A DNA stretch of 36,628 nt from an uncultured archaeon (GCA_902386115.1 CABMHZ010000050.1:1-36628), one strand, 5' to 3'. Shown: positions 1-36,628, counted from the stretch's first letter. The notes: generated by a model not told the origin, from the sequence alone. Numbers and translations are program-made.

Positions 1-111
1 AGGTGTTCCGCCCCCGAAGACAACTGCCTTAGGGTTGGATGTATAGGCAGGCAGCATCAGCCACATTGCCAATAATACCGTCCCAAGAACGTACATTATT
101 ATTTCAAGCAT
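1..111 (-). CDS. carS: CDP-archaeol synthase, N-terminal part (runs off the window)
   Basis: Only the first 37 codons are inside the window. They read as a start MLEIIMYVLG, a hydrophobic segment, then LPAYTSNPKAVVFGGGTP. The 'LPAY..NP..V.FGGG.P' stretch matches the N-terminus of archaeal CDP-2,3-di-O-geranylgeranylglycerol synthase (CarS). That membrane enzyme activates unsaturated archaeol phosphate with CTP for polar lipid synthesis. The ATG at 109-111 lies 5 bp after the stop of the deaminase gene upstream, so the two are probably co-transcribed. The call rests on a short N-terminus recognised from memory of the family; the catalytic core is outside the window. Confidence 0.7.
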   Translation of the reverse strand, partial: MLEIIMYVLGTVLLAMWLMLPAYTSNPKAVVFGGGTP

Positions 112-116
112 GTTCC

Positions 117-569
117 TCAGGAGATATTAAATGTCAATTGTTCGACCTCAACGCCGGCTTTCTCGAAAAAACTCAGGGCTTCAGTATCAGGATATTCAGA
201 GCCGTAAACAACTTTTCTTATGTTGGAATTGATAAGCATCTTGGCGCAAAGAATGCATGGCTGGTGGGTGCAATAAATTGTGGCATTCTCTATGCTGACA
301 CCGTGAATCGCAGCCTGAATAATGGCATTCTGTTCCGCATGGACGGCGCGGCATAATTCGTGTCTTGTCCCTGAGGCTATGTTGTTCTGCTGCCTTATGC
401 AGCCTATATCAAGGCAGTGTTCAAGGTTTCGCGGTGCTCCGTTATAGCCTGTCGAGAGGATCCTTTTGTCTTTTACTATCACTGCCCCGACCTGGTTTCG
501 CAGGCAGGTGGAGCGCTTTGCCACGACGCCTGCAATTTCCATGAAGTATTCATCCAGTGTGGGTCGCAT
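117..569 (-). CDS. dCMP deaminase-family protein
   Basis: A 150-residue zinc-dependent deaminase. The zinc and catalytic signature is visible as HAEQNA (about residues 77-82) and PCILCAKM (about 104-111), which is the HAE...PCxxC arrangement of the cytidine/deoxycytidylate deaminase family. The N-terminal MRPTLDEYFMEIA and the NQVGAVIVKDKRILSTGYNG stretch are typical of dCMP deaminases, which convert dCMP to dUMP for thymidylate synthesis. The length fits the family. A TATA-like sequence at about 594-603 on this strand is some 30 nt before the ATG, consistent with a leaderless transcript. The stop is 5 bp before the carS start, suggesting an operon. ComE-type relatives share these motifs, so the exact substrate is inferred. 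Confidence 0.9.
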   Translation of the reverse strand: MRPTLDEYFMEIAGVVAKRSTCLRNQVGAVIVKDKRILSTGYNGAPRNLEHCLDIGCIRQQNNIASGTRHELCRAVHAEQNAIIQAAIHGVSIENATIYCTHQPCILCAKMLINSNIRKVVYGSEYPDTEALSFFEKAGVEVEQLTFNIS

Positions 570-719
570 TCAGCGTTGAATATGCAGCAAACGATAAATA
601 ATTACCGAAACCGCGCTATCCTCTTACAGGAACTGCCCTGGATATTCGATCGAATAGCAAAAGGTAAATACATTGTGTTATAATTTAAACAATCCTGCCG
701 TGTCGGAAGGAGAAATCAC

Positions 720-1658
720 ATGGATCTGATTAATGAAAAAGCTATAGAAGCCTACGTAAAAAACTTCAGTTTAAGACAGATGCTGATCATTCCAGCGATA
801 TTGCTTTTATTATCACTTTCAATCCTGGCTTATACGACCTACAGGACTGGTGCGCCGGTTGAACTGGGAATGGAATTCAAAGGCGGTACCGCGATTATCT
901 TTGATAGTGCTAAAACCACAGACCAGTTGAAAACCGAGTTTCAGAATTACCCGGGGGTCGAGGTGAGACAATACAGCGGGAGCGAACGTAAGATAATGGA
1001 ATTCAGCCCTATGGATCAATCTTTGAAAGATACACTGGTCCAGAAGGTGAAATCCGAATCAACAAATCCTGATACTGTTGAAACAAGGGACATGGGAGAA
1101 CAATTCAGTAAATCCTTGCAAAGCCAGGCGGTTCGTGCAATAGTAATCTCGTTCGTTTTCATGGCAATAGTAATTTTCATCATTTACAGGACTTTTGTTC
1201 CTTCCGTAGCAGTAGTGATTTCAGCTTTTGCCGATATTGCGTTTGCCGCTGCGATGACCGACGTATTCGGGATACTTCTTTCTCTTGGAACAGTCGCTGC
1301 TCTTCTGATGCTTATCGGTTATTCAGTGGATACGGATATCCTTTTAACTACACGTCTTCTCAAGCGTAAGGGTGATTTGAACACGAAGACAAAAGACGCA
1401 ATGATCACCGGACTGACCATGACAACGACTGCACTCGCTGCTCTTCTTGCCATGTTCATTGTTTCATCAGGTATTGTCACATCCTTCACACGCATCGACA
1501 TAATAAGAGATATTTCTATTGTTCTTATTTTCGGGTTGATCGCAGACATGATAAATACATGGATGACCAACGTGGGTATTTTAAGATGGTACATAGGGAA
1601 AACACAGCAGGCTGAAACTCGAATTGAAAAACCTAAAAAGAAGGGGCGAAAAGCATGA
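720..1658 (+). CDS. secF: Protein translocase subunit SecF
   Basis: A 312-residue membrane protein of the SecD/SecF/RND family, which helps the SecYEG channel move proteins across the membrane. It has one N-terminal membrane segment (about 20-37), a short extracytoplasmic region with the SecF-like ELGMEFKGGTAIIF stretch, and five C-terminal membrane segments. The conserved intramembrane region is LLMLIGYSVDTDILLTTRL (about 195-213). The length fits archaeal SecF. A strong Shine-Dalgarno-like GGAAGGAG at 705-712 supports the ATG at 720. The gene overlaps secD by 4 bp (ATGA), so translation is probably coupled. Archaea lack SecA and usually YajC, and neither gene is seen here. Given the many exported cytochromes nearby the export machinery is relevant, but the gene itself is housekeeping. 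Confidence 0.95.
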   Translation: MDLINEKAIEAYVKNFSLRQMLIIPAILLLLSLSILAYTTYRTGAPVELGMEFKGGTAIIFDSAKTTDQLKTEFQNYPGVEVRQYSGSERKIMEFSPMDQSLKDTLVQKVKSESTNPDTVETRDMGEQFSKSLQSQAVRAIVISFVFMAIVIFIIYRTFVPSVAVVISAFADIAFAAAMTDVFGILLSLGTVAALLMLIGYSVDTDILLTTRLLKRKGDLNTKTKDAMITGLTMTTTALAALLAMFIVSSGIVTSFTRIDIIRDISIVLIFGLIADMINTWMTNVGILRWYIGKTQQAETRIEKPKKKGRKA

Positions 1659-3343
1659 ACGATGAACAACCTTTCTATAAAAACTCACGAGTCCTGTTAC
1701 TAATATTGGTTATACTGGGCTCTATTATATCAATGACGGTCTCTTATAACAACGGTGAAATCCAGTTTGGGAGCAATTTAAAGTTCGGTCTTGATCTTGA
1801 TGGGGGTTCATGGCTTCAGGTACAGCTTCAGGGAGAGATCGCCCAGGTAGATGCAGACCCTTCAAAAATTATCCAGGTGGAATTCGGGAAATTACTTAAT
1901 GACCCCGGGATCAAAATAGAGACAGGATCGGCAGATTCCGTTACCTTTACAACATCAAAAGAGGTCACGCAAAAAACCATTGATTCATTTGGATATGGGA
2001 CATCTAAAGTATCAAGCGTGCCCGGCGGTGGTTCAAGCGTTACCCTGCAAACAAATAAGGATCTCTTTATCCTGAATTTCCTGAAGGACGCGCTGAATGC
2101 GGATGTGAAGCAGATACCAAACAGCCAGGGCAAACCATTAATGTATGAAATAAGAAAATCCGTGACCGAGGATTCATTGAATGCTATCCTGCAACCCGTT
2201 GATGGAAAAGTGGTACCGCCTTTCAGGGACGGCGTGACAAAAGAAACCATGGATGAGACCGAAAAGAGACTGGCTGACAAGCTTAACCCGATCTCTCTCA
2301 AACAAATAACTATTACTCCGATTGGTACCAACTATTTACTTATTGACCTTCCTGGAGTATCGATAGACGAGGCAAGAAAGCTTGCCCTTACTCCCGGAAA
2401 ATTCGAGATCAGGATACAGGTCAAAGGTAATGAGACACAACATGTTCTTTATGGTGATCAGATCGTTAGTGTGGGAGTGCCGCAGAAAGAAACCGGCGGT
2501 GCATGGGGTGTATCTTTTGAGCTCAATGACGAAGGAGCACAGGCACTTCGTGATGCTGCGATACAATACGGTGCTGTGACAAATCCCAGTGCCCATTTCC
2601 TGAATATGTATCTTGACGATAATCTTGTTTTCGATGCAGCTATGAATCCGGATCTTGCAAGGAACATACAGACCGTACCTGTGAAATATCTGGTCGCAAC
2701 AACAGGCACAGGCGATGCAGGACAGCAGAAAGCAAAAGAACTCCAGCTTCACTTGAGAGCGGGTGCACTGCCGGTTCATGTAAATGAGGTTGGTTCCGGC
2801 GAAGTCCCTGCCCCCCTGGGTCAGAAATTTAAGGAGCAGATAGCTATAGCCGGAATGATAGCCCTGATATTAGTTGCAATTGTCGTTGCATTTAGATATA
2901 GACAGCCCAATATAATCATCCCGATGCTTGCTACATCCTTCAGTGAAGTCATTATCATATTGGGATTTGCTTCTCTGCCGTTTATCGGATTGCAGCTTGA
3001 TCTCGCTACTATCGCGGGTATAATTGCAGTAATAGGTACCGGGGTAGACCATCTCATAATCATAACGGACGAGGTGCTCGCTGGTGGTTTCATGCCGCCG
3101 ACAAAAGTCTACCAGTCGCGTATCGCAAAAGCGTTTGCAATTATTTTTGCGGCTGCATCTACTGTAGTTGTGGCAATGTTACCCCTGATATTCTTCATGG
3201 ATTCAAGCTCACTCCGGGGTTTTGCTGAAATTACCATAGTGGGCGTTGTTATCGGGGTATTTATAGCAAGACCGGCTTATGCGGTGATCATACAGGGTCT
3301 GCTTGTTGAGACCACTGATAAAGGAGAAGGTAGCGAGGACTGA
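1655..3343 (+). CDS. secD: Protein translocase subunit SecD
   Basis: A 562-residue partner of SecF in the SecDF complex. It has an N-terminal membrane segment, the SecD signature FGLDLDGGSWLQVQL (about 46-60), a long extracytoplasmic region (about 65-385) and a block of C-terminal membrane segments. That block includes GTGVDHLIIITDEVL, equivalent to the conserved intramembrane motif of the family. The start ATG at 1655 overlaps the secF stop codon. The region LALTPGKFEIRIQ at about 245-257 is typical of the P1 head domain. It ends with an acidic tail and a TGA, followed by a short hairpin with a T-rich tail just before a tRNA gene. No frameshift or truncation is seen. Confidence 0.95.
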   Translation: MNDEQPFYKNSRVLLLILVILGSIISMTVSYNNGEIQFGSNLKFGLDLDGGSWLQVQLQGEIAQVDADPSKIIQVEFGKLLNDPGIKIETGSADSVTFTTSKEVTQKTIDSFGYGTSKVSSVPGGGSSVTLQTNKDLFILNFLKDALNADVKQIPNSQGKPLMYEIRKSVTEDSLNAILQPVDGKVVPPFRDGVTKETMDETEKRLADKLNPISLKQITITPIGTNYLLIDLPGVSIDEARKLALTPGKFEIRIQVKGNETQHVLYGDQIVSVGVPQKETGGAWGVSFELNDEGAQALRDAAIQYGAVTNPSAHFLNMYLDDNLVFDAAMNPDLARNIQTVPVKYLVATTGTGDAGQQKAKELQLHLRAGALPVHVNEVGSGEVPAPLGQKFKEQIAIAGMIALILVAIVVAFRYRQPNIIIPMLATSFSEVIIILGFASLPFIGLQLDLATIAGIIAVIGTGVDHLIIITDEVLAGGFMPPTKVYQSRIAKAFAIIFAAASTVVVAMLPLIFFMDSSSLRGFAEITIVGVVIGVFIARPAYAVIIQGLLVETTDKGEGSED

Positions 3344-3354
3344 TCACCGAAGCT

Positions 3355-3362
3355 TTTAAATT
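3355..3362 (+). promoter_or_regulatory. Putative TATA box for tRNA-Thr
   Basis: The AT-rich TTTTAAAT lies 35-42 bp before the mature 5' end of the tRNA and just after the secD stop. This is a reasonable place for an archaeal TATA box with a short 5' leader. The call is from position and composition only. Confidence 0.4.
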
Positions 3363-3376
3363 TTAGTTAATCCTTT

Positions 3377-3396
3377 AAGGCGAAAGCCTTTATTTT
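3377..3396 (+). terminator. GAAA-loop hairpin with T-rich tail after secD
   Basis: AAGGC (3377-3381) pairs with GCCTT (3386-3390) around a GAAA loop and is followed by TATTTT up to the tRNA's first base. It could terminate secFD transcription or be part of the pre-tRNA leader. The five-pair stem is short, so the call is weak. Confidence 0.35.
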
Positions 3397-3470
3397 GCCT
3401 CGGTGGCTCAGCTTGGCAGAGCGAGAGATTTGTAATCTCTAGGTCGAGGGTTCAAACCCCTCCCGGGGCT
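3397..3470 (+). tRNA. tRNA-Thr (anticodon UGU)
   Basis: A full cloverleaf can be folded. The acceptor stem is GCCTCGG with CCGGGGC (one T-G wobble), the D arm is built on GCTC/GAGC, the anticodon stem is AGAGA/TCTCT with loop TTTGTAA, and the T arm is GAGGG-TTCAAAC-CCCTC. The anticodon TGT reads ACA/ACN threonine codons. The discriminator base is T and CCA is not encoded, as is common in archaea. There is no intron in the anticodon loop. Confidence 0.97.
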
Positions 3471-3605
3471 CTTTTAACCACATCAATAGCCTTTGGAAAT
3501 TATAAGCATAGGAATTTCCGTCTCTAAAGGAAGAGCTTACTGAACTGATATGTTGACGGCGAACGTGAAGAGAAAGAAAGGCAGTAGCCTCATAATATTG
3601 GTTAT

Positions 3606-4247
3606 TCACACCCTCTCTTCGATCTTTTTTAGGCTCTCTATTAATTCTTTTCCTGCCTGCGTCAACATGTAAACCTTCTCGCTATCTTGCTTAATAATAT
3701 GATATGACTTCAGGACACGAAGATGAAAACTGAGCTTAGTAGCTTCATCCATCTTAAGCATGTTTTTAATCTCTGTGAACTTAAGTTTACCTGTTTTATT
3801 TAGAAGTTTTACAATGTCTTTCCTTATTGGATTTGAGATCGCCTTAATTACATCAGATTCAAGGATTTGCGGATATTTATCAATTTCTGTCGTTGCAAGA
3901 ACCATCCTGATTTTTGTTTGAACCTCATCTATCTTAAATGGTTTCGTAATATAATCTGAAGCGCCTGCCTTCAATGCATCAACTGCATTTTCAATTGTTC
4001 CAAAAGCAGTAATTATGATTACGATGGTTTTGGGTTTTGTACGTTTTATTTCTCTCAGTACTTCCATTCCTCCCATGACCGGCATAATAAGATCAGTAAG
4101 GACAACGTCAAAATCTTTTTTCTTAATAGCCTCAAGTCCCAGTTGACCATTCTCAACAGAATCTACGTTATACCCTTCATCTTTTAATATTTCTTTCAAT
4201 GCCTCCCTCATTTTACTGTCGTCTTCTATTATCAAAATGTTTTTCAT
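3606..4247 (-). CDS. Response regulator with winged-helix output domain
   Basis: Residues 1-120 form a receiver domain: acidic pair in IIEDD (about 8-10), phospho-acceptor Asp52 in VLTDLIMP, switch threonine in IIITAFG and lysine in YITKPF (about 102). Residues about 128-205 look like an ArsR-type winged helix (SNPIRKDIVKLLNKTGKLKF... FHLRVLKSYHII), so the output is probably DNA binding, which is uncommon among archaeal receivers. The start is uncertain. A TTG at 4256 would overlap the kinase stop by 4 bp, while the ATG chosen here at 4247 gives the usual MKNILIIEDD beginning. It lies directly downstream of the sensor kinase in the same operon and about 2.3 kb from the first cytochrome gene, which is a possible but unproven target. 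Confidence 0.9.
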   Translation of the reverse strand: MKNILIIEDDSKMREALKEILKDEGYNVDSVENGQLGLEAIKKKDFDVVLTDLIMPVMGGMEVLREIKRTKPKTIVIIITAFGTIENAVDALKAGASDYITKPFKIDEVQTKIRMVLATTEIDKYPQILESDVIKAISNPIRKDIVKLLNKTGKLKFTEIKNMLKMDEATKLSFHLRVLKSYHIIKQDSEKVYMLTQAGKELIESLKKIEERV

Positions 4248-4252
4248 AAGTG

Positions 4253-5989
4253 TCAAGCCGGTAATTTTATTGTGAATGTCGTGCCGTTTCCCACTTCACT
4301 TTCTACTTCTATTGAGCCTTTATGGTTTTTGATGATCCCATAAGAGATCGAAAGACCAAGGCCGGTGCCTTCACCCGGCTCTTTTGTTGTAAAGAAGGGG
4401 TCAAATATTTTATCCAGGTCTTTTCTGGTTATGCCGCAGCCGTTATCGGAGATGCTTATTTCCACATGATCATGTTTTGCTAGAGTCTTAACTATTATTT
4501 CACCGTTTTCAGTGATTGATTGGATTGAATTCTTAAGAAGATTCATTAATACCTGTTGTATCTGACCGCGATCGGCAAAGATATATGGGAGAGGTTTAAA
4601 GGAGGTTTTCACCTCGATATCTTTTAACTGAGGGTTCAGGATGATCAATACATTATCTATCTCCTTATTTATATCTATTGATTCCATTTTGAACTCTGAT
4701 TGCCTGGCGAAATCAAGTAATCCTTTCACGATCAGCGCCGCCCTGTTTGCTTCATCAGCAATGACCCTGAGTTTTCCTTTGGTGTTCTCGTCCTTTGACT
4801 TATTTAACAACATCTGAGTGTATACGGAGATATTACCAATTGGGTTATTAATCTCATGCGCAACTCCTGCTGCCAGTTGCCCTATAGTAGCGAGTTTATC
4901 GGATTGCAAGAGCTGTTTTTCAAGTTGTTCCTTTTCCTTCAGTTCTGTGATATCTCTGATGATTCCTACAAAGGCTATAGGTTCGCCTTTGATGTCTTTA
5001 ACCATAGAAGTAGTCAGCAAGATGGGAAATTCTTTCCTGTCCTTACGCTTGACCCTGAGTTCCCCAACCCAGTGCCCTTTCTCTTTTATACTCGGGATTA
5101 TCACAGCGCTGGCAAACTCGGGATCCACATTCATTTCATTGACATGCTTTCCCTTGAATTCATCAGGAGAAAAACCGAATATCTTTTTTATTGCTTTGTT
5201 GGAATAGATAATGTAGCCATCCGTATCAGTGATCTGGATACCGTCAGGAGCTTCTTCCACGGCAGTCGAGAGCTTAAGGAGCTCACCCATATTCTTACTA
5301 AGGTTATTAGACATCTGGTTGAAAGCATTTGAAAGAGTCTGGAATTCATCATTAGTTGTGCCGGATTCAATTTTATACCCAAGGTTCCCTTTGCCTATTT
5401 CTTGGGCTCCCTTAAGGAGAGCACGCATCGGTCTTGTCAAATAAATTCCGGCGAAATAAGCCATCAAAATGCCCAGCACACTTTCCGCCAGGATGTTGGC
5501 GATCACGAAATTTGTTTGGTTTTTTATCTCTTCTTTCATGGATGTTCTATCGATTCCAATGTGAACAAACCCTTCCCTGCTACCATATACCGGAGCTTTA
5601 AAGTCAATAATATTTCCCACGGTAGCACTGGAGTTAGTGTTACAATCGAGAAGAAAATCCTTTGAGTATATATTTCCTATTAAATTATTCTGGGCATCTG
5701 TCATATATATGCATTTTACTTCACTATCTGCAATCATAATGTTGTTAGCAAGCCTGCTGAAGTTCCCGGAATCCTCATATGGCAAGCTACCACTACTTTC
5801 TTCAGCAAGATGTTTTACAAGGACATTCCCCCTCCTATTAAGCCCTTCAGACAATGTCTTGTCCAAATCAGAAAGCATAAAAGCAGCAGTCAGAATATCA
5901 AGGAGCACTATAATGGCAACTGTCAGGATAATGAATTTCTTGACTATTCCCCCACCTATAATTTTATTTAGTTTATCTTTTAGCACCAT
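4253..5989 (-). CDS. Membrane sensor histidine kinase (sensor-HAMP-PAS-HisKA-HATPase)
   Basis: A 578-residue kinase. Membrane segments at about 17-38 and 162-185 flank an extracytoplasmic sensor of about 120 residues that looks Cache-like (IYMTDAQNNLIGNIY... GFVHIGIDRTSM). A HAMP linker (about 186-238) is followed by a PAS domain (about 240-350, DGIQITDTDGYIIYSNKA). The phospho-accepting His378 sits in GVAHEINNPIGN. The ATP-binding boxes are LMNLLKNSIQS (N box), ISDNGCGI (G1) and GEGTGLGLSISYGII (G2). All catalytic motifs are present. The partner regulator follows in the same operon. The signal is unknown; the outside sensor means it could respond to a small extracellular ligand. The gene is divergent from the cytochrome locus across a 539-bp AT-rich gap. 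Confidence 0.93.
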   Translation of the reverse strand: MVLKDKLNKIIGGGIVKKFIILTVAIIVLLDILTAAFMLSDLDKTLSEGLNRRGNVLVKHLAEESSGSLPYEDSGNFSRLANNIMIADSEVKCIYMTDAQNNLIGNIYSKDFLLDCNTNSSATVGNIIDFKAPVYGSREGFVHIGIDRTSMKEEIKNQTNFVIANILAESVLGILMAYFAGIYLTRPMRALLKGAQEIGKGNLGYKIESGTTNDEFQTLSNAFNQMSNNLSKNMGELLKLSTAVEEAPDGIQITDTDGYIIYSNKAIKKIFGFSPDEFKGKHVNEMNVDPEFASAVIIPSIKEKGHWVGELRVKRKDRKEFPILLTTSMVKDIKGEPIAFVGIIRDITELKEKEQLEKQLLQSDKLATIGQLAAGVAHEINNPIGNISVYTQMLLNKSKDENTKGKLRVIADEANRAALIVKGLLDFARQSEFKMESIDINKEIDNVLIILNPQLKDIEVKTSFKPLPYIFADRGQIQQVLMNLLKNSIQSITENGEIIVKTLAKHDHVEISISDNGCGITRKDLDKIFDPFFTTKEPGEGTGLGLSISYGIIKNHKGSIEVESEVGNGTTFTIKLPA

Positions 5990-6528
5990 TTGGGATGACC
6001 TTTTCCTTTTATCTTCAAGTAGCTTATGCCATTATTTCTAATATTACAATTCCCCTTCCTAAAGCTAACGGAGAGTCTGTTCAAAAAATGATTTGGAATC
6101 ATAACCTAAATATTGGAATGCCTTTGAAGAAAAATAAACATCTTTTGTTGGATAGAATAGGAAGGTGGTTATTGCTGCAAAGGCTTTTCCTTCTTTTAAG
6201 ATTAATAATATAAAAACTTTTTTTTCAAATAAATTTTATCTTAAACATATCCATTGAAAAAAATTAAATAGTTCTTGAATTCATTTGAATTTTATTTCAA
6301 ATATATGCCTTTTAATTCAAATATTTTACAATCTAAGCTATTAATTAAATTTTTTTTTAATTAAAACCCATTAGTTTGATTTTTTTATAAATTACAGATA
6401 TATAGCCAGAAATTAACCTAAGTAATACCCAAATTGACACCATATTATACCTGATTAATTTCCAAGATCAGGTGGTGGTAGAAAGAAGGGTAGGATAAAA
6501 ACAAATTTAAAAAAGGAGAAAAATAAAA
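5990..6528. promoter_or_regulatory. 539-bp AT-rich divergent intergenic region
   Basis: This separates the sensor kinase (leftward) from the first cytochrome gene (rightward). I see no convincing gene. It is very AT-rich from about 6210 to 6430 and contains nested inverted repeats: ATTTGAA-TTTTAT-TTCAAAT, and two TTAATTAA copies around a T-run near 6340-6364. Before the cytochrome there is a TATA-like TATTATA at 6443-6449, followed by an inverted repeat CCTGAT (6450-6455)/ATCAGG (6467-6472) placed between the TATA box and the likely transcription start. A Shine-Dalgarno-like AAGGAG at 6513-6518 fits the ATG at 6529. Regulation by the neighbouring two-component system is possible but not shown. 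Confidence 0.5.
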
Positions 6529-7650
6529 ATGAAAGCAAAAATGTCTTTATTCCTGATAGCCATCGCTGCTACAGGACTTTTCGCATTTCCAAACGTGTTA
6601 GCCACATTCGCAGGCTCACACACAATGGAAAAGCCATTAACCGATAGTAAAGGATTGGACTGTACAAAATGCCATGAATATATTCAAACAGAATTAAACC
6701 CAACAACATTGGCAAGTGGCGCTCTGGCTGCCCATAAAGAAGGGGCAGGAAATGTTGGATTCCTGGACTATATGGCCTTTGGAGAACCTGGTTCATACAA
6801 TTCTACATCCCTTAATTTAACAAATGGTACAGTAGCTCATACCGGAACTACTTTTATTGCTAAAGGCACGTCACAAGGTGGATCTCATACATTGTACACG
6901 GATGTATTGTACGTTATAGACCAGACCGATAAACTGGCATACCATATCACTGCCAACTGGAATGACGTAGCATACAACGATGTAAACGGCAATCCAATGT
7001 TCAACAGAACTTCAGTAACTATAAATCCCACAGATAGTTGGGTGGCAGAAGAAAGTCAAAGTCTCGATGCCAATGGAAACAGCCAAATTGAGGACAGGGA
7101 AGTCTGTAAGCTCTGTCACACTGCCGGATTCTTTGGTGTGGAAGGAACTCACACAGATTTGACCGTTGTAGGATGCACTAATACAAATTGCCATGGCAAC
7201 AAAAACAATGTAGGCAAGGTACAGGAATACTTCGGTACTCCAGATGACGGTAACATGAACGCAGGTTACAGGATTGCAAGGACACAGGACGCACACAGCA
7301 ACTTCTACATTGCTATGAACAGTACTGGCAGCGCTTATGCCAATGTGACAGCGGACTACTACACATGTCTTGCCTGCCACACGCATGTAGGTATGAAACT
7401 TACCATCAAGAGACCTGCAGCATACGATGTGAGCCTGAACAAGTCTGGTGCTACCATGGCTGATTACAAGAACAACAATGGTGCATGGTTCGAGTCTCTT
7501 GAGATCAACCACACAGCAACCAACTTTGGTACTAATGGAACTGGCACATTTGTTAATAATGCATCGCTTAACAGCAGCAATGTAACCATTATCAAAGACC
7601 CGACAAGTGTCTGGATACCAGAATCGAATAGTAACACATGGAACAAGTAA
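6529..7650 (+). CDS. Tetraheme c-type cytochrome, AGSHTME family (copy 1)
   Basis: A 373-residue exported cytochrome. The signal peptide (about 1-25, cut near NVLA) is followed at once by TFAGSHTMEKP. Four heme sites are visible: CTKCH (45-49), CKLCH (193-197), an unusual CTNTNCH (216-222, CX4CH) and CLACH (280-284). The 140-residue gap between hemes 1 and 2 suggests a separate beta-rich domain. Many N-x-S/T sites fit a glycosylated surface protein. It aligns by eye along its length with the cytochrome at 9174 (VVGCTxxxCHGN, HSN, VTADYxTCxxCHTxV), so the two are paralogs. The gene ends in a strong hairpin terminator, so it may be transcribed alone and highly. Its redox partner is unknown. Confidence 0.92.
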   Translation: MKAKMSLFLIAIAATGLFAFPNVLATFAGSHTMEKPLTDSKGLDCTKCHEYIQTELNPTTLASGALAAHKEGAGNVGFLDYMAFGEPGSYNSTSLNLTNGTVAHTGTTFIAKGTSQGGSHTLYTDVLYVIDQTDKLAYHITANWNDVAYNDVNGNPMFNRTSVTINPTDSWVAEESQSLDANGNSQIEDREVCKLCHTAGFFGVEGTHTDLTVVGCTNTNCHGNKNNVGKVQEYFGTPDDGNMNAGYRIARTQDAHSNFYIAMNSTGSAYANVTADYYTCLACHTHVGMKLTIKRPAAYDVSLNKSGATMADYKNNNGAWFESLEINHTATNFGTNGTGTFVNNASLNSSNVTIIKDPTSVWIPESNSNTWNK

Positions 7651-7669
7651 AAACGAATATAAACTTGGA

Positions 7670-7705
7670 AATGCCCCCTTCCAAAGGGGCATTCTTTCTT
7701 TTTTC
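7670..7705 (+). terminator. Strong hairpin terminator after cytochrome copy 1
   Basis: AATGCCCC (7670-7677) pairs perfectly with GGGGCATT (7686-7693) around an 8-nt loop. A T-rich run to about 7705 follows. It lies 20 bp after the cytochrome stop and before the next gene, which is the layout expected of an intrinsic-type terminator. Confidence 0.7.
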
Positions 7706-7755
7706 CTTAGCATACAAGCGTATTGTTAAAACTAATTAAATATCTTAAATTCAGG

Positions 7756-8424
7756 ATGAAAGCTCACACCATACTCCTATGCATTTTATTTCTCTTTGCT
7801 TTAGCCGCTCCTGTCCTGGGAGATCAGCATCCTGGCGACAAATACTGTAAGTACTGTCATAATAAACTCGGGGCGCCCGAGGAAGTCAGGTTAGCAGGTC
7901 AATGTTCAAGCGCCTGTCACATTTCAAAGCCCGATGCACACTCTAAACAAAGAGTAAAACCCTGGTATTACAGGCAGCGCTATTCCCTGCACCTGCAAAA
8001 TTCCGTATGTATGAAGTGTCATGGAAAAGGAACAGATGACATTCATGTAGTTCACAAGGATTTTAATGTAAGCTGCCTTTTCTGTCATTCAGCCAAAGGT
8101 TATACTTCAGAGATCGTAAAAGTGCCCTCTCAAAATAATCAGGATTCCTTTGTAAAACCTGCAAGCAAGGAATGCAGGTACTGCCACCAGGTAAATGGCT
8201 CGCAGCTGCATGATGTGCACGCGGCAAGACTCGAAAAAGCCTGTCCCACCTGCCATGGGGGCGGAGTTGAGCCAAAAAGGTCAAATGCTGGCTTTGGAGA
8301 AAGAGTTATGGCTGCGGGTTACGTTGAGGAAGGCATTATGCCTGTCAGGGTAGTTACCGAGCTGGTTGATGGATTATCATCTGAGATAAAAGAGATCATA
8401 GGACTTGCATTTAGCATGATTTGA
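7756..8424 (+). CDS. Hexaheme c-type cytochrome
   Basis: A 222-residue exported multiheme cytochrome. A signal peptide (about 1-22, ending AAPVLG) precedes six heme sites: CKYCH (31), CSSACH (50, an unusual CX3CH), CMKCH (85), CLFCH (107), CRYCH (140) and CPTCH (163). Extra His residues between the sites (for example HVVH, LHDVH) could be axial ligands. After the last heme, a tail of about 55 residues without Cys ends in a weakly hydrophobic helix that might touch the membrane or a partner. The ATG at 7756 is chosen because it starts a clean signal peptide; an upstream TTG at 7723 would add 11 residues. The next gene begins within 3 bp. It lacks the AGSHTME motif of its neighbours. Confidence 0.9.
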   Translation: MKAHTILLCILFLFALAAPVLGDQHPGDKYCKYCHNKLGAPEEVRLAGQCSSACHISKPDAHSKQRVKPWYYRQRYSLHLQNSVCMKCHGKGTDDIHVVHKDFNVSCLFCHSAKGYTSEIVKVPSQNNQDSFVKPASKECRYCHQVNGSQLHDVHAARLEKACPTCHGGGVEPKRSNAGFGERVMAAGYVEEGIMPVRVVTELVDGLSSEIKEIIGLAFSMI

Positions 8425-8426
8425 GT

Positions 8427-9170
8427 ATGCCTGAAGCACTTCAGTTTAAGCATTACAATTCTATAATCGATGTATTAAAAGCAATTCCACATGATATTAT
8501 TATTGCATCTTTTCTCCTTGCGATAATCCCTTTTTTGCTTTACAAATACAGGAAAAAAATATTTTTATTAATCATTTCCATCGCAGTCTTAGCTCAAAAA
8601 TTTAACCCCCGAAATAAGACTGAATCAGATGCTGCAAAGCTTATGAAGAACTATTATGAAACTGGCAAGAGCCAGCTCAGGGACTATTTTTTCGCAGGCA
8701 TGCTCATATTGATCTTCATTTTAGTAGGCACTCAGTCCGTTTATTTAGCTTTGGTTACCACCGAGTCTATGCGCCCTTATATTAACCGTGGGGACCTCGT
8801 AATTGCCGAGGGGCTGAGCACAAATTTCAGTGTCGGAGACATAATCGAGATACAGCCTCCGGGATATAGCGGAACTTATGTCCACAGGGTTGTGAGAAAG
8901 CTCTCGGATAATGAATGGAAGACTAAAGGCGATAACTGGAATTCGGAAGATGGTTGGACAGTAACCAGGGATATTGTTAAGGGAAAAGTGATAACCATGG
9001 ATAAGAAGGCAATTGTGATACCATATCTGGGCATTTATCTGATGCCTACCAATAACGTTGCACTTAGCCAGGATCCTACTTACAACTTCATAGTCAACTT
9101 TATCTCAACACTGAGGACTGTAGCCCCGGTGTTGATACTGATAATATTTATATTAATATTTAGAGGATGA
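8427..9170 (+). CDS. Signal peptidase I (archaeal/ER type)
   Basis: A 247-residue membrane protease. Two N-terminal hydrophobic segments (about 24-55) and a third (about 90-110) lead into the S26 core: nucleophile Ser114 in TTESMRPYINRGDLVI, His153 in TYVHRVV (the archaeal/ER enzymes use Ser-His rather than Ser-Lys), and Asp residues in KTKGDNWNSEDGW. A C-terminal membrane helix ends the protein. It would cut signal peptides outside the membrane. The long N-terminal membrane part is unlike the minimal housekeeping enzyme. The gene sits 2 bp after the hexaheme cytochrome stop and 3 bp before the next cytochrome start, so it is co-transcribed with exported cytochromes and may be devoted to them (inference). 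A TTG at 8421 is an alternative start. Confidence 0.88.
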   Translation: MPEALQFKHYNSIIDVLKAIPHDIIIASFLLAIIPFLLYKYRKKIFLLIISIAVLAQKFNPRNKTESDAAKLMKNYYETGKSQLRDYFFAGMLILIFILVGTQSVYLALVTTESMRPYINRGDLVIAEGLSTNFSVGDIIEIQPPGYSGTYVHRVVRKLSDNEWKTKGDNWNSEDGWTVTRDIVKGKVITMDKKAIVIPYLGIYLMPTNNVALSQDPTYNFIVNFISTLRTVAPVLILIIFILIFRG

Positions 9171-9173
9171 AAA

Positions 9174-9980
9174 ATGCGATTGCATAAAAATCTGCCCATT
9201 ATACTTTTGATCATAGTTCTAATTTACTTCCTGCCTGCATTCCTGGCATCCTATGCCGGTGGTCATACCATGGAATCCGCAAATGCCACAGAACTGAACT
9301 GTTTGACCTGCCATGATTACATTGCCAGAGAGCTAAACTTCACAACCTCATCCAGGAGCGTTTTGAATAGCCATCTTCAGGCAGCTAATAATACTAATTA
9401 TACAACCTTCATAAAATATGGTTACCATTACAATGCGTCAGAGGGAAGGATTTACACCACACCTGACCCTTCAAAGTGGGATTCTGGCAGCTTAGCGGAA
9501 AGCACCACTTATATCTATTATGTATCAGGATCATGGATAGGCAATAGGAGTGGGGTCATACAGTATGCTACCGTAAACCTGGAAAGAAATGGTCTCCCTG
9601 GAATTCAAATGGAAGAATCCTGCATTTTCTGCCATAGTGCAGATATCCATTCCGCTTCAACCCATACAGGCGTAACTGTAGTGGGCTGTACCGATATAAA
9701 ATGCCATGGGAACTCAAGCGGTATTGGATACGGGAAGGAATTTTATCCAACAGTGATGACAGGATACAACTTATCAAACAATAATGTCCATTCTAACTGG
9801 TTTAAGAGCATGGGCAATCGAACCAGCCCATATGATTATACAATTCACGGCTCCAATGTAACTGCGGATTACTTTACATGCATGGGCTGCCATACCTATG
9901 TACAGGTCAATGCTAATATAACATGGCCTTCACCGTATATGCATGACAACTTTTCTGCCCCAAAGGTCAGATACCCCTGA
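9174..9980 (+). CDS. Tetraheme c-type cytochrome, AGSHTME family (copy 2)
   Basis: A 268-residue paralog of the cytochrome at 6529. The signal peptide (about 1-26, ending FLAS) is followed by YAGGHTMESA. The heme sites are CLTCH (43-47), CIFCH (150-154), CTDIKCH (172-178, CX4CH) and CMGCH (236-240), in the same order as copy 1. The central domain between hemes 1 and 2 is shorter. The TGA at 9978-9980 comes earlier than in copy 1. The DNA after it still seems to encode, in two frames, a DPASIW stretch (compare DPTSVW at the end of copy 1) and a membrane helix, so the C-terminus may have been lost. The start is 3 bp after the signal peptidase stop. Confidence 0.9.
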   Translation: MRLHKNLPIILLIIVLIYFLPAFLASYAGGHTMESANATELNCLTCHDYIARELNFTTSSRSVLNSHLQAANNTNYTTFIKYGYHYNASEGRIYTTPDPSKWDSGSLAESTTYIYYVSGSWIGNRSGVIQYATVNLERNGLPGIQMEESCIFCHSADIHSASTHTGVTVVGCTDIKCHGNSSGIGYGKEFYPTVMTGYNLSNNNVHSNWFKSMGNRTSPYDYTIHGSNVTADYFTCMGCHTYVQVNANITWPSPYMHDNFSAPKVRYP

Positions 9981-10220
9981 AAATTACTATTTTGGTCAGT
10001 AATAATATAACACTTCAGCGTATTTTGTATTTTTTTGCTTTTCATAATTTTCAGGATCCAGCGTCAATATGGTGGCAGTGCGTACTGGACTGTAAACATG
10101 ACCCTTATCGCTTTGATAGCATTGGGGTTGATAGGGATATTTTTTATTTATGCAATTCTGGTCATGATTTTTATCGAAATAGGGGATTTTATTGATAGCC
10201 GCTTTGCCATAAAACTTTAG
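9981..10220 (+). pseudogene. Possible decayed C-terminal tail of the copy 2 cytochrome, or a small membrane ORF
   Basis: In the same frame as the upstream cytochrome, after TGA 9978-9980 and a second in-frame stop, a stretch reads YWTVNMTLIALIALGLIGIF and on to FIYAILVMIFIEIGD, a clear membrane helix with an ATG within it. In the next frame the DNA reads HNFQDPASIWWQ, resembling KDPTSVW near the end of the 6529 cytochrome. A single one-base shift near 10070-10080 would join the two. This suggests a cytochrome C-terminus with a membrane anchor broken by stops and a shift. Alternatively the 40-61-residue single-helix ORF ending at 10220 is a real small protein. The end overlaps the protease gene by 32 bp in convergent orientation. 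Confidence 0.4.
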
Positions 10221-11721
10221 AAAAAATGATATATAAAAAATACCCGATCACAATTACTGTAACGAATTTCACAATGATTACTGAAATATTTTTCTTCAGA
10301 CCCAGTTTCTCGCAAAAGTAATCCAGAGCCTCTTTTAAAAATAATCCACCATCAAGCTTATAGATCGGCAGGCTGTTGAAAAGTGCTATTTGAATATTCA
10401 TCCAGCCTATCCAGAATAAGATGTCTGCAAAAGATAAATACCAGCTTCCCGTGAATTTTAAAATCCCTGCTGGCTGAAACAAATTTTTAAGTACGCCATT
10501 AAATCCTGAAAAACCTGGAAGTTCAATTAGACTTGCCATGGGTGCGATCAGCAGATACTGAATACCCCTAGGTTTAAGAACAACATTTTTAAAAGTGTTA
10601 AGGAAACTGTTACCATCGACTTCAAAAGTACTGAACCCCAGGATATCTTCTGAAACTACAATGCCGAGCCAGCCTTTACTAATATTCTCCGGGGGGTTCG
10701 CCAGGATCAAAGTCACATTGCGTTCTGTTCCGTTATCTAACAATCCCAGTGAGATCATCTGCCCTGGATGCGTGGTATTCATATAATTTATGAATTCAGA
10801 AAGGGTATTCACAGTTATGTTCCCTATGTTAGTTATTCTCACACCCCTTTTCAGGCCGGCATATCTGGCAGGATAAGCGGGGGCAGTATCGACAACCATT
10901 ATCCCTCTTTCCTTTCCGGGAGTTATCCACTGGTTTTCTGTTTTTCCATCCTTTACCATAGTCAGCTTAACGCTGCTGGAATTTTTTGCATACGCCAGCA
11001 ACTGGCTTGCATTGTCTAAGGGTATATCATCTACTCTTGTGATTATCATTCCGTTTACTATCCCAAGCTTTTCTGCATGGGAACCAGGAACAACATAGTC
11101 GACGCTCACGTTGCCGGTAACTTCAAGCCCGCCAAGGACAGGAACAAAAAAAATGAAGAAAGCAAGAAGTGCTACCAGTAAATTAGCAGCCACGCCTGCG
11201 CAGATGAGCTTTGTCCGGGTAAATCTGGGTCTATTTTCATCAAAAAAGTATTGTTCATCTACATCTGCAAAGGCACCTATCGGAATGGGCGCGAAAACAA
11301 TACCCAATGCTCTTGTTTTTCCTTCACTGGCAAAAGCATGTCCAAGTTCATGGACGAACAGAGCAACAAGAAGACCAATCCAGCCCAGCCAAACCGGTAT
11401 GAATTCATTTATCATTGGAATCAAAAGGAAATTCCCCACAGGGGTGACTGTAGCAACATGATGAAATGGTACAGAAGGCAACGGAAAAAAGTAGCTTCCA
11501 GCAAAAATCAGAAGCAAATAAAATATCATGGTGAGTACAAAAAATAATATCGAAAACCATCCAAAATTGACTTTTTTAGGGGCAGGTATATTTTTGAAAA
11601 TCGGGCAGAGAATGAAAGGACCATAACCTCTGACTCCAAAACGGTCCAATATTCCCGTTTTTTTCAATGCCACAACTAATAGCGTCCATGCTGAAAACGC
11701 CACAGCTAATTCTAACCACAC
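10189..11721 (-). CDS. Site-2-type membrane zinc metalloprotease (M50) with PDZ domains
   Basis: A 510-residue intramembrane protease of the RseP/S2P type. HELGH (124-128) is the zinc and catalytic motif inside a membrane helix, and LPIYKLDGG (about 451-459) supplies the third zinc ligand Asp, so it should be active. Between them are two PDZ-like repeats (about 210-290, VDYVVPGSHAEKLGI, and about 285-365, PARYAGLKRGVRI), usual for substrate gating. At least six membrane segments are visible. Such enzymes cut membrane-bound regulators or leftover signal peptides. The start is GTG at 11721, one base after the stop of the upstream membrane-protein gene, so both are one operon, facing the cytochrome genes. 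Its substrate is unknown; surface-protein quality control is a guess from context. Confidence 0.9.
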   Translation of the reverse strand: MWLELAVAFSAWTLLVVALKKTGILDRFGVRGYGPFILCPIFKNIPAPKKVNFGWFSILFFVLTMIFYLLLIFAGSYFFPLPSVPFHHVATVTPVGNFLLIPMINEFIPVWLGWIGLLVALFVHELGHAFASEGKTRALGIVFAPIPIGAFADVDEQYFFDENRPRFTRTKLICAGVAANLLVALLAFFIFFVPVLGGLEVTGNVSVDYVVPGSHAEKLGIVNGMIITRVDDIPLDNASQLLAYAKNSSSVKLTMVKDGKTENQWITPGKERGIMVVDTAPAYPARYAGLKRGVRITNIGNITVNTLSEFINYMNTTHPGQMISLGLLDNGTERNVTLILANPPENISKGWLGIVVSEDILGFSTFEVDGNSFLNTFKNVVLKPRGIQYLLIAPMASLIELPGFSGFNGVLKNLFQPAGILKFTGSWYLSFADILFWIGWMNIQIALFNSLPIYKLDGGLFLKEALDYFCEKLGLKKNISVIIVKFVTVIVIGYFLYIIFSKVLWQSGYQ

Positions 11722-11722
11722 T

Positions 11723-13141
11723 TTAGTGCACCATTTTTAATTTCTTTTTTCTTCTGTTTATAAAAATATCGATTATAAGAAGTCCCAATCCCCCCACATA
11801 CAATAATAACAACAGAATTATATTCGATATAAACTCATCCAGTGTGAGAATCTGGAAAAGCAATACACCTGCACCGCTCAAGAAAATCCCCAGCAAATAG
11901 ATAATAATGGTACCTCCTGAAATGGGAATATATTTCTTGCCCATAAGGGAGAATCCCGAAACCAGCAATATCAGACCAAGAGCACCTGATTCAACATATT
12001 TCTCCGGGCTCAAAAACGGAAGGTCCATCAAAAAACCGATTGTACTGAAGATAATTGATACCATCCCGGCAATCAAGATTATTTTGCCGAAATTATATAA
12101 TATCGTGGCAGGGTTAAGGGATTTGAATCGTGCGAAGATTTTATACGGTATTAACCTGTGGAATATCTTTGTTTCTTCAGTTATTTTTGTAAAGATACCT
12201 GGTCTTGGTTCCTCTAATTCAGAAACCGTTGACTTTTGCCTTGCTCTTATGCTGGAAATGGCTTTGTCGAGTATAGAGCGTGACTCTTTTTCCAAAGATT
12301 CTTTTTTTTCTTTTTGAGATGCCTTTTTTGTTGCTTCCTTTGTGACCTTATCTAAAATAGTCTGAATCGATTTTGGCAGGAGCCCGGTCTTTATATATTT
12401 AATATAGCTGTAAAGAGCGTAGACATAGATTAAGAGTCCAATAAAGGTATAATATAACGCCTGATTATACTCAAAGACTGCCCTTAAAGCGATGGAAAGG
12501 GAAGGGACTATCAGCATAAAGATTGCAACAATATAGTATGATCTTGAATCTTCCCATGCATTAAAGAAATTAGCTATGATAACATACCACCCAATCGCAA
12601 GTAACATCAAAGAGTAAGGAACAAGGTTGAAAGGGTGCTGGTCTAAAAATACAAAGAGACCCACGCTTGCAGAGCCCAGAAGTCCGACTTGCATTAAAAA
12701 CTCCCCCCAGTTTAGACTCTCCTGGTCAAAAACTTTTTTTGATGTTTCGTAATTTACTGACCCTTGTAATGCATCAAGCCTTTCGATAAGTTTCTCATTT
12801 ACCATCCTTGCAACGATTACCTCTTGCACAAGGGGGGAGGCAAATGTTGCAAAGTCCTGGAATGTTTCTTCTATATTGGAAGTTTTAGTTTTCTTAGAAT
12901 CATTTATTGTGATGATGGCTCTAGTACAGGAAAATATTGCAAAAACAGATGCCACGAACAAAGCTCCCCGGAAGATATTCTCGCCCGTCAACCCCTCTCC
13001 TTGCTTTAGTCCTGAAGTTATTTGGGTAAATAATACTACTGCCACCAGAATTAGGATAATAATAGCGACTATTATTCCAACCAAAAGCTCATTTGAGGTC
13101 TGGCGGATATATATTTTTTTATGTTCTATTGTATTCTTCAC
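11723..13141 (-). CDS. Polytopic membrane protein of unknown function
   Basis: I do not recognise this 472-residue protein. It shows about ten hydrophobic segments: two near the N-terminus (about 19-40 and 58-78), four at about 145-252, and four at about 345-460. Between the last two groups is a charged stretch rich in Lys, Glu and Ser (about 260-335, KKASQKEKKESLEKESRS), probably a cytoplasmic coiled coil. There are no Cys-heme motifs and no obvious catalytic residues. The start is a GTG at 13141, the first standard start in the open frame. It is followed within one base by the site-2 protease gene, so a joint role at the membrane is likely, for example as a partner or substrate. The C-terminus is strongly basic (NRRKKKLK). 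Confidence 0.75.
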   Translation of the reverse strand: MKNTIEHKKIYIRQTSNELLVGIIVAIIILILVAVVLFTQITSGLKQGEGLTGENIFRGALFVASVFAIFSCTRAIITINDSKKTKTSNIEETFQDFATFASPLVQEVIVARMVNEKLIERLDALQGSVNYETSKKVFDQESLNWGEFLMQVGLLGSASVGLFVFLDQHPFNLVPYSLMLLAIGWYVIIANFFNAWEDSRSYYIVAIFMLIVPSLSIALRAVFEYNQALYYTFIGLLIYVYALYSYIKYIKTGLLPKSIQTILDKVTKEATKKASQKEKKESLEKESRSILDKAISSIRARQKSTVSELEEPRPGIFTKITEETKIFHRLIPYKIFARFKSLNPATILYNFGKIILIAGMVSIIFSTIGFLMDLPFLSPEKYVESGALGLILLVSGFSLMGKKYIPISGGTIIIYLLGIFLSGAGVLLFQILTLDEFISNIILLLLLYVGGLGLLIIDIFINRRKKKLKMVH

Positions 13142-13886
13142 GTTGGATCCAACATTTCTTATGAGTTTGTCTAATTTTACTTCTTGGGTCTTATTAATTT
13201 TACTATTGCCATAATTTTAACATACAATTAATAGAAAGAAAATCGTCTCGACTTCAAAATAGTTTAAGATCTTATCATACTTTTGAAATTCTCAAGATTC
13301 GCACTTTCAATACAATCTGCTTCAAAGGTTCTGCACTGTAGATTTAATTCAATTCTATCCTATCCTATTCAATTTTTTGACATGGTAATTAATTTTTGGG
13401 ATAAGTTAAATATAATAAGAGGTAAATTTGGGTATGAATTAAGTGAAACTCACATTATATAACATTAATTTAAAAAATAATTGAATTAACAGGTTTTATT
13501 TAAAAAATAATTCAATTGCTAACTTAATTGTAAAATTTAAATACTATGAAGACGCAAAATATTCATAATACAGAAAAAATTTTATACAAACTTTATAACA
13601 GGAACAATCTTAAAAACTACAAAATCTATATCCAAATTTGAGCCAACTGGCAATATATCCGGTCCGTATATAATACAAAACCCGAAAAATATATGGACGA
13701 TAATTTTAGCAAGGGAAAATAAGCTCTCCGTGATGAAAAATGAGAAAATATGGATAAATAAGGTCATTTTTTGTTAAAATGTCAGAAGATGCTCGTCATA
13801 AAAGTTCAAATTACATGTGAAATCTCAGGTTATAAAATGACTGAAAATATCAGTAGTGCATTTGAAGAGAAATGGAGGTGAAATGC
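13142..13886. other. 745-bp AT-rich intergenic region with short repeats
   Basis: No convincing gene is seen. It separates the leftward membrane-protein operon from the rightward cytochrome/surface-protein operon, so promoters for both are expected here. A 30-bp-period direct repeat starts at about 13468: ATTTAAAAAATAATTGAATT and then ATTTAAAAAATAATTCAATT at about 13498. A short CTATC/CTATC-like repeat lies near 13365. A Shine-Dalgarno-like GGAGGTGA at 13874-13881 is well placed for the GTG at 13887. A 61-codon leftward ORF at 13582-13767 is probably random. Confidence 0.5.
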
Positions 13887-14903
13887 GTGAAAACCTTTTC
13901 ATATCTTTTATTTTTGGCTTTATTTACGATCATTATTTTTACTTATAGTGCAGCTGGGGCATATTTGATCTAAGGTTATGTCATTAATGCATCCAGTGGA
14001 CTTGCCCTGAATAACGCCACAGTACAGACAAATACCAGTCAATCCACAATTTCTGGCGCTACTGGTTTTTATAATTTCACAGGTCTATCCAATGGAACGT
14101 ATATCGTAAATGCAAGTCTCGCAGGTTATTTTACCAATTCCACGAACGTATCCATCAACGGTACAGACATCACCAGTGCAAATATCTCATTATCTGGCAT
14201 CAGTAGTGGAGGTGGTAGCGGAGGTGGTGGAGGAGGCATTGGTGGCGGCGGTGTTTTTTATAATATAAGTGGCTATGTACTCGATTCATCCACCTTAAAA
14301 GCTCTGAAAGGAGCCAATGTAACTACAAATACAAGCCTGCAAACTACCAGTAACTTGACAGGTCTTTACATCTTCTCTGGATTAACCAATGGTAGTTATA
14401 TAATTCAAGCGGGCTTATTCGGATATGTCAATAACTCAATAAACATAACGATAAGCGGCGCTGATATTACCAATGCTGATATTTATCTTGCCTTTTCCGC
14501 AATCCCATGTACCGACTGTCATTACTCCTTCAGTTACATGAATAGTTCCGGAAGACCGGATTTATATGTAAATCAGACCCTGGATAATGAAAGTGTGCAT
14601 GCGGCGCTCAATTGCAGGGACTGCCATACCAACACCACAGTGCATCCCCCTCCCAAGTCAGGATGGAAGTGGTGCGAGGACTGCCATGCAAACCAGCAAA
14701 ACCCTCGAACGAATAAGAAAAGGCACAATATTGTAAACAACCCCTGGAACAATCTATACAACGGGATAAGCGTAGTAAATATAACATCATGTATAACTTG
14801 CCATGACTCTACACTTTACAATAACTCCATAAACATCTACGGAAGAGAGAAAGGAATTGATTGCGATTACTGTCACACATTTCCAGATAATGTTATTGAA
14901 TAG
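13887..14903 (+). pseudogene. Fusion of two carboxypeptidase-regulatory-like domains with a pentaheme cytochrome, interrupted by TAA
   Basis: Reading from GTG 13887 (GGAGGTGA is 5 nt upstream) gives a signal peptide of about 25 residues, then AYLI, a TAA at 13971-13973, then GYVINASSG in the same frame. Codons 30-105 and 124-205 are two similar beta-sandwich repeats (NISGYVLDSST, TGLYIFSGLTNGSYII) of the carboxypeptidase-regulatory/PEGA kind. They are joined by a linker of almost only Gly and Ser. Residues 208-335 carry five sites: CTDCH, CRDCH, CEDCH, CITCH and CDYCH. In repeat 2 the matching position is NISGYV, so the TAA replaces a Ser codon (TCA to TAA). No ATG, GTG or TTG restart lies between it and 14355. 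It is either a recent nonsense mutation, a sequence error or readthrough. Everything else is intact. Confidence 0.75.
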
Positions 14904-14911
14904 GTCGGATA

Positions 14912-15343
14912 ATGATTAAAAAACCTATACTACTCATTCTAGCCTCAATAATACTTTTTTTATATGTAATACAGCCGCTCTTAGGCACTTTTGCCGGAAG
15001 CCATACGATGGAAGAACAGAAGATTTCCACAGGTTACGGTAATATTTATATCTGTGTAAACTGCCATGAAGAGGAAGTAGTTTTGAATAACCTCTCATCC
15101 CATAGCTCGGCAGGATGTGTATGCCATGGATATGCTCCAAATCTAACGGCGGAGTATAACATCAATGCAGCCCATAATCTGACCAAGAACCTTTATTGCA
15201 CCAACTGCCATGCCAATTACGATATTAATGGACAACAGGAAATATATCCCGGGATAATAACTTCCAATCAGTCCGGCCATTATATTAAAAAAAATACGAC
15301 TATGGTTTATGAACACGCACAAAAGTTCTTTTCAGGGAAGTGA
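14912..15343 (+). CDS. Small multiheme cytochrome, AGSHTME family (copy 3)
   Basis: A 143-residue exported protein. The signal peptide (about 1-25) is followed by TFAGSHTMEEQ, the same N-terminal motif as the cytochromes at 6529 and 9174. Two standard heme sites are seen, CVNCH (48-52) and CTNCH (96-100), plus CVCH (69-72) with only one residue between the cysteines. That site may bind heme unusually, or not at all. It lacks the long central domain of its relatives. The ATG is 8 bp after the stop of the pentaheme fusion gene and its own TGA is 4 bp before the surface-protein gene, so all three form one operon. It could be a small electron carrier between membrane and surface, which is inference. 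Confidence 0.85.
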   Translation: MIKKPILLILASIILFLYVIQPLLGTFAGSHTMEEQKISTGYGNIYICVNCHEEEVVLNNLSSHSSAGCVCHGYAPNLTAEYNINAAHNLTKNLYCTNCHANYDINGQQEIYPGIITSNQSGHYIKKNTTMVYEHAQKFFSGK

Positions 15344-15347
15344 TAAT

Positions 15348-17534
15348 ATGTTAAAAACGTCTTACAAAATAGTATTGATTATGAGTTTATTGTTAATTAC
15401 TTTGCCCATATGCATGGCTGAAGAAGCGGTATCCGAAAAGATGGCAGATTGGACACACGCAAAGAGTATCGATGAACAGTCTATTACATGGGTAGGATAT
15501 TATAATACTACGATGAACTGGGGGGACAAGATCGATATAAATGATTGGGCTCTCGGGAATTTTACAATGGAACTGACCGACCTTATGAAGGATGCGACGG
15601 GAAGCAAAATAATCGGCGCCCTTATGACAATTACGGGTGAGAATAAAAAAAGCCAGGTTGCTATAGGCAGTGGTGAATCGCAAACCGTAAACTTCAACAC
15701 ACCGTTCGACAACGAAATGAAAATAAGTGCAACTATTAACGGAGAAAGAACCTGGAGCAGGGAAATTATGCAACCAAATGTATCAGTCCAGGTTTTTCTG
15801 AGAGGTAAACCGGATATTAATCTTTCCTCCAATATTTATACAGAAAATCCCGAATCTGGCACCGATATCAACACAACCGATAATGTAAACTCAAATACAT
15901 TATTTTATATCCAGATTTATATTAATAATATAGGTAATGATACTCTTAGAAATGCTCAACTTGATGTTGACCTTACCAATTTCACAATTCCGCAGGAGCA
16001 ACTATCTGTACAGCGGGGAGGTATGGATTTTAAATACATCGGGCACTCCCTAATCTATAATTTAAATGATTTAAAATTCGATGATTCAAAGAATATTACT
16101 CTTGAAATAGTATCGCCCATGACGCCTGTTAATAAAACTTTTAATATTCCACTAATATTAACAGGCAATGATAATAAAAATGTGGCATATACTTTCCGGT
16201 CAAGCGAACAGTTTGTCGTAACACCGTTTATTGAGATTAAAAAAGAGATAGGCCCTTATTTTAATTATTCAGGCACTGATGTGCTATACGTAGGTGAGTC
16301 ATTCTTTACCGATCTCAACATAAAAAATCATGGGAATCGGGACCTTGCAATTAATTTAACGGATTCTATACCAGATTCTTTTGAATATCAAACAAATGAA
16401 AATAAAAGCCTGAATTGGTCCATAACTATACCTGCTGTATCTTCCCGCACAATAACATATTATATTAAACCAGTAAGATATAAAGAAACCGAAATTATAC
16501 CAAAGGCGACAGCCGTATTTGAATTTGATGGGAAGAAATATGATGTCGTTTCAAATGATATCGAAGTAAAGGTAATAGGGGCAGACGTGTTACTTACCAA
16601 ACATGTAACGATTAATCAGCAAAATTATGGAATCTTGAATGCCACCATTACGATAAATGCCAGGAATCTTGGTGACCAGCGTGTTGTTATCAAAATGAAC
16701 GATACACTTCCGGATAATTCAAGTTTGATAAACGGTACCATTTCAGAGGATAATATATTTCTTGATAACGGGGAGTCGTATAGTTATGCCTATGAAATCT
16801 CAACTCCATTAAGGGAAAGGATAATTCTGCCGCCCGCAAAAGGATATTTCGTGGATTTCAGATCATACATCGAAAAAGATAGCAGCAAAAAGGAGGATTT
16901 CTGGAATAAAATCGAATCAAATCAACCGGTTATCGAGACACGGCAAACTGCACCCGTTATAACACCGGCAAACGTGAGTCAAAAGCCGGAGAATATTACC
17001 CAGCCTTTTGTGAAAAAAGAGGATAGAAGAACAAAACTGGAAATATTAAGGGATTTTATACTTGAACTCATCAGTCCATTCACGGGTAAAACGAAGATAG
17101 AAGAATCCAAACCTGTATCCCGGCAGGCAATCCAGCCAACCGTCAAACGGATAGAAGAGACGCAATCCTCGTTTACATGGACTCTTGGTTGGGAGAGCCA
17201 GGTGAATGCCAATGCCAGCGGCGGAACATGGAAGGCATCGGATACACCGGGTTCAAGGGTGAGTGTGTCTTTTATAGGGACATGCGTGACTTTGCTCTAT
17301 GCTGCAAACCCGGGAGGGGGTATAGCGAATATCGAACTTGATGGAAAAGGTTATCCGGATATCGACATGTATTCGCTTATTCCTGAAAGCGGTATCAAAA
17401 GGACAATAGCCAGTGGCATCGAAAATGCACGGCACACTCTAACTATCACAGTTTCAAATGCCAGAAACCCATCATCATCAAATTCTTTGGTGGTAGTAGA
17501 TGCTGTTGAAATCACTGAGCCAGGTATTACGTAA
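15348..17534 (+). CDS. Large secreted surface protein with DUF11/CARDB-like repeats and a C-terminal lectin-like domain
   Basis: A 728-residue exported protein with a signal peptide (about 1-24, ending ICMA). The middle (about 165-540) holds several Ig-like beta-sandwich repeats of the kind found in DUF11/CARDB proteins (NNIGNDTLRNAQL, DLNIKNHGNRDLAINLTDSI, TINARNLGDQRVVIKMNDTL). A Pro/Thr-rich charged linker follows at about 540-610. The last 120 residues (ASGGTWKASDTPGSRVSV... ANIELDGKGY... RHTLTITVSNARNP...VVVDAVEI) resemble a beta-sandwich often appended to sugar-binding exoproteins. There is no heme motif, C-terminal membrane anchor or visible sorting signal. Many N-glycosylation sequons occur. 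The start is ATG 15348, 4 bp after the cytochrome stop. It is likely a scaffold for the co-transcribed cytochromes (inference). Confidence 0.8.
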   Translation: MLKTSYKIVLIMSLLLITLPICMAEEAVSEKMADWTHAKSIDEQSITWVGYYNTTMNWGDKIDINDWALGNFTMELTDLMKDATGSKIIGALMTITGENKKSQVAIGSGESQTVNFNTPFDNEMKISATINGERTWSREIMQPNVSVQVFLRGKPDINLSSNIYTENPESGTDINTTDNVNSNTLFYIQIYINNIGNDTLRNAQLDVDLTNFTIPQEQLSVQRGGMDFKYIGHSLIYNLNDLKFDDSKNITLEIVSPMTPVNKTFNIPLILTGNDNKNVAYTFRSSEQFVVTPFIEIKKEIGPYFNYSGTDVLYVGESFFTDLNIKNHGNRDLAINLTDSIPDSFEYQTNENKSLNWSITIPAVSSRTITYYIKPVRYKETEIIPKATAVFEFDGKKYDVVSNDIEVKVIGADVLLTKHVTINQQNYGILNATITINARNLGDQRVVIKMNDTLPDNSSLINGTISEDNIFLDNGESYSYAYEISTPLRERIILPPAKGYFVDFRSYIEKDSSKKEDFWNKIESNQPVIETRQTAPVITPANVSQKPENITQPFVKKEDRRTKLEILRDFILELISPFTGKTKIEESKPVSRQAIQPTVKRIEETQSSFTWTLGWESQVNANASGGTWKASDTPGSRVSVSFIGTCVTLLYAANPGGGIANIELDGKGYPDIDMYSLIPESGIKRTIASGIENARHTLTITVSNARNPSSSNSLVVVDAVEITEPGIT

Positions 17535-17610
17535 CCAGAAGAAGACATTTATATATTAAACAAAAAATGAGAAAGAATGTAAACTAAAGGCTTTTGTTGT
17601 GGATCAGCGT

Positions 17611-17637
17611 AGCTCTCCCGGGGCTTTTATTTTATTT
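17611..17637 (+). terminator. Possible terminator after the surface-protein operon
   Basis: AGCTC (17611-17615) can pair with GGGCT (17621-17625), with one G-T pair, and is followed by a T-rich run. The position, about 75 bp after the stop, is suitable. The stem is short. Confidence 0.35.
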
Positions 17638-17787
17638 TAACGCCTTTCAGGTACTTTAAAATTTTTTGGTTGTGTATTATCGATAAGCTGAATTCAGCTA
17701 TTCTGGCTTTTCTTCCATGTTTTTTTGAGATCCAGGGATAAAAATATACGTTTAAAATGATATTACCATAAAGGAGAATAAGAGAAA

Positions 17788-18498
17788 ATGGCTTCAGTAC
17801 CAGAGCATTATGAGAGTCTATTGTCCGGGTTTTATACATGGATGTCCGGTGGTGCTTCACCTAAAATAGAAGAAAACCGGCAATTTTTTGCAATGCACAA
17901 GATTGTTCCTCGTCTTTCAAAAACGGCTGTTGATCTGGGTTCGGGTCCGGGTTTTCAAAGTATCCCCCTTGCAGAAAAAGGATTTAAGGTGATATCGTTT
18001 GATCTAAGCCAAAAATTACTTGACGAACTTGAAAACAGTAAAAATCAATTGGACATAATCACGATTCATGATGATATCGTTAATTTTTCAACGCATCTCT
18101 CAAATCCGGTTGAACTGATAGTTTGTATGGGAGATACGCTGACACACCTGGAATCATTTGATAAGGCGGACTCACTATTTAAAGAAGTTCATGCGGTGCT
18201 TGAAAAGGATGGGCGTTTTGTGATGACATTCCGGGACCTGACAACACCGATGAAAGAGTTAGATCGATTTATTCCGGTTAAAAGCGATGAAAATACCATT
18301 TTTACATGTTTTCTTGAATATGAAAATCAGCATGTTAAGGTTCATGACCTAGTTTATACGAAAGATAATGGAGTATGGACATTTAAAAAGAGTTTTTACC
18401 GCAAACTCAGGATCCCGATGGAGTGGGTTACGGAACGACTTGGCAATATTGGATTTCAAATAGAGATATCAGAAAATGCCAGAGGATTAATAACGTAA
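17788..18498 (+). CDS. Class I SAM-dependent methyltransferase
   Basis: A 236-residue protein with the S-adenosylmethionine-binding fold. Motif I is AVDLGSGPGFQSIPLAEKG (about 47-65), the acidic end of strand 2 is ISFDLSQ (about 70-76), and the motif IV region is ELIVCMGDTLTHL. The second half forms a substrate cap with no specific signature I can name, so the methyl acceptor is unknown. A good Shine-Dalgarno AAGGAG at 17771-17776 supports the ATG. A nitroreductase gene follows after 46 bp in the same direction, so the two may form a small unit. Nothing is truncated. Confidence 0.88.
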   Translation: MASVPEHYESLLSGFYTWMSGGASPKIEENRQFFAMHKIVPRLSKTAVDLGSGPGFQSIPLAEKGFKVISFDLSQKLLDELENSKNQLDIITIHDDIVNFSTHLSNPVELIVCMGDTLTHLESFDKADSLFKEVHAVLEKDGRFVMTFRDLTTPMKELDRFIPVKSDENTIFTCFLEYENQHVKVHDLVYTKDNGVWTFKKSFYRKLRIPMEWVTERLGNIGFQIEISENARGLIT

Positions 18499-18544
18499 TA
18501 GCAAGAAAATGATAACAAGAATAAATTTGTATGGAGTGAGATAA

Positions 18545-19066
18545 ATGGATGTAAGCAAAGCAATCCGGTCACGACGAAGTATACGTGCGTATGATTCCCG
18601 TGAAGTGGAAGAGAGTAAACTGTTGAGAATACTTGATGCAGGCAGGCTTTCTCCGTCTGCGGGGAACCGCCAGGAACGAAGATTTGTGGTTGTAAAAGAT
18701 GCCAGGAAACGACAATTGCTTTCCGAGGCTGCAAGGAACCAGAAATTTGTGGCTGAAGCGCCCATAGTAATTGCAGCCTGTTCGGTTGAAACGGAATATG
18801 TAATGGCATGCGGACAGCCGGCTTATCCGATAGACACCGCTATTGCAGTAGACCATATGACCCTTCAGGCAGTCGAAGATGGACTTGGCACCTGCTGGAT
18901 AGGTGCGTTCGATGAAAAAAAAGTCAGGGAAATATTGAATATACCGGATAATGTGAGAGTGGTCCAGCTTCTGGTTCTCGGGTATCCATCATCTGTACCA
19001 TCCCCCACATCGCGAAAAAGTCTTGATGAGATAGTGATGCGGGAGAAATGGGGAATTAAGAATTAA
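18545..19066 (+). CDS. Nitroreductase-family flavoprotein
   Basis: A 173-residue FMN-binding protein. The N-terminal AIRSRRSIRAYDSREVE is the family's flavin phosphate-binding start, and RLSPSAGNRQERRFVVV matches the next conserved block. GTCWIGAFDEKKVREILNIP and QLLVLGYPS are the standard C-terminal blocks. Relatives reduce nitro compounds, quinones or flavins with NAD(P)H, or act in cofactor metabolism, so the substrate cannot be given. It is at the short end of the family. A GGAGTGA at 18534-18540 is placed just before the ATG. Probably co-expressed with the methyltransferase upstream. Confidence 0.9.
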   Translation: MDVSKAIRSRRSIRAYDSREVEESKLLRILDAGRLSPSAGNRQERRFVVVKDARKRQLLSEAARNQKFVAEAPIVIAACSVETEYVMACGQPAYPIDTAIAVDHMTLQAVEDGLGTCWIGAFDEKKVREILNIPDNVRVVQLLVLGYPSSVPSPTSRKSLDEIVMREKWGIKN

Positions 19067-19218
19067 ACAACAAAGAGCAATAGATAGCCCCTGCTTCCAC
19101 CGTGAAGTATATTCGCTCAAAAAAGTTTTTTCCCCAAAACAATTTTTATCAACCTTAGCCTTATATTGGTAGAAAGCATTATCGTCAGTTCACTGTTACA
19201 GGCACGAAGTGATTCAAA

Positions 19219-19983
19219 TTGTGGAGAAATGTTCTCTCGGACGAAGGAAAAAAAATCGCAAAAAACGCTGAGAGAGCCCAGGCATCTGGCGATCAAAGGC
19301 TCGCAAGAGAGCTGTACCTGAAAGCCATTTCAAAGTTCGTGCAGGCGACCGAGATATCAGGGGATTTTAGTGAGGTCAGTGTTTTACGAAGTCTTGTAAG
19401 TTATTATAATGAACGAGTCAAGGCGCTTGATGATGAATTATCCTGTGATCCGGTATTGGAATCCGTGGCGTTCATGCCTGAGAAAAAACAAACACATGAC
19501 ATAGAGATAACCGAACTTCTCAGTGGAAGCGGTGTTGAGGGGGCAGTATTCGGAGCGGTTCTCGGTATTGCGATTGAGATAAGCCTCGAAGGAAGAGAGG
19601 GGCATGCAATTGGTACAGCCTTTATTATAGGGGATGCAGCGAGTGTCATGGCGCGCTCAAGGCAGCTCGTGCTGAACCCGTTCGAGGGGCACAGCAGGGA
19701 TAAAAGAAAACTGACAGACCCGGATATCAGGGATAATATCAAGGAGTTCGCGCAGCTTGACGGGATTTTCGTTGTTTCAGGGGACGGCGTGGTGGAAGCT
19801 GCGGGAAGGTATATCACTATGGATACCGGGGGGGTAAAATTACCGGGGGGACTGGGGACAAGACATTCATCGGTCGCAGCTATCACGCATGCGACAAAGG
19901 CGATAGGGGTAGTGGTGTCCCAGAGCGGCGGGGTGATCAGGATATTTAAGGATGGGAAGATTGCGGCAACGGTAAAGCCTTAG
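19219..19983 (+). CDS. dacZ: Diadenylate cyclase (c-di-AMP synthase) with a helical N-terminal domain
   Basis: Residues about 95-254 match the DisA_N/DAC domain that joins two ATP into cyclic di-AMP. Visible blocks are GREGHAIGTAFIIGD (126-139), NPFEGHSRD, LDGIFVVSGDGVVEAAGRY (180-198) and GTRHSSVAAITHATKAIGV (213-231). The usual DGA motif reads DGI (181-183) and RHR reads RHS (215-217), as in some distant members, so activity is likely but not certain. Residues 1-85 form a helical region (KNAERAQASGDQRLARELYLKAISKFVQA) that resembles an MIT- or TPR-like hairpin, not the pyruvate-kinase-like domain I expected from archaeal DacZ. The only standard in-frame start after the upstream stop is TTG 19219. 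In archaea c-di-AMP is linked to osmotic control. The 3' end overlaps an antisense toxin gene. Confidence 0.85.
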   Translation: MWRNVLSDEGKKIAKNAERAQASGDQRLARELYLKAISKFVQATEISGDFSEVSVLRSLVSYYNERVKALDDELSCDPVLESVAFMPEKKQTHDIEITELLSGSGVEGAVFGAVLGIAIEISLEGREGHAIGTAFIIGDAASVMARSRQLVLNPFEGHSRDKRKLTDPDIRDNIKEFAQLDGIFVVSGDGVVEAAGRYITMDTGGVKLPGGLGTRHSSVAAITHATKAIGVVVSQSGGVIRIFKDGKIAATVKP

Positions 19984-20616
19984 GCAATAAAGATCAACGA
20001 ATTTCTCTCCAAGAAATCCTGTATCAATATCTCTCCCGCCATGCACAGGGTCGATAAGTGCAATAATATCTGCGTAATCTTTTATGCGCTTTGACCTTTC
20101 CCAATCTATATCAATACTTCTCCCGTGTTCTATTCGATGTGTCCTATCCCATGAGGCTTTTAATTTTAAAAGCATTAGCATGGATCTCGTAGGAACAACA
20201 GCAGAAATCCTTCCTCGAATTCCTTTAATTACTGTTTGCTCTTTTGGTATCTTGAAATCTAATTTTTCTTCTCTACCTACGAATGTATATCTTTCGCGTT
20301 TAACGAAATCTATTATTATTTCTCCGTATTCGGTCATTTTTGAAATTGTATTGAAACCTCCATCCAATTCGTATGATCCATAGTTGCGGAGCTTTTTCAA
20401 ATAATATTTCAAATCGCTTTTCATTTCACTATTTGTTACTAAATCAATATCCACCGAACCATACCATGGATTATAAGCGTCTACAGCCCATCCTCCTATA
20501 AGAATTGTCTTTGGATTTTCAGACGTTTCTCCACGTCGTTTAACACATTTTAAAATAAATTCGAGTTCTTCAATAGATTTTTCAATTATCTGTGGATTTA
20601 TGTTATATTGAGGCAT
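19867..20616 (-). CDS. AbiEii-like nucleotidyltransferase toxin (type IV TA), 3' end atypical
   Basis: A 249-residue protein with a nucleotidyltransferase core: ILIGGWAVDAY (about 38-48) then YGSVDIDLV (52-60), the GG...S.D.D pattern that binds metal and NTP. The region KLKASWDRTHRIEHGRS...KRIKDYADIIALID matches the helical half of AbiEii/MNT-like proteins. AbiE toxins block growth, and some do so by modifying tRNA. The start overlaps the antitoxin stop by 14 bp, so the two are coupled. The last 35-40 residues (after about EKFVDLYC) are read antisense to the end of the diadenylate cyclase gene and are rich in Arg, Cys and His. This suggests the true C-terminus was lost and the frame now runs into its neighbour. 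Confidence 0.75.
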   Translation of the reverse strand: MPQYNINPQIIEKSIEELEFILKCVKRRGETSENPKTILIGGWAVDAYNPWYGSVDIDLVTNSEMKSDLKYYLKKLRNYGSYELDGGFNTISKMTEYGEIIIDFVKRERYTFVGREEKLDFKIPKEQTVIKGIRGRISAVVPTRSMLMLLKLKASWDRTHRIEHGRSIDIDWERSKRIKDYADIIALIDPVHGGRDIDTGFLGEKFVDLYCLRLYRCRNLPILKYPDHPAALGHHYPYRLCRMRDSCDR

Positions 20617-21607
20617 ATTTATCTACTAGTGCTTTTGTAATATCCCGTCCACTGTATCCTAATCCAGCCAAATCCAGCAAGGTTTGACCGGGAGGAACAA
20701 CTTGAACACTTTCTTTTTCTCTTACATCATAGAAAATGTCTCTATCTGGCGCATAGATTCGCACTTTTATACCCTGCCTTTCAGCTTTGAACGTCTTAAT
20801 GAAGAAATCAATTTCTTTTCTTTCAAGATATAGATATACTGTATCATATCTAATAGCGTAGCCGGTATATAATCCTCCGGCAGTGTAGCTTGTAAAAGCG
20901 AATTTAATCCTTTTATTCTTTAACATATAAGTCAAATTCTGAGCAGCCTTAAAAGCATCATCGTATTCGATGTTGATTTCCCCAACGAACAGATTCTCGA
21001 AAGGTCTTTCCCAGCCAATGCCATTCAGTAATTTATTGATATCAGAGAAGGTAACATAATTTCCCTTTTTTGTCACAATTCCCTGACTTATTAAACTCTG
21101 GATTGTAGCATAAGCCCAACCATATGATACTTTTTCCAAAAGAGATAACTGCCTTATAGACGTCATTTTTTCTTTCAAGAGCCTGGTGATTATTTTCCAT
21201 GATTTTTCTGATGTTATTTTGATTTTGTTTGGAAAATAATCATATTGATGGGTTGCAATCCCGATATTATGAGGAATCGGAACTAATTTAATACCTAGCT
21301 GATTTGCAATCTCTTCTACGATAGGTGGAATAATCTTGCTTGCGATGACGAGAGAGATATTAGATATATCTTTTTCCTGTTTTTTCAGGAGTTCTTTTAA
21401 CAAAACTAATCGTGCAATTGAATCGACTCTTACTTTGGACTTTATCTCAATGAAGTATTTAATAGCGTTATCTTCTATTACTAAATCCACTTCTATAGGA
21501 CTCCATGCCTTCTTAGAAATAGGTTCTTTTATGACAACGGCACTATCGCTCAAATTTAGGGTTGTACGGATTATTTCAATAAGTGCCTGATTTTCTGGAT
21601 TATCCAT
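20603..21607 (-). CDS. AbiEi-like antitoxin/transcription factor with nuclease-like N-terminus (type IV TA)
   Basis: A 334-residue protein. The N-terminal 115 residues contain IEVDLVIEDNAIKYFIEIKSK (about 38-58), an E..D...(E)xK layout like a restriction-endonuclease fold. Next is a winged helix (about 150-185, SIRQLSLLEKVSYGWAYATIQSLISQGIV). The C-terminal half (FAFTSYTAGGLYTGYAIRYDTVYLYL) matches AbiEi antitoxins that regulate their own promoter. The toxin gene follows with a 14-bp overlap. A TATA box (21634-21643) is about 31 nt before the ATG, so the mRNA is probably leaderless. Repeats next to that box look like the binding site. The end, SGRDITKALVDKYASI, is intact. The pair is compact and AT-rich compared with its neighbours, consistent with acquisition. 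Confidence 0.78.
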   Translation of the reverse strand: MDNPENQALIEIIRTTLNLSDSAVVIKEPISKKAWSPIEVDLVIEDNAIKYFIEIKSKVRVDSIARLVLLKELLKKQEKDISNISLVIASKIIPPIVEEIANQLGIKLVPIPHNIGIATHQYDYFPNKIKITSEKSWKIITRLLKEKMTSIRQLSLLEKVSYGWAYATIQSLISQGIVTKKGNYVTFSDINKLLNGIGWERPFENLFVGEINIEYDDAFKAAQNLTYMLKNKRIKFAFTSYTAGGLYTGYAIRYDTVYLYLERKEIDFFIKTFKAERQGIKVRIYAPDRDIFYDVREKESVQVVPPGQTLLDLAGLGYSGRDITKALVDKYASI

Positions 21608-21633
21608 GATTTTATTATCTGTATATACTGATA

Positions 21634-21699
21634 TGTATATAAAGTTATCAGTGATATATACTATTGTATAATGATAACTATTTGAAGTTATCAGTGATA
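21634..21699 (-). promoter_or_regulatory. Promoter and operator-like repeats of the AbiE pair
   Basis: On the minus strand a TATA box lies at 21643-21634. AAGTTATCAGTGATA occurs twice in direct orientation (21642-21656 and 21685-21699). Between them, TGATAACT (21672-21679) forms an inverted repeat with AGTTATCA (21686-21693) across a 6-nt gap. The first copy touches the TATA box, so a bound protein would block initiation. AbiEi proteins are known to bind inverted repeats upstream of their own operon. Confidence 0.65.
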
Positions 21700-21736
21700 A
21701 TTAAAGTATAATGATTATAAAGGGTTATTTGGGTGT

Positions 21737-23173
21737 TTATTTATTCATCTTCTCCAGCCGCTCCATTACCCCATCATAAAACCTGCACCACTCGTCAAAC
21801 CCGCATCCAGAATTCCACGGCATGGCTGCCCTGAAATCCCTGACAAGGTCGAAATATTCCTGCGGGAACCACGGCGCCTTGAAATCGAACTGGTCAAAGT
21901 CGCCCCAGTCTGCAAGCGTGTCAAGCGGTCTTAATCCGCATTCTACCGCAGTTTTGTAGAGGGGAGTATTTGGATATGGTGTGAAAAACGAAAGCAGTAC
22001 ATCCAGGTGTTCAAGCCTTTCCCCGTAAGCGCAGATGAGCGCATGAATTTCCTTGAAATTGCTTCTTACCTCGTTCTTTACGTCCATCCCCGGTATCCCC
22101 ACCATGAAAGAACCGCGGATATCGATATCGTTCTTCAAGCACTTCTCTGTGCACGTCCTTATCTGGCTTACCTTTGAAGCCTTGTTCATGATGTCAAGCG
22201 CCTCCTGGAGACCGCTTTCAAACCCGAAAAAGACCTCGCATATGCCTGCTTTGCGGCAGAGCGAAATTATGTTATCCTCGATGCGTGAAAAATGTTCCAT
22301 CCTGGCATTGACACTGGTAAGGCGGATGCCCAGGTCCTTCTCTATCAGAATGTCACACAGCGCCTTTACTCTCTTAACATTCAGGAAGAAATCGCTGTCC
22401 CGTATCATGAAAGTGTCGATGTTATACGTTTTTGCAAGGTGTTCCATCTCCATGACAGCTTTTTCGGGCGCAAGTCCTGACCAGCGCCTCCCGCAGAACA
22501 CGGGCTCGGAGCAGAAACTGCACCCTGAAGCACAGCCCTGGCTCAGGTAATAATCTATACATCGTGAGCCGGATTTGTAACCTTTTACATGGCGCTCCAC
22601 ATCTATCATATCATAAGGGATGGGAGGAAAATCATTTATGTCTGAAAATTTCCTGTCCGGGTTATGAATGATACGGCTCCCGTCTTTATACGATACGCCG
22701 GGTATCCCGCCAACTGAACCCTTTTCGCCGAGCCTTTGAACGACTTCCCTGAATGTGAGTTCGCCCTGTCCCCTTATGACAATATCCACAAAAGGACTCT
22801 CAAGGGTCTGTCCCGGCTCTGAAGAAGGGTGGTAACCGCCCCATATGACAGGCAGATCTGGATATTGCTCTTTGACCGCCCCGCAAACATCGATCCCGTC
22901 ACGGATCTGGTAGCATGTCATGCTGCTCACAGCAAGGCACAGGGCATTATCGCATGCTTCAAGCACCATTTCCCTGTAATCATTATCCACCACTGCATTG
23001 ATGATCCTGACATCGAACCTGTCCCTGACCATACGCGAAAGTGCAAGAAGGGACAACGGCACATTCACCAGAGGCACCTGGAGGGACGTTGTTTTCTTGT
23101 TGATCTGGGCAACAGGATGTTTTACAGGCATCGGGTTAAACATTACGATGTTTTTTTTGTTTTTGGGGTTCAT
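21737..23173 (-). CDS. B12-binding-type radical SAM protein
   Basis: A 478-residue enzyme of the BchE/P-methylase-like class. The N-terminal 180 residues have the cobalamin-binding fold (LPVIWGGYHPSSEPGQTL, DIVIRGQGELTFREV) but no DxHxxG motif, so B12, if bound, would be base-off without that His. The radical SAM cluster motif is CASGCSFC (Cys214, 218, 221), followed by the barrel (DTFMIRDSDFFLNVKRVKAL; VFFGFESGLQEAL; GSFMVGIPG). The C-terminal 90 residues include a Trp-rich region and two Cys. The substrate is unknown; relatives include hopanoid methylases and cyclases. It has its own ATG (23173), with no tightly linked partner gene. An operator-like palindrome lies in the divergent region upstream. 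Confidence 0.9.
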   Translation of the reverse strand: MNPKNKKNIVMFNPMPVKHPVAQINKKTTSLQVPLVNVPLSLLALSRMVRDRFDVRIINAVVDNDYREMVLEACDNALCLAVSSMTCYQIRDGIDVCGAVKEQYPDLPVIWGGYHPSSEPGQTLESPFVDIVIRGQGELTFREVVQRLGEKGSVGGIPGVSYKDGSRIIHNPDRKFSDINDFPPIPYDMIDVERHVKGYKSGSRCIDYYLSQGCASGCSFCSEPVFCGRRWSGLAPEKAVMEMEHLAKTYNIDTFMIRDSDFFLNVKRVKALCDILIEKDLGIRLTSVNARMEHFSRIEDNIISLCRKAGICEVFFGFESGLQEALDIMNKASKVSQIRTCTEKCLKNDIDIRGSFMVGIPGMDVKNEVRSNFKEIHALICAYGERLEHLDVLLSFFTPYPNTPLYKTAVECGLRPLDTLADWGDFDQFDFKAPWFPQEYFDLVRDFRAAMPWNSGCGFDEWCRFYDGVMERLEKMNK

Positions 23174-23253
23174 CCGCCATCATGGACATCACCATTCTAT
23201 TTTAGCTTTTTTAATCGGGGTAATACAAAAATGACCCGAAACCTTTATTATAA

Positions 23254-23278
23254 TATGATGATAATGATTAGTATCATA
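23254..23278. promoter_or_regulatory. Palindrome between divergent genes, possible operator
   Basis: TATGAT (23254-23259) and ATCATA (23273-23278) are inverted, and inside them TGATA (23259-23263) faces TATCA (23272-23276). The sequence resembles a spaced Fur/DtxR-type metal-regulator site, but resemblance is all that is seen. It sits between the radical SAM gene and the small membrane protein gene. Confidence 0.35.
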
Positions 23279-23303
23279 CTATAATTTTGGGGATAGGTCA
23301 GTT

Positions 23304-23687
23304 ATGAGCATAGAATCAGATTATTACATCTTCGCTGAACCTTTCATATTAGCGCTGTATTTGATATTTATTTTCTTATCCATACAGATCTGGTTCCTGT
23401 GGAAAGACATTGATAAGAGTGAACTGAATGTAAAATCCTTTTTCACAGATTCTTTTTTCAAAAGGAATTGTATATACATGTACTATTTTAGCGTTTTTTT
23501 CATTAGTCATGGGTTTTTTAACGGAATTACTGTGCCTGAGCTATATTTTAATGTGCTGCGGATGCTTACGCTCAGCGGTCTTGTCCTGTTCACATACGAT
23601 TGGTACAGCGTGCTGGAACCCTGCGCTACCAGGAAGTCGCTGCCGAAGGAACTTGTTGATTTTCAATTTGTTTCAAAGAAACATTAA
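23304..23687 (+). CDS. Small membrane protein of unknown function
   Basis: A 127-residue protein I do not recognise. It has three hydrophobic segments: about 12-33 (EPFILALYLIFIFLSIQIWF), 51-72 (CIYMYYFSVFFISHGFF) and 78-100 (ELYFNVLRMLTLSGLVLFTY). A short soluble tail ends in KKH. Conserved-looking His, Trp and Asp residues lie near the membrane ends, but no motif points to a function. GGGGATAGG upstream may act as a ribosome binding site. It is divergent from the radical SAM gene and followed by rqcH after about 60 bp, with rqcH probably having its own promoter. Confidence 0.65.
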   Translation: MSIESDYYIFAEPFILALYLIFIFLSIQIWFLWKDIDKSELNVKSFFTDSFFKRNCIYMYYFSVFFISHGFFNGITVPELYFNVLRMLTLSGLVLFTYDWYSVLEPCATRKSLPKELVDFQFVSKKH

Positions 23688-23710
23688 ACCGGATAATGCC
23701 AAATCTTAAA

Positions 23711-23731
23711 GCGTTTAAAAGTCATAAACGC
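23711..23731 (+). promoter_or_regulatory. rqcH promoter with perfect inverted repeat
   Basis: GCGTTTA (23711-23717) and TAAACGC (23725-23731) are perfect inverted arms around AAAGTCA. The TTTAAAA inside is TATA-like and lies about 32 nt before the ATG at 23748, which argues for that start and a leaderless transcript. Confidence 0.45.
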
Positions 23732-23747
23732 GGTAATGAAACAGGAA

Positions 23748-25703
23748 ATGTCAAGCGTGGATGTGGCTGCGCTCGTAACTGAACTTCGCCCCAGGCTTCT
23801 TGATGCAAAGATCATGAAGATATACCAGCACTCGCCTGATGAGCTAAGGATAGGACTTCATATCTTCAAGGAAGGCAGGACGAATCTCGTGATCGAAGCA
23901 GGGAGGCGCCTGCACCTGACTGCACACCCAGAGGAAGCCCAGAAATTACCGCAGTCTTTTCCCATGCTGCTTCGAAAGCACCTGACCGGCGGAAGGATAA
24001 CCCAGATTTCCCAGTACGATTTTGACCGTATAATAGAATTGCACATCCGGCGCGGCGAGGACACGACCACACTGCTTATCGAGCTTTTTTCACGGGGCAA
24101 TATCATCCTTCTGGATGCTGAAAAAAAGATAATCCTGCCGCTTAAATCCATAAGCTTCAGGGACAGGAAAGTGGTACGCGGGGAGGTATATGAGCTTCCG
24201 CAGGCGCAGTTGAGCCCTGTCGCAGCCACTCATGAGGAATTAAAAGAGCTATTTTCTCATTCCGATACCGACATCGTCAGGACGATAGCGACGCGCATGA
24301 ACATGGGGGGACAGTATGCTGAAGAGGTCTGCACGCGTGCAGCGATCGATAAAAATACCCCGGCAAAGCAATTGGTTGACGTGTCGCTTTTGCACAAAGC
24401 CATGCAGGATGTTTTCAAACCGCTTGGCTCAGAACTGAAGCCGCATATCGTTTTAAAGGACGGGAAACCTGTTGATGTCCTTCCTTTTGAGCTATCGCAT
24501 TTTGAGAAGAGCGAAAAGAAATATTTCAGCACTTTTAATGATGCGCTGGATGAGTATTTCAGTGCCGCAACCGAGAAAAAGGTCGGGGAAGCCAAAGAGG
24601 TAAAAGAGGCAAAGTCCAAAAAAACCGGGTTATATGAGTACCGCCTCCAAAAACAAATGCAGGCACTGGATAAATTCAGGGAAGATGAAGAAAAGCTGGT
24701 GCGCCGGGGAGAGCTTATTTATGGGCATTACCAGACAGTCGATGGTATCCTGAAAGCGATCAATACCGCACGAGAGAAGGGCTATTCATGGGATGATATC
24801 AAAAACATCCTGAAAAAGTCAGACATGCCTGAAGCAAAGGCGATCAAATCTGTCAATACGGCAAAAGGCACAATCACTATAACACTTGATAGCGAGGAAG
24901 TTGAACTTGACTCCAGGCTCTCAGTGACCCAGAATTCACAGGTGTATTACGACAGGTCAAAAAAATTGTCTTCAAAGATAAAAGGGGCGCTCAATGCCAT
25001 TGAAGAGACAAAAAAACGGACAGGAAAAGAAGAAGCCCCGAAAAAGACGAGACAGAAACTCCCGGCGCACAAACAGAAATGGTACGAACAGTTCAGGTGG
25101 TTCATCTCCTCAGACGGCTTCCTTGTCATCGGGGGCAGGGATGCGCAGAGTAATGAGGATATCGTTAAAAAATACCTTCAAAAACGCGATATCTTTTTCC
25201 ATGCCCACGTATCGGGTTCACCTGCCGTGGTCGTCAAGACTGAAGGAAAAGAAGTACCTGAAACTACTCTCATGGAAGCTGCACAGTTCACGGTCTCCTA
25301 CTCAGGCATCTGGAAATCAGGACAGGCAAGCGGGGATGCCTACTGGGTCCTGCCTGAGCAGGTCTCAAAAACACCGGAGTCGGGCGAATACGTGGCTAAA
25401 GGCGCCTTCGTGATACGCGGTCAGCGCAATTATTTCAAGGATGTCTTGCTTGGCGCGGCGCTCGGACTTATTCTTGATGAAGAGAAGCGCCTGGTAGGAG
25501 GACCTATGAGCGCGGTGAAAAAGATCGCGCAGTTCGTTTTGGAACTTGAGCCTGGAGAGTTCGAGCAGAACGACCTATCAAAGAAAATATACAGGATGCT
25601 GACGGATAAGTTCGAGGATAAAAAACTCATTAAGGAGATAGCTTCGCCTGATAAGATAGCGATGTTCATGCCGCCGGGGAGGTCGAAGGTGAAAGGATTA
25701 TAA
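23748..25703 (+). CDS. rqcH: RqcH (Rqc2/NEMF homolog), NFACT family
   Basis: A 651-residue protein of the ribosome quality-control pathway, which binds split large subunits holding stalled nascent chains. The NFACT-N domain is clear (MSSVDVAALVTELRPRLLDA; LTGGRITQISQYDFDRIIEL; LIELFSRGNIILLD). HhH and long coiled-coil regions follow (about 200-430, KKTGLYEYRLQKQMQALDKF), then the NFACT-R domain (KWYEQFRWFISSDGFLVIGG; KRDIFFHAHVSGSPAVVVKT) at about 440-560. The length is that of archaeal members. I chose ATG 23748 over 23736 because it gives the typical MSSxDVAAL start and fits the TATA spacing. The stop overlaps the convergent transporter gene by 6 bp. Its specific role in archaeal tailing is inferred from the family. 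Confidence 0.95.
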   Translation: MSSVDVAALVTELRPRLLDAKIMKIYQHSPDELRIGLHIFKEGRTNLVIEAGRRLHLTAHPEEAQKLPQSFPMLLRKHLTGGRITQISQYDFDRIIELHIRRGEDTTTLLIELFSRGNIILLDAEKKIILPLKSISFRDRKVVRGEVYELPQAQLSPVAATHEELKELFSHSDTDIVRTIATRMNMGGQYAEEVCTRAAIDKNTPAKQLVDVSLLHKAMQDVFKPLGSELKPHIVLKDGKPVDVLPFELSHFEKSEKKYFSTFNDALDEYFSAATEKKVGEAKEVKEAKSKKTGLYEYRLQKQMQALDKFREDEEKLVRRGELIYGHYQTVDGILKAINTAREKGYSWDDIKNILKKSDMPEAKAIKSVNTAKGTITITLDSEEVELDSRLSVTQNSQVYYDRSKKLSSKIKGALNAIEETKKRTGKEEAPKKTRQKLPAHKQKWYEQFRWFISSDGFLVIGGRDAQSNEDIVKKYLQKRDIFFHAHVSGSPAVVVKTEGKEVPETTLMEAAQFTVSYSGIWKSGQASGDAYWVLPEQVSKTPESGEYVAKGAFVIRGQRNYFKDVLLGAALGLILDEEKRLVGGPMSAVKKIAQFVLELEPGEFEQNDLSKKIYRMLTDKFEDKKLIKEIASPDKIAMFMPPGRSKVKGL

Positions 25704-26735
25704 TGCCTGCGTTTTCACCGGTTCTTTTTCCGTCTCCACATCGTACTCATCGAATATCTCTCCCACCAGTTCCTCAAGGATATCCTCGATAGAGACAAGC
25801 CCTATCACTTTCATGTTGTTATCCACAACTATCGAGATAGCCATCTTCTTCTGCTGCAGCTCTTTCAGGACAGATGAGATCCCGCGTCCTGCTTTCACGA
25901 TAAGGAGAGGGCGCAGTATTTCGTATACTCTTGTCCTTGCCAGATCATTATCCCTGAATTTCAGGAAATCTTTTGCATATATCATGCCGATGATCGTGTC
26001 AAAATCCTTCCTGTAAACCGGTATTCGTGAGTGACCGGATTCGTTTATCAGTTTTAGCGCGGTCTCAAGCGTTTCGGATTCTTCGATACAGACAATACAG
26101 TCTCTCGGAGTCATCACCCCGTGCGCTTTCTCGTCCGTGAAATCAAAGACGTTGCTTATTATCTCCCTCTCATGTTTCTCGATCGTTCCCTCTTTTTCAC
26201 CCACCTTCAGCATCATGTTGATCAATTCCTCAGTGACAAAGGGATGCCTCACACGGTCTTTTCCCCCGAAAAGCAAAATTATGGAATTTGCGATCGTTGT
26301 AAGGAACCAGACAATGGGTCTGAAGATATTTATTACGATCATTATGGGATTTACTATCATAATGGCGATATTTTCCGCGTTCCTTGAAGCGATCGTTTTC
26401 GGGATGACCTCGCCGAAAACAAGGAGGAACAGGGTCATCAACCCGGTGGCTATTGCTATCCCGGAACTCCCGAAAGCATGTAAAGCAGCATCGGTGGCAA
26501 GTACCGAGGCGCTTATGTTCACGATATTATTTCCTATCAGGATGGCAGTAAGGAAACGTTCGGGATTCTCGATCAATTTAACGATTTTTTTTGCGTTGTT
26601 GTTCCCTGACTCCGCCATGTGCCTTATCCGGATCTTCCCCACTGAAAGAAGCGCAGTCTCGGAGAGTGAAAAAAAGGCGGAAAATACTATCAATACCAGT
26701 ATTATGATTATTTCAAACGTTATCCATGAATCCAT
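25698..26735 (-). CDS. CNNM/CorC-like membrane transporter (DUF21 plus CBS pair)
   Basis: A 345-residue protein of the CNNM/CorC family, implicated in Mg2+ or other divalent metal export. The N-terminal DUF21 region has about four membrane segments with SLSETALLSVGKIRIRHMAE and VFGEVIPKTIASRNAE. An acidic helical segment (KEGTIEKHEREIISNVFDF) leads to two CBS domains (MTPRDCIVCIEESETLETAL; LLIVKAGRGISSVLKEL... GLVSIEDILEELVGEIFDEYD). It ends just after the second CBS and lacks the C-terminal CorC_HlyC domain of many bacterial members. I prefer the ATG at 26735 (MDSWITFEIIIILV); the frame stays open to 26819. The gene is divergent from pcc1. Confidence 0.9.
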   Translation of the reverse strand: MDSWITFEIIIILVLIVFSAFFSLSETALLSVGKIRIRHMAESGNNNAKKIVKLIENPERFLTAILIGNNIVNISASVLATDAALHAFGSSGIAIATGLMTLFLLVFGEVIPKTIASRNAENIAIMIVNPIMIVINIFRPIVWFLTTIANSIILLFGGKDRVRHPFVTEELINMMLKVGEKEGTIEKHEREIISNVFDFTDEKAHGVMTPRDCIVCIEESETLETALKLINESGHSRIPVYRKDFDTIIGMIYAKDFLKFRDNDLARTRVYEILRPLLIVKAGRGISSVLKELQQKKMAISIVVDNNMKVIGLVSIEDILEELVGEIFDEYDVETEKEPVKTQAL

Positions 26736-26822
26736 CAGATGTATAACTATAATATCATGCCGGGTTAAAAATCTAACTGAAAACGAAAATATAAGCGTAA
26801 ATATGATCATCAGGCACATGCC

Positions 26823-27062
26823 ATGATAATTCTTGCGGAATTCGAGTTTGATTTTGGAGATAACAGCAGGATAATCTATGAATCGCTGCTTCCTGAACTG
26901 GGGGAAGAGTACCAGCGAACGAGATCAACCCTGAGGCTTGAACAGGACACACTTATTTTAAACGTGGAAGCCACCGACCTCGTATCGATGAGAGCCGCCC
27001 TGAACGGATGGCTGCGGCTTGTCAGGATATCCTGCGAGATGAGTTCTTTGCACAAGTTATAA
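26823..27062 (+). CDS. pcc1: KEOPS complex subunit Pcc1
   Basis: A 79-residue small protein matching Pcc1, the dimerising subunit of the KEOPS complex. KEOPS makes threonylcarbamoyl-adenosine at position 37 of ANN-reading tRNAs, such as the tRNA-Thr in this window. The typical layout is seen: a beta hairpin start (ILAEFEFDF), SLLPELGEE, then a second hairpin and a C-terminal helix (ATDLVSMRAALNGWLRLVRI). It is first of a tight set with prefoldin beta and a DHH phosphoesterase, a common type of euryarchaeal housekeeping cluster. Confidence 0.9.
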   Translation: MIILAEFEFDFGDNSRIIYESLLPELGEEYQRTRSTLRLEQDTLILNVEATDLVSMRAALNGWLRLVRISCEMSSLHKL

Positions 27063-27105
27063 ATCAGGGCTTGGCAATACTACACCCAGATTCAGGTGAA
27101 TATAA

Positions 27106-27462
27106 ATGAATGCAGATTTACCCCCACAGATCAAGAACCAGCTTGCCCAGTTGCAGCAGATCCAGCAGCAGGCACAGGCTATAGCAGTCCAGAAAAACCA
27201 GGTTGAGATAACATTAAAAGAGACCGACCTTGCTCTTGAAGAACTTGAAAAACTCGATGAGGATGCGGTAGTTTACAGGGCTATCGGGGATCTGATGATA
27301 AAAACCGGACGGGATAAGACCCGTGATTCTCTTAAGGAAAAGAAGGATACTCTTGACCTGAGAATGCAGACCCTTGCCCGCCAGGAAGAACGTGCCCAGA
27401 CCCGGTTCCAGCAATTGCAGGAACAGCTCAAACAGGCTGTTGGCACCCCGGGCGCCCAATAG
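27106..27462 (+). CDS. pfdB: Prefoldin beta subunit
   Basis: A 118-residue protein with the prefoldin beta pattern. An N-terminal coiled-coil helix rich in Gln (LPPQIKNQLAQLQQIQQQAQ) is followed by two hairpins (DAVVYRAIGDLMIKT is the family hallmark) and a C-terminal coiled coil. Four beta and two alpha subunits make the jellyfish-shaped chaperone that passes unfolded proteins to the thermosome. AGGTGA at 27093-27098 is the ribosome binding site. The DHH gene begins 2 bp after the stop. Confidence 0.97.
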   Translation: MNADLPPQIKNQLAQLQQIQQQAQAIAVQKNQVEITLKETDLALEELEKLDEDAVVYRAIGDLMIKTGRDKTRDSLKEKKDTLDLRMQTLARQEERAQTRFQQLQEQLKQAVGTPGAQ

Positions 27463-27464
27463 TC

Positions 27465-28418
27465 ATGGAGATTGACGAAGCTGAATTCGTTAATCAACTG
27501 CTGGATTACCATAATATCCTTTATCTTTGCCACCGGCATGCAGACCCTGATGCCCTTGGAAGCGCCTTTGCGCTGAAAGAGGCTTTGGGAGGCACGATAG
27601 GAGTCATAGACGGCTGCGACAGGGTGGCGTCCGTACTGGCAAAGCAGTTGAATATCGAATTTGTGATGGATCCGACCGGGGAATATGATCTTGTAGTTGT
27701 TGTTGATACTTCCACGCTGGCGCAGTTGAACGGTTTCCCGCTGAAGGACTATGCTGTAATAGATCATCATTCCACGACTTCGTTGAATGAAAAAGCCATA
27801 TTCTCTCTTCACAAAAATAAAAGCTCAACAGCCGAGATCGTTCTTGGGGTACTGAACGTTATGGGCGCGCCTATAATGAGACGCGCGGCATTTGCACTGA
27901 TAGCAGGGATAATCACGGATACGGGGAATTTCAAGCATGCAACGTCCGATTCTTTCAAGGCTGTGGCAGAGCTTATCGAATTGAGCGGCATCGGATACAG
28001 CGAGGTGATGGATGCCCTTTCTACCCTGCCCCAGGACATATCGATGCGTATCGCCTTCCTGAAAGCAGCCCAGCGCGCGGTGATCGAACGTGTGGATGAC
28101 TGGGTATTCGTAACCTCACAGGTAAGCTCTTTCGGAGGTGCGGCAGCCTCAAATCTTGTTTCAATAGGCGCTGATGTGGCTTTTGTTGCATCAAAGGAGG
28201 ACGACCTCGTAAAAGTGAGCGGGCGCGCCAGGAAATGCGCCATAAATGCGGGTGTCAACCTGGCAAAGCTGATGGAAGAGATCAGCGTAAAACATAACGG
28301 CACGGGCGGAGGGCATGAGGGCGCCGCAGGCATGGACGTCAGGGGTGACGTTGATCAGATACTTGCGGCATGTATTGACGATGTCAAAAAGTGCCTCATG
28401 AAACCGCAGGGCGCTTAG
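27465..28418 (+). CDS. DHH/DHHA1-family phosphoesterase (RecJ/Nrn-like)
   Basis: A 317-residue metal-dependent phosphoesterase. The DHH domain shows RHADPDALGSAFAL (about 24-37), VVVVDTSTL, and the name motif VIDHHSTT (about 103-110). GIITDTGNFKHAT is motif IV. The DHHA1 domain ends in GTGGGHEGAAGM. All metal and nucleotide-binding motifs are present. Relatives are single-strand nucleases, nanoRNases or phosphatases for pAp and cyclic dinucleotides. Since a diadenylate cyclase is encoded in the same window, a c-di-AMP or pApA role is a possibility, but it is not shown by sequence and the genes are 7.5 kb apart. Confidence 0.9.
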   Translation: MEIDEAEFVNQLLDYHNILYLCHRHADPDALGSAFALKEALGGTIGVIDGCDRVASVLAKQLNIEFVMDPTGEYDLVVVVDTSTLAQLNGFPLKDYAVIDHHSTTSLNEKAIFSLHKNKSSTAEIVLGVLNVMGAPIMRRAAFALIAGIITDTGNFKHATSDSFKAVAELIELSGIGYSEVMDALSTLPQDISMRIAFLKAAQRAVIERVDDWVFVTSQVSSFGGAAASNLVSIGADVAFVASKEDDLVKVSGRARKCAINAGVNLAKLMEEISVKHNGTGGGHEGAAGMDVRGDVDQILAACIDDVKKCLMKPQGA

Positions 28419-29924
28419 TTATCTCTTTCCAAGGTGCTGGTTTATCGCAGCTACAAGAGCCTCGACAGATGCCATGACAATATCCTCGTTCGTGGCGCGG
28501 GCTGAAACGACCCTGCCTTTTTCATCCTCAACGCCGATGATCACTTCGGCGAGGGCATCAGAACCTCCGGATATGGCTTCTATCCTGAAGTCCCGCAGTT
28601 TGAATTTATAGTCACCGAGTATGCTTGTTACAGCTTTCAGCGCTGCATCCACAGGACCCACGCCGACATTTGCGCCAAGGCGCTCGCTCCCGTTGACAAT
28701 AGCTTTTACCGTAGCGGTCGGGGTGATGATGTTCCCTGTCATCACGGAGACTTCTTTCAGAACGATTGCGGCTTCACCTGTTGATGTCGTGCCTATCATA
28801 GATTCGGCGATGGCATAGAGGTCAGCATCTGTAACGCGCTTGCCTTTGTCGCCTATGTCCTTTATGCGCTTCATTATTTCGTTGAGCTGCCCGTCGGTGG
28901 TATGAATGCCGGCGCATTCAAGCGACTGCTTCACCGCATGCTTGCCTGCGTGTTTCCCGAGCACGATGCGTCTCCTGTGACCCACCATCTCAGGCGTCAT
29001 TACCCCGGGCTCGAAGGTATCAGTTCTCACAAGCACACCGTGTGTATGTATGCCGGATTCATGCGCAAAAGCGTTGTCACCCACAATGGGCATGGTGGCA
29101 GGCATTCGTATGTCCGTAAATCTCTGAACAAGATGCGACGTTTCCACTATATACTGTGTATTTATGTTCGTCTTTGCCCCGTAAAGCGAATGCAGGCTCA
29201 TTACTGTTTCAGCGAGGTCTGCATTTCCGGCGCGCTCTCCCAGACCGTTTATCGTGACCTGGACCTGGCTTGCTCCCGCTTCAACTGCTGCAAGGCTGTT
29301 GGCGACCGCAAGCCCGAAGTCGTTGTGGCAGTGCACGTCGATGGGAATATTTACGTTCTTTGCTATTTCCCCTACAAGTTTATACATGGCGGAAGGCACT
29401 ATTACGCCCACAGTATCCGGGACATTGATGATGTCGCAGTGCGCTTCCTCAACACCTTTATATATATTTATAAGATAATCCACATCAGTCCTTGTAGCAT
29501 CCATTGCAGAGAACATGCATTTTGCGCCGTGGTCTTTTATATATTCCACGGCATCTATAGCCATTTTGTACACCTCTTCCCTGCTTTTCTTGATAGTCGA
29601 TATCCGCTGGACATCAGATGTGGAGACAAATGTATGTATCATGCCAACGCCGCAGTCAAGGCAGGCGTCAATGTCGGATTTTATCACCCGCGACAGCCCG
29701 CACACCTGCAAACCCAGCCTGGCATCGGCTATTTTCTTTACAGATGCTTTCTCCCCGTCAGAAGACATGGGAAAACCAGCTTCGATGATATCCACACCAA
29801 GTTTATCAAGCTGCTGTGCGATGATAAGTTTTTCATCCGGTGTGAGCGACACACCGGGTGTCTGTTCTCCGTCGCGCAGAGTAGTGTCAAAAATGCTTAT
29901 TTTTTTGTTCCGAAGCGATTCAAT
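28419..29924 (-). CDS. leuA: 2-isopropylmalate synthase family (LeuA/CimA-like), start unclear
   Basis: This enzyme condenses acetyl-CoA with a 2-oxo acid, most likely the first step of leucine synthesis. The conserved catalytic start ISIFDTTLRDGEQTPGVSL is read from 29900 downward. Metal-binding HCHN in DVHCHNDFG and GLGERAGNADL follow, and the last 120 residues are the LeuA dimer regulatory domain. The first ATG, GTG or TTG in frame is a GTG at 29852, which would cut off the catalytic motif, so the true start must be upstream. The frame is open to 29948 with no standard start. Extending to the ATT at 29924 (the end given here), or assuming one extra A in the seven-A run at 29900-29906 so that a TTG at 29923 is used, would both restore the N-terminus. 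Citramalate or homocitrate synthase activity cannot be excluded. Confidence 0.85.
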   Translation of the reverse strand: MESLRNKKISIFDTTLRDGEQTPGVSLTPDEKLIIAQQLDKLGVDIIEAGFPMSSDGEKASVKKIADARLGLQVCGLSRVIKSDIDACLDCGVGMIHTFVSTSDVQRISTIKKSREEVYKMAIDAVEYIKDHGAKCMFSAMDATRTDVDYLINIYKGVEEAHCDIINVPDTVGVIVPSAMYKLVGEIAKNVNIPIDVHCHNDFGLAVANSLAAVEAGASQVQVTINGLGERAGNADLAETVMSLHSLYGAKTNINTQYIVETSHLVQRFTDIRMPATMPIVGDNAFAHESGIHTHGVLVRTDTFEPGVMTPEMVGHRRRIVLGKHAGKHAVKQSLECAGIHTTDGQLNEIMKRIKDIGDKGKRVTDADLYAIAESMIGTTSTGEAAIVLKEVSVMTGNIITPTATVKAIVNGSERLGANVGVGPVDAALKAVTSILGDYKFKLRDFRIEAISGGSDALAEVIIGVEDEKGRVVSARATNEDIVMASVEALVAAINQHLGKR

Positions 29925-30486
29925 AACGTAAAAGACGATCCCTCGCGTTTATCATATTTATCGAGTCAGGATTCGTTTTAAGGTATAAAGTCTTTTTTAT
30001 GCCTGGTTCCGGCACAATTTGTAAAAAGTGCAGGAAATGAAGGTACAAATTCTGACATTCGTCTGCAGCAGGTTGCAGTAGGTCGCTTTGGATATAAGCT
30101 CGGGTCGTGCGGATTCTTCCCGGTCAGGTTCATATTTATCGTCCTTTTTACCTGTTGCATGGTTTTTCTTCTTTTCAAGTACACGCAAAGGCAGGGAAAC
30201 TATTTGGTGCAGCGAGTTGTTCATAAATTATAAGACAACCCATCCCCACATATATGCGTCGAGAGTTTTGACGGTTTTTTCAGGTTTTTAAGATTTAATA
30301 TAATATATTATGGTTTTTAATTGTTTATAAATAATTTTTTTAAATAAATAGTAGTTAGTAATAACATAAAACTTAAAATAGGTGTTATTAGCCATACAAA
30401 AAATAAGCCCTATAGATTGCCTTGAATAATCTTAATGTGAAGAAAAGTATATATGTTTCAAAAAATACAATGTTAATTAGATTTAA
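29925..30486. other. 560-bp intergenic region between leuA and vapBC
   Basis: No convincing gene. On the minus strand a TATA-like box at 29981-29991 could serve leuA. An 8-bp perfect inverted repeat, AATTTGTA (30016-30023)/TACAAATT (30044-30051), lies just upstream of it and could be an operator or RNA hairpin. Two overlapping leftward ORFs of about 60-75 codons (from 30224 or 30184) have no recognisable features. On the plus strand, AAGTATATAT (30445-30454) is a TATA box about 33-42 nt before vapB. The 30290-30400 part is very AT-rich. Confidence 0.5.
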
Positions 30487-30717
30487 ATGACAATGACAAA
30501 GCACATTCAAACAAGTCTGGACATGGTAACATATGACAATCTCAGGCATATTTCCGAAATAAAAAAGAAGTCACTGAAAGAAACTATACAGGAAGCCATT
30601 AAGGAATATCTCAAAAAGCATGAAGGAGAAATAATGAAAGATTCGTTATTCGGTATAGTGGGTTCTTTCAGGACAAAAGAAGGCAACTGGAGCGAAAGGG
30701 ACGACTGGAGAGAATAG
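30487..30717 (+). CDS. vapB: VapB-like antitoxin (ribbon-helix-helix)
   Basis: A 76-residue protein with an N-terminal ribbon-helix-helix pattern (HIQTSLDMVTYDNLRHIS...KKSLKETIQEAIKEYLKKH), which would bind the operon promoter as a dimer. The acidic, Trp-rich tail (TKEGNWSERDDWRE) would fit the toxin's active site. It ends directly against the vapC start (TAG then ATG with no gap), the usual coupled order. A TATA box at 30445-30454 fits a short-leader transcript. ATG 30493 is an equally possible start. Confidence 0.85.
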   Translation: MTMTKHIQTSLDMVTYDNLRHISEIKKKSLKETIQEAIKEYLKKHEGEIMKDSLFGIVGSFRTKEGNWSERDDWRE

Positions 30718-31122
30718 ATGCGGATCTTTCTCGACACAAGCGGTCTTATTGCGCTGAGCGATGAAAAGGACAGTAATCATAACAGTGCAAAAGCCTATCT
30801 TAAGGAGAAGGTGCAGAAAGGCGCAAGGTTTGTGGTTGGCAAAAATATTTTAGCCGAATACATAGACGGGGTCACAAAAAGGGTCGGCAAGGAAAAGGCA
30901 ATTGAAGAACTGGAAAAGATTTTGAATAGCAAACTCCTGGTAATTGAATCGTTCTCTGAAACAGATTGGGATAAAGCAATCAGGTATTTCAGAAAATATC
31001 ATGACCATCGGATCGATCTAACAGATTGTTTGAGTTTTGTGATAATGGAGAGGCTTGATTTGAAGATCGCGTTCACTTTTGATAGGGATTTTAAGATTCA
31101 CGGGTTCGATGTACTTGCCTGA
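30718..31122 (+). CDS. vapC: VapC-like PIN-domain ribonuclease toxin
   Basis: A 134-residue PIN-domain protein. The acidic metal-binding set is visible: Asp6 in FLDTSGL, Glu47 in NILAEYI, Asp103 in IDLTDCLSFVIMERL, and Asp122/124 in AFTFDRDF. All are present, so it should be an active Mg2+-dependent RNase; known VapC toxins cut tRNA or rRNA. It is preceded without gap by its antitoxin. The stop is 3 bp from the end of a convergent gene. Confidence 0.9.
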   Translation: MRIFLDTSGLIALSDEKDSNHNSAKAYLKEKVQKGARFVVGKNILAEYIDGVTKRVGKEKAIEELEKILNSKLLVIESFSETDWDKAIRYFRKYHDHRIDLTDCLSFVIMERLDLKIAFTFDRDFKIHGFDVLA

Positions 31123-31125
31123 GTT

Positions 31126-31758
31126 TTATCTATATCCGTACTCCCTTTTCGCCTTCATCAAATCCCCTATCTTCGTGGAAGTCAGAAGCTCAAAGATAAT
31201 AAGCAGCAAGAACAGGATAAACAGGTTAAAAGCAGCGCTATTTGCACCTTTATAAACCGCAACAAGAGCCGCGATAAGCGGTGCTGCTAAAGTACCCAGG
31301 ACACCTGAAAGGTGCATGAGCGCCCGCCGGTTACCCGAAGCCTTCAGGTATGAAATATGATCTATCCGCAGCGTGGGCTCCACCTTTGCTGGTCCGTTGA
31401 GGTAATAATGGGTGAACCTGATGCCGGACACGGTGCCGGTCAAATAATGAGAAAGTGGGTGCAGTGTGGTCATAAGGGCAAGAGCGCTTATGTAGAGCAT
31501 CCAGTCAGAGTTAATCAGGAAAACCAAAACGATGACGGCGATGGTTGCAGCAGCCTCAAGCAAGTTCCCGGCGAAAACATTAAGCTTGAACCTCACCTTA
31601 TCGCTAAATCGTTTCCGGCTGAGCTCTTCAATATCTTTCAGCATCACATCATCGCTGATCTTATCTATCTTTATACTTTCGATAACTTCACGGAATACCT
31701 TTCCGCTGTAGTTTGTTTTAAGGCTATTGACTTTCTCTCTTAATTCTTCATTCTGCAT
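31126..31758 (-). CDS. Membrane protein resembling an M50 protease with altered active site
   Basis: A 210-residue protein. A soluble helical N-terminus (about 1-60) is followed by five or so membrane segments. In the second, TLHPLSHYLTG (about 98-108) has two His four residues apart, as in the HExxH motif of site-2 proteases, but Pro stands where Glu is needed. The next stretch, GIRFTHYYLNGP... RIDHISYLKASGNRRALMHLSG, also resembles M50-like membrane proteins. So it may be a protease relative that lost catalysis, though the resemblance is by eye. I chose ATG 31758, just after the lipoprotein stop; a GTG at 31767 is possible. It is last in the pycB operon, for which it has no known role. Confidence 0.7.
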   Translation of the reverse strand: MQNEELREKVNSLKTNYSGKVFREVIESIKIDKISDDVMLKDIEELSRKRFSDKVRFKLNVFAGNLLEAAATIAVIVLVFLINSDWMLYISALALMTTLHPLSHYLTGTVSGIRFTHYYLNGPAKVEPTLRIDHISYLKASGNRRALMHLSGVLGTLAAPLIAALVAVYKGANSAAFNLFILFLLLIIFELLTSTKIGDLMKAKREYGYR

Positions 31759-31759
31759 A

Positions 31760-32185
31760 TTAACCACTCACAGTTATGATAATATCCCTGCTCTCAAGCA
31801 CTGCGCCATTGTATATCACCTGGGCGCGTGTCTGGTATTTCATCTCTCTCCCCGCCGCAAGGTCTGCTTTAAAATCCACAATTTTGAAACCCGAATCTTC
31901 TCCCGGTCGCAATACCCCGATATCGTAACTCCCGTTCACATTGCTGAACTTCACGTACTTCTTGTCGGATGAATTCAGGTTGAACCTGACAAAAGGATGA
32001 ATAACTGATTTGCCGTTGTTGGTAACGCGTATCATCACCTGCGCGTTCTCCCCGCTTTTTACTGCCACTTCTGACGGCTTTACTTCAAAACCGGTACCTG
32101 AGGCAGGAATATCACTTCCTGATATACATCCTGAAAAAAAGATCGCAGATAAAAATATCAGGACAACTGCCAGTTCAGGCAACAT
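31760..32185 (-). CDS. Putative lipoprotein with one Ig-like domain
   Basis: A 141-residue exported protein. The N-terminus is hydrophobic and ends in FFSGCISG, a lipobox-like Cys at about residue 20 that may be lipid-anchored. The remaining 115 residues look like a single CARDB/Ig-type beta sandwich (VKSGENAQVMIRVTNNGKSVIHP; GVLRPGEDSGFKIVDF; YQTRAQVIYNG). Such domains often bind or scaffold surface proteins. It overlaps the end of birA by 11 bp, so it is translated from the same mRNA. Its link to biotin or carboxylase function is unclear. Confidence 0.75.
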   Translation of the reverse strand: MLPELAVVLIFLSAIFFSGCISGSDIPASGTGFEVKPSEVAVKSGENAQVMIRVTNNGKSVIHPFVRFNLNSSDKKYVKFSNVNGSYDIGVLRPGEDSGFKIVDFKADLAAGREMKYQTRAQVIYNGAVLESRDIIITVSG

Positions 32186-33179
32186 TTCCCCTTCTCAAAT
32201 GTTCGCAGTTCCCTGCCACGATCTTCTCAAGTTTGCCTTCTTCCGTCTCAAGTATCAGCGCGCCTTCACTGTCCACGCCGACAGCTTCACCGTATATCGC
32301 ACGGGTCTGGGTCGTGATCTTGACCCATTCGCCGATCGTTGCCGACATGTTCCTCCAGTCTTCCATTATGGACGAAAATCCCTCTCCCTGGAATTTCAAA
32401 TACAGGGACTCAAGCTCGGATAGCAGCCTCTGCACGAACTCGACCCGGTTTATGCTACCTCCAAGTTCGTTCTTAAGGGACGTGGAGCTGTCCCTGAACT
32501 CCTCGGGAAACGTTTCAGTATCAACATTGGCGTCAATACCCACGCCCAGAACCACGTAATCTATTGAGTCCATTTCAGCCCCGATCTCAGTAAGTATGCC
32601 GCAAACCTTCTTACCGTTTATTAGCACGTCATTGGGCCATTTTATTTTTGCAGGAAGCCCATAGCTGCGGATGGTCTTTGCCACAGCCACGCCTGCAAGA
32701 AGCGTAATTCTCGGTGCATACAATGGCTCCATTTTGGGTTTCAGTACCACTGAGAGCCATATCCCGCCTTCGGGAGATATCCATTTCCGCCCGAGGCGTC
32801 CCCGCCCTCCGGTCTGGGATTCTGCTATGACAACAGTCCCTTCTTCCACAGAACATGCCATATCGCGCGCCAGTATATTTGTGCTCACCGTTTCTTTGAA
32901 ATAATGTATGTTCTTCCCCATTATGGTCGTACCGAGCCCCGCTTTTATTCCTGCCGGAGCCAGCACATCGGGTGATCCCTCAAGAGAATAACCCCGTTTT
33001 GTTGACGATCTGATCATATATCCTTCACCCTTTAGCGCCTGAACCTGTTTCCAGACAGCAGCCCTTGAAACCGAAAGTTCACTGGCAAGCGTCTCGCCTG
33101 AAACAGGCTCACCTTTATTCAATATTAGTTTCTCAAGTATCTTATCTTTTATCGTATCTGTTTTTTTCCTTATCTTCAT
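32175..33179 (-). CDS. birA: Biotin-protein ligase with DNA-binding domain (BirA)
   Basis: A 334-residue bifunctional protein. Residues 10-66 are a winged helix ([20 protein letters not shown]) like that of BirA repressors. The ligase domain has [13 protein letters not shown] (121-133, the biotinyl-AMP loop), [12 protein letters not shown] (180-191) and [11 protein letters not shown]. The C-terminal small domain includes [17 protein letters not shown]. It attaches biotin to the lysine of PycB, encoded two genes upstream, and may repress biotin or carboxylase genes. It overlaps pycA by 4 bp (ATGA), showing tight coupling of enzyme and modifier. Confidence 0.95.
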
Positions 33180-34651
33180 TTACCTTCACCGGCACGAATA
33201 TAAGCCCCGACGGCAGCCGTTATCGCCGCCACCTTCTTATCCTCAACGCCAAGAGCCGAAGCCAGGGTGGCGCCTTTCTCCTTTTCAGACTCGATAACTT
33301 TTTCCACCTCTGCAATGATATTGTGGTCATCGATGAAATGAGTTGTCAGCTCGCCCCGCCTGAAATACTCGTTGTTCATCACTGCTTTGTGGAAAGATAT
33401 GTTCGTGGTCACGCCGACTATGATATATTCGTACAATGCCCGCTTCATCCTGTCTATCGCCTCATTCCTGTCCCTGCCCCAAACAGTAAGTTTTGAGATG
33501 AGAGAATCGTAGTAAGGCGTTATGGTAAATCCTGTATGTACGCCGCTGTCCACGCGCACCCCCGGACCGCCTGAAGAACGGTATCTGCGAAGCTTCCCGG
33601 GCGATGGCGTGAAATTGTTGAGCGGATCTTCGGCATTAAGGCGGCATTCGATCGCCCACCCATTCTGCCTGATATCCTTTTGTGTGTAACTCAGCTTTTC
33701 ACCCGCCGCTATCCTTAACTGTTCCTTGGCAAGGTCTACCCCGGTAACAACTTCGGTGATGGGATGCTCGACCTGGAGCCGCGTGTTCATTTCAAGGAAA
33801 TAATAATTCCCCTTCGAGTACAGGAATTCGATGGTGCCAGCATTGGTATATTTTATGGCTGCGGCAGCCTTTACCGCATCGTCCCCCATCTTTTTACGTA
33901 GTTTCGGCGTCATTATGGGGGAGGGCGATTCTTCTATGAGCTTCTGGTGTCTGCGCTGTATGGAGCATTCCCTATCGCCCACATGGATGATATTGCCATA
34001 TGAGTCGGCAAGGATCTGGAATTCGATATGCCGCGGCTCTTCAAGGTATTTCTCTATGAACACGGTTGAGTCCCTGAAGGATGATTTTGCCACTCTCTGC
34101 GCTGATTCAATGGACGGGATAAGGTCTTCCTCTTTCCTCACTACTTTCATCCCGATGCCGCCGCCACCTGATGAGGCTTTGACGATAACCGGATATCCGA
34201 TATTGAGGGCTATATCTTTTGCTTCTTCCAGATCACTTATGCCGTTCTCGCTTCCGGGTATGATGGGTATTCCGGCGGCAGCCATTGTCTTTTTCGCTGC
34301 GATCTTACTCCCCACGCTTTCGATGTTTTTTCCGGAAGGTCCGATGAACTTAATTCCTTCCTTCTCGCACCTTTCCGAGAATTCCGCATTCTCAGAAAGG
34401 AAACCGTATCCTGGATGTATGCCTTCTGCTGAGGTTTTATGAGCCACATCAAGAATGGCGTCCATGTTCAGGTAGCTCTGGCTTGCCGGAGCGGGACCGA
34501 TAGGATATGCTTCGTCTGCATATTTGGCGAACAGGGCGTTCTTATCGACTTCCGAGTACACAGCTACGGTCTTCACGTTAAGCTCCCTGCATGCACGCAT
34601 GACACGTATCGCGATCTCGCCGCGGTTTGCTATCAATACTTTCTTGAACAT
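33176..34651 (-). CDS. pycA: Pyruvate carboxylase subunit A (biotin carboxylase)
   Basis: A 491-residue ATP-grasp enzyme that carboxylates biotin with bicarbonate and ATP. The start is [19 protein letters not shown], and the ATP-binding Gly loop is [14 protein letters not shown] (about 159-172). [20 protein letters not shown] (about 291-310) and the RLNAEDP block are the catalytic parts. Residues about 450-491 form an extra C-terminal tail. With PycB it makes oxaloacetate from pyruvate for biosynthesis, the two-subunit form known from methanogens. The gene starts 3 bp after pycB. Acetyl-/propionyl-CoA carboxylase subunits look alike, but the PycB partner settles the call. Confidence 0.95.
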
Positions 34652-34654
34652 ATA

Positions 34655-36370
34655 TTACCCGATCATAATGAGTGCGTCCCCGGCACTTACAGTATTGCCT
34701 TCTTTTACGAAAATATCCTTCACGCTACCGCCGTGCGGTGCGTGGATATTGTTTTCCATCTTCATGGCTTCAAGCACCATCACGACATCGCCTTTGGACA
34801 CGGCGTCACCTTTTTTGACCTTTATCTTGAGGACCATGCCCTGCATGCTGGCAGTTATTGAGCCGTCTATCTTTTTAGGGCTCTCCTGTCCGGGTGCAGC
34901 GCTGATAGCTATTCCGCCGCCGGCTGAAAGTATCTTCACATTGAATTCATCCCCATCCACCTCCACCCTGAACTCTGTGGGCATCGGTGCAGCTTTTCCG
35001 TTACCTGATTTTGGAGCTTCAAGGGTTTCTTCCTTTGTCTCGCCCCGTAAGAATTTGGGAGCTATTGCAGGATAAAGGGCATATGTGAGAATATCTTCAG
35101 GTTTTTTGACGATCCCGAGTGCCTGCGCTTCTTTCGTGACCCTGTCAAGTTCGGGCGGCAGCAGGTCTGCGGGGCGGACGGTGATGGGTTTGTCATCACC
35201 GAGTATTTTCGCGATCATCTCTTTGCTGATGGGAGCGGGCGTTCGCCCGTACAGTCCTTTGACATAATCCCTGACCTCCTTGGGCACGACCTTGTAACGC
35301 TCACCCATCAAAACGTTAAGTACAGCCTGTGTACCTACTATCTGGCTCGTTGGCGTGACAAGCGGGGGGTATCCAAGTTCTTCGCGCACTCTTGGCATTT
35401 CGGCAAGAACAGCGTCATATTTATCAAGCGCGTTCTGTTCCTTTAATTGTGATACGAGATTTGAAAGCATGCCTCCGGGGATCTGGTATTTCAATACGTT
35501 GGTGTCGATCCGCTCTGATATCGGGTCGAGGATGCCTCGGTATTTTTCCTTGACTTCCTCGAAATATTTCTTGATCTCAGTGAGCATGAACAGGTCAAGA
35601 CCTGTGTCGTAAGGCGTCCCGCGCAGCGCTGCCACTGTTGTTTCGGTTGGCGGCTGGGATGTACCCCATGCAAATGGCGAGAATGCTGTATCCAGGATGT
35701 CAACTCCTGCCTCGCATGCGAACATGTAGCTCATGGGAGCCATGCCGCTTGTGCAGTGAGAATGAAGGTCAACCGGGATCGATATTTCCTCTTTGAGGGC
35801 TTTGACAAGGTCAAAAGCGTTCTGGGGCGAGATGAGACCTGCCATGTCCTTAATGCACAGCGAGTCGCAGCCCATTTCTTCGAGTTCCTTTGCCATTTTG
35901 ACGTACAGCGGGATGGGGTGTACCGGGCTTATGGTATAGCATACTGTACCCTGAACGTGAGCGCCAACGCGTCTTGCGGTCTTTATTGATACTTCCATGT
36001 TACGAATATCATTCACTGCATCGAATATCCTGAATATGTCAATCCCGGATTCAGCCGCATGTTCCACGAATTTCACAACGATGTCGTCGGAATAATGCCT
36101 GTACCCCACGAGGTTCTGCCCCCGCAGGAGCATCTGGAGAGGTGTCTTCCTGATGATCTTTTTAAGCGCGCGAAGCCTGTCCCAGGGGTCTTCGTTCAAA
36201 TAGCGTATCGATGTGTCAAACGTGGCGCCGCCCCATACTTCAAGTGAAAAAAAGCCTATTTCGTCCATTTTTTCGGCTATGGGAAGCATATCCCTTGTTC
36301 TCATGCGGGTTGCTATGAGTGACTGGTGGGCATCCCTGAGTGTGGTGTCGGTGAGTTTTACTTGCGGCAT
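34655..36370 (-). CDS. pycB: Pyruvate carboxylase subunit B (carboxyltransferase plus biotin carrier)
   Basis: A 571-residue protein. The N-terminal 300 residues are the carboxyltransferase barrel (TTLRDAHQSLIATRMRTRDM; CIKDMAGLISP; DLHSHCTSGMAP), with metal ligands of the DxH type. A conserved helical domain follows (PGGMLSNLVSQLKEQ). The last 70 residues are a biotinyl domain with the target Lys537 in LEAMKMENN. It moves the carboxyl group from biotin to pyruvate. Oxaloacetate decarboxylase alpha is homologous, but no beta or gamma subunit is nearby and a biotin carboxylase is. First gene of the operon, with a TATA-like box about 30-40 nt before the ATG. Confidence 0.95.
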   Translation of the reverse strand: MPQVKLTDTTLRDAHQSLIATRMRTRDMLPIAEKMDEIGFFSLEVWGGATFDTSIRYLNEDPWDRLRALKKIIRKTPLQMLLRGQNLVGYRHYSDDIVVKFVEHAAESGIDIFRIFDAVNDIRNMEVSIKTARRVGAHVQGTVCYTISPVHPIPLYVKMAKELEEMGCDSLCIKDMAGLISPQNAFDLVKALKEEISIPVDLHSHCTSGMAPMSYMFACEAGVDILDTAFSPFAWGTSQPPTETTVAALRGTPYDTGLDLFMLTEIKKYFEEVKEKYRGILDPISERIDTNVLKYQIPGGMLSNLVSQLKEQNALDKYDAVLAEMPRVREELGYPPLVTPTSQIVGTQAVLNVLMGERYKVVPKEVRDYVKGLYGRTPAPISKEMIAKILGDDKPITVRPADLLPPELDRVTKEAQALGIVKKPEDILTYALYPAIAPKFLRGETKEETLEAPKSGNGKAAPMPTEFRVEVDGDEFNVKILSAGGGIAISAAPGQESPKKIDGSITASMQGMVLKIKVKKGDAVSKGDVVMVLEAMKMENNIHAPHGGSVKDIFVKEGNTVSAGDALIMIG

Positions 36371-36397
36371 GTTTTCTGGGGCTTAATTGGTTGCAGT

Positions 36398-36411
36398 GTT
36401 ATTTAATTTAT
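36398..36411 (-). promoter_or_regulatory. Putative TATA box of the pycB operon
   Basis: On the minus strand ATAAATTAAATAAC lies 28-41 nt before the pycB ATG. Its composition and spacing fit an archaeal promoter with a leader of about 10 nt. Confidence 0.45.
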
Positions 36412-36431
36412 GGTATTTTCAGGGATTATTG

Positions 36432-36628
36432 TCAGTGAAGGAGCCATTTCCATAACGGCTTATAGATAATTTTGTTGTTCTTGGTTATTTCCTCCCTCTC
36501 AAAGTCTTCTGTTATAATGATGCCGCTTTCCAGGTTGAATACTTCCATAGCCCTGACCAGACCTTTAACTTCCCTTTCCTTTGTTTTCATATCAGATATA
36601 TCATGGCAGACCTGTATCAATTCCCTCA
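36432..36628 (-). CDS. C-terminal end of a DUF4143-type ATPase (runs off the window)
   Basis: The frame is open to the window edge and reads RELIQVCHDISDMKTKEREV, then LVRAMEVFNLESGIIITEDFE and a terminal YKPLWKWLL. The 'ELIQVC.D', 'ITxDxE' and 'PLWKWLL' pieces are those of the C-terminus of archaeal AAA+ ATPases with a DUF4143 nuclease-like domain. Only about 65 codons are visible. The ATP-binding part and the start are outside, so activity cannot be judged. These genes are often mobile and multicopy in archaea. Confidence 0.75.
   Translation of the reverse strand, partial: RELIQVCHDISDMKTKEREVKGLVRAMEVFNLESGIIITEDFEREEITKNNKIIYKPLWKWLLH

Follow-up and report, generated by a model that had tools for sequence, protein, structure and literature searches.

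The locus and its conserved neighbourhood

We describe here a group of multiheme cytochrome genes in a 36,628 bp stretch of DNA (the window), which is contig C50 of a 2.2-Mb genome that is 74% complete and whose relatives are Ca. Methanoperedens. Five multiheme cytochrome genes (P1, C2, C4, C5 and C6; Table 1) carry 21 heme sites, comprising 18 CXXCH, two CX4CH and one CX3CH motif, in agreement with the approximately 21 counted in an earlier note on this DNA. They are accompanied by genes for a signal peptidase (SP), an M50 protease, a membrane protein (P6) and a surface protein (SURF), and the locus reaches left to a two-component system, which lies outside the stretch considered in the earlier note. 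The open reading frames of the cytochromes, SP, M50, P6 and SURF are all present as first read, with changes at the starts of SURF (most likely at 15348) and of C5. C5 had been placed from 14355 onward, but its reading frame reaches back to a GTG at 13887 that has a ribosome site and a signal peptide, and it is broken by a single TAA codon. This codon aligns with a serine in the homologue of genome G024 (AYLI*GYV versus AYYISGYV), which is uninterrupted at 612 aa and 77% identical over the aligned part; as sequenced, the open frame after the TAA has no signal peptide. The CXCH motif of C6 is kept in six homologues.

Table 1. Features of the locus, in window coordinates
Feature	Position	Strand	Description	Support
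Response regulator	3606–4256	-	receiver domain and winged helix (DUF7347)	Pfam Response_reg 2.8e-34, DUF7347 7e-10
Sensor histidine kinase	4253–5989	-	HAMP, PAS, HisKA, HATPase; divergent from P1	Pfam
Promoter element upstream of P1	6199–6391	+	array of degenerate palindromes with a TATA-like box	71% identical to the G009 copy over 232 bp, E 1e-20
P1	6529–7650	+	tetraheme (CX2CH, CX2CH, CX4CH, CX2CH; 3 CXXCH, 1 CX4CH)	FAGSHTME after signal peptide
C2	7723–8424	+	six-heme cytochrome (5 CXXCH, 1 CX3CH)	
SP	8421–9170	+	archaeal-type signal peptidase I; probable start ATG at 8427	TIGR02228 E 1e-12; S116/H155/D171
C4	9174–9980	+	tetraheme (3 CXXCH, 1 CX4CH)	YAGGHTME signature; matches profile A1
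M50	10189–11721	-	M50 metalloprotease, two PDZ domains; 1 bp downstream of P6	Pfam M50 9.9e-21
P6	11723–13141	-	membrane protein; long paralogue of the '8x TMH' family with few Trp	A2 profile E 9e-25
Second promoter element	13411–13536	-	oriented towards P6-M50 as the first copy is towards P1	75.6% identical to the P1 copy over 127 bp, E 1e-18 to 1e-20
C5	13887–14903	+	signal peptide, two carboxypeptidase-regulatory-like repeats, five hemes (CXXCH)	in-frame TAA at 13971–13973
C6	14912–15343	+	small cytochrome (2 CXXCH and CXCH)	FAGSHTME signature
SURF	15309–17534	+	surface protein; likely start 15348	signal peptide; lacks a TM helix at the C terminus

SP is tightly packed between two cytochrome genes, as the earlier note had said, with 3 bp to C4 and, counting from the ATG at 8427, 2 bp to C2; a start at the TTG at 8421 would overlap C2 by 4 bp. 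The protein scores below the curated model cut-offs (48.2 versus 51.85 for TIGR02228 and 21.1 versus 22.9 for PF10502), and because it is so divergent its membership of archaeal-type signal peptidase I rests on the catalytic residues Ser116, His155 and Asp171 of archaeal/ER-type enzymes, which together with the SMxP box are invariant among the 12 homologues compared. M50 is well above its cut-off (PF02163, 74.5 versus 27.2) and has the motifs of a site-2 protease, with HELGH at 124 (HExxH), NSLPIYKLDG at 449 (NxxPxxxLDG) and the PDZ domains that had been claimed for it. P6 belongs to no named family, and neither a single-sequence scan of the named genomes nor a search of the PDB with its AF2 model (mean pLDDT 69) returned a confirmed match or a fold match, respectively. 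Ten helices, the number first given for P6, are found in its relatives, and a hydropathy scan finds nine in P6 itself. None of the genes identified in the window is a Ccm gene, and P6 is not beside CcmF2 or MHC-B.

In genomes G015 and G024 (contigs G015:C7 and G024:C12) C4-C5-C6-SURF are contiguous, followed by P6 on the opposite strand and then by P1-SP-C2, with identities to the window of 63% for C4, 77% for C5, 76–77% for C6, 58–59% for SURF, 33% for P6, 27–29% for P1, 35–45% for SP and 28–31% for C2. The window has the same gene set with the blocks exchanged and with M50 and P6 between C4 and C5. In G009 the parts are spread over three contigs, with C4 47% identical; C2 homologues adjoin SP and P1 in all three genomes, the only ones with SURF matches of about 60%. 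The conserved co-occurrence that the earlier note proposed to look for in ANME-2d and relatives therefore holds for the cytochromes, SP, P6 and SURF, which are together in two genomes and in pieces in a third, but not for M50, which is scattered, with homologues in 56 of 60 relatives, methanogens included, at about 34% identity and away from the locus. The related proposal that the locus has its own processing proteases is half right, fitting SP, which is conserved in the neighbourhood, but not M50, which is tied to the locus only in the window, through the 1-bp gap to P6 and the shared promoter element.

The best window-type copies of SURF (~60%), long P6 (32–33%) and SP (38–43%) are all in the same four genomes. 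Because the nearest relatives by the NFACT marker (G011, G017 and G013, 86–87%) are without these copies, whereas the more distant G009 (78%) and G015 (73%) have the gene set (G024 is absent from the NFACT search), the distribution is patchy, by transfer or loss. The locus is located after a tRNA-Thr, the sole match in an Rfam search. A mobile island was considered and is not claimed; among the relatives that were compared, homology stops where the tRNA-Thr ends at its 3' side, but the window has no att repeat. A search for viral or Borg-like contigs found none.

A signal-peptide signature and the 8xTMH family

Three of the cytochromes (P1, C4 and C6) have FAGSHTME-like residues directly after the signal peptide, and across loci the wider signature reads GxFALPxTxS|[LMFY]F-x-G-x-H, situated 8–20 residues before the first CXXCH. 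The F.G.H motif precedes the first CXXCH in 90 of the 94 cytochromes matching the tetraheme profile, a frequency that is not independent since the selecting profile includes the N terminus. Among the ten tetrahemes of profile A1, the only invariant histidines outside the heme motifs are 31 (that of the signature), 67, 164 and 206, and His31, His67 and His206 are still invariant in a more diverse set of 12 sequences. With four such histidines for four hemes, the signature histidine is plausibly the distal ligand of a heme at the mature N terminus, and this four-histidine match appears to be new for the window tetrahemes.

The A1 profile has a single match in the PDB, AvECN (8e5g, E 2.3e-5), mainly over residues 6–61, which are chiefly signal peptide and first heme; the P1 N terminus also matches 8e5g weakly, and the AF2 model of C4 (pLDDT 39) is too low in confidence for a fold search. 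The AvECN/MmcX clade of tetraheme nanowires has been reported in Methanoperedenaceae, ANME-1, ANME-2, Syntropharchaeales and Archaeoglobales (PMC11176372). Its members (8e5g; PMC11176372) share with the window tetrahemes four hemes, a similar length and an FxGxH N terminus after the signal peptide, although the window sequences are distant and P1 has a C-terminal extension. Polymerisation of the window cytochromes is speculative.

A signal peptidase–'8x TMH' pair has been described beside MHC-B/CcmF2 by Chadwick et al. 2022 (PMC9012536), who found the '8x TMH' gene beside multiheme cytochromes in ANME, Argoarchaeum and Archaeoglobales and proposed from its Trp residues that it handles heme. 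Our 8xTMH profile has named matches in Methanoperedens, ANME-2, Methanophagales, Argoarchaeum, GoM-Arc1 and Archaeoglobaceae, and the P6 family appears to be the one of Chadwick et al. as judged by profile similarity and taxonomic range rather than by direct comparison with the published sequences. P6 itself has Trp at only three of the conserved family positions, versus 6–10 in canonical members (W185 is kept and the WxW is lost), and three long relatives similarly lack most of them; by these sequence features P6 is a derived 8xTMH member, longer and Trp-poor. Within the order, a P6-like gene has an SP-like gene no more than 5 kb away in 39 of 63 cases; in 35 of these pairs the two genes share a strand with SP first, and in the other four, those of the window, G015, G024 and G034, they face opposite ways. 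Shorter relatives of SURF also adjoin 8xTMH genes.

Among 296 genomes of the phylum, the signature-cytochrome profile is present in 48 and 8xTMH in 50, with both in 45 (Fisher p 1e-43, a value that overstates independence since the genomes are related). Cytochrome assembly proteins (PF01578, Cytochrom_C_asm) are more widespread, occurring in 151 of the 296, and among these 43 genomes have both, three the cytochrome only, five 8xTMH only and 100 neither (phi 0.88). Two families (f9 and f10) split internally along the same line, and Methanosarcina-type genomes have the assembly proteins and neither signature cytochrome nor 8xTMH. The 8xTMH family thus tracks the signature cytochromes and not c-type cytochromes generally, an association that appears to be new.

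The two-component system and the shared promoter element

The two promoter elements of the window are non-coding and belong to a set confined to the genus, with 12 sites in 11 genomes (the window included) found using the G009 copy as query. Eight of the sites precede signature cytochromes and two precede SURF-like genes; the remaining two stand before a further multiheme cytochrome and before P6. Each element is a run of 16-bp palindromes, TTGAA-N6-TTCAA, at a mean spacing of 29.8 bp (35 spacings, 28–31), and in nine of ten promoter-proximal arrays TATATAA lies 8 bp after the last palindrome, the tenth reading TTTATAA; shuffled sequences never gave this arrangement. The window's own two arrays are degenerate and below the strict array criterion, and were assigned by homology. 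The element was not detectable in G015 and G024, though the gene set is present. The possibility that the element acts as an RNA was rejected, since neither window copy has a better fold than shuffled sequence (z -1.1 and -0.7); the G009 copy folds better than shuffles, probably owing to its palindromes.

Where the contig is long enough, the gene divergent from the element is usually a homologue of the window's kinase (57–80% identical, in several genomes) or of its response regulator (80%, adjoining the same element in G018), and contig G009:C60 has kinase, regulator and then P6 in an uninterrupted same-strand run. The palindrome array has the look of an activator array. No two-component/palindrome-array system of this kind turned up in a literature search, and the switch, the array and the unifying signal-peptide signature appear not to have been described previously, while most other parts have known relatives.

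Models for the locus

We consider it rather probable that these genes form a chromosomal locus for extracellular electron transfer in a Ca. Methanoperedens species, with regulation of its own and probably also processing of its own. The gene content, the conserved neighbourhood, the co-occurrence and the shared element are the observed part of this explanation, and the biochemical steps that we propose are as follows. The membrane histidine kinase would phosphorylate the response regulator, which, to judge by position, would bind the phased palindromes upstream of the TATA boxes and activate the P1-C2-SP-C4 and P6-M50 transcripts. Apocytochromes would exit via Sec and obtain heme from a Ccm system encoded elsewhere, and SP would cleave after ...LA, freeing an N terminus [TS][FY]AGxH whose histidine, as the invariant residues suggest, could bind one heme as its distal ligand, either within its own subunit or in a neighbouring one. 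P6 might help SP or a step of export or assembly, M50 may clear signal peptides or misprocessed protein, and C5, C6 and SURF would form the cell-surface end. Movement of electrons from membrane to surface by these cytochromes is likely, given the fit to the AvECN-type family, and a dedicated processing route for the signature cytochromes is a reasonable hypothesis. We also note the observations that count against the locus explanation, namely the Archaeoglobaceae pairs without a near cytochrome, the loss of Trp in P6, the stop codon in C5, the degenerate arrays of the window, the lack of a detectable element in G015 and G024, and the largely N-terminal extent of the PDB match.

The SP-8xTMH-SURF combination could instead represent a general archaeal module for secretion of surface proteins or filaments, similar to SipW with TasA, with cytochromes as one client in ANME. 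The SP-8xTMH pairs of Archaeoglobaceae have a SURF-like gene next to them, joined in some of the loci examined by pilin-like genes, and no cytochrome nearer than 5 kb; a SURF-like gene is within 3 kb of 17 of 42 8xTMH genes (the SURF profile includes some of these members); and SP weakly resembles models of SipW, which cleaves the fibre-forming TasA (PMC9674648). However, the presence of 8xTMH follows the signature cytochromes phylum-wide and also inside Archaeoglobaceae, and we regard a general module as unlikely. Heme handling by P6-type proteins during cytochrome maturation, as proposed for the family on the basis of its Trp-rich loop and genomic association with cytochromes (PMC9012536), is improbable to a similar degree, since the Trp conserved in canonical members are mostly gone from P6 and its three long relatives, the P6 model resembles no solved fold, and many Ccm-competent genomes have no 8xTMH. 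An ordinary cytochrome cluster adjacent to housekeeping proteases by chance, or a decaying island, would account for the scattering of M50, the C5 nonsense codon, the patchy distribution and the position after tRNA-Thr, but is very unlikely given the conserved neighbourhood, the shared promoter element, the co-occurrence and the intactness of the other frames.

Several described systems resemble parts of the electron-transfer locus that we favor. Like the pair of Chadwick et al. (PMC9012536), it has an archaeal signal peptidase near a multi-helix protein of apparently the same family and beside multiheme cytochromes, but here the membrane protein is the long Trp-poor paralogue away from CcmF2/MHC-B, P1 and P6 share a promoter element, and M50 is in the operon. 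The OmcZ-type nanowire cluster of Methanoperedens (Ouboter 2024, PMC10874420), from this same genus, likewise groups cytochromes with a protease of their own, although its OmcZ homologue and OzpA serine protease are unrelated to the window families. The tapA-sipW-tasA operon of Bacillus subtilis (PMC9674648) also encodes a dedicated signal peptidase with a polymerising secreted protein, but has neither cytochromes nor an 8xTMH protein and is an analogy only. A broader joint reading, which is tentative and which we consider unlikely, is of a dedicated secretion branch for wire-forming cytochromes in which their own SP/8xTMH complex would read GxFALPxTxS|xFxGQHxW, the exposed N-terminal histidine would ligate a heme of the next subunit such that cleavage licenses polymerisation, and, in Methanoperedens, a two-component system working on a 30-bp-phased operator array would switch the branch.

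These findings bear on the production, sorting and regulation of the cytochromes with which ANME archaea export electrons during methane oxidation. The signature and its co-occurrence with 8xTMH name SP and 8xTMH as candidate machinery specific to the wire-type cytochromes. For a group that is still uncultured, the palindrome array and the adjoining kinase and regulator offer a concrete, testable candidate regulon of extracellular electron transfer.

Homology boundary and other window genes

The order SecD then tRNA-Thr(TGT) is kept across the relatives compared, and the 3' end of this tRNA gene is the limit of homology between them and the window, beyond which the genes differ from relative to relative.

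Positions of features in the window and at one related locus
Feature	Position	Remark
tRNA-Thr(TGT)	3397-3471	after SecD
In-frame TAA of C5	13971-13973	3' of signal peptide
C6	14912-15343	
MIT-like N-terminal stretch with DisA-type diadenylate cyclase domain	19219-19983	
Cytochrome of the type of the window's six-heme C2, between two different signal peptidases	L084:15355-18243 (G009)	8xTMH protein adjoining

Cytochromes C5 and C6

The gene for the five-heme cytochrome C5 is divided by a TAA codon where its G024 relative has Ser, and this may reflect a pseudogene, a strain variant or an assembly error. In the family of the small cytochrome C6, compared between the window and loci L082, L083, L084, L089 and L091, the CXCH motif GC[VI]CHGY is invariant and flanked by two CXXCH sites, a pattern that possibly denotes a non-canonical heme site.

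Signal peptidase pairs and leaders elsewhere

In Archaeoglobaceae loci L123, L126 and L129, the pair of 8xTMH membrane protein and signal peptidase I (SP) is adjoined by a gene like that of the window's surface protein and a small membrane wHTH-like gene, with type IV pilin-like genes also adjoining in L123 and L126; no multiheme cytochrome lies near the pair in these three loci. An ANME-type SP-8xTMH-cytochrome cluster occurs in L105, a record labelled Omnitrophota that is probably a mis-binned contig.

At loci L175-L181, long, partly conserved leaders (91-173 nt) separate the TATA box from the ATG; they contain inverted repeats (e.g. CCCAAATT/AATTGGG) and may be structured 5' UTRs.
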